In this document: positions 1 through 64,000 of the stretch, piece by piece
Layout: each line of letters opens with the position of its first letter
Numbering within the stretch: the first letter of the stretch is position 1
From: Pseudobythopirellula maris
GTDB lineage: Bacteria; Planctomycetota; Planctomycetia; Pirellulales; Lacipirellulaceae
Reading direction: 5' to 3'
DNA: 64,000 nt
Assembly: GCF_007859945.1 (NCBI RefSeq)
Contig: NZ_SJPQ01000004.1
Span: 62,001-126,000 of the forward strand
The notes under the pieces: generated by a model
What the model was told of the DNA's origin: nothing
What the model saw: only the letters and a program-made list of their open reading frames with translations
Database searches by the model: none
Made by a program: the position numbers and the translations under genes

Positions 1-108
1 GATCATCAGCTCCAAGAACACGTCGAGATCGAGGTCGTCGACGGCGCTCGGGCGGCTGTTGCTCGACGCGTCGGTGACGCCGCCCAGATTGTTGGTGATG
101 CTCGACAT
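1..108 (-). CDS. flgD: Flagellar hook assembly protein FlgD (N-terminal part, cut by window edge)
   Basis: The first 36 codons of a minus-strand gene run off the left edge. The start at 108 reads MSSITNNLGG and the visible part ends in DLDVFLELMI, which matches the conserved FlgD opening (FLxLMxxQLxxQDP follows in the family). FlgD caps the growing hook and helps hook subunits polymerise outside the cell. It lies 72 bp downstream of fliK on the same strand, the usual fliK-flgD order. Because only the N-terminus is visible, the call rests on this short motif and on position. An N-terminal fragment of another flagellar protein is possible but less likely. Confidence 0.75.
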   Translation of the reverse strand, partial: MSSITNNLGGVTDASSNSRPSAVDDLDLDVFLELMI

Positions 109-180
109 GGTACTTGCTCGCTAGGGGGCCGCGGCCCGTGAGGGGGGAGCTCGGTGGATTGGTATTCGGGATAAAGAGGG

Positions 181-1692
181 TCAGGCGACGAGGTTGATGC
201 GTTCGTCGCCCGTCATGCCGAGCGTGGGCGCCAGGCGGGGCGTGTCGGTGATTGCAGCGGGTTCGGCGGCTCTCGCGATCGCCGATGCGCGGCGCCCGCC
301 GCCGCGGCCGTCGTTCCCACGGTCTTGCGAGGAGAAGCCGTCGGACGATTGGCGGCCGCCATCGCGCGAAGCGCCGTTGTTCGCCGAGTCGTCTTCGCGG
401 ACATCGACATCGAACTTCTCGATGCGGATCTGCTGCTCGGCGAGACGTTCGCGCAGCGCGGGCAGGTTGTCGAGCAGCGCATTGCGGGCCGCTTGGGTTT
501 CGGTCTCGAGCGACGCGGTGAGGATCCCCTCACGCACCTCGAGCTTGATCTGCAGGGCGCCGAGCTCGGGCGGGCTGAGGCGGATCTCGATCGGCCCGCC
601 GCCGCGCTGCTGCGCCGCCTCGAACGCCCGTGTGACGCGTGTGACGAAACGGGCCGAGTCGACCGTGGGTCCGCCATTCTCGGCGGCGGCTGGAGCCGGC
701 GCGGGTGCGTCAGCGGCGCCGCTGACCGGAGCGGGGGCGGCCGCCGCGCCGGGCGCCGGCGCCGCCGATTCACGCGGTCCGCTCGTTGACGGCGCCTTGT
801 CGCTGGCGGCGGCTTCGGCGTCGGCAAGCGCCTCTTCAAAGGCGACCGGCTCGATCGCCAAGGCGGTGCTGTCGGTCTCCGTGGCGGACTGGGCTAGCGC
901 AGCGCCGCGGCGGTCGCCCTCACCTTCGCCGCCTCGATCGGCGTCGGTTTCGGCTGGCGGTGGGGCCGTGGCGTTCGTGGCGGCCAGTGGATCGGACTTG
1001 GACTGCCCTGTGCTCGCATCTTGTGTGAGCTCTGACCGGGCGGGCGTAGGAGCCGAGGCTTGTGCGGCGACGGTCGCCGCGTCATTCGCTTGGGCTTTTC
1101 CGGCCTGGGCCAAGGCCGTTTGGTCGGCGGCTCGCCGCTCCTGAGCCTCGAGGCTCGTGTCGTCGCCCGAGTTCTGGGTGGAATCGTCTGGGGACGCGTC
1201 GCCTTCGAGCCCCTCGCTCAACGACGAGAGCGTATCTTCCTCGGCCAATGCGTTTTTCTTGAGCAAGTTGGCGGCATCTTCGGCGGCGGCAATTTCCTCT
1301 TCGGTCGCCTCGCCGCTCAGCAACAACTCGGCTCCGGTGGCGTCCTCGGAGGATTCCTCGTCGATTGCTGTTTCGTCGCCCGTCGATGAGGCGGAGTTGT
1401 TTTCTTGCACGGCGTCGGTCGCGGCGTGTTCGCCCGAGGCGTCGGCGTCGGCGCCCTCGTTGCTGACGCCGCTCGAATCGACTTGGGACTCTTCTTCGGC
1501 CTTGGGCGCGTCGTTCTCGACGGCCGTCTTGCGAGTTGGCGTGGGGCGTTCGTTGCGGGCTTCCTCCGAGCGGGCAGCCGAATCGAGCTCTCGACGGAAG
1601 CCGTCACGGTCGCCGCCGTCGTGCGGCGCGGACGCCGAAGGCTTCGGCGCCAGCAGCAGCGGCGAGGGGCCGGTGAGTCGGGTTTCGGTCAT
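181..1692 (-). CDS. fliK: Flagellar hook-length control protein FliK
   Basis: This 503-residue protein has a long low-complexity N-terminal part rich in Ala, Asp, Glu, Ser and Pro (about residues 1-345). A conserved C-terminal Flg_hook domain follows, with the signature IEIRLSPPELGALQIKLEV and a following TARNALLDNLPALRERL-like helix (about 365-435). FliK is a secreted ruler that stops hook growth and switches the export gate from rod/hook to filament substrates. The disordered, compositionally biased ruler part is normal for the family. It sits between the motE-like gene (53 bp upstream) and flgD (72 bp downstream). The C-terminal tail after residue 440 is Gly/Asp/Arg rich. Confidence 0.9.
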   Translation of the reverse strand: MTETRLTGPSPLLLAPKPSASAPHDGGDRDGFRRELDSAARSEEARNERPTPTRKTAVENDAPKAEEESQVDSSGVSNEGADADASGEHAATDAVQENNSASSTGDETAIDEESSEDATGAELLLSGEATEEEIAAAEDAANLLKKNALAEEDTLSSLSEGLEGDASPDDSTQNSGDDTSLEAQERRAADQTALAQAGKAQANDAATVAAQASAPTPARSELTQDASTGQSKSDPLAATNATAPPPAETDADRGGEGEGDRRGAALAQSATETDSTALAIEPVAFEEALADAEAAASDKAPSTSGPRESAAPAPGAAAAPAPVSGAADAPAPAPAAAENGGPTVDSARFVTRVTRAFEAAQQRGGGPIEIRLSPPELGALQIKLEVREGILTASLETETQAARNALLDNLPALRERLAEQQIRIEKFDVDVREDDSANNGASRDGGRQSSDGFSSQDRGNDGRGGGRRASAIARAAEPAAITDTPRLAPTLGMTGDERINLVA

Positions 1693-1745
1693 GGTTGGCT
1701 CGCGTGGGACGACGTTCGATCGGTTCGGACCGATGGCGTGGTGGG

Positions 1746-2420
1746 TTAAGAGTCTTTGCGTTTGAGCTGCTCGAGGGCTTGGTCGTACACGTCCTTTTGC
1801 GGCCCGCCCTGCAGCAGCAACTCGTTGATCTCGTGCAGCTTGTCGAGCTCGTCGGGGGTTCTGAACTGCAGCAAGATCTTCTTCAGCTTGTTGGCCTGCA
1901 TCTTGTTCATCAGGCGGATCACCTTCTCGCGGCCCATCTCTTCGTCGTACATTCTCAGGAGCAGGTCCTTGGCCGTGTCGGCCTTGATGCTCTCGTAGTA
2001 GCGCACCACGTTGGCCACGCTCTCGTCGGACGCCTCGGCGCTCTCCTGCTTGATCTTCTCCTCGAGCTCGCGGGCCATGTTGTCGAACCGCTCCCGCGCG
2101 GCCGTGAGCTGCGACAGCAGGTGGTCGAACTCGTGCCGGCCGCGGTCGAGGGCCTCTTGCTTCACTTCGAAGTTGCGCGCCGCGATCGCCCGGTGGTACT
2201 CGATCTGGTCGAGCGAGAGCTCTTCCTCCGGGGTGTCGATGTCGGAGCTCATCTCCTCGTAGTTAACCTTCTCAAGATCGACGTCGTGCAGCATCGCCAC
2301 GATGCGGAAGACCTTCTCGTCGTTCAGGCGGTCGGTCTGCCACAAGTAGCCCAGGCACGCGGCGCCGGTGAGCACCGTGGCGAAGGCGACGTAGCCGAGC
2401 ATCGTGGCGAGGATTTTCAT
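1746..2420 (-). CDS. MotE-like flagellar accessory protein
   Basis: This 224-residue protein has an N-terminal membrane segment (about residues 5-27, LGYVAFATVLTGAACLGYLW). A long charged coiled coil follows (about 75-145), then a C-terminal module with the pattern DLLLRMYDEEMGREKVIRLMNKM...KKILLQF that resembles the MgtE/MotE intracellular helical domain. MotE proteins are chaperones or linkers of the stator in some bacteria. The gene lies directly between fliJ (24 bp upstream) and fliK, where MotE-like proteins are often encoded. The family assignment comes from architecture and position. The exact role here is inference. Confidence 0.7.
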   Translation of the reverse strand: MKILATMLGYVAFATVLTGAACLGYLWQTDRLNDEKVFRIVAMLHDVDLEKVNYEEMSSDIDTPEEELSLDQIEYHRAIAARNFEVKQEALDRGRHEFDHLLSQLTAARERFDNMARELEEKIKQESAEASDESVANVVRYYESIKADTAKDLLLRMYDEEMGREKVIRLMNKMQANKLKKILLQFRTPDELDKLHEINELLLQGGPQKDVYDQALEQLKRKDS

Positions 2421-2444
2421 CGTGGCCTCTCAATCGGGGCGGGC

Positions 2445-2909
2445 TTAAGCCCGGTCTGCGGCGCGTCGCGCGGCGAGGTTCAGGTTGGCGGCTGTTTCGT
2501 CCATGACCTTGGTTTCTTCCTGTTGCTCCGCCACGCGGTGGCGTTCGCGGAGCCGCTCGTCGAGTTGCTCCAACACACGCACGTCGCGCTCGGCGGCCAC
2601 CAGGGCGAGCCGACGCTGCTCGGTCTCTTGGCGGATCGTTTCGGCCTGCTCGGCGAGGGAGCGTTGCTGGGACCGCAGCGTGAGCTCGTAACGCTGAGCC
2701 TCGCGGACGGCGCCGATGTCGAGACTCTTCTCGCCGAGCGTGCGGGTGTGCCCGGCCCGCAGATCGGCGATCTCGGCCTCGAGCCGCTCGCTCTGAGCCT
2801 CGAGCAGATCGGCGGCGTGCTGCGCGTCGGCCAGCCGGAGACGTTGCTCGTCTCGGTGGGCGGCGCGGAGGCGCTCGACGGTCTGCAATCGGAAGCGGTA
2901 CGGCGTCAT
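2445..2909 (-). CDS. fliJ: Flagellar export protein FliJ
   Basis: This 154-residue protein is almost entirely alpha-helical and charged, beginning MTPYRFRLQTVERLRAAHRDE, the typical FliJ opening (xYRFxLQxVLxLR). FliJ is the coiled-coil stalk of the flagellar type III export ATPase. It threads into the FliI hexamer and couples it to FlhA. Its ATG overlaps the fliI stop codon by four bases (ATGA at 2906-2909), which indicates translational coupling. Length is normal for the family. Confidence 0.88.
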   Translation of the reverse strand: MTPYRFRLQTVERLRAAHRDEQRLRLADAQHAADLLEAQSERLEAEIADLRAGHTRTLGEKSLDIGAVREAQRYELTLRSQQRSLAEQAETIRQETEQRRLALVAAERDVRVLEQLDERLRERHRVAEQQEETKVMDETAANLNLAARRAADRA

Positions 2910-4336
2910 TTATTGGGTTGGGGTTGAGCCGCTCGCGGGGCGGGAGCGGGTTTCGGTTTCGCCGCTCCGGGCGCGGAGGCGGACGGCGCGGCAGCGGCGG
3001 CGTTTGCCGCCGCGCCGGTGGGGCGGTTGAGGATTGCGGCGGCCTTTTGGGCCAAGGCGAGCAGCCCCGCTTGGGTGGTCTTGGGCGTGGTCTTCGACGT
3101 GGCGTCTTGGGCCAGGAAGGCCTCGATCTGGTCACGCAACTCGATCGCCGCGTCGACCGCCGGGTTGGTCCCGCGACGGTAGGCGCCGATCGTGATCAGG
3201 TCTTCGTTCTCCTCGTAAGCGGCGATCAATCTCCGCACGGTCTGAGCCGCCTGGAGGTGCTGCTTGCTAACGAGTTGCGGCATCAGCCGGCTGAGGCTTT
3301 CCGAGATGTCGATCGCCGGGAACACGCCGCGCGACGCGATCTTGCGCGACAACCAAACGTGTCCGTCGAGCAAGCCCCGCATCGTGTCGGCGATCGGTTC
3401 GTTAGGATCGTCACCCTCGACCAGCACGGAGTAGAACGCGGTGATGATCCCCTGCTTGGTGCGGCCGGTCCGTTCGACCAGGCGGGGCAGCAGGGCGAAA
3501 GTCGACGGCGGGTAGCCGCGCGTTGTGGGGGGCTCGCCCGCCGCCAGGCCGACCTCGCGGCTCGCCAGCGCGGTCCGTGTGATCGAGTCGAGCAACAGAA
3601 GCACGCTCTTGCCCCGGTCGCGAAAGTGCTCGGCGACCGCCGTGGCTGTCGAGGCGGCTTGCAGCCGCACGAGCGCCGGTTCGTCGCTCGTGGCGACCAC
3701 CACGACGCTCCGCGCGAGCCCCTCGGGGCCCAGGTCGCGTTCGACGAATTCGTTGACTTCGCGGCCGCGCTCGCCGACCAAGCCGATGACGATCACGTCG
3801 GCAGCACTGCGGCGGGCCATCATGCCGAGCAGCGTGCTCTTGCCGACTCCCGAGCCGGCGAACACGCCGAGCCGCTGCCCTTCGCCGCATGCGAGCATCG
3901 AGTCGATCGCCCGCACGCCGGTCGAAAGCGATTGGGTGATCCGGGGCCGATCCACCGGCGAGGGCGCCTGGCGGTGCAGCGGCGTGCGGGCCTGCAAAAC
4001 GGGAGCGGGCAGGCCGTCGATCGTGTCGCCGTGGGCGTTCAGCACCCGGCCCAAAAGACCCTCGCCGACACGCAGCGTGCGACGCGTGCGGGTGAGGGTG
4101 ACGCGGCAGCCGCGCCGCACGCCGGCCACGTCGCTCAGCGGGCTGATCAAGGTCTTGTCGTCGCGAAAGCCGATCACCTCGGCCCCGATCGGTCCCCCCT
4201 CGCTCCGATCGACGCGCACCAGCGACCCGACCGGCGCAGGCAGGTCGGCCACGGCGATCGTGGCGCCGGTGGTCTCGACCACGCTGCCGACGAGCCTCAG
4301 CGGCTGAGCGGATTGGAGGGTATCGAATGCGTCCAT
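2906..4336 (-). CDS. fliI: Flagellum-specific ATPase FliI
   Basis: This 476-residue cytoplasmic ATPase of the F1-beta-like type energises flagellar protein export with FliH and FliJ. The Walker A motif GSGVGKST is at residues 161-168. The hydrophobic Walker B strand VLLLLDSITR is near 245, and the conserved PSTFALLPRLVERTGR and SRKIASRGVFPAIDI blocks follow. The last 50 residues are a Pro/Ala-rich tail (after KAAAILNRPTG) that goes beyond the usual 440-residue length. It starts 37 bp after fliH ends and overlaps fliJ by 4 bp. Confidence 0.97.
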   Translation of the reverse strand: MDAFDTLQSAQPLRLVGSVVETTGATIAVADLPAPVGSLVRVDRSEGGPIGAEVIGFRDDKTLISPLSDVAGVRRGCRVTLTRTRRTLRVGEGLLGRVLNAHGDTIDGLPAPVLQARTPLHRQAPSPVDRPRITQSLSTGVRAIDSMLACGEGQRLGVFAGSGVGKSTLLGMMARRSAADVIVIGLVGERGREVNEFVERDLGPEGLARSVVVVATSDEPALVRLQAASTATAVAEHFRDRGKSVLLLLDSITRTALASREVGLAAGEPPTTRGYPPSTFALLPRLVERTGRTKQGIITAFYSVLVEGDDPNEPIADTMRGLLDGHVWLSRKIASRGVFPAIDISESLSRLMPQLVSKQHLQAAQTVRRLIAAYEENEDLITIGAYRRGTNPAVDAAIELRDQIEAFLAQDATSKTTPKTTQAGLLALAQKAAAILNRPTGAAANAAAAAPSASAPGAAKPKPAPAPRAAQPQPNK

Positions 4337-4373
4337 GGGGCGCCGGCGACGGCGGTCCCTTTCTTGCTAACGT

Positions 4374-5042
4374 TCAGGTCATTTCTTCGAGCAAACGGGC
4401 GAGCTGCGACTCGAGCTGCGCGTCGATCGAACCGTGTCGTGTGTCGACGCGGCAGCCGCCGGGCGTGATGGCCGGGTCGGCCACCAACTCGGCGGGGGCG
4501 ACGGTCGAGATCGATCGCGCCACGTTCTCCACCTCGTCGCGGAGGTGCTCGTGGTCCTCGGGGTTGAGCCGCACCGTCACGCTCGACGAGCCCGAGGCGA
4601 GCTCCAGCGCTTCACGGACCCAGCCGACCGTGATCTCCGGTCGCTTCCCGAGTTCGCGACGCACCAGGCGTTCGGCGATCTTGATCGCCAGCTCGATCGC
4701 CTCGCCCTCCCAACGCGTGAGCCACTCGCCACGCGCTCGGGTGAGCTCTTCGACGGCTTGCTCCAGGGCGGGCTTGAGCGTGAGCATTTGGCTGGCGAGC
4801 TTGTCGTCGAGCATCTTGCTCAGCGCCGCCTTGGCCGCCTCTCGGCCTTCTTTCTCGGCCTTAGTGCGAATGGCGCCCGCCTCGGAATTGGCCTGTTGCA
4901 CGATGCGCGCCGCCTCGCGGCGGATCGACTCGACGTACTCCTCGCCGTAGCGCTCGACGCTGCGCAGGTCGTAGGCCACGGGCCGCACCGTCTCGCCGGT
5001 GGACTGCTCGTGGACGCTGTCGCGTTTGATGATGGTGGCCAA
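4374..5042 (-). CDS. fliH: Flagellar assembly protein FliH
   Basis: This 222-residue protein has a helical, charged N-terminal half containing EEYVESIRREAARIVQQANSEAG. The C-terminal half carries the FliH/V-ATPase E-subunit-like pattern EAIELAIKIAERLVRREL, followed by PGGCRVDTRHGSIDAQLESQLARL. FliH is the peripheral stalk and negative regulator of FliI and docks the ATPase at the C-ring. It lies between fliG (52 bp upstream) and fliI, as in most flagellar clusters. Confidence 0.9.
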   Translation of the reverse strand: MATIIKRDSVHEQSTGETVRPVAYDLRSVERYGEEYVESIRREAARIVQQANSEAGAIRTKAEKEGREAAKAALSKMLDDKLASQMLTLKPALEQAVEELTRARGEWLTRWEGEAIELAIKIAERLVRRELGKRPEITVGWVREALELASGSSSVTVRLNPEDHEHLRDEVENVARSISTVAPAELVADPAITPGGCRVDTRHGSIDAQLESQLARLLEEMT

Positions 5043-5094
5043 GGCGAGTCTGTTTTAGTCGGTGAGGGTAGGGGGGGCTGAGATCGACAAACTG

Positions 5095-6225
5095 TCAGGC
5101 CGCCCGAGCGACCGGAACGAACAGCCGCGCCGCGGTGGCGGCCACTGCCCGTTGGGCCGCCTCGATGTCGCTCAGCCGCGTGGGGCCGAGGTTGTGGATC
5201 CGCTTGCGGAGCTGGCGCGCGACGCGTCGCGGCAGTTGGGCCTCGAGTGTCTGGAGCATCCGCTCGCTGGCGCCGGCCAGTGCGAGCAGCAGGACGTTTG
5301 GGTCGGACTTGGCCATGACGGTCGCCAACCGGCCGGCGTCGAGTTGCTCCACCTCGTCGAAGGTCATCCGCGGCGCAATGTGTTCGACGGGCGGCGTGGG
5401 CGTAGGCTCTTCCACTGCCGCCATGGCGGGGGGCGCCGCTGCTTCGGTAGGATGGTCGCCGGTCGCTGGATGGTCTGCCGATCGGAAGTCGGTTGACGGA
5501 GAAACAGCCGGCTGAGGGGCTAAGGGGAGGGGCATTGCAGACGGGGCGCCGCCGGCGGTGAGCAGGTGCTCCGCCAGACTCGGATCGTGCGTGAGCAGGC
5601 TGCGGAGGATCGTCTCGCGTCGATCGGCGGGGGCCGCGGTGACGATCGAGCGGATCGTCGTCATGCGGTTCGCTCGGCGGTTCCGCTCGAGGCGTCGCAC
5701 GGCGATCCACTCGCTCAGGCCGCTGGCGATCACACGCAGGCTGTCGTCGCTGGCCTCGCCCAAGTGGGCCAAGGCGCCGAGGGTGGCCGATTCTTTATCG
5801 GCGCCCAGCTCGCTGAGCACCCCCGCCGCGATCGCCGGGGGCAAGTACGAGAGCACAAGAGCCACCGTCCGCGGGCTCTCGCCCGCGAGGTAGTCGGCCA
5901 GTTCCTTCGGGTCGGCGTCGGACAAATCGCCGAAGTGCCCCTCGATCGCCGGGGGAGCGGCGACCGTGGGAACGGCGGGCGCATCGCCAATCATCAACTC
6001 GACGGCGCCGGCGGGAGCAGCGGGTTCCGGGCGGCCGCGCAAGGCTTCGGCCACGGCGAGCTGTTCGTGCGGGTCGACCTCACCCAGCTCGCGCACGGCG
6101 CTGCGGATCGCTCGCGCCTCGGCGGGGGAGAGCCGTGCGAACATCGCCTCGGCCGACGCGTCGTCGAGGCTCCGCAGCAACACGGCCGCCTTGCGGATCG
6201 AGTTTTGGTTGAGCGAGTCGTGCAC
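5095..6225 (-). CDS. fliG: Flagellar motor switch protein FliG with Pro-rich hinge insertion
   Basis: FliG is the C-ring rotor protein that binds FliF and interacts with the stator. I take the GTG at 6225 (VHDSLNQNSIRKAAVLLRSL), giving 376 residues. A TTG at 6267 would add 14 residues, and neither has a clear ribosome-binding site. The N-domain shows KAAVLLRSLDD. The middle ARM domain shows SPRTVALVLSYLPPAIAAGVLSEL. The C-domain runs from RMTFDEVEQLD through the torque-helix block LGPTRLSDIEAAQ. Unusually, about 63 residues rich in Pro, Ala and Thr (223-285) separate the middle domain from the RMTF motif, which corresponds to MFxF in typical FliG. The C-terminus is slightly short. Confidence 0.88.
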   Translation of the reverse strand: MHDSLNQNSIRKAAVLLRSLDDASAEAMFARLSPAEARAIRSAVRELGEVDPHEQLAVAEALRGRPEPAAPAGAVELMIGDAPAVPTVAAPPAIEGHFGDLSDADPKELADYLAGESPRTVALVLSYLPPAIAAGVLSELGADKESATLGALAHLGEASDDSLRVIASGLSEWIAVRRLERNRRANRMTTIRSIVTAAPADRRETILRSLLTHDPSLAEHLLTAGGAPSAMPLPLAPQPAVSPSTDFRSADHPATGDHPTEAAAPPAMAAVEEPTPTPPVEHIAPRMTFDEVEQLDAGRLATVMAKSDPNVLLLALAGASERMLQTLEAQLPRRVARQLRKRIHNLGPTRLSDIEAAQRAVAATAARLFVPVARAA

Positions 6226-6281
6226 TTCGGTTCTTCGGTCACAGGTGGCAGGGGGACGGCTTCCCAAGGCGGGAGAGAGCG

Positions 6282-7934
6282 TCAGCTAGCGTTGCCGATC
6301 CAGTTGCGGAGGATGGCGGCGGCGGCGTCGGGGTCGCTGCGGACCATGTCGGCCAAGTCGTCTTTGAGGGTCTCCGGCTTGCGGAGCTTGAGCTTGGGGC
6401 GCCCCTGGTCGTCTTCCTCCTCTTCGTCGCCGGCGCCGCCGGGCGTTTCGAGTTGCAGCTCGGGCATGCTGGCCAGCGGGCCATTGCTATCGCCCGGGCC
6501 GCCGTTGATGACCGAGCGCATCATCATCAGCCCCACCAGGGCGACGATTCCCATGGCGACCGACGACCAGTTGCCGCCCGCCCACGCCAGCGCGTTCGAC
6601 ACGGCCGAAGGCTTGGGCGGCGGCTCGCGCTCCAGGCGGTCGTAGAACACCACGCTCAGTTGCTTGTACTTGTCTTCGCCCAGCGAGAGCTTGGCCAAGA
6701 GCGGCTGGACCGTGTCTTCGACCTCTTGCTTGATCTCCTGCTCGACAATCTGCAGCTCGTTGGGGTCGACCTGCTCGGGCTTCTGACCCTCGGTCTTGAG
6801 CTTGCGGTCCATGTAGATGTCGACCACGTAGTCGGTCGGCACGGCGATGCTGGCCCAGGTCTCTTGCAACGCGAGGTCGTAGCGCTCGGTCACCTCTTCC
6901 GAAGCGCCCACGACGTTCTCGATCGCGTCGACCGTGTTGGAGGTCTTCGACTGGTTCACACGCGAGGCGACCTCGTCGCCGCCGCGGTTGGGGCCTTGCG
7001 CGAAGACGCCGGGGCGGCCGCCGTCGGTGTTGGTTGATTGCTCGCTGGTCTCTTGGGTGTTGGTCTCGCGGAGCGTGGCCGGCTGTTGGTCAGGTTTGAC
7101 CTGCGTGACGCGGCTCGACTTGGTGTCGTCCAGCACGGCCTTCACGTTCACCCGCACGCCAGGGATGTAGTACAGTTGGTCCATGATCTGGTTGCGCATG
7201 TGGCTCTCAACCTTGATCTTGGTCGCGTAGAGCGGGTGCTCGAAGTCCTCGGGCGCGATGGAGCCGCCGGCGTAGTCGGTGTCGTCGCCGAGGTTGCTCA
7301 CCGTCACTTGGTCGGGAGTCATGTCGACGTTCCAGCCGGCCACGAGCTTCTGCAAGTTCCTCGCACGCCGGGGGGTCATGTCCTCGCCGAAGTTGGGCAC
7401 CACGGTGACCGTGGCCGACGCCTTGCGCACGCCGCGCAGGCCCCGCTCGCTCGACTGGTCGTAGAGCACGTGGGCCTGGTCGACCCATGGCATCAGGGTG
7501 ATGATCTCCGAGAGCTGCCGCTCGCGGGCGGCCTGGATGCGTTGCTTCTTGACCTCGGACGAGTCGAGCACGCTGCCGCCGTCCAGGGCGTCGGACATCA
7601 GGCGGTGCACGTCGGTCGGCATGGCGCCGGCGTCGGCGATCGCCGCCAGGTAAGCCGCCTTCTGCCCGCGTTGCACGCGGATGCGGTTGCCGTCGATCTC
7701 GAAGTTCGAGAGGCCGGCCTGCGACATGGCGGCCGACATGTCGTTGAGCTGGCTCGCGGCGAGCGCCTCGCCGCCGAACAGGTACTCGTCTGGCCCCGAG
7801 GTCGATTGCTGGAACAGGAACGCCAGGCTCACCACAACGACGGCGAGGAGCAGCCCGGCGGTGAGCCGGGCGCCCGTGGTCATCGAGGCGAACAGCTCGC
7901 GGAGCTGCTCGATAAACTGGTTAGCGAAGTCCAT
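6282..7934 (-). CDS. fliF: Flagellar MS-ring protein FliF
   Basis: This 550-residue protein forms the MS ring in the inner membrane, the base of the flagellum and housing of the export gate. An N-terminal membrane helix spans about residues 23-43 (LTAGLLLAVVVVSLAFLF). The periplasmic ring-building motifs follow, including the block SEIITLMPWVDQAHVLYD and the YscJ/FliF hallmark region ASATVTV. The second membrane helix is at about 455-477 (WSSVAMGIVALVGLMMMRSV). The C-terminal FliG-binding tail ends in PDAAAAILRNWIGN. The gene lies between fliE and fliG on the minus strand. Confidence 0.97.
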   Translation of the reverse strand: MDFANQFIEQLRELFASMTTGARLTAGLLLAVVVVSLAFLFQQSTSGPDEYLFGGEALAASQLNDMSAAMSQAGLSNFEIDGNRIRVQRGQKAAYLAAIADAGAMPTDVHRLMSDALDGGSVLDSSEVKKQRIQAARERQLSEIITLMPWVDQAHVLYDQSSERGLRGVRKASATVTVVPNFGEDMTPRRARNLQKLVAGWNVDMTPDQVTVSNLGDDTDYAGGSIAPEDFEHPLYATKIKVESHMRNQIMDQLYYIPGVRVNVKAVLDDTKSSRVTQVKPDQQPATLRETNTQETSEQSTNTDGGRPGVFAQGPNRGGDEVASRVNQSKTSNTVDAIENVVGASEEVTERYDLALQETWASIAVPTDYVVDIYMDRKLKTEGQKPEQVDPNELQIVEQEIKQEVEDTVQPLLAKLSLGEDKYKQLSVVFYDRLEREPPPKPSAVSNALAWAGGNWSSVAMGIVALVGLMMMRSVINGGPGDSNGPLASMPELQLETPGGAGDEEEEDDQGRPKLKLRKPETLKDDLADMVRSDPDAAAAILRNWIGNAS

Positions 7935-8016
7935 CCTTGGCCTTCGGGGGTGTCGTGTGGTTCAGCCCGCCTCGCGTGGCGAGGCGGCTAATGGTCTCTC
8001 GGCTCAACGCCCCGCG

Positions 8017-8337
8017 TTAGATCCGCACCTCTTGGATCTCGCGGTAGACGTCCATCACCTTGTTGCGCATCTGCATCGTGAGCCGGAAGGCCAGGTCGGC
8101 CTTCTGCACGGCGGTGAGCACCTCGGCCGGGTTCACGTCTTCTCCGGTGAACATCGCCTCGACCGCCTTGTCGGCGTCGACCTGCATCGTGTTGACGTTC
8201 TGGATCGAGTCGATGAGCAGGTTCTTGAACCCGCCGGCGTCTTCTTGGGACTGGGCCTGGTTGTTCGATAGCGCGCCGAGACGCGAGGCGGCGTCGAATT
8301 GGGCGCCGGGGGTCGAGATCGATCCGATCGGGTTCAT
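8017..8337 (-). CDS. fliE: Flagellar hook-basal body protein FliE
   Basis: This is a 106-residue FliE, the export-gate/rod junction protein joining the MS ring to the proximal rod. The second half carries the family signature: DSIQNVNTMQVDADKAVEAM, then EVLTAVQKADLAFRLTMQMRNKVMDVYREIQEVRI at the very C-terminus. Length and position (between flgC and fliF) are typical. The 152 bp upstream (8338-8489), between flgC and fliE, has no gene. Confidence 0.95.
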   Translation of the reverse strand: MNPIGSISTPGAQFDAASRLGALSNNQAQSQEDAGGFKNLLIDSIQNVNTMQVDADKAVEAMFTGEDVNPAEVLTAVQKADLAFRLTMQMRNKVMDVYREIQEVRI

Positions 8338-8489
8338 GGTCTGGTCTCAGCCTGCTTGCGGGGGAGGGCAGGGGGAGGGGATTGGATTCAGGGGCTAAGA
8401 GCGAGGGACTAAGACGTGGGGCCGGCGGAGCCAGCATCTCTTCAATGCCTAGCCACTAGCCCCTAGTTCCTAACTCCTAATCCCTTCGC

Positions 8490-8900
8490 TCAAGCGATGA
8501 TTCGTAAGGTCTGGGCGCCGAGGTCTTTCGTGATCTCCATGACGCCGATGTTCGCCTCGTAGGCCCGCGTGGCCTCGAGCGCATCGACGAACTCCATGGT
8601 CATGTCGACGTTCGGGTAAGCGACGTAGCCGTCGGCGTTCGCGTCGGGGTGGCCGGGCTGGTAACGCATGTTGGGCGCTTCGTTGGACATCTCGACGCTC
8701 GCCACCCGAACGCCCGCCCCGCCGCCGGGCGAAGCCAGCGACGTGTCGGTCTCGAACGTCACGTGCTTGGGGCGGTACGGGTCGATCTCGCCGTACTCGT
8801 TGCGGGTGGTCGACATGTTGGCGATGTTCGACGAGATGGCGTTCAAACGCGCGCGCTGAGCCACCAGGCCGCTCGTGCTGATGTCGATCGCGCTGAACAT
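8490..8900 (-). CDS. flgC: Flagellar basal-body rod protein FlgC
   Basis: This 136-residue proximal rod subunit begins MFSAIDISTSGLVAQRARLNAISSNIANMST, with the conserved flagellar rod N-terminal helix and the NIANxxT motif. It ends in the typical C-terminal helix VNVDMTMEFVDALEATRAYEANIGV-like sequence (here PNVDMTMEF...RAYEANIGVMEI). It is exported through the type III apparatus and polymerises above FlgB. It follows flgB by 50 bp. Confidence 0.96.
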   Translation of the reverse strand: MFSAIDISTSGLVAQRARLNAISSNIANMSTTRNEYGEIDPYRPKHVTFETDTSLASPGGGAGVRVASVEMSNEAPNMRYQPGHPDANADGYVAYPNVDMTMEFVDALEATRAYEANIGVMEITKDLGAQTLRIIA

Positions 8901-8950
8901 GGCAAACTCACTGGGGGGGACGCGTTAACTTGTCGATACAACCGTTAAGG

Positions 8951-9400
8951 TCAAACATTGGGCGATTCGCTGATCGCGGCGCGTAGCAAGCGGAACTGGG
9001 CGGACATCAAGTTGATGGCGAGGTTGTGTTGCGATTGGTTCTTGGTGATCTCAGCGATCTGTTGCTCGAGGCTGATGTCGCTGCGGTCGTGGTACTCGAT
9101 GCTTCGGATGGACTCACGCACGCCGGAGAAATCGTCGAGGTCCGCCCGCGGCGGCCCGGCCACCGTCAGCTCGGCGCCTTGCAACATCGCGGAGCGGCTG
9201 GCCGACGAGCGGGCGTGGCGTCCGTCGACCGCCTGACGCAGACTCTCTTGGAACTTCTCCGGCGAAAGGTCGCGGGTCTTATATCCGGGGGTGTCAAGGT
9301 TCGCAATATTGCCCGCGAGCACGCCGTGGCGCGCCTGCGAGAAGTTCACCACCTGTTCGAGTACGGGGATCGCCGAGCGGTCGAACATCTGATTGATCAC
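8951..9400 (-). CDS. flgB: Flagellar basal-body rod protein FlgB
   Basis: This is a 149-residue rod protein. The conserved N-terminal region reads FDRSAIPVLEQVVNFSQARH followed by GVLAGNIANLDTPGYKTRDL, the rod/hook signature. I place the start at the GTG at 9400 (VINQMFDRS) because a GGGAG ribosome-binding site lies six bases upstream. The ATG four codons downstream (9388) has no such site. The reading frame stays open further upstream, but that stretch overlaps the sigma-54 promoter and has no family similarity. FlgB is the first gene of the rod/export operon flgB-flgC-fliE-fliF-fliG-fliH-fliI-fliJ and onwards. Confidence 0.92.
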   Translation of the reverse strand: MINQMFDRSAIPVLEQVVNFSQARHGVLAGNIANLDTPGYKTRDLSPEKFQESLRQAVDGRHARSSASRSAMLQGAELTVAGPPRADLDDFSGVRESIRSIEYHDRSDISLEQQIAEITKNQSQHNLAINLMSAQFRLLRAAISESPNV

Positions 9401-9473
9401 GCCGCTCTCCCGTTGCTCTAAGGGCGCCACCGCTATCACGCGGCGGACGCCCGATTGTCGGTGGCTTGGTAAT

Positions 9474-9489
9474 TGCAAGCCGCGCGCCA
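9474..9489 (-). promoter_or_regulatory. Sigma-54 promoter of the flgB operon
   Basis: Read on the minus strand this is TGGCGCGCGGCTTGCA. It matches the sigma-54 consensus TGGCRCG-N4-TTGCW, with the invariant GG and GC separated by exactly ten bases. It lies about 75 bp upstream of the flgB GTG start, giving a 5' leader of roughly 60 bases. The gene for an NtrC-type activator with a GAFTGA loop ends at 9861 on the same strand. No activator-binding site could be assigned by eye. Confidence 0.82.
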
Positions 9490-9660
9490 AACCGCGCACG
9501 GCACGGCGTCGCGTGTGCAAAGCACCGCGACGCCCCCTCTTTTGTCGTTTGTCATCCCCGCCTTACTTGTCTCGCTTGCTCAACGCGCCCCGCGTGCGGC
9601 GGCGGATTCTGCCGAACGCTCCGGCGACTCTTGCCGATCGTTGCTAAGTCAAAGTCAGAA

Positions 9661-9840
9661 CCACGGATTACACGGAGAGCACGGATAGGGCCACAGGGAA
9701 TGGCCACGAAAAGGAGCCATAGAGCACAATCGAATGGGGAACTGCGGCCGCTCGTGAGCTGAAGCAGCTGCCCCGATTAGGCTTGGCCCCACTGTTTTGC
9801 GCCTTTTCGTGGCTATCTGATATCTGTGGAATCTGTGGTT
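9661..9840. repeat. Dispersed inverted-repeat element, copy A (CACGGAT/ATCTGTGG family)
   Basis: The left arm begins CCACGGATTACACGGAGAG and the right arm ends GGAATCTGTGGTT. The inner arms GCCACGAAAAGG (9703-9714) and CCTTTTCGTGGC (9802-9813) are perfectly complementary over 12 bp. The loop of about 90 bp has no gene. A second element with the same arm sequences lies at 58287-58359. The element fills most of the gap between flgB and the response regulator gene, leaving about 170 bp (9490-9660) where I see nothing else. Confidence 0.65.
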
Positions 9841-9860
9841 AGTCAGTCGTCGTAAAAAAA

Positions 9861-11273
9861 TCAGGCGGCCCGCGAGAAGTCTTTCTCACGCGGCGCCACG
9901 CCGTAGGTTCGCAGTTTGCCGCTGAGGGTCCGCACGCCGATTCCGAGCGCCTCGGCCGCTTTGGCCCGGTGGCCGTCGAACTTCTCTAGGGTGGCGAGGA
10001 TCATGCGGCGCTCGATCTCGGCGAGGCTCATGCCCACGGGCAGGGCGTCTCCCGCGTCGGCTTGTTCTTGCGGCAGCGAGCCGGCGTGCAGCCAAGGACG
10101 CACCAGCGCGGCGGTGATCTCGTCTCCCTCGGCCAGCACGCAAGCGCGGGTCACGAGGTTGTGCAGCTCACGCACGTTGCCGGGCCATTGGTACTGCTCG
10201 AGCATCGTGCGGGCGTCGTCGGCCAAGCCGATCGCCGGCCGGCCGAGCCGCTCGGCCGCCTGCGACAAGAAGTGGTCCGCTAGCAGCGAGACATCCCCTT
10301 CACGCTCACGGAGCGGCGGGGCGACGAGCGGCACGACAGCCAATCGGTAATAAAGGTCTTCACGAAACCGGCCCGCGGCGATCTCTTCGGTCAGGTCGCG
10401 GTTGGTGGTCGCCATCACGCGGACGTCGACGCGTTGCGATTCGCTCGAACCGACGCGTTCGAACGTGCGCTCCTGCAGCACCCGCAGCAGCTTGGCCTGC
10501 AGGCCCATGTCGATCTCGGTGATCTCGTCCAGCAGCAGCGAGCCCCCTTCGGCCGACTCGAAGCGGCCAACGCGGTCGGCGTCGGCGCCGGTGAAGGCGC
10601 CGCGGCGGTGGCCGAACAGCTCGCTCTCGGTCAGCTCACGCGACAGCACCGGGCAGTTGAGGCTCACCATCGGGCCGGTCGCGCGGCGGCTGGCGGCGTG
10701 GATCGATTGGGCGATGAGCTCCTTGCCGACGCCGCTCTCGCCACAGATGAGCACCGTTTCGTCGCTTGCCGCGATCCGACGCAGCCGCTCGCGGAGCGAT
10801 CGCATGACGCGGCTCTCGCCAATCATCATCGGTGATAGCGACGCGTTCTCGCCGGCGCCGCTGATCGACGCGCGGTCCATCGCCCGGCCGACGGCGTCTT
10901 CGAGTTGCGTGGCGTCGAACGGCTTCTCGAGGTAGTCGAACGCGCCGTGCCGCATCGCCTCGACCGCGGTCGTCACACTGGCGTGGGCCGTGACCATCAG
11001 CACCTGCACGCCCAGACGGAGACGCTCGATCTCACGGATCAGCTCCAGCCCGCTCATGCCCGGCATCTGCAGGTCGGTCACAACCACCTGGTAGGACCCG
11101 ACGGCCAAGGCGCGCAGCGCCTCGGCGCCGCTGGCGCAGGCGTCGGCGTGGTAGCCGACGCAGCGCAGCACATCGGCGACCGAGTTGCGGGCCGACGCGT
11201 GATCGTCGACCACCAGGACCGAGCCGTGGGGCGTGGGGTGATCGTTCAGGGGGTGGTGGAGATTGAGGGTCAA
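9861..11273 (-). CDS. Sigma-54-dependent response regulator (FlrC/NtrC type)
   Basis: This 470-residue activator has a receiver domain (about 17-130, phospho-acceptor Asp at 67 in VVVTDLQMPG). An AAA+ sigma-54 interaction domain follows (Walker A GESGVGKE 178-185, GAFTGA loop 225-230, Walker B near GSLLLDEI). A C-terminal Fis-type helix-turn-helix completes it (about 425-460, HRAKAAEALGIGVRTLSGKL). The start is a TTG at 11273 that overlaps the histidine kinase stop codon (TTGA). No ATG or GTG is available before the receiver domain. It most likely activates the sigma-54 promoter in front of flgB, the FlrBC/FleSR arrangement. That target is inference from position. Confidence 0.92.
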   Translation of the reverse strand: MTLNLHHPLNDHPTPHGSVLVVDDHASARNSVADVLRCVGYHADACASGAEALRALAVGSYQVVVTDLQMPGMSGLELIREIERLRLGVQVLMVTAHASVTTAVEAMRHGAFDYLEKPFDATQLEDAVGRAMDRASISGAGENASLSPMMIGESRVMRSLRERLRRIAASDETVLICGESGVGKELIAQSIHAASRRATGPMVSLNCPVLSRELTESELFGHRRGAFTGADADRVGRFESAEGGSLLLDEITEIDMGLQAKLLRVLQERTFERVGSSESQRVDVRVMATTNRDLTEEIAAGRFREDLYYRLAVVPLVAPPLREREGDVSLLADHFLSQAAERLGRPAIGLADDARTMLEQYQWPGNVRELHNLVTRACVLAEGDEITAALVRPWLHAGSLPQEQADAGDALPVGMSLAEIERRMILATLEKFDGHRAKAAEALGIGVRTLSGKLRTYGVAPREKDFSRAA

Positions 11274-12214
11274 GCGGCGGCTCCCATCGCGCGGCGGGGG
11301 GGGATGCGGACCGTGAAGGCGGCGCCGCCCTGCGGGCAGTTCGTGGCGGTGACCGTGCCGCCGTGCGCCTCGGCGACGTGCATCACCACCGACAGGCCGA
11401 GCCCCGTGCCGGTCTCCTTGGTCGTGAAGAACGGCTCGAACAGCCGTTTTTTCTGCTCGTCGGTGATCCCGGGACCGCTGTCGGCCACCTCGAGCTCGAA
11501 GCCGCGCGGGCCGTCGAAAGAGGTGACCACCAGCTCGCCGCCGGTCGGCATCACGTCGAGAGCGTTGAGCACTAAGTTCAGCAACGCCCGCCGGATCTGC
11601 TCGCGATCGGCCATCAGCGTGGTGTTGGGCGGCACGTCGACGTCCACCTCGACGCCCTGCGCTTCGAACTGCGGCGCCAGCGACGCGCACACCTCTTCGA
11701 CGAGCGTGCAGACCAGGAACCCTCCCCACTGCGGTTGTCGGTGGGCGGTGAAGCTCAGGAGATCGTTCACGGTGGCGTCCAGGGCGGTGAACCCTGCCTC
11801 GATCTTGGAGAGGACCTCGAGACTGCCGCGGTCGCCCTCAAGGCGGCGACGCATCAGGCTCATGTAAAGGGAAACTGGTACCAGGTTGTTGCGCACTTCG
11901 TGGGCGACGTGCGAGGCCATCTGCCCGAGGTCGGCCAGACGGTTCTTGCGACGCAACTCGCGGTTCTTCGCTTCGAGCTCGTTGCTCAGCCGCGCGACCT
12001 CGCTGCGCAAGAGGTCGTGTGTTTGCTCGAGCCGGGCCGTGGCGGCGCCCCACGCCTCGAGCAGCGTCGACATGTCGGCGTTGTCGAGCGAGGCCGACTC
12101 CTCCGCAGCGTCCTCCTCCGGCTCTTCGCCCACGTAGAGCGACAACGCCGGCTCATCGGCTGCGGGCGGCGAGGGCCGATCGTCGGGAGGTGGGGCTTGC
12201 TGGGGGAGGGACAT
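11270..12214 (-). CDS. Soluble sensor histidine kinase (FlrB-like)
   Basis: This 314-residue kinase has no membrane segment. An acidic N-terminal region is followed by a coiled coil (about 57-92). The HisKA box has His105 in ASHVAHEVRNN, and the HATPase_c domain has the N box NLVLNALDVMPTGGE, the G1 box DSGPGI and the G2 box TKETGTGLGLSV. It is the probable partner of the overlapping sigma-54 response regulator. The coupled TTGA junction indicates co-translation. The absence of a transmembrane sensor suggests that an internal signal, such as basal-body assembly state, is read, as in flagellar FlrB/FleS systems. The signal itself is not known from sequence. Confidence 0.9.
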   Translation of the reverse strand: MSLPQQAPPPDDRPSPPAADEPALSLYVGEEPEEDAAEESASLDNADMSTLLEAWGAATARLEQTHDLLRSEVARLSNELEAKNRELRRKNRLADLGQMASHVAHEVRNNLVPVSLYMSLMRRRLEGDRGSLEVLSKIEAGFTALDATVNDLLSFTAHRQPQWGGFLVCTLVEEVCASLAPQFEAQGVEVDVDVPPNTTLMADREQIRRALLNLVLNALDVMPTGGELVVTSFDGPRGFELEVADSGPGITDEQKKRLFEPFFTTKETGTGLGLSVVMHVAEAHGGTVTATNCPQGGAAFTVRIPPRRAMGAAA

Positions 12215-12251
12215 CGTATTCGTGTTTATTTGGTGGTGGATTCGACGCGGC

Positions 12252-12782
12252 TCAGCTGCCGGTCGAAAGATCGAGCCCGCCCACGGGGGGCGCTGCGTTG
12301 TCGACGAACGCCCGCGGCGTGGGGCTTGCTATCGGCTTGCCGGCCGAGGGTCGGATGTGGGGGCGGTACGCCTCGGTCGCTCGGCTACCCGTCGTGGCCT
12401 GTTGCAGCTGGGCGCCGACCGCGTCGCGGCGGGCGACCATCGCCTGTTCGTGCTCGCGCTCGAGCGCGACCACTTGCCCCAGCAAACGCGTGGCCAGGGC
12501 CGATTCGGCCGCGCACTGGGCGCGGGCCTCGGGCGACGCCCAGACGCGTTGCTCGGGGTCGTCGTTGCGGTAGAGGGCGAGTCCCTCCTCGGTTCGCCGC
12601 AAGGCCTCGATCAGCCGCTGCTTGGCGCCGACGAGCTTCAGCAGCGTCGCCACGTCGCCCGAAGCGACCAGCTCCGCCTGCCGACGGCCCACCTCGAGCA
12701 GTTGCTCGAGCAGCGCGCGCTTGTCGCGCACGTGCGCCGCGAGGCGCTCGGTCGACCGGTCGGTGGGGGCGAAGGGTTGCAT
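12252..12782 (-). CDS. flgN: FlgN-family flagellar chaperone
   Basis: This 176-residue, largely helical protein contains LAAHVRDKRALLEQLLEVGRRQAELV, then DVATLLKLVGAKQRLIEALR, the FlgN-like helical pattern. FlgN is the export chaperone of the hook-filament junction proteins FlgK and FlgL. The last 40 residues (from about 135) are Pro/Ser rich and not conserved. It sits 37 bp upstream of the histidine kinase gene and 68 bp downstream of the large TPR gene on the same strand. FlgN is weakly conserved, so the call rests partly on context. Confidence 0.7.
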   Translation of the reverse strand: MQPFAPTDRSTERLAAHVRDKRALLEQLLEVGRRQAELVASGDVATLLKLVGAKQRLIEALRRTEEGLALYRNDDPEQRVWASPEARAQCAAESALATRLLGQVVALEREHEQAMVARRDAVGAQLQQATTGSRATEAYRPHIRPSAGKPIASPTPRAFVDNAAPPVGGLDLSTGS

Positions 12783-12850
12783 CCGGGCGGTGGTCTGCTG
12801 TGGGGGCTGCTTGGTGGTGTGGGAGCGAGTGGTTTCGGAGGCGGCGCTCG

Positions 12851-15262
12851 CTAGTAAACGCTCATCCGTTCGAGCAACTGCCGCCAGTCGTTGCGTGTCA
12901 GATTAGTGCTCGTAGCAAAATCCGTTTCGGGGGGCAATCGCTCTAGGATGCCTTTGGCCTGTTCGATGGCGCCGCGGGCGTTCGTCAATTCCTTGAGCCG
13001 GCGCCAGCAGTTGGAGATTTGCAGCAGCGTTTCGAGGATAAACGGGTCGTTCTGGTAGAGGGTCGAGAGGGCCGAGTAGGCCTCGATCGCCTCGTGATAG
13101 CGTTGCAGGTCGAACAGCACGGACCCCCGCAGCATGTAGCAGTTCCTCAGCATCGCCCGGTCGTGGTCGTTGGCGTCCTTGTCGAGCGTGATCTCGCGCT
13201 GAACGATCTCGTACTCGACAAGTGATCTCTCGAGCAACGCCGAAGCCTTGACCCGTTCACGTTCCTGCTCGTTGACGGCGCCCGCCTCGACCGAGCGACG
13301 CAGGGGCTCGGCCGCGGCGTGGCGGTACGACTCGGCCATGAGGTAACGCGCCAAACGGCGGCGGAGATCATCCGGGTAGCGGGTGACCCACTCGCTGAGC
13401 GTGTTGATCGCCTCGTCGTGCCGCTCTTCGTGCACGAGCAGCCGACCGAGCTCGAACTGCGAGTCGCGCCATTCGGGGCTGGAGGGGGTCATCGACGTGC
13501 CGAGCAGGTTCTCGTTGAGCAACGCTTCGCCCTGATCGGTCTCGCCCAGTTCGAGGAATGCGCGGGCGCACTCCAGGCGGGCCTGGTACGAGGTCGCGTC
13601 GCTGGCGTGGAACTCCAGGCACTCCTCGAAGGTCTGAATCGCCCGGCGTGTCGAGCCCCGCGACAGCTGCGACTGGCCCAGCCGCAGCAGCGCGAGCGCG
13701 TTGAGCCGTTGGGGCTCGTCCTTGAGGTACTCCTTGATAACGCGGATCGCCTGCGAGAACCCTTGCCCGCCGTAATACGCTTCGGCGGCGTTCCACAAGT
13801 CTTGGGGGTAGTGTGTCGTGGAGAACCGTCGCTTCGACAGCTCCTCATAGATCACGCCCGCTTGGCGTAGTTTGCGGCGGCCATCGAACCGCATGAGCTT
13901 GTCCGTCGCCCCCACGATGCTCCCCTCGGCCACCAGGTGTCGGCCCCATGCCTCGAGCGTTTGGGCTCGCATCTCGAGTTGCCGGATGGTCGTGAACAGC
14001 GGCGACATGTGATCCGCCACGCCGAGAGCGTGCTCGAAATCGTTCTCGCTCACGTAGGCGGCGTGGGCCGCTAGGATGCGGGTACGCAGCTCGCTGAGCG
14101 GCAGCACCCCGCTCCGGTATTGCTTGGGCTCGACAATGTTTGTCAGCACCCGGCGGTAAGCGGCGAAGGCGTCCTCGTGTTCGCCCATGCTCCGCAGCAG
14201 GTCACCTTCGGCGATGGCCGCGGCCGAGGCCTCGGCCGAGGCGCCGCGGTTGCGGCGGAACGAAGCGTACGCTTCGAGCGCGAGCTGCTGCTCGCCTCGC
14301 AGTTGAAAGACCTGGCCTTTGAGGTACTCGGCCTGCCGAGTGATCTCGCCAGAAAACCTGTCGAGGTCGATCGCCTCGTTGAGTTTCGAATCGGCCTCGT
14401 CGAGCAATTGGGTGAGGGGGGACGGACCGCCCGGGACGGCTGCGTTGGCGGCCTGGGCGAGCCGGATCTTGGCCTCGACCAGCCGTTGCTTGGCCGGCGC
14501 CTGCGCCGCTCCGTCGGCCTCGATCGACGCGACCGCCTCGTCGAACCGGCCCACGTGGGCGAGCGATTCGGCGTGCAGCAATAGCGCCTTCGCCCGGCTC
14601 TCGGCCGTCATGGCGGTGTCTTGGAGCTCGCGGTCGAGGTGTACGATGGCGGCCGCGTAGTCGGGCGTGGGCAGGTGGCAATAGGCCTCGGCCAGCATGA
14701 TGCGCAGTTGCGAGGCGCCGCGCGGGTTGATCTCGAGCGCCTCGAGCAGCACCTCGATGCCTCGCTTCAGCTGCCAGCTCTCGATCATGCTGGCGCCGAG
14801 TAGGAAGAGGCCCTCGGCCTCACGCGTCTCGGGGAACCCCACTTCGCGCGCCTCGCTCAGGTAGCGAGAGGCGATAAAGAAATCGTTGCGTCGCCGGTCG
14901 GGCGAGCCGCGGCGGTCCGCCTCGCGGTACTTGAGCACGCCCATCACGTAGAGCGGGCCGCCAAACTCGTCGGGGGTGAGTTCGGTGGTTGCCGTGATCC
15001 GCTTGACGATCACTTCGGCGAGTTCGTTGTCGCCGTCGTCCAGGGCGGCGAGAGCCAGGTCGACCGTCGAAGGGGCCGGTTGAACGGCGAGCTCGACCAG
15101 CAGCATCCACGCGCCGATCGTGAAGCCGATCATGGCCAGGAAGCCGGCGCCAACCAAAAGCTTGCGCAGCAGACTCTGCTGCGTCCACTCGCGGAAACGA
15201 GCGAAGAGGCCGAGCTTCTCGGGCGCGGCGTCGGGATTTTCGTCGGGCGCGTCCATGCGCAC
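12851..15262 (-). CDS. Membrane-anchored tetratricopeptide-repeat protein
   Basis: This is an 803-residue protein with a cytoplasmic N-terminus, one membrane helix (about residues 37-62, LLVGAGFLAMIGFTIGAWMLLV) and then TPR-like helical repeats to the end. Examples are LFLLGASMIESWQLKRGIEVLLEALEINP and ALALLRLGQSQLSRGSTRRAIQTFEECL. It is the first gene of the minus-strand run that continues into flgN and the two-component pair, so it may be a planctomycete flagellar or envelope scaffold. I do not recognise a named family. An ATG two codons in (MDAPDENP) is an equally possible start. Confidence 0.8.
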   Translation of the reverse strand: MRMDAPDENPDAAPEKLGLFARFREWTQQSLLRKLLVGAGFLAMIGFTIGAWMLLVELAVQPAPSTVDLALAALDDGDNELAEVIVKRITATTELTPDEFGGPLYVMGVLKYREADRRGSPDRRRNDFFIASRYLSEAREVGFPETREAEGLFLLGASMIESWQLKRGIEVLLEALEINPRGASQLRIMLAEAYCHLPTPDYAAAIVHLDRELQDTAMTAESRAKALLLHAESLAHVGRFDEAVASIEADGAAQAPAKQRLVEAKIRLAQAANAAVPGGPSPLTQLLDEADSKLNEAIDLDRFSGEITRQAEYLKGQVFQLRGEQQLALEAYASFRRNRGASAEASAAAIAEGDLLRSMGEHEDAFAAYRRVLTNIVEPKQYRSGVLPLSELRTRILAAHAAYVSENDFEHALGVADHMSPLFTTIRQLEMRAQTLEAWGRHLVAEGSIVGATDKLMRFDGRRKLRQAGVIYEELSKRRFSTTHYPQDLWNAAEAYYGGQGFSQAIRVIKEYLKDEPQRLNALALLRLGQSQLSRGSTRRAIQTFEECLEFHASDATSYQARLECARAFLELGETDQGEALLNENLLGTSMTPSSPEWRDSQFELGRLLVHEERHDEAINTLSEWVTRYPDDLRRRLARYLMAESYRHAAAEPLRRSVEAGAVNEQERERVKASALLERSLVEYEIVQREITLDKDANDHDRAMLRNCYMLRGSVLFDLQRYHEAIEAYSALSTLYQNDPFILETLLQISNCWRRLKELTNARGAIEQAKGILERLPPETDFATSTNLTRNDWRQLLERMSVY

Positions 15263-15338
15263 GGCTCACGGGATCAGAGGGGGCGGTATCTGCCGAGAGG
15301 GCTTGTACCGACGCCGCGAGCCGCGTGTCAATCCGCTT

Positions 15339-15433
15339 TAGTGCGTGCTTCCGATAGCCGTAGCGTTGCATCCGCCGAAACGACGCCGCATCACACCGCC
15401 AAGCACGCTACGCATCCGTGCGATTCGCACTAG
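15339..15433 (-). repeat. Dispersed palindromic repeat of about 95 bp, copy 1
   Basis: Read on the minus strand this begins CTAGTGCGAATCGCACGGAT, continues GCGTAGCGTG...GGCGGTGTGAT, and ends CAACGCTACGGCTATCGG. A clearly related copy in the opposite orientation is at 51930-52024. Within each copy CGTAGCGT and ACGCTACG form an internal stem. The element overlaps the last eight codons and the stop codon of the esterase-like gene that ends at 15408. Confidence 0.75.
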
Positions 15434-16178
15434 TCGCGTTGACGCCGCAGACGTGGTCCATGATCCAGCGATCGAGGTCCGACAGCATTGCAGTCGTCAG
15501 GTCGTCGTCGCCCGGGTACTGGCGGACCGCCACGCGGCAGCCGGCCGAGTGCAGCAGCCGCAGGTCCTCGCAAACGCGTCCCTCGGGGTAGGCGTCGCTC
15601 TTGCGGCTTGCGGCGATCAGCAGCGGCAACTCGCGGGCCTCGTTCACCCGACGCAGCAGCCTGTCGCCGGTTGGCAGCGGGCCGCCGAACGTGGCCGCCC
15701 CGGCGAAGCGGTCTGGGTGGGCCAACGCCAAACGGACCGCCGTGGTGCCGCCGACGCCGACTCCCGCAACAAACACGCGGTTGTTGTGGATGTGGAACCT
15801 GTTCTTGACCGAGTCGATCGCCGTGAAAACAGACTCCTCGGCGGCGGCGTAGCCGTCGCGATCGCCACGCCAGGCGTAGCCGCGGCCCAGGCTCGAGGGC
15901 GCCACGCCGCGCGGCGCCACGCCAACGTGGTTGCGGCAGCTGACGTGCGGCAGCACGGTGGCGAGTTCCTCTTCCGAGGCGCCGCTGCTGTGCAGCCAGA
16001 CCACCAATGGGTAAGCGTAGCCCGCTTCGTAGCCGGTCGGCGAGAACGCCGCCACCGGCGCCCGCGGCTCGTCGCATGCATCAAAGGCCGAACGCCATTG
16101 CTCGGGGTGCGCCGTGGGACGCAGAAGCGTTTCGTCATCCATCGTGCTCAACACGGCGAGCGACTCTTGGCGAATCAT
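15408..16178 (-). CDS. Esterase-like alpha/beta-hydrolase lacking the nucleophile
   Basis: This is a 256-residue protein of the phospholipase/carboxylesterase or PHB-depolymerase-like fold. It shows YPLVVWLHSSGASEEE (oxyanion-hole region), RGYAWRGD, and the nucleophile elbow FVAGVGVGGTTAVRLALAHP. In active relatives the elbow is GxSxG. Here the third position is Gly (codon 15756-15758, residue 141), so the catalytic Ser is missing. The usual catalytic-His position near the C-terminus reads YPGDDDLT, also without His. It is therefore probably a non-catalytic relative. The ATG at 16178 is chosen because the open frame upstream has no homology-like sequence. Its last residues (TSANRTDA) are encoded by a dispersed repeat. 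Confidence 0.75.
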   Translation of the reverse strand: MIRQESLAVLSTMDDETLLRPTAHPEQWRSAFDACDEPRAPVAAFSPTGYEAGYAYPLVVWLHSSGASEEELATVLPHVSCRNHVGVAPRGVAPSSLGRGYAWRGDRDGYAAAEESVFTAIDSVKNRFHIHNNRVFVAGVGVGGTTAVRLALAHPDRFAGAATFGGPLPTGDRLLRRVNEARELPLLIAASRKSDAYPEGRVCEDLRLLHSAGCRVAVRQYPGDDDLTTAMLSDLDRWIMDHVCGVNATSANRTDA

Positions 16179-16450
16179 GGCGGAAGAAAACCCGGGGTGG
16201 CTGGGATCGGGTGAAGGCGGGATGCCGCGCCGAGTGACGACTCGGCGGCGACGCTGTGAGGTTGGCCCCCGTCGGCGCGATGTGGGCTCGCGCCGACGGT
16301 TCAACCAAAGCGATAAGAGCGGACTGTAGACCAGCCTCGCAAAATCGTCAACGCAAACGGGCGTGCACAAACCAGTTTGCGCCCAACAGAAACGGGCGAC
16401 GACTGCTAGCACGACGGCGGTTGCTCGTTGCTCGCGCCGACGGGTGGTTG

Positions 16451-17766
<1,316 letters not shown>

Positions 17767-19851
17767 ATGCCTTCGGCGCCGAATAGCGACGCGACCGCCT
17801 CGCCGCTGTCGCGGTACACCGACCTGATCCTGCCGGTGGCGATTATCGCCAGCGTGCTGGTGATCATGGTGCCGCTGCCGGCCTCGCTGATGGACGTGCT
17901 GCTCGCGGGCAACATCACCGTGGCGGTGATCGTGCTGCTGACGACGATCTACGTTCGTTCGCCGCTCGATTTCAGCGTGTTCCCCTCGCTGCTGCTGGCC
18001 ACCACGCTCGCGCGCCTGGTGCTCAACGTGGCCACCACGCGTTTGATCCTCACCCAGGCCGCCAGCGCCAAGATGGGCGCCGCCGGCGGCGTGATCATGG
18101 CGTTCTCCGACTTCGTGGCGGGCGACAAGATCGTGGTCGGGCTGATCATTTTTATCATCATCGTGGTGATCCAGTTCATGGTCATCACGAAGGGCGCCAC
18201 GCGCATCAGTGAGGTCGGCGCCCGCTTCGCCTTGGACGGCATGCCCGGCAAGCAGATGGCGATCGACGCCGACCTGAACGCCGGCGTCATCAACGAGAAA
18301 CAAGCCCAGGAACGCAGGCTCGAGATCACCCAGCAGGCCGACTTCTTCGGCTCGATGGACGGCGCCAGCAAGTTCGTGCGCGGCGACGCGATCGCCGGCA
18401 TCATCATCACGTTGATCAACATCGTCGGCGGCCTGATCATCGGAGTCGCCGAAGAGGGCATGTCGCCCTTCGAGGCGGGCGAGCTGTTCACCCGGCTCAC
18501 AATCGGCGACGGCTTGGTGAGCCAGGTGCCGGCGTTCCTGATCTCGCTCGCCGCCGGCCTGTTGGTCACCCGCAGCACGCAACGCACGAACATGCCGCAA
18601 GAGTTCCTGCAGCAGCTCTTCTCCAAGCCGCAGGCGCTGGCCGTGGCGGGCGGGTTCCTCACGATCTTGATCTTCACCAGCCTGCCGCGCGTGCCGCTGT
18701 TGGCGCTCGGCTCGGGCTGTTTCGGTTTGGCGCTGGTGCTGTCGCGGCGCGAGAAAGCCGAGGCGGACAAGCCGACCGAAGAGGAGCTGGCCGCCAAGGA
18801 ACCTGCCGAGGAGCGTGTCGAAGACTACCTGACGGTCGACCCGATGGAGATCGAGCTCGGCGTGGGGCTCATCCGCTTGGCCGATCCCAACCGCGGCGGC
18901 GACCTCCTGGGCCGCGTGCAACGCGTGCGGCAGAGCATCGCCAGCGAGGTCGGCCTGATCATGCCGAAGGTGCGTATCCGCGACAACATGCGGCTCGAGC
19001 CGAACCAGTACCGCATCAAGATCGCCGACATGCCGATCGCCGTCGACACGGTCGAGCCCGGCATGATGATGGCGATCGACAGCGGGCTCACCACCGGGAA
19101 AATCGACGGCCTGCCGACCAAAGACCCGGCGTTCGGCGCCGACGCGATGTGGATCGTTCCTGGCAAGCAAGATCAGGCCGAGATGCTCGGCTACACCGTC
19201 GTGGAGCCGGGCGCCGTGCTCGCCACGCACCTGACCGAGGTCTGCCGCCGTCACGCGGACGAGATCCTCACCCGAGACGCGACCAAGCACCTGGTCGACG
19301 AGCTGAAGACCGACTCGCCGGCGGTGGTCGACGAGCTGATCCCCGCCGTGATGAGCCTGGCCGAGGTGCAGGGCGTGTTGCAGAAGCTGCTGCAAGAACA
19401 GGTCTCGATCCGCCAGCTGGCGTTGATCCTCGAGACCTTGGGCGACTACGCCCCCAAGTCCAAAGACCCGATCTTGCTCACCGAGTACGTGCGGCATCGC
19501 TTGGCGCGACAGATCTGCACCCGCTACCGCGACAGGGACAGCCAATTGCACGTCGTGGCGTTCGAGCCGGCGCTCGAGGACAAGGTGCGGGCCGGCTTCG
19601 AGCACACCGAGCGCGGCTTGTTCGTGCGGATGCCGCCGCAGTCGATCGAGAAGCTGTGCGAGCGAATCCGCGAGTCGGTCGCCAAACTAACCGCCGAGGG
19701 CCACTCGCCCGTGGTGCTCGTGAGCCCGCAGATCCGCGCCGCGCTCAAACAGATCAGCGAGAGTCAGTTGCCGCAACTCGTGGTGCTGAGCTTCAACGAG
19801 GTGACACGCGACACGAGCGTCGTGACACACGGCATGGTGACCGATGGCTAA
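17767..19851 (+). CDS. flhA: Flagellar export gate protein FlhA
   Basis: This 694-residue integral membrane protein is the nonameric export gate of the flagellar type III system. The N-terminal half (about 20-330) has eight membrane helices and the highly conserved FHIPEP blocks ARLVLNVATTRLIL and RFALDGMPGKQMAIDADLNAGVI. The GDGLVSQVPAFLISLAAGLLVTR block follows. The C-terminal half is the cytoplasmic chaperone/substrate-docking domain. Length is normal. It leads the plus-strand operon flhA-flhF-flhG-(small membrane protein)-fliA. There is no strong Shine-Dalgarno directly before the ATG. Confidence 0.98.
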   Translation: MPSAPNSDATASPLSRYTDLILPVAIIASVLVIMVPLPASLMDVLLAGNITVAVIVLLTTIYVRSPLDFSVFPSLLLATTLARLVLNVATTRLILTQAASAKMGAAGGVIMAFSDFVAGDKIVVGLIIFIIIVVIQFMVITKGATRISEVGARFALDGMPGKQMAIDADLNAGVINEKQAQERRLEITQQADFFGSMDGASKFVRGDAIAGIIITLINIVGGLIIGVAEEGMSPFEAGELFTRLTIGDGLVSQVPAFLISLAAGLLVTRSTQRTNMPQEFLQQLFSKPQALAVAGGFLTILIFTSLPRVPLLALGSGCFGLALVLSRREKAEADKPTEEELAAKEPAEERVEDYLTVDPMEIELGVGLIRLADPNRGGDLLGRVQRVRQSIASEVGLIMPKVRIRDNMRLEPNQYRIKIADMPIAVDTVEPGMMMAIDSGLTTGKIDGLPTKDPAFGADAMWIVPGKQDQAEMLGYTVVEPGAVLATHLTEVCRRHADEILTRDATKHLVDELKTDSPAVVDELIPAVMSLAEVQGVLQKLLQEQVSIRQLALILETLGDYAPKSKDPILLTEYVRHRLARQICTRYRDRDSQLHVVAFEPALEDKVRAGFEHTERGLFVRMPPQSIEKLCERIRESVAKLTAEGHSPVVLVSPQIRAALKQISESQLPQLVVLSFNEVTRDTSVVTHGMVTDG

Positions 19852-19968
19852 ATGCGGTAATCAGGACGCGGCTTGCTTGCGCGTTCCGTGACGATCCACC
19901 CCTAAAGCATTCGATGCCGTCCGACGCTGAAGAACACTCCGAACTCGCAATCCAAATCCCGCACACGT

Positions 19969-21240
19969 ATGTCTGACGTAAGAACCTATCGAGCCAAAAC
20001 GCTCCGCGACGCGCTCCGCTTGGTGCGCGACGAGTTGGGGCCCGACGCCTCGGTGTTGCACACCAAGGAGGTGGGCGGTGGGCTGTGGGGCCGTGCTTGG
20101 GGTGGGCGCCGCGTGGAGGTTGCCGCCTCGGCGACGGCGAGTGTGCCGAGCCGTTTCGCCGAGCCGACCGACTCGCTGCTGCCGCCGATTTTCTCGGCGA
20201 CTATTGACGACGAGTTCCAAGACCGCCCCCAGGCCGGACCGAGCGAGCCGGCGCCGGACGATTTCTTCGACGCTTGCGTCGAAGAGAAGTCCGAGCCCGA
20301 GCCCTCACCGTTCGCCGACTACGCCGCCCAGTACCGCGAAGACTTCCGCCGGATGCAAGCGGGCGAGGCGCCCGCCGAAAAGCCCGCCGAGAAGCCGTTG
20401 CCCGAAACGCTCTTCGCACTGTTTACCGACTTGCTCGAGGCGGACGTCGACGAGCGGATCGCGCGGGGCTTGCTCGAGCGAGTCACTCAAGGGCTCGAGC
20501 CCGAGGCGACGAGCAACCCTCACCTGCTGCGGCAACGCCTGCTGAGCGAGGTCGAGCGACGGCTCACCGCCGGCGGGCCGATCGCGACACAACCCGGCGC
20601 CTGCCGCACCGTCGCCCTGGTGGGCCCCACCGGCGTGGGCAAGACGACGACCATCGCCAAGCTGGCCGCCAACTTCCGCTTACGCGACAAGCTGCGTGTC
20701 GGGCTGATCACGGTCGACACCTACCGCGTGGCCGCCGTCGAGCAGCTGCGCACTTACGCCGACATCATCGACTTGCCGATGGAGGTCGTCTCCACGCCGC
20801 GCGAGATGCGCGAGGCGGTCGAACGGCTTTCGCACCTCGACCTGGTGCTGATGGACACCGCCGGCCGCAGCCCCAAAGACGCCGTGCGTGTGCAGGAATT
20901 GCGGGCGTTGCTGGCCGAGGCCCAGCCGGACGAGGTGCACCTCGTGCTGAGCGTGCCGACCACGCCGCGCGGGCTCTCGCAGGCGGTCGAGCGGTTCGCG
21001 CCGGTCGGCGTCACCTCGGTGCTGCTCACCAAGCTCGACGAGGCGCCCTGCCTGGGCCACCTGCTCGGCTTTGCCGAGTCGAGCGATTTGCCGATCAGCT
21101 ACCTGACCGACGGCCAAAACGTGCCGGACGACATCCGCGTGGCGGAGCCCGAAGGGCTGGCCCGATTGGTCACGGGCATGAGCCCCGCGGGAGAGGGTCC
21201 CGTAGGAATGGGCGACGCTAGCGAGGGCCGTGCCGCTTGA
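19969..21240 (+). CDS. flhF: Flagellar GTPase FlhF
   Basis: This 423-residue SRP-type GTPase sets the site and number of flagella. It starts MSDVRTYRAKTLRDALRLVRDELGPDASVLHTKE, the FlhF B-domain opening. The central part (about 70-160) is acidic and variable. The NG domain has the P-loop GPTGVGKTT (about 218-226), the TVDTYRVAAVEQLRTYA block, DTAGRSPKD, and the specificity motif TKLDEA. No Shine-Dalgarno is visible. A 20-codon frame (19914-19976) overlaps the start and could couple translation, but I do not treat it as a gene. The flhG start overlaps its stop. Confidence 0.96.
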   Translation: MSDVRTYRAKTLRDALRLVRDELGPDASVLHTKEVGGGLWGRAWGGRRVEVAASATASVPSRFAEPTDSLLPPIFSATIDDEFQDRPQAGPSEPAPDDFFDACVEEKSEPEPSPFADYAAQYREDFRRMQAGEAPAEKPAEKPLPETLFALFTDLLEADVDERIARGLLERVTQGLEPEATSNPHLLRQRLLSEVERRLTAGGPIATQPGACRTVALVGPTGVGKTTTIAKLAANFRLRDKLRVGLITVDTYRVAAVEQLRTYADIIDLPMEVVSTPREMREAVERLSHLDLVLMDTAGRSPKDAVRVQELRALLAEAQPDEVHLVLSVPTTPRGLSQAVERFAPVGVTSVLLTKLDEAPCLGHLLGFAESSDLPISYLTDGQNVPDDIRVAEPEGLARLVTGMSPAGEGPVGMGDASEGRAA

Positions 21241-22073
21241 GCCGTCGCCGTAAACCGAAACGTCCCGCCGCCGATCCCGGCGACCAAGCCGCGCACCTGC
21301 GTGAGCTGATGGTCGCACCGGCGGCCGACGAGCCGCTGCCGCTGATCGCCGTGGTGGGCGGCAAGGGGGGCGTGGGCGCCTCGACGCTCGCCTGGTCGCT
21401 GGCCTGCGCATTGACCGAGGCGGGCGTCCGGCCTGTGGCGGTCGACGCCCACCCGGTGCAGGCCGACCTGGCCACGATCGCCGGGGTCGCCGCCACCGAC
21501 AACGCCGACCTGCTCGCCTTGTTGGACGAGACCGCACACGCCGAAGACCTCGTGACGATCACCCCCGAGGGCGTGCGGCTGTTGCCGGGCGCCCGCGGCT
21601 CGGAGCCGAGAACGCCGCTCGACGGCGCGGCCGCCGACCGCTTGGTCGCCGGCCTCGCGAGGCTCGCCGGCAAGGCCGACCTGGCGATCGTCGACACCGG
21701 CCCCGGCCTGGCGCCCTGGTCGCAGCGGGTCTGCCGCCGGGCCGACCTCGTGCTGCTCGTCACGACGCCCGACCGGCTGGCGGTGCTCGACGCCTACGCG
21801 ACCGCCAAACGCCTCCACGCCCAGGGCCAACACGCCGTGCAACTGGTGGCCAACCGCTGCCGCGACGCCCAGCACGCCGCGGGCGTGCACCGCTGCGTCG
21901 CGTTGGCGTGCCAGCAGCACCTGCAAGCAGCGCTCGCTTTGGCCTGCTCGGTGATGGAGGGCGAGGCCACGGGCCGCGCCACGCCGTCGGGCGTGGCCGA
22001 GCTGGCGCAAGGCATCCGCGGCTGGACCGCCGCGCGAGCGACCAATCGCCTCGCGCTCCGCGGCGCCGCCTGA
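21237..22073 (+). CDS. flhG: FlhG/MinD-like ATPase (flagellar number regulator)
   Basis: This is a 278-residue ParA/MinD-family protein with the deviant Walker A KGGVGAST at residues 43-50, and with VAVDAHPVQADL and LAIVDTGPGLAPW as the switch regions. FlhG works against FlhF to limit flagellar number. Translation starts at a TTG (21237) overlapping the flhF stop codon (TTGA), which points to translational coupling. The C-terminus (WTAARATNRLALRG) has no obvious amphipathic MinD-type membrane-targeting helix. Confidence 0.9.
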   Translation: MSRRRKPKRPAADPGDQAAHLRELMVAPAADEPLPLIAVVGGKGGVGASTLAWSLACALTEAGVRPVAVDAHPVQADLATIAGVAATDNADLLALLDETAHAEDLVTITPEGVRLLPGARGSEPRTPLDGAAADRLVAGLARLAGKADLAIVDTGPGLAPWSQRVCRRADLVLLVTTPDRLAVLDAYATAKRLHAQGQHAVQLVANRCRDAQHAAGVHRCVALACQQHLQAALALACSVMEGEATGRATPSGVAELAQGIRGWTAARATNRLALRGAA

Positions 22074-22212
22074 GAGCTTCGTGCATTTTTCTCACAATCG
22101 TTTCAAGTTGAACCCAAGAGGGCGCCGATGAATGACTCAGTCAGACCGCCGCGCCCACTCGCGTTAAGATGGGCCGGTTGCTCGGAGTTTGAGGCCTCAG
22201 GCGAGACGGGAC

Positions 22213-22470
22213 GTGGCTCGAGTTTACGCGGGTGTGCTGGGATTTCTTGCGGCGGCGGTCACGCTGGCGCGGGGAGTCTTTGCGGGCTCGGGACTCGAGG
22301 GAACCGCGACCGACGCGCTTCTGGCGATGGCGGCCCTTGCGGCCGTGGGAGCAGTGGTAGGACAGATTGCCGAGACCACGGTGGACGAATCGGTCCGCTG
22401 GCGTCTCGAGAAGCAACTCGCGGAGGCAGACCTGCTGGCCGCGCCGTCGGATTCGGATCCGAAGGCGTGA
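22213..22470 (+). CDS. Small two-helix membrane protein between flhG and fliA
   Basis: This is a short protein (85 residues from the GTG at 22213; a TTG at 22189 would give 93) with two hydrophobic segments (VYAGVLGFLAAAVTLARGVF and LLAMAALAAVGAVVGQIA). A short charged tail follows (VRWRLEKQLAEADLL). I do not recognise the family. Its place inside the flhA-flhF-flhG-fliA run suggests a flagellar accessory role, which is inference only. The ribosome-binding site does not decide between the two starts. Confidence 0.6.
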   Translation: MARVYAGVLGFLAAAVTLARGVFAGSGLEGTATDALLAMAALAAVGAVVGQIAETTVDESVRWRLEKQLAEADLLAAPSDSDPKA

Positions 22471-22603
22471 CTCCCCGCAGGACCGCGAGACGCTGAGACG
22501 ATCGAGAGCGAGAGCCGGGCGTTGAGAGAAGAATAAAAATGTAACGAGCGAACGGCCGCGTCGGGAAAGGATTCCCGACGATCGGTGATTCACGGAGGAA
22601 TGC

Positions 22604-23494
22604 ATGACCGCGACCGCTACCGCAACGAGTTCCGTATCCAAAACGGCCGCCGTTATTTCAACGGCCGCCGCTTCGACGGTCGAAGATAACGAGATCACCC
22701 CGGCTCAGAGGGCCAAGGAGATCCGGGCCGCCGAGATGATCGAGCTCTTCAAACAGTACAAAGCCGATCCGGGCAACAAGTCGCTCCGCAATCGGCTGGT
22801 GGAAAACTACATCCCGCTGGTCAAGTACAACGGCGAGCGGATCTGGAACCGCCTGCCAGACGGCGTCGAGCTCGACGACCTGATCTCGGCCGGTGTGTTC
22901 GGCCTGATGGACGCGATCAACGCCTTCGACCTCGAACGCGGCGTCAAGTTCGAGACCTACTGCGTCCCCCGCATCCGCGGCGCCATGCTCGACGAGCTGC
23001 GCAGCATGGACTGGGTGCCGCGTCTGGTCCGCTCCAAGGCGAGCAAGCTCAACGAGGGCGTCAAGCAGCTCGAGACCAAGCTAGGCCGCTCGCCCACCGA
23101 GATCGAACTGGCCGAGAAGATGGAGATGTCGGTCCCCGAACTCGAGAAGATGATCCGCGAGGCGAACGCCGTCGGCCTGATCAGCCTGAACAAGAAGTGG
23201 TACGAGACCGACAGCTACAAGGACGTCCGCGAGATCGACATCCTCGAGGACAAGAAGGGCGAGGACCCGACCAGGCGAGTCCAGAAGTCGGACCTGATGC
23301 GCCTCGTCACGAAGGGCCTCAACCGCAACGAGCGGCTCATCATCATCCTCTATTACTACGAGGAACTGACGATGAAGGAGATCGGCGCCACCTTGGACCT
23401 CTCCGAGAGCCGCGTGAGCCAGATGCACTCGGCCATCGTGCAGCGGTTGCAGAACCAGCTGGGCCGTCGTCGTCCGGAGTTCGGCGCCGTCTGA
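22604..23494 (+). CDS. fliA: RNA polymerase sigma factor, FliA/WhiG (sigma-28) family
   Basis: This 296-residue sigma factor has a Ser/Thr/Ala-rich N-terminal extension (1-35). Region 2 follows (LVENYIPLVKYNGERIWNRLPDGVE, then DLISAGVFGLMDAINAFD and FETYCVPRIRGAMLDELRSMDW). Region 3 and region 4 come next (ERLIIILYYYEELTMKEIGATLDLSESRVSQMHS). It directs transcription of late flagellar genes. The start is decided by a strong GGAGGA ribosome-binding site 5 bases before the ATG. It ends the flhA operon, 27 bp before a strong terminator. Confidence 0.96.
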   Translation: MTATATATSSVSKTAAVISTAAASTVEDNEITPAQRAKEIRAAEMIELFKQYKADPGNKSLRNRLVENYIPLVKYNGERIWNRLPDGVELDDLISAGVFGLMDAINAFDLERGVKFETYCVPRIRGAMLDELRSMDWVPRLVRSKASKLNEGVKQLETKLGRSPTEIELAEKMEMSVPELEKMIREANAVGLISLNKKWYETDSYKDVREIDILEDKKGEDPTRRVQKSDLMRLVTKGLNRNERLIIILYYYEELTMKEIGATLDLSESRVSQMHSAIVQRLQNQLGRRRPEFGAV

Positions 23495-23520
23495 GCGAGC
23501 TACAACAGAGAGAAACACCA

Positions 23521-23550
23521 AGCCGCCGACGAAAGTCGGCGGCTTTTTTT
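23521..23550 (+). terminator. Rho-independent terminator after fliA
   Basis: A perfect 10-bp stem (AGCCGCCGAC / GTCGGCGGCT) with a GAAA loop is followed by a run of T. It closes the plus-strand flhA-fliA operon. The reverse strand lacks a T run, so it should not terminate flagellin transcription coming from the other side. Confidence 0.95.
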
Positions 23551-23557
23551 GTGTGCG

Positions 23558-24295
23558 TTAGCCCAGCAGCTCGAGGATCGCCTCGCCGCGGGTGCGGTCG
23601 AGGACGCCGAACGTCTTGATCGCCGTTTGGAACAAGATCTGGTTCTTGGTGAGGTTCGAGCTTTCTTCGGCGAAGTCGGCGTCGACCGTTTCGCTCAAGG
23701 CGCGCGCGAGGACCACCTCGCGGTCTTGAGCCAGTTGCTCGTCAACGTCGAGCGTGTACTTCTCGTAGGCGCCCGCCTCGGCGCTGGCGGCGGTCAGTGC
23801 GTCGATCTCGTTGTCGACCACCTCTTGGGCGGCGGCCGCGTCGCCGTCGACCGCGTTGGCCGAGCCGCCCGAGGCGAGCCCCTCCAAATCGGCCGAGAAG
23901 GAGACGCCGGTCGTGTTCTCGATTTGGCGCAGCGCGTCGAGCGACGAGTCGATCTGCGTTTGGATCGCCATGCGTTGCTCGGGCGTCGATGTGTCACCGG
24001 CCGCCTCGACCACCAAGCCGCGGACCTCTTGCAACACGCCGGTCGCTTGCTGACGGCCGCTCTGCTGCAGGTTCAATTGGTAACGCTCCGCGCTCGCCGA
24101 GCGACGCTCGGCGCCGATCACCGTCAGATCGCCGCGGATGCTCTCGGCGGCGAACAAGCCCGCCGGGTCGTCGCTGCCTTGGTTGATCCGCAGACCGGTC
24201 GAGAGCCGCTCGGTGGTATCCCCCAAGCGATCCTGGGCGTTCGACAGATTATTGAAGGCCGTGAGTTGTCCGCCGGTGGTGAAAACAGTCAGCAT
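23558..24295 (-). CDS. fliC: Short flagellin
   Basis: This 245-residue flagellin consists only of the conserved N- and C-terminal helices (D0/D1). The N-terminal part is LSNAQDRLGDTTERLSTGLRINQGSDDPAGL followed by AESIRGDLTVIGAERRSASA. The C-terminal part is SSNLTKNQILFQTAIKTFGVLDRTRGEAILELLG. The variable surface-exposed middle of typical flagellins (450 or more residues) is absent. FlgL-like proteins share these helices, so a hook-filament junction protein cannot be excluded. The lone position next to fliA favours filament or filament-like protein. It is convergent with fliA. Confidence 0.8.
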   Translation of the reverse strand: MLTVFTTGGQLTAFNNLSNAQDRLGDTTERLSTGLRINQGSDDPAGLFAAESIRGDLTVIGAERRSASAERYQLNLQQSGRQQATGVLQEVRGLVVEAAGDTSTPEQRMAIQTQIDSSLDALRQIENTTGVSFSADLEGLASGGSANAVDGDAAAAQEVVDNEIDALTAASAEAGAYEKYTLDVDEQLAQDREVVLARALSETVDADFAEESSNLTKNQILFQTAIKTFGVLDRTRGEAILELLG

Positions 24296-24336
24296 AGGCG
24301 CAGCGATCCCTCGGGGGTGGTGAAACCTTTCCCCAA

Positions 24337-24375
24337 GAGCGGCTCAGGCTGGAGGTCGCTCCTGACGGGCCGCTC
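24337..24375 (-). promoter_or_regulatory. Stem-loop in the 5' leader of the flagellin gene
   Basis: The two arms GAGCGGCTCAGG (24337-24348) and CCTGACGGGCCGCTC (24361-24375) can pair around a loop of 12 bases, about 45 bp before the flagellin ATG. There is no following T run. Its role is unknown. I could not find a clean sigma-28 promoter upstream of it. Confidence 0.35.
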
Positions 24376-24497
24376 TCGGGGTCTAACCTAAACCCTACGC
24401 CACGCCGCGAGTCGGCGCCTGTGAATTCACGCCGAGTGGGGCGGACCACCACACAGCAGCGGGTGGCGGTAGGGATTGTACTACGCTGAGCCGCCGC

Positions 24498-25100
24498 TCA
24501 TGCCGGATGCGAGCGTTGGCGACGGCGTACCGCTATCGGCGCAGCCATTAGCAACAGCCCCATGGCGCCGGGCTCGGGGACGACGACCCTCACGTTGTCG
24601 ATAGCGAACTCGGTGCCACCGATGGCGAACGAGACAATGGGTCCGGTGATCGTGATCCTCCCTTGTGAGCCCCCGGACGTTCCTGTCGATACGACCGAGA
24701 CCGACGCGCCGCCGATCATCGCGCCAGCCACGTCGCTGAAGTCTTGCCCCGGGATCGAAGCGACGCCGTTCACGACGATCGCTTCGTGGCAGCAATAGGC
24801 GCCGTAGTCCAACGAGATCTCCTCGGCTCCTCGGGGGAGCTGGAACTCAACGCCGATCGTGTTGGGCAGCGACAACTCCAGGCCGTCACCGCCTGCCGAT
24901 CCATAATTTCCGACCCTGATAGGAGTGCCGTATCCCGTGCTCGGGAATTTGACGACATCGAGCGCGATCCCGTTCGAGACGATGCTGGAGCCGGCTGGGT
25001 AAGTTGTTGCGAGAGTCAAGTCTCCAAAGTCGGTGAACGCCGCCGACGCGACCGCGGGGCTGGTGAGAAGGAAGACGTAAGCAATAAGAAACCGGTGCAT
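24498..25100 (-). CDS. PEP-CTERM sorting-domain protein
   Basis: This is a 200-residue secreted protein. The ATG at 25100 is preceded by AGG at a suitable distance and opens a signal peptide (MHRFLIAYVFLLTSPAVASA). A beta-rich domain with many Gly and Ser follows. At the C-terminus the sorting signal VVPEPGAMGLLLMAAPIAVRRRQ has the PEP motif, a hydrophobic stretch and a basic tail. Such proteins are processed and anchored by an exosortase, none of which is in this window. The middle shows ISLDYGAYCCHEAI and no recognised catalytic motif. The 11-residue extension to 25133 in the same frame is not needed. Confidence 0.82.
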   Translation of the reverse strand: MHRFLIAYVFLLTSPAVASAAFTDFGDLTLATTYPAGSSIVSNGIALDVVKFPSTGYGTPIRVGNYGSAGGDGLELSLPNTIGVEFQLPRGAEEISLDYGAYCCHEAIVVNGVASIPGQDFSDVAGAMIGGASVSVVSTGTSGGSQGRITITGPIVSFAIGGTEFAIDNVRVVVPEPGAMGLLLMAAPIAVRRRQRSHPA

Positions 25101-25467
25101 AGCGTGACCTCGAAAAGTTCGATGGAAAGGCAAGAGCCAAAAAGGCGATTGGCGCGCATTGGTTCGCAGAGAGGCATCGGCCAGCGGCTTAGCGGAGACC
25201 GATACGACACCGTCACGCCTAAGAATCAGGCGTTAGTGATCCGCATAGAGAATTGGCGCCGGCCAGCCCCTGACAGCGGCGCGTCTTGGCCCAAGCTACA
25301 CGCCGCCTGTCGCGCGACCAACCTCTTTACGATCGGTTTCTCAGATCGGGAAAGAAAGAACCGAGCGGCGATCGCCGCAGGGGCGAGAGGTGTTGCACAA
25401 CGCAACACGGGGGACCAGACGCCTGTTGAATAACCAGACGCTGGAGCGGGCGCGCCTCAAAGCGGGA
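25101..25467. other. Intergenic region without a recognised gene
   Basis: This 367-bp region lies between hisA (ending at 25468) and the PEP-CTERM gene (starting at 25100), both on the minus strand. It must hold the promoter of the PEP-CTERM gene, but I see no convincing -35/-10 pair. An imperfect hairpin (ACGCCT / AGGCGT) lies near 25215-25235. I see nothing else. Confidence 0.4.
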
Positions 25468-26187
25468 TCAGCCGTCGCCCGCCGCCGCGATGGCGTCGGC
25501 CATCGTGAGCGAACCCTCGTACAAGGCCCGGCCGATGATGCAGGCCGCCAGGCCGGCGTCGGCGAGCTCACGCACGTCTTGGGCCGTGGTCACGCCGCCC
25601 GAAGCGACGACCGGCACACTGACCGCCCGCTGCATCTCGGCCATCGCCTCCACGTTGGGCCCACGCATCATGCCGTCGGTAGCGATGTCGGTGTAGACGA
25701 TCGCGGCGAGCGGCTCGTCGCTGAACCGCTGGGCGAGTTCCACGGCGCCCAGATCGCTGGTCTCGAGCCAGCCGTCGGTAGCGACGCGGCCGTCGCGGGC
25801 GTCGATGCCCAATACGAGCTTGCCGGGGAACTTGCGCACCACCTCCTGGAACCAATCGGTGTGCTTGATCGCCGAGGTGCCGACCACGAGCCGGTCGACG
25901 CCGAAGTCGAGGAGCTCGGAGATCGATTGCTCGTCGCGGATGCCGCCACCCAGCTCGATCGTGAGATTGACCGCCTCGAGGATCTCCTGCACGGCGGGCA
26001 GGTTGACGGGCGTTCCCTCGCGGGCGCCGTCGAGATCGACCACGTGCAGCCGCTTGGCGCCTTCCTGCTGGAAGCGGCGGGCCACCTCGGCCGGCTCCGA
26101 GGCGAAAACGGTTTCTTGTTCGTAGTCGCCCTGACGCAGGCGCACACAGTTGCCCCCCCTCAGGTCGATAGCAGGCCAGATTTCCAT
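25468..26187 (-). CDS. hisA: HisA, phosphoribosylformimino-AICAR-ribotide isomerase
   Basis: This 239-residue TIM-barrel enzyme carries out the fourth step of histidine synthesis (ProFAR to PRFAR). The N-terminus has MEIWPAIDLRGGNCVRL with the catalytic Asp of AIDLRGG. The second half has TDIATDGMMRGPN with the second catalytic Asp and the phosphate-binding ASGGVTTAQDV. ELGGGIRD is the other phosphate loop. The start at 26187 fits the family. An ATG nine codons upstream (26214) has a better GGGGA site and is possible. No other his gene is nearby. Confidence 0.95.
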   Translation of the reverse strand: MEIWPAIDLRGGNCVRLRQGDYEQETVFASEPAEVARRFQQEGAKRLHVVDLDGAREGTPVNLPAVQEILEAVNLTIELGGGIRDEQSISELLDFGVDRLVVGTSAIKHTDWFQEVVRKFPGKLVLGIDARDGRVATDGWLETSDLGAVELAQRFSDEPLAAIVYTDIATDGMMRGPNVEAMAEMQRAVSVPVVASGGVTTAQDVRELADAGLAACIIGRALYEGSLTMADAIAAAGDG

Positions 26188-26431
26188 CCGAATCGTCAGC
26201 TCGCGGTTCTGCATAGGTCGTCCCCACGCCTGGGGAACAATACTAGAGTGTCGCAAATCGACAGCCGATCTTCAAGCGAACGCCGGACGGCCCACTTGGT
26301 GGAAACCACGCCAGAATCCCCCGTGGCAAGCAGAATCGCCGCCAGCCGCTTATTAATTCACTGCCGGCGATGAGTCTGCTCGGGGGATACGGCCAATTGT
26401 TGCTAGGACCGATTGAGAGAACCGTGGTGGG

Positions 26432-28582
26432 ATGGCGGCGGGTGTTGTGGGTACGATAACGAGGGTGAGACCGTCCCGGCGGCCGCCCATGCGCCGCCTG
26501 GCGGAGACCTGTTCAAGGATCGAGTCGTTGGACCAGCAAGCCTCATCAAACCAACCGAGGGCCTCGCTCGAGACGCTGCGGCTCGTCGACGAGGCGTGCG
26601 ACCGCTACGAGGCGCTCTGCCGCGAGGGCCCGGCGCCCGATTTGGCGCCGCACCTTCAGGCCGTTCCCGAGGGCGCCCGCGACGCGCTGCGTGCGGAGCT
26701 CGAGGCGATCCGCGACGCCTACCGCGCCGCCACCGAAGACCCCGGCGAAGGGAAGACGGTCGCCTACAAACGGACCAAACGCTCGACGAGCGGCGGCTTG
26801 CAGATCCGCTGCCCCCACTGCGAGAACGCCCTCGAACTGCTGGCCGACGCCCCGCTCGAGGAGATCACCTGCGACGCCTGCGGCAGCAATTTTAGTCTCG
26901 TCGACCAGGGCGACGACGAACGCTCGATGCGGCCGCTGCAACGCATCGGTCGGTTCGACCTTGTCTCGCGTCTGGGGCTCGGCGGTTTCGGCTCGGTCTG
27001 GAAGGCGTACGACGCCGAGCTCGACCGCGTGGTGGCGGTCAAGATCCCACGCCGTGGCCAGCTGCTGCCGCACGAGATGGAGCTGTTCTTCCGCGAGGCG
27101 CGGGCAGCGGCCCAGCTCGCCCACCCGCACATCGTGCCGGTTCACGAGGTGGGACGCGACGGCGAGACGATCTTCATCGTCAGCGAGCTGATCCGCGGCG
27201 AGCCTTTGTCCGACCGCATCAAGGGCCGCAAGCACTCGCCCCGTGAGACGGCCGAGCTGCTCGCCGTGGTGGCCGACGCGCTCGACTACGCCCACGAGCG
27301 CGGCGTGGTGCATCGCGATCTGAAACCATCGAACGTGATGATCGACGATGGCGGCCGTCCCTACCTGATGGACTTCGGCTTGGCGAAACGCGAGACGGGC
27401 GAGATCACGATGACCGTCGAGGGCCAGGTCCTCGGCACGCCTGCCTACATGTCGCCCGAGCAGGCCGGCGGCCAAGTCAAATGGGTCGACCGCCGCAGCG
27501 ATGTTTATTCGCTGGGCGTCATGCTGTTCCAGATGCTCTCGGGCGAGCTTCCGTTCCGCGGCACGGCGCAGAGCCAGATCCAGCAGCGGCTGGTCGACGA
27601 GGCGCCGAACCTGCGGAGGCTCGACCTGCGGGCGCCGCTCGACCTGGCGACGCTCACCGCCAAGTGCATGGAACGCGAGCAGAGCCGCCGTTACGCCACC
27701 GCCCGCGAAGTGGCCGACGAGCTGCGGCGGTATCTGCGCGGCGAGCCGATCCACGCCCGACCGCTCTCGCCGCTCGCGCGTGCCGGACGGTGGTCGCGAC
27801 GCAACCCGGCTCTCGCCGGCGTGGCGGCGCTCACGGCGGTGCTTGCCGTAGCGGGTCCGACGGCCGCGGTGGTGATCAACTCGCAGCGCGCCGAGATCGC
27901 TAGGCAGCTCGCGGCGCGCGACCGCACGATCGTCGGCTTCGAGGAGGAACTCGACCGCAGCGGCGCCGAGAGCGCCCGGCTGCGGGCGCGGCTCGACGCG
28001 ATCCTCGCCGCCGACCCCGGCGCCGAGCGTGAGCTGGCCGGCTGGCGCGAAACGCTGATCGAAGATTTTCTCGACCGGCGGTACGACTCGTTGTCGCAGA
28101 AGTATTCCGACGAGAGCCTGGCGCCCGCGGAGCGAGCGGAGGGCAATCGGGCGCTCGCCGACCTATTGGTCGCATTGAACCAAGCCTCGCGGGCAGCGCC
28201 GCACCTGAAGGCCGCGGCCAAGGCTTGGGAGCAAATGGCGGTGGCGGGGCAGGGGGGCGCCGAAACACGCGTCGCTCTGGCGGCAACGCTCTATGAGTTG
28301 GCGGCGATCGAGCGAGACGCCGGCGAACTTAAGCTGGCCCAAGCTCATTACGAGAAGGCGCTAGCCTTACGCAACGGGCTGGCGGCCGAGGCGCCGGAAT
28401 CGCTCGAACTCGGGATCGATCGGTTTGAGTCGCTCCTCACGGCGCGTGCACAAGGCTTAGCTGACTCGTCGGCTGTTCGGCTGGAGGCTTCGGACGAGCA
28501 ACGCAAGCGGGTTGAGCGGTTGCTGGACGAACCGGGCGCCGATCTGCAAGACGCGGCGAGCCTGCTCCTGGAACGCCGCTGA
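26432..28582 (+). CDS. Ser/Thr protein kinase with zinc ribbon, membrane anchor and TPR-like tail
   Basis: This 716-residue kinase begins with a helical region followed by a two-Cys-pair zinc ribbon (CPHC near 126, CDAC near 147). The Hanks-type kinase domain spans about 171-435: GLGGFGSVW glycine loop, VAVKI lysine, VVHRDLKPSN catalytic loop, MDFGLAK, GTPAYMSPEQA. A membrane helix (about 458-483) is followed by a coiled coil and TPR-like repeats (for example ALADLLVALNQASRAAPHLKAAAKAWEQM). The layout is typical of planctomycete transmembrane kinases, with the C-terminal part outside the cytoplasm. It is divergent from hisA. Confidence 0.95.
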   Translation: MAAGVVGTITRVRPSRRPPMRRLAETCSRIESLDQQASSNQPRASLETLRLVDEACDRYEALCREGPAPDLAPHLQAVPEGARDALRAELEAIRDAYRAATEDPGEGKTVAYKRTKRSTSGGLQIRCPHCENALELLADAPLEEITCDACGSNFSLVDQGDDERSMRPLQRIGRFDLVSRLGLGGFGSVWKAYDAELDRVVAVKIPRRGQLLPHEMELFFREARAAAQLAHPHIVPVHEVGRDGETIFIVSELIRGEPLSDRIKGRKHSPRETAELLAVVADALDYAHERGVVHRDLKPSNVMIDDGGRPYLMDFGLAKRETGEITMTVEGQVLGTPAYMSPEQAGGQVKWVDRRSDVYSLGVMLFQMLSGELPFRGTAQSQIQQRLVDEAPNLRRLDLRAPLDLATLTAKCMEREQSRRYATAREVADELRRYLRGEPIHARPLSPLARAGRWSRRNPALAGVAALTAVLAVAGPTAAVVINSQRAEIARQLAARDRTIVGFEEELDRSGAESARLRARLDAILAADPGAERELAGWRETLIEDFLDRRYDSLSQKYSDESLAPAERAEGNRALADLLVALNQASRAAPHLKAAAKAWEQMAVAGQGGAETRVALAATLYELAAIERDAGELKLAQAHYEKALALRNGLAAEAPESLELGIDRFESLLTARAQGLADSSAVRLEASDEQRKRVERLLDEPGADLQDAASLLLERR

Positions 28583-28593
28583 ATCGACGCCCT

Positions 28594-29520
28594 TCAGCGG
28601 TCGAGCGCCTCGCCGCCGTTGCGGGTCGCCATCGCCTTGTAGAGGTCGAACTCGACGCCATCGCTCAGGAACCGCACCGAGCCGTCGGCCAGCGCGAAGT
28701 GCGCGCCGCCGGGGTGGGCGCTGCCGAAGAAGAGGTCGTTCGCCAGGATGCTGCGGTCGGCGCCGGCGGGCGCCTCCCAGTCGCAACGGCAGTAGCCGAA
28801 ATTCTCGTGGTCGGCGTTGATCGGCCAGCGGATGTTGCGCACGGCGTAGGTCGCGACCTCCTCATCAATCGCGCCGAGCCAGATCGCCCCGACGCTGAAC
28901 CGACGCAATGACGCCAAGTAATACTGTTCGCCGATCGCCAGGGTGTGCGACGCACCGTCGGTCACTTCGGCCAGCCGCGTGGGCCCCTCGGCGTGCAGCA
29001 CGCCGTCGATGGCGACATCGCCGTTGATGAACTGTTCGAGGCTCCAGTTCCCCTCTTCGGTCGCCCCGGCGCCCGCCACGCCGTAATAACTCGACCACGG
29101 GCCCTGGGCGTCTTCGGGGGGCTTGGGCCAACTGGGACAGAGGAAACCCCTGGGGGCGGTCAGCGCGGTCATCTTCTGGCGGAAGCCGCCATTCTCCAGC
29201 GGCTCGATCTCGTCGTACAGCGCCTGCTCCTCGACGAACGGCAAGAGCGACACACGCCAAGCGAGTCCGTCTTGCTTTTGCTTCTCATGCAACCGGGCGC
29301 CGGCGGGCAGGTGGCCGAAGGCCGACTCGTGCTCGTGTGCGGCCAAAATCTGCTGCTTGAGGTTGTTCTGGCAGTGGCTCCGTCTCGCCGCCTCGCGGGC
29401 TGCCTGCACTGCAGGCAGCAAGAGCGCGATCAGCACGGCGATGATCGCCACGACGGTGAGCAGCTCCGCCAGGGTGAATGCCCGTGTGCGGACGCGTCGC
29501 GCTGAAGCTGAGCGGTTCAT
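28594..29520 (-). CDS. DUF1559 pseudopilin-like protein
   Basis: This is a 308-residue protein with a type IV pilin-like N-terminus (AFTLAELLTVVAIIAVLIAL, a prepilin cleavage and methylation site followed by a long hydrophobic helix). The planctomycete DUF1559 body has AREAARRSHCQNNLKQ after the helix and the H-x9-DG type motif GGAHFALADGSVRFLSDGV near the C-terminus. These proteins are very numerous in Planctomycetota and their function is unknown. The ATG overlaps the stop of the upstream PEP-CTERM gene (ATGA), so both are probably translated from one mRNA. The kinase gene ends 11 bp away on the other strand. Confidence 0.93.
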   Translation of the reverse strand: MNRSASARRVRTRAFTLAELLTVVAIIAVLIALLLPAVQAAREAARRSHCQNNLKQQILAAHEHESAFGHLPAGARLHEKQKQDGLAWRVSLLPFVEEQALYDEIEPLENGGFRQKMTALTAPRGFLCPSWPKPPEDAQGPWSSYYGVAGAGATEEGNWSLEQFINGDVAIDGVLHAEGPTRLAEVTDGASHTLAIGEQYYLASLRRFSVGAIWLGAIDEEVATYAVRNIRWPINADHENFGYCRCDWEAPAGADRSILANDLFFGSAHPGGAHFALADGSVRFLSDGVEFDLYKAMATRNGGEALDR

Positions 29521-30734
29521 CGGTCGCGGGGTCCTAACCGCCGCCGCACGCCGGCTGCGCCGATCGCAACCAGCGCGATCGCCCCGCTGCTTGGTTCCGG
29601 CACACCGGCCAGAGCGTAGGACAAGGATTGCGAAACACTGCTAAAGCCTTTCCCCTCCATCAGTCCGACAAACCAGTCGATGTCGTCAAAGTCGAACCGT
29701 CCGTCCAGGCTGCCACGCGTGACGGGGAACTCGCCGTAATTCTTCATGCGGTAGGCGTCGAAGTCGAGCAGGGCGAGGGCGAAGTCGTCGATGTCGCCCG
29801 CGTCGAGGTCGCCGCTCAGGTTCATGTCGCCCAGCAGCAGCGAGTAGGCGGCCATCTCGACGTTGTCGACGCCCCACCAGCCGTCGTCGCCGGCGTCTTC
29901 CATGCCGAACTCGACCTCGAACGAGGCCGCCCCGCCGGTGCTGGCCGCCGCGACGAGCTCGCTGAGCGACACGCCGCCCAGGTCGAGCAGGTCGACGTAG
30001 ACCCGTTCGTTGAAGTTGTCCGTTTTGACAATGCCCTCGCCGGGGAGGGGCGGGTTCGCCGGGTCCGACTCCCACCGCAACACCTCGAAGTCGTTGATGA
30101 AAGTGTTGTTCGCGTCGAAGGTGCGCACCCGGATGACGCCGGTCTGGTTGTTGCCGTTGGGATCGAACTCCTCGCCGTCGTCGCAGCAGCCCCCCTTCCA
30201 GCTGCTGTCGAACACCAGCCGCAGCTGCTCCTCGCTCTCGACAACGTCGAGCGGCAACCGCGGCGTGGTGAGGAACGTGTTGTAGAAGCCGAGCGTGTTG
30301 GCCGGGTCGCCCAGGTCGTTCCACGAGTCGGGGTCGGCGACCGCGATCGTGCCCTGCCCGAGGTGGAACTCTTCACGCCCGCTCGGGGCGCCGCTGGGGA
30401 GCTTGTTCACGTCGGTCCAGAATTCACGATGCGCGAACGACCACCCCTCCCACTCGAACACGCCGACGTCGGGGCTGTTCACCCCGGGCACGTCGGAGGC
30501 GTCACGTATCCAGCCGGGGGGCGCTTGGTGGGTGAAGGCCCTCGGGAATGGGAAGATTTCATCGACGGACGGTTGCAGTTGCAGGCTGTCGAAATTCTCC
30601 TGATACAACGTCGTGACCGCGAGCGCTCCGCACGGCGCGAAATACGCCGCCGCGAGCGCGACTAGCACGCTGGCCATGGGCGTCAGCCGGGCTCGGCGCG
30701 AGTGCTGGCGAGACGGGGATGTGTTCACAGACAT
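29517..30734 (-). CDS. PEP-CTERM protein with dockerin-like repeats
   Basis: This 405-residue secreted protein has a signal peptide (about residues 18-43, TPMASVLVALAAAYFAPCGALA). A beta-sandwich-like region follows with many acidic and aromatic residues (FDSSWKGGCCDDGEEFDPNG and neighbours). Two dockerin-type EF-hand loops come next (GDMNLSGDLDAGDIDDFALALLD and GSLDGRFDFDDIDWFVGLM). The C-terminal sorting signal is GVPEPSSGAIALVAIGAAGVRRR. I start at the ATG at 30734; the frame stays open to 31526 but overlaps another gene and a non-coding stretch. It is the first gene of a pair with the DUF1559 gene. Confidence 0.85.
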   Translation of the reverse strand: MSVNTSPSRQHSRRARLTPMASVLVALAAAYFAPCGALAVTTLYQENFDSLQLQPSVDEIFPFPRAFTHQAPPGWIRDASDVPGVNSPDVGVFEWEGWSFAHREFWTDVNKLPSGAPSGREEFHLGQGTIAVADPDSWNDLGDPANTLGFYNTFLTTPRLPLDVVESEEQLRLVFDSSWKGGCCDDGEEFDPNGNNQTGVIRVRTFDANNTFINDFEVLRWESDPANPPLPGEGIVKTDNFNERVYVDLLDLGGVSLSELVAAASTGGAASFEVEFGMEDAGDDGWWGVDNVEMAAYSLLLGDMNLSGDLDAGDIDDFALALLDFDAYRMKNYGEFPVTRGSLDGRFDFDDIDWFVGLMEGKGFSSVSQSLSYALAGVPEPSSGAIALVAIGAAGVRRRLGPRDR

Positions 30735-30993
30735 GGCGTCTTGGGAGACGGGGGCTTGCGCTGCCGGGGTTCTATCTAGGTTAACAACCACGAAGGGGGG
30801 CCGGTAGCGATATGATCGACCCAAAAAGTGGCGCCCGACGGGCGGGGTATGGGCCCGAAATCGCGGGGATGGGTCCTTTTCCCGGGCCGCAAGCTTGGCG
30901 GAGTCGGAGCGGCTGGTTAGCTTGTAAACAGGCGTTCTTAGCGCCGGCTGCGTCGTCGAGAGACGCTGGCCATCCTCCTTTCGGGCGAGACAC

Positions 30994-32010
30994 GTGACCC
31001 AACCCCCCGCGCGACGGACGATCTCGCTGCTCACGCTGTTGCTGGCGATTGTGTCCCCCGCCACTGCCGCGGCGGCCGAGGCGCACTTCTGGCTGTCGAC
31101 CTCGGCGAGCGGATCGTCGGGGCCCGAGGCGCCCGCGCTGGGAATGACCGTGGGTGAGACAACCACGCTGCACCTTTGGGGCCGGCCGACCACCGGGACC
31201 AAGTTCCGCAACGTTTCGCTCAACATCGTGGCCAACAAAGCGGGTGTCGACTTGGTCGATGGGGCCATCGCGATCCACAACGCGATCGACCTGTCGACCG
31301 ATCGCTTCGAGTACATTCGCGACTCGTCGTCGACCCACCCGCTCACCTCCGAGCACACTGCCGGCGAGTCGGTCACGATGGCCGACGAGCTGATCGGGCT
31401 GCACGCGTTCACGCTGTACCCCGACGCCTCGCTGCGCGGCGTCGGGCCGACGTGCGGGTCCTCGGAATCGGATTGCGAGATCGCCGGCGACGGCGAGCCG
31501 GCCTGGCGTTTGGCTTCGTTCGACATCGGTGCGGTCGCCGCCTCGGCGAGTGTGGGGTTGTACTTGCAATTGGGCGAATACGGCGTGAACGAGGTGTCGG
31601 TCGCCGAGGGCGACTACGATTTCGACGACGACGTTGACTCGGACGACTTCGACGCCTGGGTCACGGCTTTCGGATCGACCGAACCACACGCCGACGGCAA
31701 CGCCAGCGGCACGGTCGACGCTGCCGACTTCACCGTGTGGCGCGACAACATGGGGGCGGTCGGATCTCTGTTGGCGACCACCGCCACCGAAGTCCGCTTT
31801 GGTGTCGACATCGGCGACGGGACCGAACCCTTGCACAACGCCTCAGACGACCGCGAGACCAACCTCGTGGGCGACGACCCCGACGCGGTGATCACGGTCT
31901 CGGCGCCGAGCGCATCTTCGGCGACTCCCGAGCCGGCGAGCGGCTGGTTGCTGGCGCTTGCTTGGCTGGGGCTGCGGGGCGTCGCCGGGCGACGCCACCG
32001 CTCGCCGTAG
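30994..32010 (+). CDS. PEP-CTERM protein with dockerin-like repeats
   Basis: This is a 338-residue secreted protein starting with GTG. The signal peptide ends near ATAAAAEA. A cohesin- or Ig-like beta domain follows (about 30-200, with LNIVANKAGVDLVDG). Two dockerin-like EF-hand loops are next (GDYDFDDDVDSDDFDAWV and DGNASGTVDAADFTVWRDN). The C-terminal sorting signal is ATPEPASGWLLALAWLGLRG with an Arg-rich end. It is divergent from the PEP-CTERM gene at 29517-30734, with a 259-bp shared upstream region. Both share the EF-hand plus PEP design, but the N-terminal domains differ. Its binding partner is unknown. Confidence 0.85.
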   Translation: MTQPPARRTISLLTLLLAIVSPATAAAAEAHFWLSTSASGSSGPEAPALGMTVGETTTLHLWGRPTTGTKFRNVSLNIVANKAGVDLVDGAIAIHNAIDLSTDRFEYIRDSSSTHPLTSEHTAGESVTMADELIGLHAFTLYPDASLRGVGPTCGSSESDCEIAGDGEPAWRLASFDIGAVAASASVGLYLQLGEYGVNEVSVAEGDYDFDDDVDSDDFDAWVTAFGSTEPHADGNASGTVDAADFTVWRDNMGAVGSLLATTATEVRFGVDIGDGTEPLHNASDDRETNLVGDDPDAVITVSAPSASSATPEPASGWLLALAWLGLRGVAGRRHRSP

Positions 32011-32093
32011 GGCCAATCAGCCTTCGCCACGCGCCCCCGACAGGGCGCCAGAAGTTTTTTGGGGGATGCTCTAGAAGACCACGCCCGGCGGGC

Positions 32094-32711
32094 TCAAACC
32101 GCCAAGTCGGGCGCCCAAGTGGTGCGGATCAGGCCTAGCTTGCGCTCGACCGTCCGCTCGACCACGCCCAGCTGGCTGGCGATCTCGGCGTTCGTGCAGC
32201 CCTCGAGCTTGCGCTGCGCGATGTCGCGGAGCGTGTCGTCCGGCAGCGACGACATCAGCCGCTGGCACTCTTCCTGCATCGCGACGAGGAACTCGGGGCC
32301 GAGGTCGTCGTCGGCCGGGTCGACGCCGGCCATGCTCTCCTCGGCCGAGCCGATGCGGAGGGCGGCTTTGCCGCCGCCTCGTTTCTGGGCCATCTGCTTG
32401 GCCCGCTGATTGATCGCCTTGCGGGCGGTGATCTTGGCGAGCAGCGACCACAGGTTGCCGCGGTCGCCCAGCATCGGAAAACGGTCTCGCTCGAAGCCGT
32501 GGAACAAGCTCTCCAGGGCGCTGAGCGCTACGTCTTCCTCGTCCTCGGCGCCGCGGGGGGCGTTGCCCAGTTTGACCCGAGCGAACGCCACGAGGCGGCT
32601 GAAGTAGCGATTCCACAGCTCCTGCTGCGCCGTGCTGTCGTCGCCGTCCTTCAGATCGGCGATCCACTGCGTCACCGATCCGTGCGCGTCGATCTTCGAC
32701 GTGTCGGCCAT
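32094..32711 (-). CDS. ECF-type RNA polymerase sigma factor
   Basis: This 205-residue protein starts at the ATG at 32711; another ATG 11 codons upstream, at 32744, is possible. Region 2 has QELWNRYFSRLVAFARVKLG and LESLFHGFERDRFPMLGDRGNLWSLL, including the planctomycete-type DRxxLWxLL block. Region 4 has LRDIAQRKLEGCTNAEIASQLGVVERTVERKL, a helix-turn-helix. The pattern fits the planctomycete ECF group that is often linked to Ser/Thr kinases. There is no anti-sigma factor beside it. It is divergent from a PEP-CTERM gene, a possible target. Confidence 0.92.
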   Translation of the reverse strand: MADTSKIDAHGSVTQWIADLKDGDDSTAQQELWNRYFSRLVAFARVKLGNAPRGAEDEEDVALSALESLFHGFERDRFPMLGDRGNLWSLLAKITARKAINQRAKQMAQKRGGGKAALRIGSAEESMAGVDPADDDLGPEFLVAMQEECQRLMSSLPDDTLRDIAQRKLEGCTNAEIASQLGVVERTVERKLGLIRTTWAPDLAV

Positions 32712-33012
32712 GGACTGGTCGCTGTCGTGCGGTCGGGTCGTCACGATGCGTAGCTCGGGCTGGGAGAGGAGGGGCGCCGGGGATTCCCCTTATTACAGGC
32801 CCGCGGGGGCGATGCTGTCAACGTTTCACGCCCTACGAACAGTACTTTTGGCGGCGAGAAAAAGATATTGGCGGGGGCTGTCGGGCTCCGTGCGGCGGGG
32901 CTGATTGGCGGGGTGTGAGACACCACCCGTCGGGCGGCGCCCCGGCGTCCTGGCGGTGAAAGCGATCCACAACCCACGGGGCGTTCCCAATCTTTCTCCT
33001 GAGGAGTGACTT

Positions 33013-34221
33013 ATGAAGACGAATTGGCTGTGCGGCGTGGCCGCGGCGTTGGGACTTAGCATGACGGCCGGCGCCGCCCTGGCGACGATCCCCTACACCC
33101 CTGTCACCCCACCTGGCAATCTCGCGTTAGGACCCGGCGTGGTGGCGCCCTCGGACGTGCTCGGCAAAGAGTACTCGCACGACTTCGACGAGTCGACGCT
33201 GGGCGGCGGCGGACTGCCCGACCCCGAGCAGGTGATCGCCTGGGACGGCGTGGGGGGCACGGCCGACGGCGTCGACTTCTCCGGCAGCCGACCGAACGAC
33301 GACACCGATCGCCAGGTCGACGCGATCGCCAACCACGCCGACGCCTTGTTCAATCCTCTGCGTGAAGACCTCGCCCACCTGATCTTCTCACACGACGACC
33401 AGATCACGGTTTACGGCGGGCCGGCGGGAGGGCCGTCGATGTTCGCCATGCCTTCGGCCGGGCCGGTGTTGCTGTCGAACGGCAACACAATCGGCGGCGC
33501 CGGCGAGGTGAGCGTCGAGCGGGCCGGGGCTTATCACCCCGCCTCGAGCCAGACCGTTTGGGCCAAGCAGCCCGAGGTGAACGGCATGCCGTTGCCGCGC
33601 GACGTCGACGGTGTTGAGGTGTGGGGCCCCGAGCCCGGCCTGACGGGCGACGCCGACCGCTACTCGCTCGAGCTCGACTTCGAGACCGGCGCCTCGATCT
33701 GGAACGCCTCGGGCACGCCCTACCTGTCGCACCCGATGGTGGTTTCAGCGGTCGAGTCGCTGCTCGGCATGATCCCCGGTCCGGCCATCCTGCCGTACGA
33801 TAACCAGGAGTCACGCAACGCGATCAACATCGACGCCCTGATGGTGCTCGACAACACGGGCGACACCGAAAGGTTCGACGAGGACCCGGCCGGCGGCTCC
33901 GGTGACACGGTGATCTTCAGCATCCGTCAGGTCGTCGACCCGATGGACGCGACCGGCTACTACGCGACCGGCAGCGAGCTGTTCGTGCTCGACGGCCTGG
34001 GCGGGGTGAGCTTCCTGAAGCACGGCGGCCACGTCTGGGACAAGGCGTACGCCCTGACCGACCTGAGCGTCACCGGCATGACGCCCGGCGGGTTCGATTA
34101 CCACGGCGTGATCGACATCAACGCGATCGAGGCGATCGCCCAAGTGCCGGAGCCCGCCGGGCTAGTGCTGCTGGTCGGTGGTTTCATGGCGATGGCGGTC
34201 ACCCGTTGGCGGTTGGGCTGA
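33013..34221 (+). CDS. PEP-CTERM protein
   Basis: This 402-residue secreted protein has a good ribosome-binding site (TGAGGAG 7 bases before the ATG). Its signal peptide (MKTNWLCGVAAALGLSMTAGAALA) is followed by a long beta-rich region without recognised catalytic motifs. The C-terminal PEP signal VPEPAGLVLLVGGFMAMAVTRWR ends the protein. The region around FSHDDQITVYGGPAGG and ALMVLDNTGDTERFDEDPAG contains acidic clusters that could bind calcium. A strong terminator follows 40 bp after the stop. It is divergent from the ECF sigma factor. Confidence 0.85.
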   Translation: MKTNWLCGVAAALGLSMTAGAALATIPYTPVTPPGNLALGPGVVAPSDVLGKEYSHDFDESTLGGGGLPDPEQVIAWDGVGGTADGVDFSGSRPNDDTDRQVDAIANHADALFNPLREDLAHLIFSHDDQITVYGGPAGGPSMFAMPSAGPVLLSNGNTIGGAGEVSVERAGAYHPASSQTVWAKQPEVNGMPLPRDVDGVEVWGPEPGLTGDADRYSLELDFETGASIWNASGTPYLSHPMVVSAVESLLGMIPGPAILPYDNQESRNAINIDALMVLDNTGDTERFDEDPAGGSGDTVIFSIRQVVDPMDATGYYATGSELFVLDGLGGVSFLKHGGHVWDKAYALTDLSVTGMTPGGFDYHGVIDINAIEAIAQVPEPAGLVLLVGGFMAMAVTRWRLG

Positions 34222-34261
34222 GGGAGCCCCGGCGGATCCCAACAAGATTCGAGGCGGCGGG

Positions 34262-34313
34262 CGGCGGAAGGGGACCCCAGGGAACTGGGGAATCCTTCCG
34301 CCGTCTTTTTCTT
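34262..34313 (+). terminator. Rho-independent terminator after the PEP-CTERM gene
   Basis: The arms CGGCGGAAGG (34262-34271) and CCTTCCGCCG (34294-34303) pair perfectly, with an inner CCCCAG/CTGGGG stem between them. A T-rich run follows (TCTTTTTCTTT). Confidence 0.88.
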
Positions 34314-34440
34314 TGTCGTCTACTTTTTTTGCCTTCTCGGCCATCAAGCCGCGAAGGCCGCTCCAAAGACCAGAGAAGTGGGACAGGATCGACGGGATTG
34401 ACCCGCTTATTGGCCTGCCTCCTAAAATCCGGTCAAAGAC

Positions 34441-34500
34441 TTCTTGGCGCGTCTTGGCGTTCTAGGCGGCTTGGCGGTTTGTCTTCTCGGCGGCTCGCAA
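34441..34500. repeat. Degenerate CTTGGCG-type short repeats
   Basis: Between the terminator and the ABC-2 permease there is a run of imperfect copies of CTTGGCG (TTCTTGGCG, GTCTTGGCG, GGCTTGGCG, then TTCTCGGCG). They are spaced by 10 to 16 bases. No gene is present. This looks like a small dispersed element rather than a regulatory site. Confidence 0.45.
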
Positions 34501-34516
34501 GCCGGAGGGCTTCGCC

Positions 34517-34522
34517 TATAAT
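34517..34522 (+). promoter_or_regulatory. Candidate -10 element of the ABC-2 permease gene
   Basis: A perfect TATAAT lies about 37 bases before the TTG start of the permease gene. The position expected for a -35 box (about 34494-34499) reads CTCGCA and does not match, so this is a partial promoter call. Confidence 0.4.
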
Positions 34523-34558
34523 GCCAGACTCCCTCGCCCAGCACCGGAGCCGCCTCTT

Positions 34559-36523
34559 TTGTTCGTCGGACCTGTATTCACGCGTGAGGCGGTCACCGCC
34601 CCACGTCGCCTGCCTTTCTTCGTCTACCGTGCGCTGTTCGTCGCCGCCCTGTTGGGGCTGGCGCTCACGGCGTGGCAAATTTTGCTCGGCGCACAGCAGG
34701 TGAGCGGCCCGGCCGCTCTGTCGCGGTTTGGCGAGGCGGTTTTTCGGCTGCTCACGCCGCTTCAGCTCACCGTCTCGGTCTTGTTTTCCGCGTTGCTCTC
34801 GGCCGCGGCCGTGTCGCAGGAGAAGGACAAGAAAACGCTGATCCTGCTGCTGCTCACCGACCTGCGAAACAGCGAATTGGTGCTCGGCCGGTTGCTCGCA
34901 AGCTTGCTCACCGTACTGGTGGTCACGCTCGCCACGCTGCCGTTCTTCCTGATGATGGCGCTCCTGGGGGGCGTGTCGCACGCCCAGATCGGCCGCGCGA
35001 TGGCGATTGTCGTTGTCAGCTCGCTGGCGGCCGGCAGCCTCGGCTCCACGGTCGCGCTGTGGCGGGAAAAGACTTTCCAGGCTTTGGCGATCACGGCCTT
35101 GGTGCTCGTCACCTGGGTTGTCGGCTGGGAGGTCGTTGGCGCCGGCGCCGTGGGCGAGACGATCGGCCCCTGGCGCGCCGACCGGCTCGCGGCCGTCATG
35201 AGCCCGTGGCGCGCCTTGGCCGAGGCGTGCGAGCCGCGGCTCGGCGCGGCGTCGGGCTCCGAGATCGTTCCCTTGGGCGAGGCGGATTTGCGGGATGGCG
35301 CGACCGGCGCCGTGGGGGGATTCATCGTCGCGGCTTCGCTGGCGGTCGTTGCGCTCAACCTGTTCGCGGTCTTGATGGTGCGGGTCTGGAACCCATCACG
35401 CGAGGCCAGGCCGCAGTCGCCGCAGTCCGAGCCGCACTCGAACCCGTCCGAATCCGAAACGCGGCCGCACAGCGGAGCGCAAGGTTGGAGCGCGGACCAA
35501 GACACCATCCGGCCGGAGCGTGACGCGCGAGTGGAACGCGCCGTGGCGGCTGTCACGAGCGAAGCGGTTACGGGCGCCGCGACCGGCCGATCGGCCCGAG
35601 TGGGCGAGGCGCGCGGCCAACAGCGTGAGGTGCACGCCGCCCCCGGCGCCGCCCGCCAGGTGTGGGACAACCCGATCCTGTGGCGCGAGACACGCACCTG
35701 GGCTTACGGCAAGAAAGTGCTGGTGGTCAAGCTGGCGTACGTGGCGATCTTCGTTCTCTGCGCCGTCGCCACGGCCGCCGCGACGCGCGACGACACCGGC
35801 GGCGGGGCGATCCCCGCGGCCGCCCAGCCGATGGCCCCGCTGCTCGTGGTGAGCCTGGTGCTGATCAACGCGTTGTCGGTGACGTCGATCACGAACGAAC
35901 GCGACGGCAAGTCGCTCGACTTGCTGCTGACCACCGACCTCACGCCCAAGGAGCTGATCTTCGGCAAGCTGGGCGGCGTGTTCTGGAACGCCCGCGAGAT
36001 GGTCGTGCTGCCGCTCGCGTTGTGCGCGTACCTGTGGTGGTTCGGCGCCCTCACGGGCTGGACGGCGTCGTTGCTCGTCGTCGGCCTGCTGGTGATGGAC
36101 GTCTTCGCGGCCGTCTTGGGCCTGCACGCCGGCATGATGTACTTCAGCAGCCGCCAGGCGATCGGGGCGAGTATCGGCACTTTGCTGTTCCTGTTCATTG
36201 GCGTTTCGACCTGCATGCGGATGATGCTGGCCTTGAGCGATTCGTTCGAGTCGCAGCTCGCGCCGTTCCTCGGTTTCATCTTCGGCGGCGGCGTGGGGCT
36301 CTACGCCGCGTTGGGGTGGCGCAACCCGTCCTCGGCGCTGGCGTTGGCGTCGTTCGCGGCGCCGTTCGCCACGTTCTACGCGATCGTCAGCTTCCTGATC
36401 GGCGACTACAGCCTCGTGGCGGCGGCCACGGTGGCGACCTTCGGCTTCGCCACCGCAGCGATGCTCGTGCCGGCGCTCTCGGAGTTCGATATCGCCACGG
36501 GCGCGGGGCCCAAAGAGTCCTGA
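34559..36523 (+). CDS. ABC-2 type permease, two fused modules
   Basis: This 654-residue integral membrane protein starts with TTG (GGAG nine bases upstream). Two ABC-2 membrane modules are joined in one chain. The first (about 1-275) contains QEKDKKTLILLLLTDLRNSELVLGRL. The second (about 365-650) contains NERDGKSLDLLLTTDLTPKELIFGKL, the same motif (E-K/R-D-x-K-x-L-x-LLLxTDL). A hydrophilic linker rich in Ser, Pro, Glu and Arg (about 280-365) connects them. No ABC ATPase gene is adjacent, so the partner must lie elsewhere. The substrate is unknown. Confidence 0.88.
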   Translation: MFVGPVFTREAVTAPRRLPFFVYRALFVAALLGLALTAWQILLGAQQVSGPAALSRFGEAVFRLLTPLQLTVSVLFSALLSAAAVSQEKDKKTLILLLLTDLRNSELVLGRLLASLLTVLVVTLATLPFFLMMALLGGVSHAQIGRAMAIVVVSSLAAGSLGSTVALWREKTFQALAITALVLVTWVVGWEVVGAGAVGETIGPWRADRLAAVMSPWRALAEACEPRLGAASGSEIVPLGEADLRDGATGAVGGFIVAASLAVVALNLFAVLMVRVWNPSREARPQSPQSEPHSNPSESETRPHSGAQGWSADQDTIRPERDARVERAVAAVTSEAVTGAATGRSARVGEARGQQREVHAAPGAARQVWDNPILWRETRTWAYGKKVLVVKLAYVAIFVLCAVATAAATRDDTGGGAIPAAAQPMAPLLVVSLVLINALSVTSITNERDGKSLDLLLTTDLTPKELIFGKLGGVFWNAREMVVLPLALCAYLWWFGALTGWTASLLVVGLLVMDVFAAVLGLHAGMMYFSSRQAIGASIGTLLFLFIGVSTCMRMMLALSDSFESQLAPFLGFIFGGGVGLYAALGWRNPSSALALASFAAPFATFYAIVSFLIGDYSLVAAATVATFGFATAAMLVPALSEFDIATGAGPKES

Positions 36524-36592
36524 CAGCCCGCCCGCCGCACATTTTTTCGTCGGCCTTGCTCCCAACCCACCCCGGTCTGCTAAACTCGCCGC

Positions 36593-37939
36593 GTGGAACC
36601 CCTCCTGAAGTCGCTGCCCGAATTGCTCGCCATGGCGGTGCTGATGGCGCTCTCGGGATTTTTCTCGTGCAGCGAGGCGGCGATGTTCTCGCTCAGCCGC
36701 GAGTCGCGCGCCGCCATGGGGACCGGCCGGGTGCCGGAGCGGGCCGCCATGCGATTGCTCGCCGACCCGGAGCGGCTGCTCACGTCGATCTTGCTCTGGA
36801 ACCTGGTGATCAACATCGCCTTTTTCGCGTTGGCGTCGGTTCTGACGCTGCGACTGGAGCGGGCCGGCGAGTCGGTGCTTTCCAAGGGCGTGGCGCTCGC
36901 CTCGTTGCTGCTGATCATCATCTTCAGCGAGATGCTCCCCAAGAACGTCGGCATCCTCTGGCCGCGCGGGCTGGCCGCCGCGGTGAGCTTGCCCCTGGGC
37001 GCCGCCACCAAGCTCGTCGACCCGCTGCTGCCGGCGCTGAGGGCGACGAACAACTTCGCCGAGCGGCTGCTGATCCCCCGGCTCGAGCCGGAGCCCTACC
37101 TCGAGCTTGCCGACCTGGAACGGGCCGTCGCGCTCGGTTCGGACGCCAACGACCCCCACCTGGACGACGACCAAGAGCAGTCCGCCCGGGGCGAAGCGCT
37201 CGAGGAGCTGGAGCGCGAGGTGCTGCACCGCGTGGTGGCGCTGGCCGGCACGCGTGTCGACGAGGTGATGCGGCCGCGCAAACGCTACGCGATGTTCCGC
37301 CCGCCCGTGTCGCTGGTCGACCTGGAAGGCGAGGCCCCGCCGAGCGGCTACGTGCTGATCACCGAGCCCGACAGCGACGAGATCGTGGCCGCTTTGCCAA
37401 CCACGCGGCTCGCCCTGCTGCCCGCCGAGCACCTGGAGCGGTACGCCGAGAGTGTGGCGACCATCCCGTGGTGCGCCACCTGCTCCTCGGCCCTCAGCGA
37501 GCTGCAAGAAACCGGCTGCCGCGTGGCGGCGGTGATCAACGAGTACGGCGACACGATCGGCGTGGTCACACGCGAGGACCTGCTGGACGCGATCTTCAGC
37601 GACCCCGAAACCCACGCCAGCGACTGGCACTGGATCCGCCCGGTGGGCGTCAAAGGCGTGGATGGCGACGACGAGACCGCCTGCGAGGCGGCCGGCGGCA
37701 CGCCGCTCCGCCGGTTGGCCAAGCGATTCGGCGTGGAGTTCCCCGAGTCGAAGAGCGTCACGGTGGCCGGCCTGCTGCACGAGTTGCTGGAGCACGCCCC
37801 GCAAGAGGGCGACCGTCTCGTCTGGGGCGGCTTGGTTTGGGTCGTGGTTTCGACGACCGAGGGACACGACGGCTCGGGCGACACGGTGGCTCGCATCGCC
37901 CCGGCCTCGCCGGCCGACTTCCACGGCGGGGGGGCCTGA
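36593..37939 (+). CDS. CNNM/CorC-family membrane protein (DUF21, CBS, CorC_HlyC)
   Basis: This 448-residue protein starts with GTG. The DUF21/CNNM membrane domain is at about 1-180 (ALSGFFSCSEAAMFSLSRESR, then LLWNLVINIAFFALAS and FSEMLPKNVGI). A CBS-pair region follows (about 210-350, ending RVAAVINEYGDTIGVVTREDLLDAIF). The C-terminal CorC_HlyC domain ends with GGLVWVVVSTTEGHDGSGDTV. Proteins of this kind are linked to Mg2+ or other divalent-cation export. It is four bases upstream of a second, shorter CNNM gene, which suggests a heteromeric pair. A TAAACT -10-like sequence about 15 bases before the GTG implies a very short leader. Confidence 0.9.
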   Translation: MEPLLKSLPELLAMAVLMALSGFFSCSEAAMFSLSRESRAAMGTGRVPERAAMRLLADPERLLTSILLWNLVINIAFFALASVLTLRLERAGESVLSKGVALASLLLIIIFSEMLPKNVGILWPRGLAAAVSLPLGAATKLVDPLLPALRATNNFAERLLIPRLEPEPYLELADLERAVALGSDANDPHLDDDQEQSARGEALEELEREVLHRVVALAGTRVDEVMRPRKRYAMFRPPVSLVDLEGEAPPSGYVLITEPDSDEIVAALPTTRLALLPAEHLERYAESVATIPWCATCSSALSELQETGCRVAAVINEYGDTIGVVTREDLLDAIFSDPETHASDWHWIRPVGVKGVDGDDETACEAAGGTPLRRLAKRFGVEFPESKSVTVAGLLHELLEHAPQEGDRLVWGGLVWVVVSTTEGHDGSGDTVARIAPASPADFHGGGA

Positions 37940-37943
37940 CGCC

Positions 37944-38906
37944 ATGCTCTTGGCCCTGCTGCTATTCTTCGTCGGCCTGATGCTCAGCGCGTTCTTCAGC
38001 GGCTCGGAGACCGGTTTTTACCGGGCCCCGCGGCTGCGGATGGTGATCGACTCGCTCGCCGGCGACCGCGTGGCCAAGCGCTTGCTGTGGGCCGCCAATC
38101 GCCCCACGCTGTTCGTCGCCACGTCGCTGGTGGGCAACAACGTGGCCAACTACCTGGTGTCGCTCGCGGTGGTGATCGCCGCGTCGGTGTGGTTCCCCGG
38201 CTCCGAGGCGGCGGGGGTGCTCGTGCCGATCGCGTTCACCCCGATCGTGTTTATCTGCGGCGAGCTGCTGCCGAAGAACGCCTTCCTCGACGCCCCCTAC
38301 CGGCTGCTCCGCAAGTGCGTGCCGGGGCTCATGATCGCCGGCTTCTTGTTCGCCCCGATCAGCGCGTTGCTGTGGTTGGTAGGACGCACGCTCGAGTGGA
38401 TCGGCAACGCCCCGGTCGCCAAGCTCCGTGTGGCTCTCGCCCGCCGTGAGATCGAGGGGGTGTTCGACGAGGGGCACGCGATCGGGCTGTTGGCCTCGGC
38501 CCAGAAGGACTTGGCGCTGGCGACCTTCTCGCTCGCGCGGCGGCCGCTGAAGGAGTTCATCCTTCCTGTCGCCAAGGAACCGATCGCCCGGGCCGACATG
38601 TCGCGGCGCGCGGTGCTGCGTCTTGCCCGGCAGAGGCGGCTCGACGAGCTGCCCGTGGTCAACGCCGACTCACCGCTCGAACCAATCGGCAAGGTGCGCG
38701 TGCTCGACTGCGCCCTGGCGCCCGGCGCCGACGGCTTGCCGGTCTTGCCGTTGCCCGTGTTGCGCGACACCGACAGCGCGTTGCGCGCCATCACTCGGCT
38801 GCAGACCGACGACGAAACCTTGGCCCAAGCGCGCGACGCGTCCGGCAAGCTGCTCGGCTACGTCCGCTTAGAGAATCTCTACGCCGAGCTGCTGGCGGGC
38901 GAATAG
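37944..38906 (+). CDS. CNNM/DUF21 membrane protein with CBS region, no CorC domain
   Basis: This 320-residue protein starts at the ATG at 37944, four bases after the previous stop; the longer frame upstream is a shadow of the preceding gene. The CNNM domain is LMLSAFFSGSETGFYRAPRLR, then SLVGNNVANYLVSL and ICGELLPKNAFLDAPYRLL. The CBS part includes RRLDELPVVNADSPLEPIGKVR and LLGYVRLENLYAELL. It lacks the C-terminal CorC_HlyC domain that its neighbour has. It probably works with the upstream protein. Confidence 0.9.
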   Translation: MLLALLLFFVGLMLSAFFSGSETGFYRAPRLRMVIDSLAGDRVAKRLLWAANRPTLFVATSLVGNNVANYLVSLAVVIAASVWFPGSEAAGVLVPIAFTPIVFICGELLPKNAFLDAPYRLLRKCVPGLMIAGFLFAPISALLWLVGRTLEWIGNAPVAKLRVALARREIEGVFDEGHAIGLLASAQKDLALATFSLARRPLKEFILPVAKEPIARADMSRRAVLRLARQRRLDELPVVNADSPLEPIGKVRVLDCALAPGADGLPVLPLPVLRDTDSALRAITRLQTDDETLAQARDASGKLLGYVRLENLYAELLAGE

Positions 38907-38951
38907 CGGGCCCGGCTGCGTCCCTCGCCCACGGCGTGTTGAGCGTCGCGG

Positions 38952-39215
38952 CTACTTCTGGTAGCCGAGCGACTTCACCACGCCGAGCATCTCTTCGAAG
39001 TTGATGAACCGCCGGCGGTTGCGGAGCTTGTACGTGTCGATCGCCGCCGCCAACTCGGCCGCGTCCGGCGAAAGACCATCGTGCGAATTGGTGAACTGCC
39101 GCCGCTCACGCGCCGGTCCCCCGTCGGTGGTCGACGAGCGACGGTCGACAAACGCTGGCGTTTGCGAAGGCGTGACGGTCGTGAAAGCGGCTTCGGCGGT
39201 GGCGGCTTCGGACAT
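38952..39215 (-). CDS. Small conserved planctomycete protein (YKLRNRRRFINFEEM motif)
   Basis: This 87-residue protein starts at an ATG at 39215 (an in-frame start 14 codons upstream, at 39257, is also possible). The N-terminal half is Ala/Thr/Ser rich and variable. The C-terminal part is ELAAAIDTYKLRNRRRFINF followed by EEMLGVVKSLGYQK. I recall this ending from many planctomycete small proteins of unknown function. It is soluble and basic in the motif. It is convergent with the CNNM gene pair. Confidence 0.7.
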   Translation of the reverse strand: MSEAATAEAAFTTVTPSQTPAFVDRRSSTTDGGPARERRQFTNSHDGLSPDAAELAAAIDTYKLRNRRRFINFEEMLGVVKSLGYQK

Positions 39216-39387
39216 GGCGGCTGGTTCCAGACGGGAGAGGGCGGTTGGCGTGCGCAAGCGGGCTTCTTTGGGAGTCTACGACACGATTCGCCACCGGGAC
39301 GCTCGGCGGCGAGGCGAGCTGAGAGCGCAGCCCGCACAACCCGTGTCGCCGGTGCGAACCGACCGTTTTTGGCTCCTTCGGCTGGAA

Positions 39388-39550
39388 GTGGCGTCCCGCA
39401 ACCAGGGGTCCACTGCGTATTGCCCCTGGGCGTGGAGTCCCGCGACTAGCGGCGCCTGGGCCGTAGGTCCCGCGACCGGCGGCGCCTGAACGTGGTGTCC
39501 CGCGACGGCCGGTTCAGGGAAGTGGCGTTCCGCGACGGGCGGTCAACCCA
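39388..39550. repeat. 30-bp-period tandem repeat (GTGG-GTCCCGCGAC units)
   Basis: The core TCCCGCGAC recurs at 39438, 39468, 39498 and 39528 (TTCCGCGAC at the last), exactly 30 bp apart. A more diverged unit (TCCCGCAAC) lies 44 bp before the first. Each core is preceded by GTGGxG or a close variant and followed by a variable GGCGG-like stretch. The array fills the gap between the small planctomycete protein and the TPR lipoprotein gene, and no supported gene overlaps it. It has no CRISPR-like spacer structure. Confidence 0.8.
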
Positions 39551-39563
39551 AAGGCCGCAGCGG

Positions 39564-40493
39564 CTATCGCAAGGTTGTTGCGTCGCCGGTCAGCCGCGCA
39601 ACCAGCTCTTGGCTGGCGGCGTGGTTCGAGTCGGCCCCGAGCGCGAGTCGCGCCTCGGCCAGGGCTTGGTCGGGGCGGCCGCAGGCGGCCTCGGCGTGCG
39701 CCAGGTAGCAGTGCGTGTCGGCGTCGGTGGCGCCGTGGGCGATCGCCAGCCGCAAGCTATCGGCCGCCTCCTGCGGCCGGCCGAGATCGGCGTAGCAACG
39801 CCCCTCGAGCGCCAAGACCCCGGCGGGCTCTTCGCCCGGCGCGTAGCTGTCCAGCAGGTGGTGGATCGCCACCAAGCCGCGGTTCGGCGCCCCGCGCTCA
39901 TGCTGCAAGGCCGCGAGCTCGGTGAGCAACGCCGTGTCGTTCGGCGCGTAACGCAAAGCCTGCTGCGTGTCGGCGAGCGCCCGGTCGGCATCGCCTTGCA
40001 TGCGGAAGGCCCGCCCACGCAGCGCCCAGGCCGAGGCGTTCTTGCCATCGATCGTGATCGCCTCGGTGGCCCGTTCGCGCGCCGCGGTGGCGTTGTTCGT
40101 CGCCAGGTGAATCTCGCCCGCCAAGATCAGCGACCGCGGGTCGCCAGGATCGAACCGGCAGGCCAACTCGGCGTGGGCGAGCGCCTCGGCGAGCGAGCCT
40201 CGCTGACGCAGCGCCTGGGCCAAGTGGCGGTTCGTGTCGGCGTCTTGCGGCGAGACCTCGGCCGCCTGTCGCAGCCACGACTCGGCCTCGTACCAGCGGC
40301 CCGACTCCATGGCCGACACGCCGCGGTGCCACAGGCTGCGTGACTTGGCGACGTAGTCGGGCACCGGGCTGCGGTCGCGGAGCGTCGCGCAACCGGAAGC
40401 CATCGCCAACAACCCCGCCCCCAACGCGCAAACGGCGCGAGTGGTCGGCTTGGGCACGGCGGCATTTCGCGGCGAGTTTCGACGCATACGCAT
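39564..40493 (-). CDS. TPR lipoprotein
   Basis: This 309-residue protein starts at an ATG at 40493 (MRMRRNSPRN). A lipoprotein signal peptide follows, with the lipobox LLAMASGC. TPR repeats run from about residue 50 to the end (WHRGVSAMESGRWYEAESWLRQAAEVSPQDADTNRHLAQALRQ and so on), six or more in number. It is probably an envelope-anchored protein interaction scaffold. The extension of the frame further upstream (to 40577) overlaps the region of the divergent gene's promoter and has no signal peptide. Confidence 0.85.
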   Translation of the reverse strand: MRMRRNSPRNAAVPKPTTRAVCALGAGLLAMASGCATLRDRSPVPDYVAKSRSLWHRGVSAMESGRWYEAESWLRQAAEVSPQDADTNRHLAQALRQRGSLAEALAHAELACRFDPGDPRSLILAGEIHLATNNATAARERATEAITIDGKNASAWALRGRAFRMQGDADRALADTQQALRYAPNDTALLTELAALQHERGAPNRGLVAIHHLLDSYAPGEEPAGVLALEGRCYADLGRPQEAADSLRLAIAHGATDADTHCYLAHAEAACGRPDQALAEARLALGADSNHAASQELVARLTGDATTLR

Positions 40494-40666
40494 GGAAGGG
40501 GTCGGTACGGAGCGGGGCGTCGCGGAGAGTAGCTGGCGCCCCGCTCTCGGGCAACGCCACCCGTTGAGTGCTAGCAAGACGCACGAGCGGGGGGCTCGTC
40601 CCTGGTTGGATCTAAGCGCAGGGTGGGGAGGTTCAACGCTCCCCGCGGCGGCGTTATGCTAGCGTC

Positions 40667-41113
40667 ATGCTGAGCCAATACAACGAGAACGGTGTCCGTA
40701 TCCTGTACCCCGAGGGCTGGAAGCTCGACGAGTCGCGCGACGACGACTCCGCGCTGCAGATCACGCTCGAGAGCCCCGAAACGGCCTTCTGGTCGCTGAG
40801 CGTTTACCCCGAGGCGCGGGAAACGGAGGCCCTCGCCGGCGCGGTGCTAGAGGCCCTGAAGGCCGAGTACCCCGAGCTCGATCACACCGAAGCGACCGAG
40901 ACGCACGCCGGCGTGGAGCTGGCGGGCTTCGACGCCAACTTTATCTGTCTCGACCTGACGAACACGGTCGAGGTCCGCGTCTGCCACCGGGGGGCGTCGA
41001 CGTACCTCTTGATGCGCCAGGCCGAGGACCAAGAGTTCGTCACGATCGCCCCCGTGATGCAAGCGATCACGGCGAGCCTGTTCTCGGAGTCGTCAGGAGT
41101 TGCTAGCGACTAG
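40667..41113 (+). CDS. Conserved hypothetical protein (PsbP/DUF1795-like fold suspected)
   Basis: This is a 148-residue protein starting MLSQYNENGVRILYPEGWKL. Alternating beta strands and a helix follow (WSLSVYPEARETEALAGAVLEALKAEYP), then further strands (RVCHRGASTYLLMRQAEDQEFVTIAPVMQAI). The opening YPEGWKL and overall pattern resemble PsbP-like or DUF1795 domains, but I cannot confirm it. There is no signal peptide, so it is probably cytoplasmic. A TATGCT -10-like sequence lies just before the ATG, suggesting a very short leader. It is divergent from the TPR lipoprotein. Confidence 0.7.
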   Translation: MLSQYNENGVRILYPEGWKLDESRDDDSALQITLESPETAFWSLSVYPEARETEALAGAVLEALKAEYPELDHTEATETHAGVELAGFDANFICLDLTNTVEVRVCHRGASTYLLMRQAEDQEFVTIAPVMQAITASLFSESSGVASD

Positions 41114-41127
41114 CAACTCAAAACTCG

Positions 41128-41949
41128 CTAGCCGCTCATCTTGCGGAGCAGCCAGTCGCCCCAATCGGGGCTGAGCCGTGAGAGGGCGAACAGCAGGCGC
41201 GCCTTCTTGGGCAGCACAAGCTCGGACTGGCGCCGCTCGCAGGCGTTGAGGATCTTCTCGGCAAGCCGGTCGGGGTCGATCGCCGAGACCTTGGCCCCGG
41301 CGCCCGGCTTGCGGGCAGCGGCGTCGAGGCCCGACGCTTGATCGTCGTAGCGGGCGCCGCCGTCGGGGCGGGCGATCGGGCCGGGGCAGACCAGCAGCGT
41401 GTGCAGCCCGCCTCCTGGGGCGGCTCCTTCGCCCATCTCGAGCCGCAACTGCTGGGCGAGCGCCGCCAGCGGGAACTTGCTCGTCGGATAAGCGCCCAGG
41501 TTCCGCGGCGCGCTGTGCGTGGCGAGCGAGCCGATCAGCACCAGGCTGCCGCGACGCTCGGCCAGCCCCGCGGCCGACCCCCGCGCGAGTTCGGCGGCCG
41601 CCAGGAAGTTGATCCGCCACAACGCCTCGAACTCCTCGGCCGTGGTGTCGACCACGCGGCCACGCATCGAGCGGCCCGCGGCGTGGCACAACAAGTCGAG
41701 CGGCGCCGCCTCGGCCGACAGCCGACCGCCGGCGCCCTGTTCGGCCAAGTCGACGGCCGTGGTTTCCACCATCCCGCCGTGCCGCCGCAACCAAGCGGCG
41801 GCCTCGTCGAGCTTGCCGGCGTCGCGCCCGGCGATTCGCACCGCGGCGCCGCGGCTGGCGAGCGCATCGGCGATCGCCAGCCCCAAGCCGGCCGATCCGC
41901 CGGTCACGAGCGCGCGTTTATCATTCCAATTGGATGGCGGTTGCGGCAC
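41128..41949 (-). CDS. Short-chain dehydrogenase/reductase
   Basis: This is a 273-residue classical SDR from the GTG at 41949 (an earlier GTG at 41985 is possible). The NAD(P)-binding motif is TGGSAGLGLA. NNAG-like LLCHAAGRSM is atypical. The catalytic Ser lies in LIGSLATHSAP and the Tyr-Lys pair in AYPTSKFPLAAL. An Arg after the first strand (IAGRDAGK) suggests NADP preference. The C-terminal helices (LPKKARLLFALSRLSPDW) resemble SDRs acting on ketosphinganine-like or similar lipids, but the substrate is not known. It is divergent from pyruvate kinase. Confidence 0.88.
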   Translation of the reverse strand: MPQPPSNWNDKRALVTGGSAGLGLAIADALASRGAAVRIAGRDAGKLDEAAAWLRRHGGMVETTAVDLAEQGAGGRLSAEAAPLDLLCHAAGRSMRGRVVDTTAEEFEALWRINFLAAAELARGSAAGLAERRGSLVLIGSLATHSAPRNLGAYPTSKFPLAALAQQLRLEMGEGAAPGGGLHTLLVCPGPIARPDGGARYDDQASGLDAAARKPGAGAKVSAIDPDRLAEKILNACERRQSELVLPKKARLLFALSRLSPDWGDWLLRKMSG

Positions 41950-42122
41950 AAGGCCAGCGTATCGGCTGCAACGGCCGGCCGCCACGGGCCCTCGGCTGGT
42001 ATCGGCGAGCTAGAATCCCCTGGGTTTTTGGCGAGAGCATTTTCTCCCCTTCACCTTTGCGGGCTTCCGAGCGACACTGTCAGTGACGCCGGGCGGTCCC
42101 CACGTCACCCACCAGGAACCTT

Positions 42123-43682
42123 ATGTCGAGCAACGCCATCGTTCCCACCGACGGGGCTCCCAGCCCTTCCAAACAAGCCAAGCCGGCCGCCGAAGGCGAG
42201 TCGCTTTACTACACCAAGTTGGCCCTGCGGGCGCGGACCAAGATTGTCTCGACGATCGGGCCCGCCTGTTGCGACCCCGAAAGGCTCGAGGCGTTGGCCT
42301 CGGCCGGGGTCGACGTGTTCCGTCTCAACATGGCCCACGCCGGGCCCGAAGCGCAGCAGGAGCACGTCGACAACCTGCGGGCGATCAGCAATCGGATCGG
42401 GTTCCCGATCGGCATCCTCGCCGACCTGGCGGGCCCCAAGATCCGGCTCGGCGACGTTCACGAAGACCGCGTCTTCTGCGAGACCGACCAAGAGTTCTTC
42501 TTCATCGAGGGAGACACTCCCGGCGGGCCCGACGAGTTCACCTGCACCTACAAGCCGCTGGTTTCCGAGTTGTCGGTCGGCGACCGAGTGATGCTGGCCG
42601 ACGGCACCGTGGCGCTCATTGTCGAGGAGAAGCTCGAAGACCGGGTCCGCGTGCGCACCGTGCAACGGGGCGTCATCCGCAGCCGGCAGGGGATCAACCT
42701 GCCGGGCGTGAACCTCAGCGCCCCGGCGATCAGCATGACCGACCACCAGCACGCCGAGTGGTGTGCGAAGGCGGGCGTCGACTACGTGAGCCTCAGCTTC
42801 GTCCGCACCCCCGACGAGGTGCGCGTGCTGCGCGACATCCTCCGGTCCAACGGATCGAAGGCGCACGTCATCGCCAAGATCGAGAAGGGCGAAGCTCTCG
42901 TCCGCCTGGACGAGATCGTCAAGAACGCCGACGGCATCATGGTCGCCCGCGGCGACCTGGGCGTCGAGATCGACGTGGCCCAGATGCCGATCGAGCAGAA
43001 ACGGATCATCGACGCCTGCCACCGCTACCAGAAGCCGGTGATCGTCGCCACACAGATGCTCGACTCGATGCACGACTCGTTGCAGCCCAAACGCTCGGAG
43101 GTGACCGACGTGGCCAACGCCGTGCTGGACGGCGGCGACGCCTGCATGCTCTCGGGCGAGACCGCCATCGGCAAGTACCCGCTCGAGACCGTGGAGATGA
43201 TGAACCGCATCTGCCGCGCGACCGAGTCGAGCGACGTCCACCGCATCCCCAAGCTGCGCAACATCGTCGAGTCGGCCACCATCAGCGTGGTCACCAGCGC
43301 GGTGGTCAAGAGCGCCGGCTCGCTGGCCCGCGACCTCGGGGCCAAGCTGCTGGTCGTGGCCAGCCATTCGGGCCGCACGGCCCTGGGGCTCTCGCAGCAG
43401 CGCAGCAGCGTGCCGGTGATCGGCGTCAGCTCGAGCGAAGAAACACTGCGTCGGATGTGCCTTTACTGGGGCGTCACGCCGCTGCGCGGGGCGCCCGCCT
43501 GCGACTTGCAAGAACTCATCCGCTACGCCGACCGCTGGTCGTGCCGCGTGGGCTTGTGCCACAAGGGGGACCGCATCGTGATTGTCGGCGGCTCGCACCT
43601 GACCGATGGCTCGCAGGCCAACGTGGCGATCAGCGGCGAGCACGACATCATCACTGTGCACGAGATCGAGGGTCTCGAATAA
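42123..43682 (+). CDS. pyk: Pyruvate kinase
   Basis: This 519-residue glycolytic enzyme converts phosphoenolpyruvate and ADP to pyruvate and ATP. It shows TKIVSTIGPACCDPE, the substrate-binding block GVDVFRLNMAHA (the usual NFSHG reads NMAHA), and the active-site signature IAKIEKGEALVRLDEI, then GIMVARGDLGVEI and VIVATQMLDSM. The C-terminal domain includes AVVKSAGSLARDLGAKLLVV and SGRTALGLSQQR. A ribosome-binding site (AGGA) precedes the ATG. A TAGAAT -10-like box lies at 42011-42016. It has an N-terminal extension of about 35 residues compared with the E. coli enzyme. Confidence 0.97.
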   Translation: MSSNAIVPTDGAPSPSKQAKPAAEGESLYYTKLALRARTKIVSTIGPACCDPERLEALASAGVDVFRLNMAHAGPEAQQEHVDNLRAISNRIGFPIGILADLAGPKIRLGDVHEDRVFCETDQEFFFIEGDTPGGPDEFTCTYKPLVSELSVGDRVMLADGTVALIVEEKLEDRVRVRTVQRGVIRSRQGINLPGVNLSAPAISMTDHQHAEWCAKAGVDYVSLSFVRTPDEVRVLRDILRSNGSKAHVIAKIEKGEALVRLDEIVKNADGIMVARGDLGVEIDVAQMPIEQKRIIDACHRYQKPVIVATQMLDSMHDSLQPKRSEVTDVANAVLDGGDACMLSGETAIGKYPLETVEMMNRICRATESSDVHRIPKLRNIVESATISVVTSAVVKSAGSLARDLGAKLLVVASHSGRTALGLSQQRSSVPVIGVSSSEETLRRMCLYWGVTPLRGAPACDLQELIRYADRWSCRVGLCHKGDRIVIVGGSHLTDGSQANVAISGEHDIITVHEIEGLE

Positions 43683-43932
43683 AGAAAGCCCTCCGCTTTC
43701 ACGCTGCTTGCAATTATTTATGAAAACCTGGGAACAACCTGCGAACCAGCCCTTCGGGGGCTGCGTAGCCTCAGCAACCCGCCGATTTCTATGGTATCGG
43801 TCCCAGTCTTAATCAATAATCTTTAGGCAACAACTCAAGGGTGGGCCGAACGCTTCCTCGGCCCCGCGCCACAGCTAGATGACGCGTTAGTACGCCCACG
43901 CCCTGCTGATCTTCACTCACCGGATTCCCGCC

Positions 43933-46224
43933 ATGTCTGCCGCTAGCTCCGCCCTCTCCCCGCAGCGCGACCCGCTCTCTTACACCGTGCCGCGCGACGC
44001 GATTGCCGGCCTGGTGGTGTTCCTCGTGGCCCTGCCGCTCTGCCTGGGCGTGGCCGTGGCGTCGGGCGCCGACCCGATCGCGGGCCTGCTGGCCGGCATC
44101 GTCGGCGGCCTGATCGTGGGCCCTTTGAGCAAGTCGCAAACCAGCGTCAGCGGGCCGGCCGCCGGCCTCGTGGCGATCGTCATCGCCCAGATCAACTCGC
44201 TCGGCTTCGAGGCGTTCTTGCTCGCGGTGGTCCTGGCCGGCGTGATCCAGATCGGCATGGGGCTGGCCAAGGCGGGCTTTATCGCCGCGTTCTTTCCCAC
44301 CAGCGTCATCAAGGGCTTGCTCGCCGCTATCGGCGTCATCCTGGTCCTCAAACAGCTCCCTCACCTCTTCGGGCACGACACCGACCCGGAGGGGGAAATG
44401 GCGTTCCAGCAGCCCGATCACGGCAACACCTTCTCGTCGTTGTGGGACATAACGGGCGACGTGCACCTGGGCGCCGCCACCATCGGTTTCGTCTCGCTCG
44501 GCCTGTTGTTCGCCTGGGGAAAGATCAAAGCCCTCAAGTCGTCGCCTCTGCCCGCGCCGCTGTTCGTGGCGGTGCTCGGCGTGCTGATGTACATGATGTT
44601 CCGCTCGATCGGCGGGCCTTGGGCGATCGAGAGCGGCCACCTGGTGAATGTGCCCTCGAGCGGCTCGTTCAGCTCCTTCTTCGGAGCGCTCAAGTCGCCC
44701 GACTTCAGCCGCTGGGTCGACCCGGCCATCTACGTGGGGGCGGTCACGATCGCGTTGGTCGCTTCGCTCGAGACGCTGCTCAACGTCGAGGCGGTCGACC
44801 GAATCGACCCCAAGCAGCGCCACACGCCGCCGAGCCACGAGCTGCTGTCGCAGGGCGTTGGCAACGTGGTTTCGGGTATGATCGGCGGCTTGCCGGTCAC
44901 CTCGGTCATCGTCCGCAGCTCGGTCAACATCGACACCGGCGGCCAAACCAAGCTCTCGACCATCATCCACGGCGTCTTGCTGCTGACCAGCGTGGTGTTC
45001 CTGCCATGGCTGCTGAACATGATCCCGCTCTCGTGCCTGGCGGCGATCCTGATCGTCACGGGCATCAAGCTCGCCAGCCCCAAGTTCGTCAAGCAGATGT
45101 GGGACGAGGGACGCTACCAGTTCATCCCGTTCGTCGTCACGGTGCTGGCGATCGTGTTCACCGACCTGCTGATCGGCGTGTTGATCGGTTTGGCGGTGGC
45201 CATCAGCTTCATCCTCAACAGCAACCTCCGGCGCCCGATCCGCCGCCACATGGAGAAGCACCTCGGCGGCGACGTCATCCGCATCGAACTCGCCGAGCAG
45301 GTGAGCTTCCTGAAACGCGGCGCCCTGACCAAGGAGCTCGACAGCTTGCCCGCGGGCTCGCAGCTCGTCCTCGACGCCACCAACACGGACTACATCGACC
45401 CGGACGTGCTGGACCTGATCCGCGACTACAAGAACGAGACCGCCCCCGCCCACGGCGTGAAGGTCAGCCTGCGTGGCTTCCGCTCGAAGTACGCCATGGA
45501 TGACCAAACCGAGCACGTCGACCACGCCACCCGCGAGCGGCAGCAAGACCTCGATCCCCAGCAAGTGCTCGAACTGTTGCTCGACGGCAACCGCCGCTTC
45601 CGCGCTGGCGACAAGCTCAACCGCGACCTCACCCGCCAGGTCCGCGCCACCGCCGACGGCCAACACCCGATGGCCTGTGTGCTGAGCTGCATCGACTCAC
45701 GCGCCCCCGCCGAGATGATTTTTGATTGCGGACTAGGCGACATCTTTAGCGCCCGCATCGCGGGCAACGTGACCAGTCCCAAGGTGATGGGCTCGGTCGA
45801 GTACGCCTGCGCCGTGGCCGGCGCCAAGCTGATCCTCGTGATGGGGCACTCGCGTTGCGGCGCCGTGACCGCCGCGGTGAAGTGGGCCTTCCGTCAACCG
45901 CTGGGGGAAGAGGCCGCCAAGTGCAGCCACGTCGAGTCGATCCTCGAGGACATCCATCAATGCATTGAGGCTTCGGACCAGTCCAGCTTCGAAGCGATGA
46001 CTCCCGAGGAACAAGACGAGTACATCGACGAGGTCGCTCGTAAGAACGTCAGCCGTGTGGTCGACGAAGTGCTCGAACAAAGCCCCGTGCTTGCCCGTTT
46101 GGAGTCAGAGGGACGGATCATGATCCGCGGCGCGATCTACGATGTGAAGTCGGGCGGGCTGACGGTCTTTGGGCCCGACGGCCAAGAGGGCGAGACCGAA
46201 GCGGTCAGCCACAGCCAAGTCTGA
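43933..46224 (+). CDS. SulP transporter fused to a STAS domain and a beta-carbonic anhydrase
   Basis: This is a 763-residue fusion protein. A SulP anion transporter (about 15-435) is recognised by YTVPRDAIAGLVVFLVALPLCLGVA, FPTSVIKGLLAAIG and IGGLPVTSVIVRSSVNI. A STAS-like domain follows (about 440-515, LPAGSQLVLDATNTDYIDPDVL). A beta-class carbonic anhydrase ends the chain (about 530-755) with zinc ligands in CIDSR (near 586) and HSRC (near 637-642), plus FDCGLGDIFSARIAGN. SulP-carbonic anhydrase fusions are thought to import bicarbonate or link HCO3-/CO2 exchange to transport. The direction is not shown by sequence. It is 250 bp downstream of pyk, in its own unit. Confidence 0.95.
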   Translation: MSAASSALSPQRDPLSYTVPRDAIAGLVVFLVALPLCLGVAVASGADPIAGLLAGIVGGLIVGPLSKSQTSVSGPAAGLVAIVIAQINSLGFEAFLLAVVLAGVIQIGMGLAKAGFIAAFFPTSVIKGLLAAIGVILVLKQLPHLFGHDTDPEGEMAFQQPDHGNTFSSLWDITGDVHLGAATIGFVSLGLLFAWGKIKALKSSPLPAPLFVAVLGVLMYMMFRSIGGPWAIESGHLVNVPSSGSFSSFFGALKSPDFSRWVDPAIYVGAVTIALVASLETLLNVEAVDRIDPKQRHTPPSHELLSQGVGNVVSGMIGGLPVTSVIVRSSVNIDTGGQTKLSTIIHGVLLLTSVVFLPWLLNMIPLSCLAAILIVTGIKLASPKFVKQMWDEGRYQFIPFVVTVLAIVFTDLLIGVLIGLAVAISFILNSNLRRPIRRHMEKHLGGDVIRIELAEQVSFLKRGALTKELDSLPAGSQLVLDATNTDYIDPDVLDLIRDYKNETAPAHGVKVSLRGFRSKYAMDDQTEHVDHATRERQQDLDPQQVLELLLDGNRRFRAGDKLNRDLTRQVRATADGQHPMACVLSCIDSRAPAEMIFDCGLGDIFSARIAGNVTSPKVMGSVEYACAVAGAKLILVMGHSRCGAVTAAVKWAFRQPLGEEAAKCSHVESILEDIHQCIEASDQSSFEAMTPEEQDEYIDEVARKNVSRVVDEVLEQSPVLARLESEGRIMIRGAIYDVKSGGLTVFGPDGQEGETEAVSHSQV

Positions 46225-46948
46225 CCGCCGATTCCCCCCGCCGAGGGGTCTCTACTATTCGATTAGTCGAGTGGCGATTTCGGCTTGGGGCAAGTTGATC
46301 CGCTTCGCCCGAGTAGCTCCCCCATGGTGTCCAACGCGCGGTCCCGGCGCTGTTGGCGGGGGGATAGTGCATTCGTGCAATGGGCGTTTAAGCCCATACT
46401 CTGCAACTTCTTACAGTGATGCCGAGACCCGCGTTGTGCGGTTTTGGGCATCCTCCGCTCTTTCCTTGCGCCTCTGCCCCGCGACAACTACTAAGCACTT
46501 CTTGACCGGATCGTGTTGGGTTGGCCCTCTAGGTGCCGTTGGGCCGAAACAGCCTTAGTAATTGACGCAAACTGTGCAATCTGCAAATATTGCCATATTG
46601 CTGTATAGGATTATTTGCTTGAATTCGCGGGCCTAGGCAATGGTCTGCGTGCGTCATTCGAGGCAAATGTCGCACTAGCAACTCTACGGCTAGCCACCGA
46701 CCAGAGTCCAAGGCGTGAGAGGGCTTTGGTGTCGGTGATTGGCTAGACGCCTCCTCTGAGTTGCTTCGAGACGGAAAAGCACACGAGTTTTTCTCGCTGT
46801 GATCGCACGGGAACGGGCTTCGGTTAGGTCCCGCAGACACGCCGTCAGGCGTGTTCGCGTTCAGGCCGATTGGGCGAGCCTCGCCGTCGCAGCGATGAAG
46901 AACAGTCACCGCGCAAACGGAACAGAAAGACAAAGGAACTCCACGGCG
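46225..46948. other. Long upstream region of the RTX gene
   Basis: This 724-bp region lies between the SulP fusion and the start of the RTX gene. Part of it (about 46555-46625) is clearly AT-richer than the rest of the window. A small stem (TGGGC / GCCCA near 46383-46398) is not followed by a T run. A TTGACG box at about 46561 with AAATAT 17 bases downstream is a weak promoter candidate. I see no gene, although the RTX frame stays open to 46799. Confidence 0.45.
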
Positions 46949-49900
46949 ATGTCTTTTTATCAGCAAGCATGGAAGCGCCTGAAGCGTTCTCTTCAACGCC
47001 GCGAGGCAGGCTCAGCTCGCAGCCACAAACAGGTCCTCCGACTCGAGTCGCTGGAGGACCGCCGCATGCTTTCGGCGAGCCCGCCGTACCACAATCTAGC
47101 TCTGACGACGCTGATCATCAGCAGCACTAGTGAAGCAAACTCCGTGGTCGTCTCCGAGTCGACGTCGGACATGATCCAAGTGCGGCAGGACGTGCTTGGT
47201 GTGGAGCTTGTCACGAGCTATCCGAAGGCGTTGGTCACCTCGTTGCGGTTCTACGGTGGGGCGGGCGACGATCGCTTTATCAACGAGACAGACATCGAGC
47301 TATTCGCCGAAGGAAACGGCGGCGACGACTACTTCCAGGGGGGATCGGGCGACGACATCCTGCACGGAGGCGACGGCAACGACACGATCAGGGGCGGGGC
47401 CGGCGCGGACTACATCGCCGGTAATCTTGGCGATGACCATCTCACCGGCGGGGCGGGCGACGACCTCATGTTCGGCGGCGTGGGCGACGACCACTTGGAG
47501 GGGCACGACGGCGACGACACGCTCTACGGCGGCGACGGCAACGACCGCCTCGATGGCAACAACGGCGACGACCATCTCGAGGGCAACGCCGGAAGAGACA
47601 TCATCCACGGCGGCATCGGCAACGACAAACTCTACGGGCATCAGGGTTCAGACATCCTGATCGGCGAGGGCGGGGCCAATTACATCGAGGGGAACGACGG
47701 CAACGATTACCTCTCGGGCGGTTCCGGCGCCGACCGGATGATCGGCGGCGAGGGCAACGACCGGATCTTGGGCTTCGGCGGCGACGACAGGCTGACCGGC
47801 GGTAACGGGAACGATGTGATCTATGGGCATGACGGCGACGACATGCTGGAAGGCGGCCTGGGAGACGACGCCATCTACGGCGGGGCTGGCGGCGACTCGA
47901 TTCTGGGTCACGACGGCAACGACAACCTCCACGGTGAAGGGGGCGACGACTACATCGAGGGCAACGCCGGCGACGATCTGCTCGTCGGCGGCGATGGCGA
48001 CGACCGCGTGATCGGCGGCGTTGGGGTCGACCGAATCGAGGGGAACGCCGGCAACGACAAGCTCTCTGGCGGTGACGGCGATGACCTCCTCATTGGCGGC
48101 AAGGGCAAAGACCAACTGGAGGGCGACGCCGGCAACGACATCATTTATGGCGGGGCGGATGACGATATCATCTACGGCCACGAAGGTTCTGACACACTCG
48201 ATGGCGAAGCGGGTGACGACTACATCGAGGGCAACACCGGCGATGACCGCCTCATCGGCGGGTCGGGCGACGATCGGATGATCGGCGGCGAGGGCGTCGA
48301 TCGCCTCGATGGCGACAGCGGTGAAGACTGGATCTCGGGAGGGGGCGGCGCCGACCTGATCTACGGCGGCGCCGATGACGACGTGCTGGAGGGCGACGAC
48401 GACAAAGATCTCATCTACGGCGGCGACGGTGACGACCGCATTTTCGGCTACGAGGGAGACGACATCCTCAACGGGGAAGCCGGCGACGACTTCATCGAGG
48501 GGAACGCCGGCGCCGACCGGATCAACGGGGGAACGGGAATCGACCGGATTCTCGGCGGTGAGGGCGACGACCGCCTCGAAGGACAAGCCGGCAGCGATTG
48601 GATTTCGGGCGGCGACGGCGTTGATCTGATCTTCGGCGGCGACGGCAACGACATGCTCGAAGGCGATCTCGGCAACGATCTCCTGTACGGGGGCGACGGC
48701 GACGACGCTCTCTACGGCCACGACGGTGTTGATATCTTGGCCGGCCAATGGGGCGACGATTACATCGACGGGGGTGGCGGCGCGGACCGGATCGAAGGCG
48801 GGCTGGGCGTCGACCGATTGCTCGGCGGCGAGGGGGACGATCGGATCGAGGGCCACGACGGCAACGACTGGATCTCGGGCGGCAACGGTGCTGACCTCCT
48901 CCTGGGGGGCGACGGCAGCGACCAGATCGATGGCGAGAACGGGAACGATTTCATCTACGGCGGTGAGAATGATGACCTCCTGTTCGGCCAGGACGGAGCC
49001 GACACAATTTTCGGCCAGGAGGGAGACGATTACATCGAAGGCAACGCAGGCGACGATCGCGTCTACGGCGGCGCCGACGACGATCGAATCCTCGGCGGCT
49101 TAGGGGACGACCTGCTCCAAGGCCACGACGGAGATGACTGGCTCTCGGGCGGGGCCGGTCTCGATCTGCTGTTTGGCGACTTGGGCAATGATCAACTCGA
49201 GGGTGAGGCGGAAGCCGACGTGCTTGTCGGCGGCCACGGCGTTGACTTGCTGTTCGGCGGCGACGGCGCCGACATGCTCATCGGCGGCGGGGACATCGAC
49301 ACGCTCTACGGCGAGGGGGGCGAAGATCTCATGATCGGCGCCTCGACCGAGTACGACACGAACCTTGACGCGTTGATCGAGGCGATCGCGGTCTGGGCGG
49401 GCGCGTCGGCTTACGAAGAACGGATCGAGCAGCTCTCCGATCCTGAGGCTTTGATCCGTTTCATCCCGGTCGACACGATCCAAGAGGACCTGGTAGCCGA
49501 CCAGATCGAGGGCGGCGCCGACCGTGACTGGTTCGTGTTGTCCGCATCGAATGGCGTTTACAGCCCCCTGGGCCCGGGTGTTGTTGGTGGTGAGGAGGAC
49601 TACCGCTTCGGAAGACTGCTGAGTTCCCTGCCGGCGTTGGAGGGTTTCGATCTGATCGATTCGATCGATGAACTCAAAAACCTGGACCCGTCAGAAACCA
49701 TCCACACCCTGCTGCCGCATCCCGACAGCGAGTCGAAGCTGCTCGAACACCTGAGCCTCTTCCAACTCGTTCGCTATGCGGACGTCACCCACACCGCCGT
49801 GGCCAGCGGCGACTGGTCCGACCCGTCGACGTGGGCCAACGGATCCGCGCCCAGCGAGGGGGCGCGTGTGCTGATTCCGTACGGGACCGAGGTTACGATC

Positions 49901-51817
49901 GACGGGGTTTCGAAGATCGAATTCGAGACGATCCGCGTCGATGGAGCCCTCGGCTTCGCTACCGATGTCGACACCGAGCTGCGGGTCGACACGATGGTTG
50001 TCACGGACTCCGGTAGGCTGACGATCGGCTCCGCCGCAGAGCCGGTGCAACGCGGCGTGACGGCTAGGCTTGTGTTCACCGACAACGGCGCTATCGACCG
50101 CCAGGCCGATCCGTTCGGCTTGGGGCGGGGTCTGATCACCCACGGCGCCGTCGAGATGCTCGGCGCCGAGGTGACAGCTTACGACGCGGCTGCCAGCGAG
50201 ATCATCGCGGGCGACAACACGATCCTGCTCGCCTCGGCGCCCATCGGCTGGGCGGTTGGCGACACGATCGTGATCGCCGGCACGGCGATCGGGGGCGGCG
50301 AAGACGAGGTCCGGGAGATCCTTGCGATCGACGGCGCCACGGTCACGATCGACCCGCTCGACTACAGCCACACCACGCTCGAGCAGGGGCTCGAGGTCCA
50401 CTTGGCGAACCTCTCACGCAATGTCGTGATCGAGTCCGAGGGCGATATCAACAGCCGCCTCGGGCACGTGATGTTCATGCACAACCGCGACGTGCACATC
50501 GGCCACGTGGCGTTCAACAACTTGGGGCGCACCGACAAAGATCTCGGTGTGACCGACTCGGCCGTCGACTCCGAGTGGAACCTCATCGAGGGAACGGGCG
50601 ACAACCAGCGGGCCCGCTACGCGGTGCACTTCCATCGCAACGGCGTGCGGGCCGATTCGGCGCCGTCGACCGTCTACGGCAGCGTGGTGAATGGCAGCCC
50701 GGGTTGGGGCTTCGTCAACCACAGCAGCTACGTGAACTTCACCGACAACGTTTCTTACGGGGTCAACGGGGCGGCGTACGTGGCCGAGGCGGGCAATGAG
50801 ATCGGCTTGTTCGACAGCAACATCGCGCTGCACACGACCGGCGCCAATCAGAACGTCGATGACCGCCAAGGGCGCCAAGACTTCGGCTTCAACGGCGAGG
50901 GGTTCTGGCTCCAGAGCCCGGGAGTCGAGGTCACCAACAACGTGGTGTCGGGCTCTGAGGGCAGCGCTTACATCTACTACACCCGTGGATTTAAGGTCAA
51001 CGGCTACGCGATTCCGTACTTGGCGGAGAACCTCTACGACCCCTCGCTAGCCCAGGGCCAGTCGACGATAGCCGTGGATCACGCCCCGATCCTCAAGTTC
51101 GAGGGCAACGTTGGCTACGCGTCGCGGATGGGGCTGACCGTCCAATACAATCTGCGAGACGCTCCGCACTCGGCGCAGAGCGTTCTGAGCGATTCGACCT
51201 TCTGGAACACGGGAGGGGTATCGCTTCCCTATGCCAACAACACCGTGCTCCGCGACCTCACCGTGCTGGTCGATCCCACGTCAAGCTACAACACGGGTGT
51301 CGATGCGAACGCCGTGACTGAGAGCATCGTTTACGACAATCTCCGCGTCGAAGGCTACGCCTGGGCCATACTCGCCGCCCCCGGGGGCGATTCAGTGGTC
51401 AATGGTGGGCGTTACATCAGCAAGAACTGGAACATCGTGGTCAACACCCACGACCACAATAACCGTAGGGTGACGGTCACCGGTGACCCGTTCTTCGGCA
51501 GCGTCACAGGGGCCCCGATCCAGGACGTCGCCATGCGATTCCGCACCCAGGACGCCATCGGCAATCTGGGCCACGTCTTCCGTTACGGCGAGGTTTGGCT
51601 CGATTACGGCGACTATTCGAATCACCGTCTCTATTTCCATCAACAACGCGCCGACTACGTGCCGTTTCCTGAGGCTCAAGACCACATCCCCAGCGAGTAC
51701 GTGGGACTGACACAATCCCAGCTGTTCGATCAGTTCGGCATCGCGGTCGGCGGTGAGATCGCCCCGGCTGACGCCTTCACAACCCCCGATACTTGGGGGC
51801 TGGTGTGGCACGAGTGA
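46949..51817 (+). CDS. Giant LEPR-XLL, RTX-repeat and G8-domain surface protein
   Basis: This is a 1622-residue protein from the ATG at 46949 (AAAGGA upstream); the frame opens earlier at a GTG but without a family-like sequence. The N-terminus has the planctomycete LEPR-XLL motif (RLESLEDRRMLSA, residues 31-43). Residues about 115-795 are calcium-binding RTX nonapeptides (GGxGxDxUx). A G8 domain follows at about 945-1060 (SGDWSDPSTWANGSAPSEG, then VTIDGVSKIEFETIRVDG). The rest to 1600 is a parallel beta-helix like that of CEMIP-type proteins (RYAVHFHRNGV). It is probably exported and folds on extracellular calcium. Adhesion or polysaccharide binding is inferred. No type I secretion genes are nearby. 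Confidence 0.92.
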   Translation: MSFYQQAWKRLKRSLQRREAGSARSHKQVLRLESLEDRRMLSASPPYHNLALTTLIISSTSEANSVVVSESTSDMIQVRQDVLGVELVTSYPKALVTSLRFYGGAGDDRFINETDIELFAEGNGGDDYFQGGSGDDILHGGDGNDTIRGGAGADYIAGNLGDDHLTGGAGDDLMFGGVGDDHLEGHDGDDTLYGGDGNDRLDGNNGDDHLEGNAGRDIIHGGIGNDKLYGHQGSDILIGEGGANYIEGNDGNDYLSGGSGADRMIGGEGNDRILGFGGDDRLTGGNGNDVIYGHDGDDMLEGGLGDDAIYGGAGGDSILGHDGNDNLHGEGGDDYIEGNAGDDLLVGGDGDDRVIGGVGVDRIEGNAGNDKLSGGDGDDLLIGGKGKDQLEGDAGNDIIYGGADDDIIYGHEGSDTLDGEAGDDYIEGNTGDDRLIGGSGDDRMIGGEGVDRLDGDSGEDWISGGGGADLIYGGADDDVLEGDDDKDLIYGGDGDDRIFGYEGDDILNGEAGDDFIEGNAGADRINGGTGIDRILGGEGDDRLEGQAGSDWISGGDGVDLIFGGDGNDMLEGDLGNDLLYGGDGDDALYGHDGVDILAGQWGDDYIDGGGGADRIEGGLGVDRLLGGEGDDRIEGHDGNDWISGGNGADLLLGGDGSDQIDGENGNDFIYGGENDDLLFGQDGADTIFGQEGDDYIEGNAGDDRVYGGADDDRILGGLGDDLLQGHDGDDWLSGGAGLDLLFGDLGNDQLEGEAEADVLVGGHGVDLLFGGDGADMLIGGGDIDTLYGEGGEDLMIGASTEYDTNLDALIEAIAVWAGASAYEERIEQLSDPEALIRFIPVDTIQEDLVADQIEGGADRDWFVLSASNGVYSPLGPGVVGGEEDYRFGRLLSSLPALEGFDLIDSIDELKNLDPSETIHTLLPHPDSESKLLEHLSLFQLVRYADVTHTAVASGDWSDPSTWANGSAPSEGARVLIPYGTEVTIDGVSKIEFETIRVDGALGFATDVDTELRVDTMVVTDSGRLTIGSAAEPVQRGVTARLVFTDNGAIDRQADPFGLGRGLITHGAVEMLGAEVTAYDAAASEIIAGDNTILLASAPIGWAVGDTIVIAGTAIGGGEDEVREILAIDGATVTIDPLDYSHTTLEQGLEVHLANLSRNVVIESEGDINSRLGHVMFMHNRDVHIGHVAFNNLGRTDKDLGVTDSAVDSEWNLIEGTGDNQRARYAVHFHRNGVRADSAPSTVYGSVVNGSPGWGFVNHSSYVNFTDNVSYGVNGAAYVAEAGNEIGLFDSNIALHTTGANQNVDDRQGRQDFGFNGEGFWLQSPGVEVTNNVVSGSEGSAYIYYTRGFKVNGYAIPYLAENLYDPSLAQGQSTIAVDHAPILKFEGNVGYASRMGLTVQYNLRDAPHSAQSVLSDSTFWNTGGVSLPYANNTVLRDLTVLVDPTSSYNTGVDANAVTESIVYDNLRVEGYAWAILAAPGGDSVVNGGRYISKNWNIVVNTHDHNNRRVTVTGDPFFGSVTGAPIQDVAMRFRTQDAIGNLGHVFRYGEVWLDYGDYSNHRLYFHQQRADYVPFPEAQDHIPSEYVGLTQSQLFDQFGIAVGGEIAPADAFTTPDTWGLVWHE
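47330..49330 (+). repeat. Nested RTX repeat array: 27-bp units in 270-bp super-repeats
   Basis: The coding array consists of 27-bp (nine-residue) RTX units arranged with a longer exact period of 270 bp. The YIEG-type codons (TAC/TTC ATC GAG and variants) occur at 47411, 47681, 47951, 48221, 48491, 48761 and 49031, each exactly 270 bp apart. The DWISGG codons recur at 48329, 48599, 48869 and 49139 with the same spacing. This indicates that the array grew by duplication of blocks of ten nonapeptides. Confidence 0.92.
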
Positions 51818-51929
51818 TGTCCGCCCTGGCGTGCTGATCGTTTAAACGACCCAGGCGCATGCACTTTGCGCCGGTCAGTCGCTTGATGGTGGCTGCTGAA
51901 CCCTGGCGCCCGGAGTAAGCCTCTCAGGC

Positions 51930-52024
51930 CTAGTGCGAATCGCACGGATACGTAGCGTGGGTGGCGGTGTGATTCGACGTCGATATGGCGAAAACAACGC
52001 TACGGCTAGCGGTAGTGCGATCTA
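51930..52024 (+). repeat. Dispersed palindromic repeat of about 95 bp, copy 2
   Basis: It reads CTAGTGCGAATCGCACGGAT, then ACGTAGCGTGGGTGGCGGTG, and ends CAACGCTACGGCTAGCGG. It closely matches the element at 15339-15433 read on the other strand. The internal CGTAGCGT and ACGCTACG arms can pair. It lies between the RTX gene and ruvB, in a 279-bp gap that holds no gene. Confidence 0.75.
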
Positions 52025-52096
52025 ACGCTGCGCTGGGAGCCGAGTCAGGCTCTCTAAAGGGCTCTCGTCAAACAGCGTTTACAGCCGGGCCTGTGT

Positions 52097-53161
52097 TTAC
52101 AGCCCGTCCGGCGCCACGGCGCCGAGATGCTCGTAAGCCAGGTGCGTGAGCTTGCGGCCGCGGGGGGTGCGTACGACCAGCTCGCTGCGCAAGAGGAACG
52201 GCTCGACCTCGTCGGTCAATGTGTCGACGGCCGTGTTGAGTGTGTGGGCGATCGCCTCCACGCCGGCCGGTCCGCCTTTGAACACCCGCATCAGCGTCTC
52301 TAGGTAGCGACGGTCTTGCGGGTCGAGCCCCCGCGGATCGACCCCCAGCATCTGCAGCGCGTCTTCGGCTACACGCAGCGTGATCTCGCCCGCGGCGCGG
52401 CTCGTGGCGTAGTCGCGGACCCATCGCAGGCGGTTGTTCACGATCCGCGGCGTGCCGCGGCTGCAGTGGGCGATCTTCTCGGCCGACTCCTGGTCGATCG
52501 CGACATTGAGCTTCTCGGCGTTGCGCTCCACGATCTGTGTGAGCTCCGGGAGGCTGTAGAAGTCCAGGTGTTCGCGGATGGCGAACCGGTCGCGGAGCGG
52601 CGCGGAGAGCAGCCCGGTGCGTGTGGTGGCGCCGATCAGCGTGAACGGCCGCAGGTTCATGTTCACCGTACGGGCGCTCATCCCCTCGCCCAGCGTGATG
52701 TCGATCCGGTAATCCTCCATCGCCGGGTACATGAACTCCTCCACCGCCTTGGGCAGGCGGTGGATCTCGTCGATGAACAGGACCGATCCTTCCTCGGCGT
52801 TGGTGAGGTAGGGCAGCAGGTCTTTGGGCGCGGCGAGAGCGGCGCCGCTGGCGATCTGGAGCGTGACGCCCAGGTCCCGTGGAATGCAGGTGGCGAACGT
52901 CGTCTTGCCGAGACCGGGGGGGCCGTCAAAGAGCACGTGGCCCAGGGGCTCGGAGCGTTTGATCGCCGCGTCGACAGCGATCTTGATCCGCTCGTAAACC
53001 TGCCGCTGGCCGATCATCTCGACCATGCTCTTGGGCCGCAGCGCGGGGTCTTCTTCGCGGGGGGCGTCGGGGGCGCGATTCCAGCCAGCGCCCTCGGCGG
53101 AGGGCTCTTCGGCGGCTTCGGAATCGATGGCGTCGGCGGTGAGTATCCGTTCACGTGGCAT
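52097..53161 (-). CDS. ruvB: Holliday junction branch-migration helicase RuvB
   Basis: This 354-residue AAA+ helicase drives branch migration with RuvA. An acidic N-terminal extension (1-35) precedes the domain. The Walker A GPPGLGKTT is at about 79-87, with Walker B FIDEIHRL, the sensor I GATTRTGLLSAPLRDRF and sensor II SRGTPRIVNNRLRWVRD. The C-terminal winged helix ends RTPRGRKLTHLAYEHLG. ruvA and ruvC lie 4 to 5 kb away on the same strand, separated by two hydrolase genes and an SHD1 gene, rather than adjacent. Confidence 0.97.
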   Translation of the reverse strand: MPRERILTADAIDSEAAEEPSAEGAGWNRAPDAPREEDPALRPKSMVEMIGQRQVYERIKIAVDAAIKRSEPLGHVLFDGPPGLGKTTFATCIPRDLGVTLQIASGAALAAPKDLLPYLTNAEEGSVLFIDEIHRLPKAVEEFMYPAMEDYRIDITLGEGMSARTVNMNLRPFTLIGATTRTGLLSAPLRDRFAIREHLDFYSLPELTQIVERNAEKLNVAIDQESAEKIAHCSRGTPRIVNNRLRWVRDYATSRAAGEITLRVAEDALQMLGVDPRGLDPQDRRYLETLMRVFKGGPAGVEAIAHTLNTAVDTLTDEVEPFLLRSELVVRTPRGRKLTHLAYEHLGAVAPDGL

Positions 53162-53340
53162 GGCGTTGAGTCTACCAGAGGCCCGGACGGGACGGAAACG
53201 TCAAACACAGGCAGGACAGATCGAAAAGCAGCACGATAGGGCATTGAAGGGGGGCTTTGCCCCCGATAACGCGCATCAAGCGATCTGCAGCTGGCGCGCT
53301 CTTATCGGCGTCGGAGACGCCTCCCACAATCTGACCTGCC

Positions 53341-54153
53341 TCAGGCCACCGACGGGGTAGCTAGCGTCGGCGCCGGATCGAGCAAGCCGTAGCTCGTGGG
53401 CGTTTCGTCTTGGGCGAGGAACTCGCGGAGCTTGGCGTAGAACGCCGGCGGAGTGGAATCGAAGTGATTCCCGCCGCGGACGGTGTAGAAACGCTTGTGT
53501 GCCGAGGGGCAGGCGGAGAACAACTCGCGGGCGAATTTGGCGGGCACCACGCGGTCGCGCGTGCCGTGCATCTGGAACAGCGGGCCTGTGTACTGCGAGA
53601 TGCGCTCGACCGAGTCGTAGCGGTTACGCATCACTTGGCGAACGGGCAGCCACGGGTAACGGTAGGCCGCCACGTCGGTGAGCCGCGAGAAGGTGTTCTC
53701 GAGCACCAGCGCCCTGGCGCCACGTTCGGCGGCGATGGCGGTCGAAACGGCCCCGCCCAGTGAGCGACCGACAATCACGAGCTCCTCGGGCAACACGCCC
53801 GCACGCTCGGCCAGCCACTGCTGCGCCGCCAGGCCGTCGGCCACACAGCCAGCCTCGGTGGGGACGCCCTGGCTCTTGCCGTAGCCGCGGTAGTCGTAGA
53901 CCAGCACGCTAGCGTTCAGCGATTCCTGCAGGCGGGCGACCACGTTGATGAGGTTCGCCACGTGCTCGCTCTGGCCGTGCGAGTAGAGCACCACGCAGTC
54001 GGGGTTTTCGACCGGCGCGTACCAGCCGTGCAGCCGCACGCCGCCGCTCGACTCGAAGTGGACATCCTCTTTGTCGAGCCACTTGGTCTTCCAGTTGCCC
54101 CGATCGATCGAGGGGGCAGGGTAGATCAACATTCGTTCGACGTAGCTAATCAT
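53341..54153 (-). CDS. Alpha/beta hydrolase (BEM46/ABHD13-like)
   Basis: This 270-residue hydrolase starts at the ATG at 54153 (MISYVERMLIYPAPS). Its core sequence is VRLHGWYAPVENPDCVVLYSHGQSEHV. The nucleophile elbow GRSLGGAVS is near residues 120-130. The Asp lies in MHGTRDRVVP and the His in RGGNHFDS. YDYRGYGKSQG is the family signature. A membrane anchor is absent; the closely related gene at 54496-55401 has one. The two genes are probably a duplication, and the 342-bp gap between them holds no gene. Confidence 0.9.
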   Translation of the reverse strand: MISYVERMLIYPAPSIDRGNWKTKWLDKEDVHFESSGGVRLHGWYAPVENPDCVVLYSHGQSEHVANLINVVARLQESLNASVLVYDYRGYGKSQGVPTEAGCVADGLAAQQWLAERAGVLPEELVIVGRSLGGAVSTAIAAERGARALVLENTFSRLTDVAAYRYPWLPVRQVMRNRYDSVERISQYTGPLFQMHGTRDRVVPAKFARELFSACPSAHKRFYTVRGGNHFDSTPPAFYAKLREFLAQDETPTSYGLLDPAPTLATPSVA

Positions 54154-54495
54154 GGCGGGAGCAGGCGTGCTTGCTGGGGGGAGCTGAGGAACTCGGGCGA
54201 GAACGCGCGTGCTGTCGTGAGGCGGGAGGGATCGAGCGACCTGGGGCGAGCCAAGCCTGTGGGGGCGTGACAATGATGTCGTTCGGGGAGGGTAGGTAAT
54301 ATCGGCTGAGCGGTAGGGGGCCGTCAATGGGTTAGCAGCCCCAGCTCAAGGGTACGAGTTTAGTGTCCTGAGCGTTTGCGTAATTTCAGCAGGGACATGC
54401 ATTTTGCCAAGAATCGCCGCGGCCGGCCGCAAATCGAGCGGCTGCCCAGACTTGGGGCGTTTGATCAACCGGGCGAGCGTCGGGTTGAGAGACGT
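54154..54495. other. Intergenic region between two related hydrolases
   Basis: This 342-bp region lies between the downstream hydrolase start (54153) and the upstream hydrolase stop (54496), both on the minus strand. The reading frame of the downstream gene stays open to 54327, but that extension (Pro/Arg/Ser rich) shows no hydrolase sequence. I see no terminator or clear promoter. Confidence 0.4.
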
Positions 54496-55401
54496 TCAGA
54501 GCCCGTCTGGGCCGGTTGCGGCGGATGTGGCGGTATCGAGAAATTGCCGCATTTCTTCGAAGCATTCCCGCGGGGGCGTGTCGTTGTGCCCTGCATGGGG
54601 TATCTCGACAAACCGTTTCGGCCCGCCAGGCGCCGCCTCGAACAGCAAACGCCCCTGCTCGATCGGCACAACCCAGTCGTCCGTGCCGTGCATCGCGAAG
54701 ACCGGACCGTCGTGCTTGGCGATGCGAGCGAGCGAGTCGAAGCGGTTGCGCATCAGCAACCGAACGGGCAAGAACCGGTAATGGTGCGCCGCCGCGTCGG
54801 TCAGCCGAGTGAACGCGCTCTCGAGCACCAAGGCCTTGGCGCCTCCAGCGGCGGGCTCGCCGTCAGCCGTTTCGTCGGCCGCCAACGCGCACGCCACCGC
54901 CGTGCCTAGCGAGCGGCCGTAGAGCACGACCTCGGCGGACGCCACACCGGTGCGTTCGGCCAGCCACCTTCGCGCGGCGGCGCCGTCGGCGATCACGCCG
55001 CGTTCGTACGGCTTGCCCTCGCTCTTGCCGTAGCCGCGGTAGTCGAACACGAAGATCGAGGCGCCGAGCACGTCGCGCAGCAGTCGCATGCGGGCCAGGT
55101 TGCGCGGCACGGTCTCGCCGTTGCCGTGGCAGTAGAGCACCGCACGCGGCGCCGCGCCGTTCGCCACTGTCATCTCGAGCTTCTCGTGCGGGAAGAACCA
55201 GCCGTGCAGCCGCACGCCGTCGGCCGACTCGAAGCTCACGTCCTCGGCGTCGGGCGGCACGAAGCTGGCGATCGTCTCGTCGGCCACCGGAGCCGGGTAG
55301 ACGAGCCGGCGTTCGAGCATCATCAAGATCAAGGCGAATCCAGCAAGGGAGAGCAGCACCACGCGGGCCAGCCGCACTCGCCTTCGAAGGCGTGGTTTCA
55401 T
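54496..55401 (-). CDS. Membrane-anchored alpha/beta hydrolase, paralogue of the next
   Basis: This 301-residue protein has an N-terminal membrane helix (about residues 11-28, LARVVLLSLAGFALILMML). The hydrolase core VRLHGWFFPHEKLEMTVANG continues as VLYCHGNGETVPRNLARM. YDYRGYGKSEG and GRSLGTAVACALAAD form the nucleophile elbow (GxSxG). The Asp is in MHGTDDWVVP and the His in IPHAGHND. It matches the gene at 53341-54153 along its whole length, so the pair is a tandem duplication. The upstream copy is membrane-tethered and the downstream one is not. Confidence 0.9.
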   Translation of the reverse strand: MKPRLRRRVRLARVVLLSLAGFALILMMLERRLVYPAPVADETIASFVPPDAEDVSFESADGVRLHGWFFPHEKLEMTVANGAAPRAVLYCHGNGETVPRNLARMRLLRDVLGASIFVFDYRGYGKSEGKPYERGVIADGAAARRWLAERTGVASAEVVLYGRSLGTAVACALAADETADGEPAAGGAKALVLESAFTRLTDAAAHHYRFLPVRLLMRNRFDSLARIAKHDGPVFAMHGTDDWVVPIEQGRLLFEAAPGGPKRFVEIPHAGHNDTPPRECFEEMRQFLDTATSAATGPDGL

Positions 55402-55453
55402 GCGAGCGGCGTGCGTGAGGGGGGCAGGGGGGGCGAATCGGGAGAGGCGTTTC

Positions 55454-56836
55454 TCAATCGCCCATCATAGCCTTGATCACGCCGCCGACCACCGCGATGA
55501 CCAAGGCGACCGCCAAGCGGCGGAACCAACGCTGCAAGTACCACGGCCGGCCGCCCCCCAGGCTGACGGCCAGCGCCTCGCCGATCTCCTCGTAGGTGAT
55601 CAACTCGCCCACAGGCTTGCCGCAGAAGGGGCAGCTGTCGCCCGAACCGAACGCAGCGGGGTAGTCGAACACATTGTCGCAGTGATAGCACTCAGCGATG
55701 CCGATCCTCTCGGCGTCGCCAAAGGCTTCGTCGAGCTTGCGCATCATCGCCAGTTCTTCCGCGGAGTACTCTTCGTCGTCGTACTCATCGTACTCCTCGT
55801 CAGTCTCCGCGTCAGGCGTGTCCTCCCCGCCGCCTTCGCTCGCTTCGGCGGTTGGGGGATCGGAGGTCGTATCGCTTTCTTGTGATTCTGGTTCTTGTGA
55901 TTCTGGATCACGCGAGAAATCGGCGCCCGGCTCTCCCGCAGGCCCATCATGAGACTTCTCACGGCGGTTCGACTCGCCTCGGGCTGTGTCGCGGCGGCCC
56001 GCGCTGCGCGGGGTAGCAAAACGCTCCCTGGGAGCAGCCACAGCCACGGCTTCCGGTTCGGGAGACGGCGACGACTCGACGCGGGAGGGCGTTTGACGTT
56101 TGACGGTCGTGACGCGTATTGCGTGAGCCGGGAGCGACACGCCCGGCTGGTTGTGGAGCCAATCGAGGTCGTGGCTGCTGAGCCGAGCGAATCGGACACC
56201 GACCTCGCGTTGCTTGTAAAGCAGCACGACCCCCTCCTCTTCGAGACGGACAAAGCTCGCCTCGATCGTGCGGCCGTCAACGTCGACCCACTCTCGCTGT
56301 TCTGCGCGCGGGGCGTCGGCGGGAGCATCGACCGGTGGGGTGAGATTGGCGAGATCGGCGGGCAGCGTGGCGCCGATGTGGAGGTGCAGCTTGCGAAGGT
56401 GCTGCAGGTCGCCGCTCGTCAGCTCGTCGGGGTAAATCAGCGTGACCTCATCGCCATGGGCGACACGCAGCTTGCCGTTCTCAAACGACTCGAAGCCGCC
56501 GCGGGGCTGCGGGCCGGTGGGTCGGCCCCAGCGTCTCGACTTGGTGAGCTCGTGGTAGCGGTCGATCCATTCCCGGTCGGCGCGGTCGAGTCGATAGAGG
56601 CGGAGCCAGTCTTCCGTGCCGTCCTCGAGCTTGACCGTGACATGCCGGCCGCTGCGGGAGACGTACTCCCCCACGATCGTTTCGCCGTTGTACGTCCAAC
56701 TGCGCGCTGGAGCGGACGAGCCGATTCCGAGCAGCAACGCGAAGAGCAGCATCGCCGCTGACGACGCAGATGACGGAACAAGCAGAACCCGGGCGCAAAG
56801 CGCCCTACGCCACGGCTGGATCGTTCGCGGGGCCAT
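55454..56836 (-). CDS. SHD1-domain protein with zinc ribbon and C-terminal membrane helix
   Basis: This 460-residue protein has an N-terminal signal-like hydrophobic segment (AAMLLFALLLGIGSSAPA, about 28-45). Two SHD1 domains, common in Planctomycetota, follow. The first is RSWTYNGETIVGEYVSRSG...VTVKLEDGTEDWLRLYRLD (about 45-105). The second is REWVDVDGRTIEASFVRLEEEGVVLLYKQ (about 190-250). Residues 330-365 are strongly acidic (DEEYDEYDDEEYSAEE). The C-terminus has a two-Cys-pair zinc ribbon (CYHC near 383, CPFC near 402) and a membrane helix (RRLAVALVIAVVGGVI). Function is unknown. A start at 56752 (MLLFALLLG) is possible. Confidence 0.85.
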   Translation of the reverse strand: MAPRTIQPWRRALCARVLLVPSSASSAAMLLFALLLGIGSSAPARSWTYNGETIVGEYVSRSGRHVTVKLEDGTEDWLRLYRLDRADREWIDRYHELTKSRRWGRPTGPQPRGGFESFENGKLRVAHGDEVTLIYPDELTSGDLQHLRKLHLHIGATLPADLANLTPPVDAPADAPRAEQREWVDVDGRTIEASFVRLEEEGVVLLYKQREVGVRFARLSSHDLDWLHNQPGVSLPAHAIRVTTVKRQTPSRVESSPSPEPEAVAVAAPRERFATPRSAGRRDTARGESNRREKSHDGPAGEPGADFSRDPESQEPESQESDTTSDPPTAEASEGGGEDTPDAETDEEYDEYDDEEYSAEELAMMRKLDEAFGDAERIGIAECYHCDNVFDYPAAFGSGDSCPFCGKPVGELITYEEIGEALAVSLGGGRPWYLQRWFRRLAVALVIAVVGGVIKAMMGD

Positions 56837-57003
56837 CGCGATTCTCCGCTATCAGGAGATGTCGGCCCGCGTGCGGCAAAAAGCCTTTCTGCGGGCCCGA
56901 TGGCCGCTTCAGCTGTCCGGTGGGCGATTCTAACCGGACGGCGCCGCGGCTGCAAAGTTGAGCCTGCGGGGCGCCAATTAGGTTGTCGCGTTGCAGATGG
57001 GGC

Positions 57004-57627
57004 TCAAGCGCTGCGTTGCTCGTACACGGCGTGCAGCAACGCCTCGACGTCCTTGAACTTCTTCTTGCGGCCGGCGGCCTCTTCCAGCAGGCGGTGGGCG
57101 TCGGCGTCGCTGTGCCCCAGAGTGCGGAGGATCTCGAACGCCTCGGCCAACAGGTCGCGCTCGACCTCGCCCCCTTCAGGCAGCTTGCGACCGACCATCA
57201 GGGCGAACTTGGCCGCTTTCCTGCGCAGCTTGGCGACCACCCGCTCGGCCGTGGCCGGCCCGATGCCGGGCAGCGCCGACAGGCCTTTGACGTCTTGCTC
57301 TTCGATCAGTGTGGCGAGTTCGTCGACGGGACGGACCATCGCCCGCAGGGCCTTTTTGACGCCGACGCCGTCGACCTGGCAGAACATCTCGAAGAACTCG
57401 CGCTCCACCGCGGCGAGAAACCCAGCAAGCCGCGGCGTGAGCTTGCCGCGGCTGGGGTCGCCGTCGATGTACTCGAGCGTGTGCAGACTGACCTTCTCAC
57501 CGACGCGACCCTGCAATTGCCGTCGCACGAACTCGGGGATCAGCACCTCGTACTCGAACGGCGCCGCAGCGAGGGTGGCGGTGTCGCCCGTTGCGGCGAC
57601 CAGTTTGCCGGTGATTTTGGTGATCAT
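57004..57627 (-). CDS. ruvA: Holliday junction DNA-binding protein RuvA
   Basis: This 207-residue tetramer-forming protein binds the junction and loads RuvB. The N-terminal OB fold shows [20 protein letters not shown], and two HhH motifs are seen ([31 protein letters not shown] and neighbours). The C-terminal RuvB-interacting domain ends [22 protein letters not shown]. It follows ruvC on the minus strand, with a short palindromic heptamer region between them. Confidence 0.95.
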
Positions 57628-57639
57628 GGTGGGGGGCTT

Positions 57640-57800
57640 TCAGCGGTCAGCACTCAGCGATCAGCTTCATCGAAAGCAAGATTAGAACGCTAAGCTGTGC
57701 CCAGTCAAAGTGGGAGGCATGACTGGCGATGAGCTGACAGCTGAGCGCCGACCGCCGAATCCGTCAAAGCTGGCCGCTGACCGCTGACGGCTGACAGCTC
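57640..57800. repeat. Heptamer repeat hairpin (TCAGCNN / NNGCTGA) between ruvA and ruvC
   Basis: The left arm has four exact-period TCAGCNN units at 57640, 57647, 57654 and 57661. The right arm (57731-57758 and 57774-57800) has the complementary NNGCTGA units (GAGCTGACAGCTGA, CGCTGACCGCTGACGGCTGA). Together they can form a long hairpin. The outer right arm encodes the last residues of RuvC (PSAVSGQL). Confidence 0.7.
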
Positions 57801-58264
57801 AAATACCAGTGTGTAATCGCGATCGCCAGGGCGTCGGCCACGTCGGAGGGCTCGGGGAGATTGGGCAGGTCCAACTCTCGCTGGATGGCGAGCTGCACCT
57901 GGGCCTTCGGCGCCCGGCCGGCGCCGGTGACGATGCGCTTCACCTGCGTGGCGGCGTAGTGCTTCACGGGCAGGCCCGCTTGCGTGGCGGCCAGCACGAT
58001 CACGCCGCGGGCGTGGCCCATCAAGATCGCCGTCTTCGGCCGCTCGTAGTGTGAGTAGAGCTCTTCGAGCGCAACCGACTCGGGCTTGAGCGACTCGATC
58101 ACGTCCGTGAGCCCGGCGTGGATCTCGCCGACCCGGTGAGCGAGCGACTTGCCCTTGCCGCCGCGCACGACGCCCGCCTCGACGAGCCGCACCTTGCGGG
58201 GCGCACAGTCGATCACGCCATAGCCGGTGGTGTTCAGTCCGGGGTCAATGCCGAGGATACGCAT
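57764..58264 (-). CDS. ruvC: Holliday junction resolvase RuvC
   Basis: This 166-residue endonuclease cuts Holliday junctions. The active-site motif MRILGIDPGLNTTGYGVID has the first catalytic Asp. The Glu lies in VALEELYSHYERPKTAILMGHARGV. The C-terminal acidic pair is in SDVADALAIAITHWYL. The last residues (CQPSAVSGQL) are encoded by a heptamer repeat and are not part of the fold. The order ruvC-ruvA on the minus strand is usual, with ruvB displaced. Confidence 0.95.
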   Translation of the reverse strand: MRILGIDPGLNTTGYGVIDCAPRKVRLVEAGVVRGGKGKSLAHRVGEIHAGLTDVIESLKPESVALEELYSHYERPKTAILMGHARGVIVLAATQAGLPVKHYAATQVKRIVTGAGRAPKAQVQLAIQRELDLPNLPEPSDVADALAIAITHWYLSCQPSAVSGQL

Positions 58265-58286
58265 GATCTAAGTACGAGGGAGGGCG

Positions 58287-58359
58287 CCACGGATGACACA
58301 GATGAACACGGATGACGGGCGAGATCACAGAATCGTGCTTATCCGTGGAATCTGTGGTC
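58287..58359. repeat. Dispersed inverted-repeat element, copy B (CACGGAT/ATCTGTGG family)
   Basis: The left arm reads CCACGGATGACACAGATGAA and the right arm CTTATCCGTGGAATCTGTGG, with imperfect complementarity. The arms match the larger element at 9661-9840. It lies in the 100 bp between ruvC and the hicA stop, and no gene overlaps it. Confidence 0.65.
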
Positions 58360-58364
58360 AAATC

Positions 58365-58577
58365 TCAGAGCAGCTTCCGGAATTCCTCAACGGTCAGCCC
58401 CGCATCGCGGACGATTGATCCCATCGTGTGGGCGTTAATCGGGTTGTGCCTCGGGATTGTGAGTATCCGCTCTCCGTCGGTCATGACCGTGTGCTTGCCT
58501 TGCCTGGCTACGACGAAATCAGCCTTCTCCAATGCGCGGATCGCGTCTTGGTGATTGACCCCAGGAAGTTTCGGCAA
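58365..58577 (-). CDS. hicA: HicA-family toxin
   Basis: This is a 70-residue YcfA/HicA-type mRNA interferase with the typical pattern VNHQDAIRALEKADFVVARQGKHTVM and IPRHNPINAHTMGSIVRDAGLTVEEFRKLL. The catalytic His would be at 29 (RQGKHT). The start is a TTG at 58577 with a strong ribosome-binding site (GGAGG, 7 bases before), which lies inside the end of hicB. The gap to the hicB stop is two bases. Together with HicB it forms a type II toxin-antitoxin pair. Antitoxin-first order is one of the two known arrangements. Confidence 0.9.
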   Translation of the reverse strand: MPKLPGVNHQDAIRALEKADFVVARQGKHTVMTDGERILTIPRHNPINAHTMGSIVRDAGLTVEEFRKLL

Positions 58578-58579
58578 GG

Positions 58580-58777
58580 TTACGCCTCCACTTCCACTTC
58601 ACGCACGTCACGCTCGGACCAGAGCTCGTTCTGTACCGCTAGGTACTCGCGGATGGCGTCTTGAATGTTGGCCATCGCCTCTTCCTCGTTGGCGCCCTGC
58701 GAATGGCAGCCAGGCAAACCGAGCACCGACGCAGCGACGCCCTCATCCGATGGTTGCAAGCTGATCTTGTATCGCAC
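58580..58777 (-). CDS. hicB: HicB-family antitoxin
   Basis: This 65-residue protein starts with GTG (AAGGGA upstream). It has the HicB RNase H-like core: YKISLQPSDEGVAASVLGLPGCHSQGANEEEAMANIQDAIREYL. There is no helix-turn-helix or ribbon-helix-helix at its C-terminus (it ends WSERDVREVEVEA). It may therefore neutralise HicA without strong autoregulation by a DNA-binding domain of its own. It lies directly upstream of hicA. Confidence 0.9.
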   Translation of the reverse strand: MRYKISLQPSDEGVAASVLGLPGCHSQGANEEEAMANIQDAIREYLAVQNELWSERDVREVEVEA

Positions 58778-58807
58778 TTATGGGTTCCCTTTAGTGGTTT
58801 CAATCCA

Positions 58808-60580
58808 TTAGCTGGCCGCGGTCCATTCGGCCCCGCCGGGGCGGTCTTCGATCGTGACGCCGATCGCCGTGAGGCGATCGCGAAGGGCGTCGGCCGTGGC
58901 GAAGTCTTTGTTCTGGCGGCTCGTGGCGCGGAGCTCGATCAGCATCTGCATCACGCCCTCCAATGCGTCGGCGTCGCCCCCTTCCCATTCGGTGCCCCCG
59001 GCGCGGTCTTCGAGCACGATGCCGGTGGGCTTCAGGCCGTCGCGGATAGCGTCGGCGACCGCAAAATTCTTCGCCTTACGCGACTCGGCCCGCAGGTCGA
59101 TCACCAGCTGCATGACCTGGCCGAGCAGCTCGCCGCCGCCGGCGGCCGAGGCGGGCGGCTCGATGAACACGCCCAGCACGCTCGCCAATTCCTTCAGTGT
59201 TTTGGTGGCGGTGCGGAAGGCTTCCAAGTCGCGGCCGGCCGCCTCCTTGGTCTCCAGGCCGGCGTCGTCGCAGTGCTTGTTGAGCACGCGGGCGAGCTCG
59301 AACAGCTCGCCGATGGCGCCGCCGGTGTTGAAGTCGTCGTCCATCGCGGCAAGGAATTTGGTCCGCAGCTCGGCGACGCGGTCGAGCAGGTTGCACTGGC
59401 CAGCGGCGATGGCGCCCGCCTCACGCGACTTGGGCGCCGAGAGGGCGTAGAAGCTCGAGCCGGTCACGCGCTCGTAGCGTTTGAAGAACCGGTAGAACGT
59501 GTCGAGCCCGACCCCCGCCTCCTCGATCGCTGGCTCGCTGAACAGCACCGTGCTGCGGTAGTGGGTGCGCAGGAGGAAGAAGCGGATCCGCTCGCCACCT
59601 TGGCGGCCGATCAACTCGGCCAGCCCGCCCGCGCCCTTGCTGCGGCTCATCTTGCCGCCGGCGCTCGCATCCCCGGTTGCATCGGCGTCGCCAGCAGTGT
59701 CGGCGCCGTCGCGGTCCGACTTGCCGCCGATCTTGCCCGCCGAGGGGTCGCTCCTCAGCAAGCCGTTGTGGGCCCAGTAGGTGACCATCGGCTTGCCGTG
59801 GCAGCACTCGCTCTGAGCGACCTCGTTCTCGTGGTGGGGGAACACCAGGTCGAGCCCGCCGCCGTGGATGTCGAAGGTTTCGCCGAGCAGCTTCTTGCTC
59901 ATCGCCGAGCACTCGATGTGCCACCCCGGCCTGCCGTCGCCCCAGGGGCTCGGCCAACTCGGCTCGCCCGGCTTGGCGCCCTTCCAGAGTGCGAAGTCGG
60001 CCGCGTGCCGCTTGCGCTCGGCCTGGCCGCCGCCGTCGCCCTGCAGTGCGTCGACCGTGCGGTTCGAGAGCTTGCCGTACTCGCGGTCCTTGCCGACATC
60101 GAAGTAAACGTCGCCCTCGGAGGCGTAGGCGAACCCGCGCTCGACGAGCGACTCGACTAGCGCGACGATCTCGTCCATGCAGTCGGTGGCGCGCGGGAAG
60201 GCGTCGATCTGATCGACGCCGAGCGCGGCGAGGTTGTCGTTGTAGTCTTGGATGTTCTCCTCGGCCACCTCGAGCATCGTGATGCCGCGCTCGTTGGCCT
60301 TCTTGATCAGCTTGTCGTCCACGTCAGTGATATTCACCACCCAGAAGACCTTGTAGCCGCAATGGCTCAAGTAGCGTTTGATGCAGTCGAAAATGACCGG
60401 CCCGACCATGTGGCCGATGTGGGCCTTGTCGTACACGGTCGGCCCGCAGAGGTAGACGCCGACCTTGCCCGGCTCGACGGTCTCGAACGGCCGCTTCTTC
60501 TTGGTGAGCGTGTCGTAGACCTGCAGCGAGGGGTGCGCGGCGGCCTTGGCTTGCGGGGCGTCTTGGGTGCTGGCGGACAT
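58808..60580 (-). CDS. cysS: Cysteinyl-tRNA synthetase with duplicated C-terminal element
   Basis: This is a 590-residue class I synthetase, longer than the typical 460-500. The zinc ligand in LCGPTVYD (Cys45), HIGH (54-57), WHIECSAM and FPHHENEVAQSE are present. The KMSKS loop is KMSRS (about 309-313), preceded by a low-complexity insertion of about 24 residues rich in Gly, Asp and Ala. The C-terminal element with NFAVADAIRDGLKPTGIVLED (about 486-539) is repeated as DFATADALRDRLTAIGVTIED (541-590). Typical bacterial CysS has it once. It is divergent from a small membrane protein gene. Confidence 0.96.
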   Translation of the reverse strand: MSASTQDAPQAKAAAHPSLQVYDTLTKKKRPFETVEPGKVGVYLCGPTVYDKAHIGHMVGPVIFDCIKRYLSHCGYKVFWVVNITDVDDKLIKKANERGITMLEVAEENIQDYNDNLAALGVDQIDAFPRATDCMDEIVALVESLVERGFAYASEGDVYFDVGKDREYGKLSNRTVDALQGDGGGQAERKRHAADFALWKGAKPGEPSWPSPWGDGRPGWHIECSAMSKKLLGETFDIHGGGLDLVFPHHENEVAQSECCHGKPMVTYWAHNGLLRSDPSAGKIGGKSDRDGADTAGDADATGDASAGGKMSRSKGAGGLAELIGRQGGERIRFFLLRTHYRSTVLFSEPAIEEAGVGLDTFYRFFKRYERVTGSSFYALSAPKSREAGAIAAGQCNLLDRVAELRTKFLAAMDDDFNTGGAIGELFELARVLNKHCDDAGLETKEAAGRDLEAFRTATKTLKELASVLGVFIEPPASAAGGGELLGQVMQLVIDLRAESRKAKNFAVADAIRDGLKPTGIVLEDRAGGTEWEGGDADALEGVMQMLIELRATSRQNKDFATADALRDRLTAIGVTIEDRPGGAEWTAAS

Positions 60581-60877
60581 AGTGGCGTGCGTTTAGGAGT
60601 GAAAGCGAGCGCGCGAGGAAATCATCCTAGCCGACGACCTACGGTCGACGGGGGGCCTCGCTACGCGGGTTTGGCAGAACCGGTAAACTACCCCGATCGG
60701 GCGCTCTGTGGAAAGATCGGCTTGCGGGCAATAACGCCCAGGCTCGATGCGGCATAACTGCGGGCGATTCGGCCAAAATCCCGGCTACCCGCATGCCGAA
60801 TCGGCTATGATGGCGCCGCCGTTCTTCTCGGCAATGCGATTGTCTTTTCCCTTCCGGTGACGAGGTAGTGAGACCCC

Positions 60878-61204
60878 ATGAGTGACAACCCGTACCAAGC
60901 CGCCCCCGCCATGGGCTCCGCAGGCATCGGCGCCGTGACCGCGACCAAGGAATTGAAGCACGTCCACCCGCTGCAGGCGGGCAAAGTGCTGGGGGTGATG
61001 TACGCTTTGATGGGCCTGATCATCCTCCCGTTTTTTCTGATCGCGGCTGTCATGAACCCCAATCAAGCCGCTCCCGGTTTGGTGGTGGCGGTTCTCATCC
61101 CGATCTTTTACGCCGTCGGTGGTTTCGTTGGCGGGATCATTATGGCGGCTGTGTACAACCTTGTGGCGGGCATGGCCGGGGGCATCCGCATGGATTTCGA
61201 ATAG
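60878..61204 (+). CDS. Small membrane protein, DUF3566-like
   Basis: This is a 108-residue protein with an N-terminal soluble part (MSDNPYQAAPAMGS) and two membrane helices (about 38-58, LGVMYALMGLIILPFFLIAA; about 68-98, VVAVLIPIFYAVGGFVGGIIMAAVYNLVAG). The end MAGGIRMDFE resembles DUF3566-type proteins. GAGG upstream of the ATG is a plausible ribosome-binding site, and TATGAT near 60806 a -10 element. It is nine bases upstream of a large membrane protein gene and probably co-transcribed with it. Confidence 0.75.
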   Translation: MSDNPYQAAPAMGSAGIGAVTATKELKHVHPLQAGKVLGVMYALMGLIILPFFLIAAVMNPNQAAPGLVVAVLIPIFYAVGGFVGGIIMAAVYNLVAGMAGGIRMDFE

Positions 61205-61212
61205 GCGAGACC

Positions 61213-62688
61213 ATGACCCGCAACCCACCCAGAGCCTTGCTCGACGACGACCTCTGGCGCCGCCTCGAGGCGTTCCGGCTCGACGAGCCGGGCGCCGCGC
61301 TGCCGATGACCCACCGGCTGGCGCAGGAGAACGGCTGGTCGCTCGACTTCGCCGAGCGGGTCACGCGCGAGTACAAGCGGTTCGTCTACCTGGCGATGAC
61401 CGCCGGCCATGTCGTTTGCCCCTCGGATGAGGTGGATCAGGCGTGGCACCTGCACTTGACCTACACACACAGCTACTGGGAGGGCCTCTGCCGGGGCGTT
61501 TTGGGCAAGCCACTGCACCATAACCCGACCCGAGGCGGCGCCGACGAGACTGACAAATTCATCGGTCTCTACAACCAGACGCTGGCGAGCTACCGCGCAG
61601 CGTTCAGTGAAGCGCCGCCCGAGGACGTTTGGCCGAGAGCCGAGGCGCGCTTTGGTCGGCGTGAGAAAGTGCTCGTTGACCGCCGCGCGGCGTGGGTCGT
61701 GCCCAAGCCGTGGCGGGTCGATCGCGGCCGTCCGCTCGTCGTCGCCGCTTGCCTGATCGCGATCGGCCCGCCGCTCGCCGCCGGAGCGACGCTCAACCCG
61801 TTGGATTTCGACGGGCCGCGGTTTCTCTCGTTCTATATTCCGCTCTGTCTGTTCGCGGCCGTGGCGGCGATGGTCTGCCGGTTCGCCTTGCGCAAGCCCG
61901 ACGACCCGAGCGCCCGGCTCGGCAGCGAAGACGCTGAGACCATTGGCGCCCTGCGCGGCAGGTGGCAGGGTGCGTTCCATGCCGCGCTCGCCGGGTTGAT
62001 GGCCGAGGAGGCCATCGAATTCGAGAAAGACGGCGCCTTCCTGCAAGGGAAGACTTATCTCGTCCGCGCGCGGCGCCAGCCGTTGCCCGAAGACAGCCCG
62101 CTGCGTCGGTCGATCCTTGAATCGACCCAAGACCGAGGGATGAATCTCAGCCATCTTGGCCCGGCGTCACGGCCCGAAGCCCGCCGCATCGTTGAGCGCC
62201 TGAAGGACGAAGGCTTGTTAGAGGCGCCTGCGTCTTACGCGTCGGTGAGGACCGTCTGCGGGTTGCTGCTCGGTTCCGCCTGGTTGTTGGGGGTCGCCAA
62301 ATTGGTCGGCGGAATCAGCCGCGACAAGCCAGTCGGCTGGCTCGTTGTTTCGGTCGTGGTGATGACGATCGTTTATGCACTGATCGCGTCGATGCCCCGC
62401 CAGACACGCACCGGCAAACGCCTGCTGAAGCAGTTGCAACGCAAGCGTGAAGTCTTGAAGCTGCGAGCCGAGCAAAAAACCTCCGGGTTGGGCGCCGAAG
62501 AACTCGCCCTAGCGGTTGGCCTGTTCGGGCTGTCGGCATGCCACGCGCCCGAGCTCAAGCAGTTTCAGCGATCGTTGTCGACCACGGCCGCCATCAATGG
62601 CGGCTGCAGCGCTAGCGGGTGCGGGGGGGACGGATCCGACGGCGGCGGTGGTTGCGGGGGCGGCTGTGGCGGATGCGGGGGCGATTAA
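61213..62688 (+). CDS. Glycine-rich-tailed membrane protein (TIGR04222-like)
   Basis: This 491-residue protein has an N-terminal soluble domain with the pattern SDEVDQAWHLHLTYTHSYWE, as in GRDP/DUF1399-type proteins. Two membrane helices follow (about 177-197 and 207-225). A cytoplasmic-sized domain comes next (EAIEFEKDGAFLQGK, then SPLRRSILEST). Two more membrane helices lie at about 349-365 and 376-395. The tail is very rich in Gly and Cys (SGCGGDGSDGGGGCGGGC). The tail and overall order match the TIGR04222 family. Function is unknown. Confidence 0.8.
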   Translation: MTRNPPRALLDDDLWRRLEAFRLDEPGAALPMTHRLAQENGWSLDFAERVTREYKRFVYLAMTAGHVVCPSDEVDQAWHLHLTYTHSYWEGLCRGVLGKPLHHNPTRGGADETDKFIGLYNQTLASYRAAFSEAPPEDVWPRAEARFGRREKVLVDRRAAWVVPKPWRVDRGRPLVVAACLIAIGPPLAAGATLNPLDFDGPRFLSFYIPLCLFAAVAAMVCRFALRKPDDPSARLGSEDAETIGALRGRWQGAFHAALAGLMAEEAIEFEKDGAFLQGKTYLVRARRQPLPEDSPLRRSILESTQDRGMNLSHLGPASRPEARRIVERLKDEGLLEAPASYASVRTVCGLLLGSAWLLGVAKLVGGISRDKPVGWLVVSVVVMTIVYALIASMPRQTRTGKRLLKQLQRKREVLKLRAEQKTSGLGAEELALAVGLFGLSACHAPELKQFQRSLSTTAAINGGCSASGCGGDGSDGGGGCGGGCGGCGGD

Positions 62689-62708
62689 CGCGTTTCTCGC
62701 CGCGAACC

Positions 62709-62737
62709 TTGACCCACCCCGATCCGTCAGCTACTTA
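62709..62737 (+). promoter_or_regulatory. Candidate promoter of the leuA leader
   Basis: TTGACC (62709-62714) is one base from the -35 consensus and is followed 17 bases later by TACTTA (62732-62737), a weak -10 match. Transcription from here would begin about 45 bases before the leader peptide. Confidence 0.5.
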
Positions 62738-62792
62738 TGAACGGACCAGAAGGGCTCGACCGACCGGCCCCTTCCTACCGAAATAGAGAAAT

Positions 62793-62849
62793 ATGAACGC
62801 CACGCTCCTACCGAACCTGCTCCTTCTACTCTCTTGCAAGAGGGCCTAG
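62793..62849 (+). CDS. Leucine-rich leader peptide of the leuA attenuator
   Basis: This small reading frame encodes MNATLLPNLLLLLSCKRA, 18 residues, ending in TAG. Seven of its codons are Leu: CTC, CTA, CTG, CTC, CTT, CTA, CTC. CTA and CTT are uncommon in the neighbouring genes. A weak ribosome-binding site (GAGA) lies just upstream. Its position 153 bp before leuA, followed by a terminator that can be disrupted by an alternative pairing, fits a leucine-controlled attenuator. Ribosome stalling on Leu codons during leucine starvation would favour readthrough. Function is inferred from layout; no experiment is known to me. Confidence 0.8.
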   Translation: MNATLLPNLLLLLSCKRA

Positions 62850-62896
62850 GTTCGTACGCAGCGATTCAAGCAGCCACCAAGAACCCCGGAGCCCTC
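62840..62896 (+). promoter_or_regulatory. Antiterminator pairing of the leuA attenuator
   Basis: The segment 62840-62853 (GAGGGCCTAGGTTC) overlaps the leader stop codon. It is complementary to 62881-62896 (GAACCCCGGAGCCCTC): six pairs (GAGGGC/GCCCTC), an internal loop, then five pairs (GGTTC/GAACC). It competes with the terminator stem, since both use the left arm at 62882-62893. An upstream palindrome CTCTTGCAAGAG (62831-62842) can sequester the segment when the leader is not translated. Confidence 0.75.
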
Positions 62897-62915
62897 GCAG
62901 GCTCCGGGGTTTTTT
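62882..62915 (+). terminator. Attenuator terminator before leuA
   Basis: A perfect 12-bp stem (AACCCCGGAGCC / GGCTCCGGGGTT) has a 6-base loop (CTCGCA) and a following T run. It sits 87 bp before the leuA start and 32 bp after the leader stop, the layout of an attenuator. It might also terminate the upstream gene at 62688, but that gene ends about 190 bp earlier. Confidence 0.9.
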
Positions 62916-63001
62916 CGTTTTCGCCCCGGGCCGCCCAGGCTTTCGGGGCGTTGGCGCCTCGGCCCGGGCGCCACTAAACCTTAGAATGCAGACCCCTGAC
63001 C

Positions 63002-64000
63002 ATGAATGCCGAGGCCATGTCCGAACCACGCCAGATCACGATCTTCGACACCACGCTCCGCGACGGCGAGCAATCGCCCGGCTGCAGCATGAACCTGAGC
63101 GAGAAGCTCGAGATGGCTCAGGCGCTCGTCGAGCTGCGCGTTGACGTCATGGAGGCGGGCTTCCCGATCGCCTCGCCGGGCGACTTCGAGGCCGTCAAGG
63201 CGATCGCCGGCGCCGTGAAAGGCGTGCAGGTCTGCGGCCTGGCCCGTTGCAACGACAAAGACATCGACCGCGCGTGGGAGGCTCTCAAGGAAGCCGAGCG
63301 GCCGCGGATCCACGTGTTTCTCGCCACGAGCGCGATCCACCGCGAGTTCAAGCTCAAGATGGGCAAGGAGGAGATCGTCCGGCGGGCGATCGAGGGCGTC
63401 AAACGGGCCAGGAACCTGTGCGACAACATCGAGTTCTCGCCCGAGGACGCGGCCCGCACCGAGATCGACTTCTTGTGCGAGGTGGTCGAGGCGGCGATCG
63501 ACGCCGGCGCCACGACCGTGAACATCCCCGACACGGTCGGCTACGCCACGCCCGTGCACATGGGCGGCGTGATCAAGTCGCTCGTCGACCGCGTGCCCTG
63601 CATCGACAAGGCGGTGATCAGCTGCCACTGCCACAACGACCTGGGCCTCGCCGTGGCCAACAGCTTGGCGTGTGTGGAGAACGGCGCCGGGCAGATCGAG
63701 TGCACGGTGAACGGCATCGGCGAGCGGGCCGGCAACTGCTCGCTCGAGGAGGTCGTGATGGCGCTGCGCACGCGGGGCGACTACTACGGCGCCGACACCG
63801 GGGTGCACACCCAGCGGCTTATGCCCACCAGCCGGTTGCTCTCGGGCATCACCGGCATGACGGTGCAACGCAACAAGGCGATTGTCGGTCGCAACGCGTT
63901 CGCCCACGAGGCGGGCATCCACCAAGACGGGATGCTCAAGAACCCCACGACCTACGAGATCATGCGGCCCGAGGACGTCGGGTTCACCAAGACCGACCTC
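63002..64000 (+). CDS. leuA: 2-Isopropylmalate synthase LeuA (N-terminal part, cut by window edge)
   Basis: The visible 333 codons cover the catalytic TIM barrel. [12 protein letters not shown] holds the first metal-binding Asp and the acetyl-CoA/2-ketoisovalerate site. Then come [28 protein letters not shown], and the [14 protein letters not shown] motif with the metal-binding His pair. [19 protein letters not shown] and [14 protein letters not shown] follow. It starts the leucine pathway by joining acetyl-CoA to 2-ketoisovalerate. The ATG at 63002 lacks a good ribosome-binding site; an ATG five codons later (63017) follows a GAGG. The C-terminal leucine-feedback domain lies outside the window. 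A leucine attenuator precedes it. Confidence 0.96.

Follow-up and report, generated by a model that had tools for sequence, protein, structure and literature searches.

FliG is regarded as a single multi-copy ring protein, which joins the MS ring of the flagellar motor to the torque interface. The MFxF and Gly-Gly motifs are described as its two switch hinges, which govern the direction of rotation (PMC11853002). In E. coli and Salmonella charged residues of FliG are reported to matter for stator assembly and torque, those of primary importance in the E. coli protein being R281, D288 and D289 and those of secondary importance K264 and R297 (PMC6079164). Two FliG proteins of unlike roles are described in a review for Borrelia burgdorferi, in which FliG2 is essential for flagellar synthesis, and the loss of FliG1 leaves flagella and affects torque (PMC7225975). 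FliF-FliG fusions are described as natural in Chlamydiaceae and as engineered in Salmonella (PMC4768692), and the C-ring of Campylobacter as an expanded set of components with extra FliN- and FliM-type parts, a similarly diversified core (PMC6946799). A FliG paralogue is of a known kind; the order-wide pair presented here, with an operon copy stripped of all torque and switch features, did not appear among the papers listed in searches of open-access literature, none of which dealt with a further FliG of planctomycetes.

The DNA analysed is a stretch of 64,000 nucleotides, referred to below as the window. An open reading frame on its minus strand (5095-6267) encodes a divergent FliG paralogue, named FliG2 throughout, the start codon of which is uncertain, either TTG at 6267 or GTG at 6225, the latter being preferred by us. 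Pfam FliG_N, FliG_M and FliG_C were recognized with 39.5, 62.6 and 68.7 bits, respectively, each above its cut-off, the FliG_N match being a partial one (profile positions 4-55 of 104). The surrounding flagellar operon, on the same strand, comprises fliE (8017-8337; Pfam FliE), fliF (6282-7934; YscJ_FliF), fliH (4374-5042; FliH), fliI (2906-4336; T3SS_ATPase_C and ATP-synt_ab) and fliJ (2445-2909; FliJ). The FliF protein is very divergent (23.7 bits against an NCBIfam fliF cut-off of 129.75) and has a conserved C-terminal tail. A gene for 224 amino acids follows fliJ (1746-2420) and occupies the same slot in most related operons; no Pfam family exceeded its cut-off for it, and we presume that it is perhaps MotE-like.

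FliG2 resembles canonical FliG (TIGR00207; PDB 3hjl, 8umd and 8wiw) in its three domains, its FliG folds and its slot between fliF and fliH. Unlike canonical FliG it lacks MFxF, Gly-Gly and the torque charges, carries ESPR in place of EHPQ, shows a FliG_N match of half length and two disordered linkers, and scores 77.9 bits against TIGR00207, below the cut-off of 226.7.

A search of the whole host genome revealed two FliG_C loci, one of 55 bits in the window and one of 145 bits on another contig (C2). The latter encodes FliG1, a protein of 336 amino acids in which EHPQ, Gly-Gly and MFVF are all present and the torque helix bears the usual charges; it reaches 309.1 bits in the TIGR00207 comparison, above the cut-off, and its N domain is retained (106 bits with Pfam FliG_N). 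Searches of the genome gave a single FliF and a single FliM, FliM lying with FliG1 on contig C2, apart from the flagellar operon. A second flagellar system was considered and rejected on these single counts, FliF being so divergent that another copy could escape detection. Besides the FliN of the operon there is a second FliN-like protein of 295 amino acids, alone on another contig (G000:C2:669496; L096:3855-4742, plus strand), with FliMN_C (SpoA) at its C-terminus only.

The insertion in FliG2 lies between HDPSLAEHLL, which ends at residue 221 of the window protein (P0001), and RMTFDEVEQLD, which starts at residue 285. The 63 residues between them (222-284; window 5371-5559, minus strand) contain 15 Pro and 14 Ala and form a predicted disordered tether at the MFxF hinge. 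In a phmmer comparison with T. maritima FliG (PDB 1lkv) the match stops at chain residue 128 and restarts at 129, directly before MFVF, and the match of a profile of 38 FliG2 sequences is interrupted there as well (from position 234 to 293 of the profile, and from residue 130 to 134 of the chain). These breaks and the open frame rule out an error of boundary or frame, so that the original prediction of a Pro/Ala-rich insertion of about 63 residues at this hinge was right both in substance and in its limits; the domain that ends at DPSLAEHLL is, however, ARM_C (FliG_CN) and not the middle ARM domain named there. The shortness of the typical hinge, also part of that prediction, was borne out as well: the hinge segment of the window protein measures 72 residues against 11 in E. 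coli, and the length is 11 in all 51 FliG1 and in all 15 FliG of other planctomycetes compared, which excludes the insertion as a general planctomycete trait.

Within FliG2 the hinge length is 26-113 in 39 rows of one family (f1) and 47-107 in the 13 rows of a second (f2); a fortieth f1 row (L043), retained among the 70 FliG2, is a contig-end fragment whose value of 8 arose as an artefact of the alignment. The 17 rows from nine other families have hinges of 11-35 residues, nine of them the canonical 11. By this alignment, which had been proposed as a check on conservation, the insertion is lineage-specific, the long tether being found in two families. MFxF and K264 are gone also from FliG2 with a hinge of canonical length, so the insertion is secondary, added on top of the loss of motifs.

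No conserved motif was found in the insertion in the FliG2 alignment, and the segment could not be aligned between genera. In seven close pairs of FliG2 the identity of the linker was 27-69% and that of the domains 58-94%. The dN/dS ratio was 0.13-0.51 for the linker (six usable pairs of the seven) and 0.07-0.17 for the domains (five of the seven with usable dS, which was often near saturation). By these ratios the domains of FliG2 are under purifying selection and the linker is fast-changing. An interaction site in the insertion had been suggested; a conserved one is unlikely, given the predicted disorder of the segment, its failure to align between genera and its low identity within pairs.

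A structure prediction had also been proposed as a check; the AlphaFold2 model of FliG2, built from 38 rows (mean pLDDT 82.2), shows three confident FliG domains and a disordered insertion. The N domain (residues 1-63; 6034-6222; pLDDT about 94), the M domain with ARM_C (residues 91-221; 5560-5952; about 92-97) and the C1-6 domain (residues 285-370; 5113-5370; about 96), all on the minus strand, were modelled with confidence, and low values were obtained for residues 64-90 and about 224-282. The former stretch constitutes a second linker, between N and M (5953-6033, minus strand; pLDDT 42-56 over residues 61-90), which the original prediction did not mention. A single helix (159-196), the long fused helix preceding ARM_C, occupies the expected position of Gly-Gly. 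Each domain gave a match to the FliG fold: the N domain to FliG_N of the FliFc:FliGn complex (5tdy_B; Z 9.0, rmsd 3.0, 65 residues aligned), the M domain to FliG of the FliG-FliM complex (4fq0_C; Z 13.8) and C1-6 to FliG bound to MotAB (8ucs; Z 10.5, rmsd 2.7, 85 residues aligned); the model also matched 1qc7_B with Z 11.5. A control model of FliG1, from 16 rows only, had a mean pLDDT of 71.5. Its MFxF region fell within helix-containing blocks with values of 82 and 74 and showed no long disordered stretch; values of 44-48 in the N-M region and 46-56 in the Gly-Gly region of this control indicate that low values there are not special to FliG2.

The residues described as important for switching and torque were counted, in E. 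coli numbering, in 51 FliG1, 15 FliG of other planctomycetes and 70 FliG2. MFxF is present in 51/51, 15/15 and 0/70 of these, respectively, Gly-Gly in 50/51, 15/15 and at most 1/70, and K264 in 51/51, 15/15 and 0/70. An acidic residue stands at D288 in 51/51, 15/15 and 7/70, and at D289 in 51/51, 14/15 and 1/70. R281 is Arg in all 51 FliG1, in all 15 of the other planctomycete proteins and in 26 FliG2, Arg or Lys together being found in 32 of the 70 (Lys in 6), and Arg or Lys at R297 is kept in 46 of the 70. The mean net charge of the segment corresponding to E. coli 278-292 is -1.9 in FliG1, -2.0 in the other planctomycete FliG and +2.9 in FliG2; in the window protein the equivalent of the torque helix, RRVARQLRKRIH (5194-5229, minus strand), is basic where FliG1 is acidic. 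Positions 281 and 288 are occupied by 10 or more kinds of residue in FliG2. FliG2 has thus lost both switch hinges and the stator-facing charges. Decay of the FliM-contact motif is only partial, with E in 68, H in 41, P in 59 and Q in 53 of the 70 FliG2 and ESPR in the window protein (5869-5880, minus strand), and for this reason FliG2 may still bind FliM.

In the family of the host 42 of 43 genomes contain a FliG_C match; 34 have two, one has three and seven have one, all among the matches listed, and one of the seven (G002) has in addition a FliG2. The order was sampled with 217 genomes of at least 90% completeness. Among the matches listed, FliG_C was found in 166 of these genomes, in a canonical form in 123, and 119 of the 123 have at least two FliG_C matches; the canonical FliG1 is absent from 43 of the 166, and in 30 genomes the best FliG_C match is a divergent one. 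Two FliG are thus present in the host genome and in most of the sampled FliG-bearing genomes of its order. The closest named FliG1 among the matches listed are those of two Pirellulales MAGs, a Pirellula and a Rhodopirellula, from which we infer that the sampled order is Pirellulales. Several genomes of family f3, among them G187, G354, G525 and G645, have three FliG_C matches each.

The two proteins differ in their genomic surroundings. With the window not counted, fliH lies downstream of FliG2 in 70 of 71 loci, and fliF lies directly upstream of FliG2, or is fused to it, in 61 of the 71, four of the remainder being contig edges and six being without fliF. The six (L148, L149, L151, L152, L153 and L155) come from several genera of family f2 and show the order fliG2-fliH-fliI. 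Within the short flanks available, neither fliF nor fliH was found beside FliG1 in 30 annotated loci of the family (L003, L013-L040, L041 and L080) and in 19 loci of the order (L164-L182). The one exception (L081), counted among the 51 FliG1, adjoins fliH; it may be of foreign origin, and the genome from which it comes is incomplete and has three matches. Among named genomes, for which 36 of the 80 loci listed were annotated, FliG1 stands alone in all four Pirellulales, and FliG occupies the fliF-fliG-fliH slot in all 32 other planctomycetes (fliF in 31 and fliH in 31, the rest being contig ends). A different order of the class contributed six operons, in all of which a canonical FliG lies beside fliF; it lies beside fliH in five, the sixth being a contig end. 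One canonical FliG from another order (L163, family f98) has no fliF or fliH within 10 kb, and an isolated canonical FliG is thus not unique to the host order.

The occurrence of FliG1 was compared with that of FliM in the 166 genomes, among the matches listed. Canonical forms of both were found in 118 genomes and of neither in 38; five have canonical FliG1 without canonical FliM and five the reverse, and the scores of the two correlate with a Spearman coefficient of 0.66. The table, whose thresholds for canonical and non-canonical were chosen after the data were seen and whose genomes are related and not independent, supports, without proving it, the view that FliM has FliG1 rather than FliG2 as its partner. 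A weak FliM match or none accompanies a canonical FliG1 in G612 and G624 and in G631, G635 and G558, which may reflect assembly gaps or an altered FliM. In four genomes of one f2 genus (g285; G503, G517, G578 and G735) FliG_C matches reach only 1e-27 or 1e-28 and FliM gives no match, and their motor may be different again.

Two natural FliF-FliG fusions were found, of 818 amino acids in G501 (L135:2445-4901) and of 632 in G477 (L142:3365-5263). Both comprise the M and a divergent C region without FliG_N, FliG_C of the G477 protein being below its cut-off, and both also lack the FliF tail which is present in the unfused FliF compared. With the fusions described for Chlamydiaceae and Salmonella they share the joining of FliF to FliG M (and C) and the removal of the joint between tail and FliG_N; unlike the Chlamydia protein, described as FliF with FliG M in non-flagellate bacteria, the planctomycete fusions keep M with the divergent C (PMC4768692). 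They place FliG2 at the FliF ring in these lineages and so add further evidence on its location. Since no canonical FliG_C occurs in either genome among the matches listed (best match 3.8e-15 in G501, none in G477), they do not show FliG1 beside FliG2.

A tree was computed from 83 rows, in which FliG2 forms one clade (support 100/100) on a long stem of 1.1, and FliG1 forms another (100/99), placed beside the six operon FliG of the other order within the class (100/97). AU tests rejected none of three placements, with p values of 0.385 for FliG1 with FliG2, 0.466 with the six added and 0.374 for FliG2 with the six. Gene order would favour FliG2 as the resident copy of the operon.

The reading which we prefer, with a probability of about 60%, is a division of labour in which FliG1 serves torque and switching and FliG2 is an adaptor docked on FliF which does not bear torque. 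FliG1 together with FliM would form the torque-bearing, direction-switching unit. The N domain of FliG2 would dock on the FliF ring, or FliG2 would be fused to FliF, serving assembly as an adaptor or spacer from MS ring to C ring. Its C1-6 domain would be freed from being held rigidly against ARM_C and from facing the stator, and with these duties gone the hinge could have lengthened into a tether. In favour of this reading are the two FliG_C loci with one FliF and one FliM, the position of FliG2 in the fliF-fliG-fliH slot, its loss of hinges and charges on retained FliG folds, the fusions, the purifying selection and the accompaniment of canonical FliM by canonical FliG1. The pattern fits, by analogy, the division described for Borrelia burgdorferi, which belongs to a different phylum and whose likeness to the planctomycete pair lies in the roles given in the review (PMC7225975). 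Against the division of labour it must be said that FliG1 keeps its N domain, so that contact with FliF does not obviously require FliG2; that 43 of the 166 genomes have no canonical FliG1, five of them having canonical FliM; and that there are six FliG2 loci without fliF, a possible binding of FliM and a partial retention of R281 and R297.

Both FliG may be present in one FliF ring and rotor. It is tempting to speculate, although we hold this more tentatively than the division of labour, that the rotor is a composite of FliG1 with its torque helix and of FliG2 on the FliF ring, whose basic C1-6 domains would be carried on disordered tethers. In such a rotor C1-6 of FliG2 might be a passive spacer, or a clutch that binds an acidic face on FliG1, on FliM or on the stator, and the switch complex would do without a rigid FliF-FliG-C1-6 coupling in every subunit.

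It is improbable that the two FliG build different motors on the same FliF, each in its own type of cell or stage of growth. The single FliF and FliM beside two FliG would suit such an arrangement, as would the distance between the fliG genes, which makes separate regulation possible, but the torque residues are missing from FliG2 alone.

Even more doubtful is a motor of exchanged charges, in which FliG2 bears the torque against a charge-reversed stator and FliG1 has some other role. The positive torque segment of FliG2 beside the negative one of FliG1, and the residence of FliG2 rather than FliG1 in the operon, would agree with it. The positions concerned are, however, highly variable in FliG2, unlike a working electrostatic interface, and FliG1 keeps all of them; the quality of FliM is tracked by FliG1 and not by FliG2; and only one clear flagellar MotA was found, the window MotA aligning poorly with that of E. 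coli around R90 and E98.

We give equally little credence to FliG2 as a functionless leftover of a duplication in decay, notwithstanding its fast evolution (the stem of 1.1 and long tips) and the loss of several motifs. The frames are open in about 14 families of the order (three listed rows being excepted or having a stop inside), the domains show low dN/dS and a confident fold, and FliG2 is retained without FliG1 in the 30 genomes whose best match, among the matches listed, is divergent.

Very improbable, finally, is the view that the window protein is the cell's FliG and that its inserted hinge alters switching or assembly in a rotor with a single FliG: the insertion does fall precisely on the MFxF hinge, in a gene of the flagellar operon, but a canonical FliG whose hinge is intact is encoded in the same genome, the torque charges of the window protein are gone, and relatives of FliG2 free of the insertion have lost the same features. 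The original prediction that this rotor protein differs from an ordinary FliG thus holds in that it cannot work alike, and fails in so far as it is not the only FliG of the cell.

To annotate the FliG of the operon as that of the motor is accordingly misleading in these genomes. As far as can be read from the sequences, each end of the job of FliG appears to have a gene of its own across an order. Should the two proteins share a rotor, these bacteria would provide a natural test to tell the parts of FliG required for assembly from those required for torque and switching, and would show how a motor copes with subunits unable to contact the stator.
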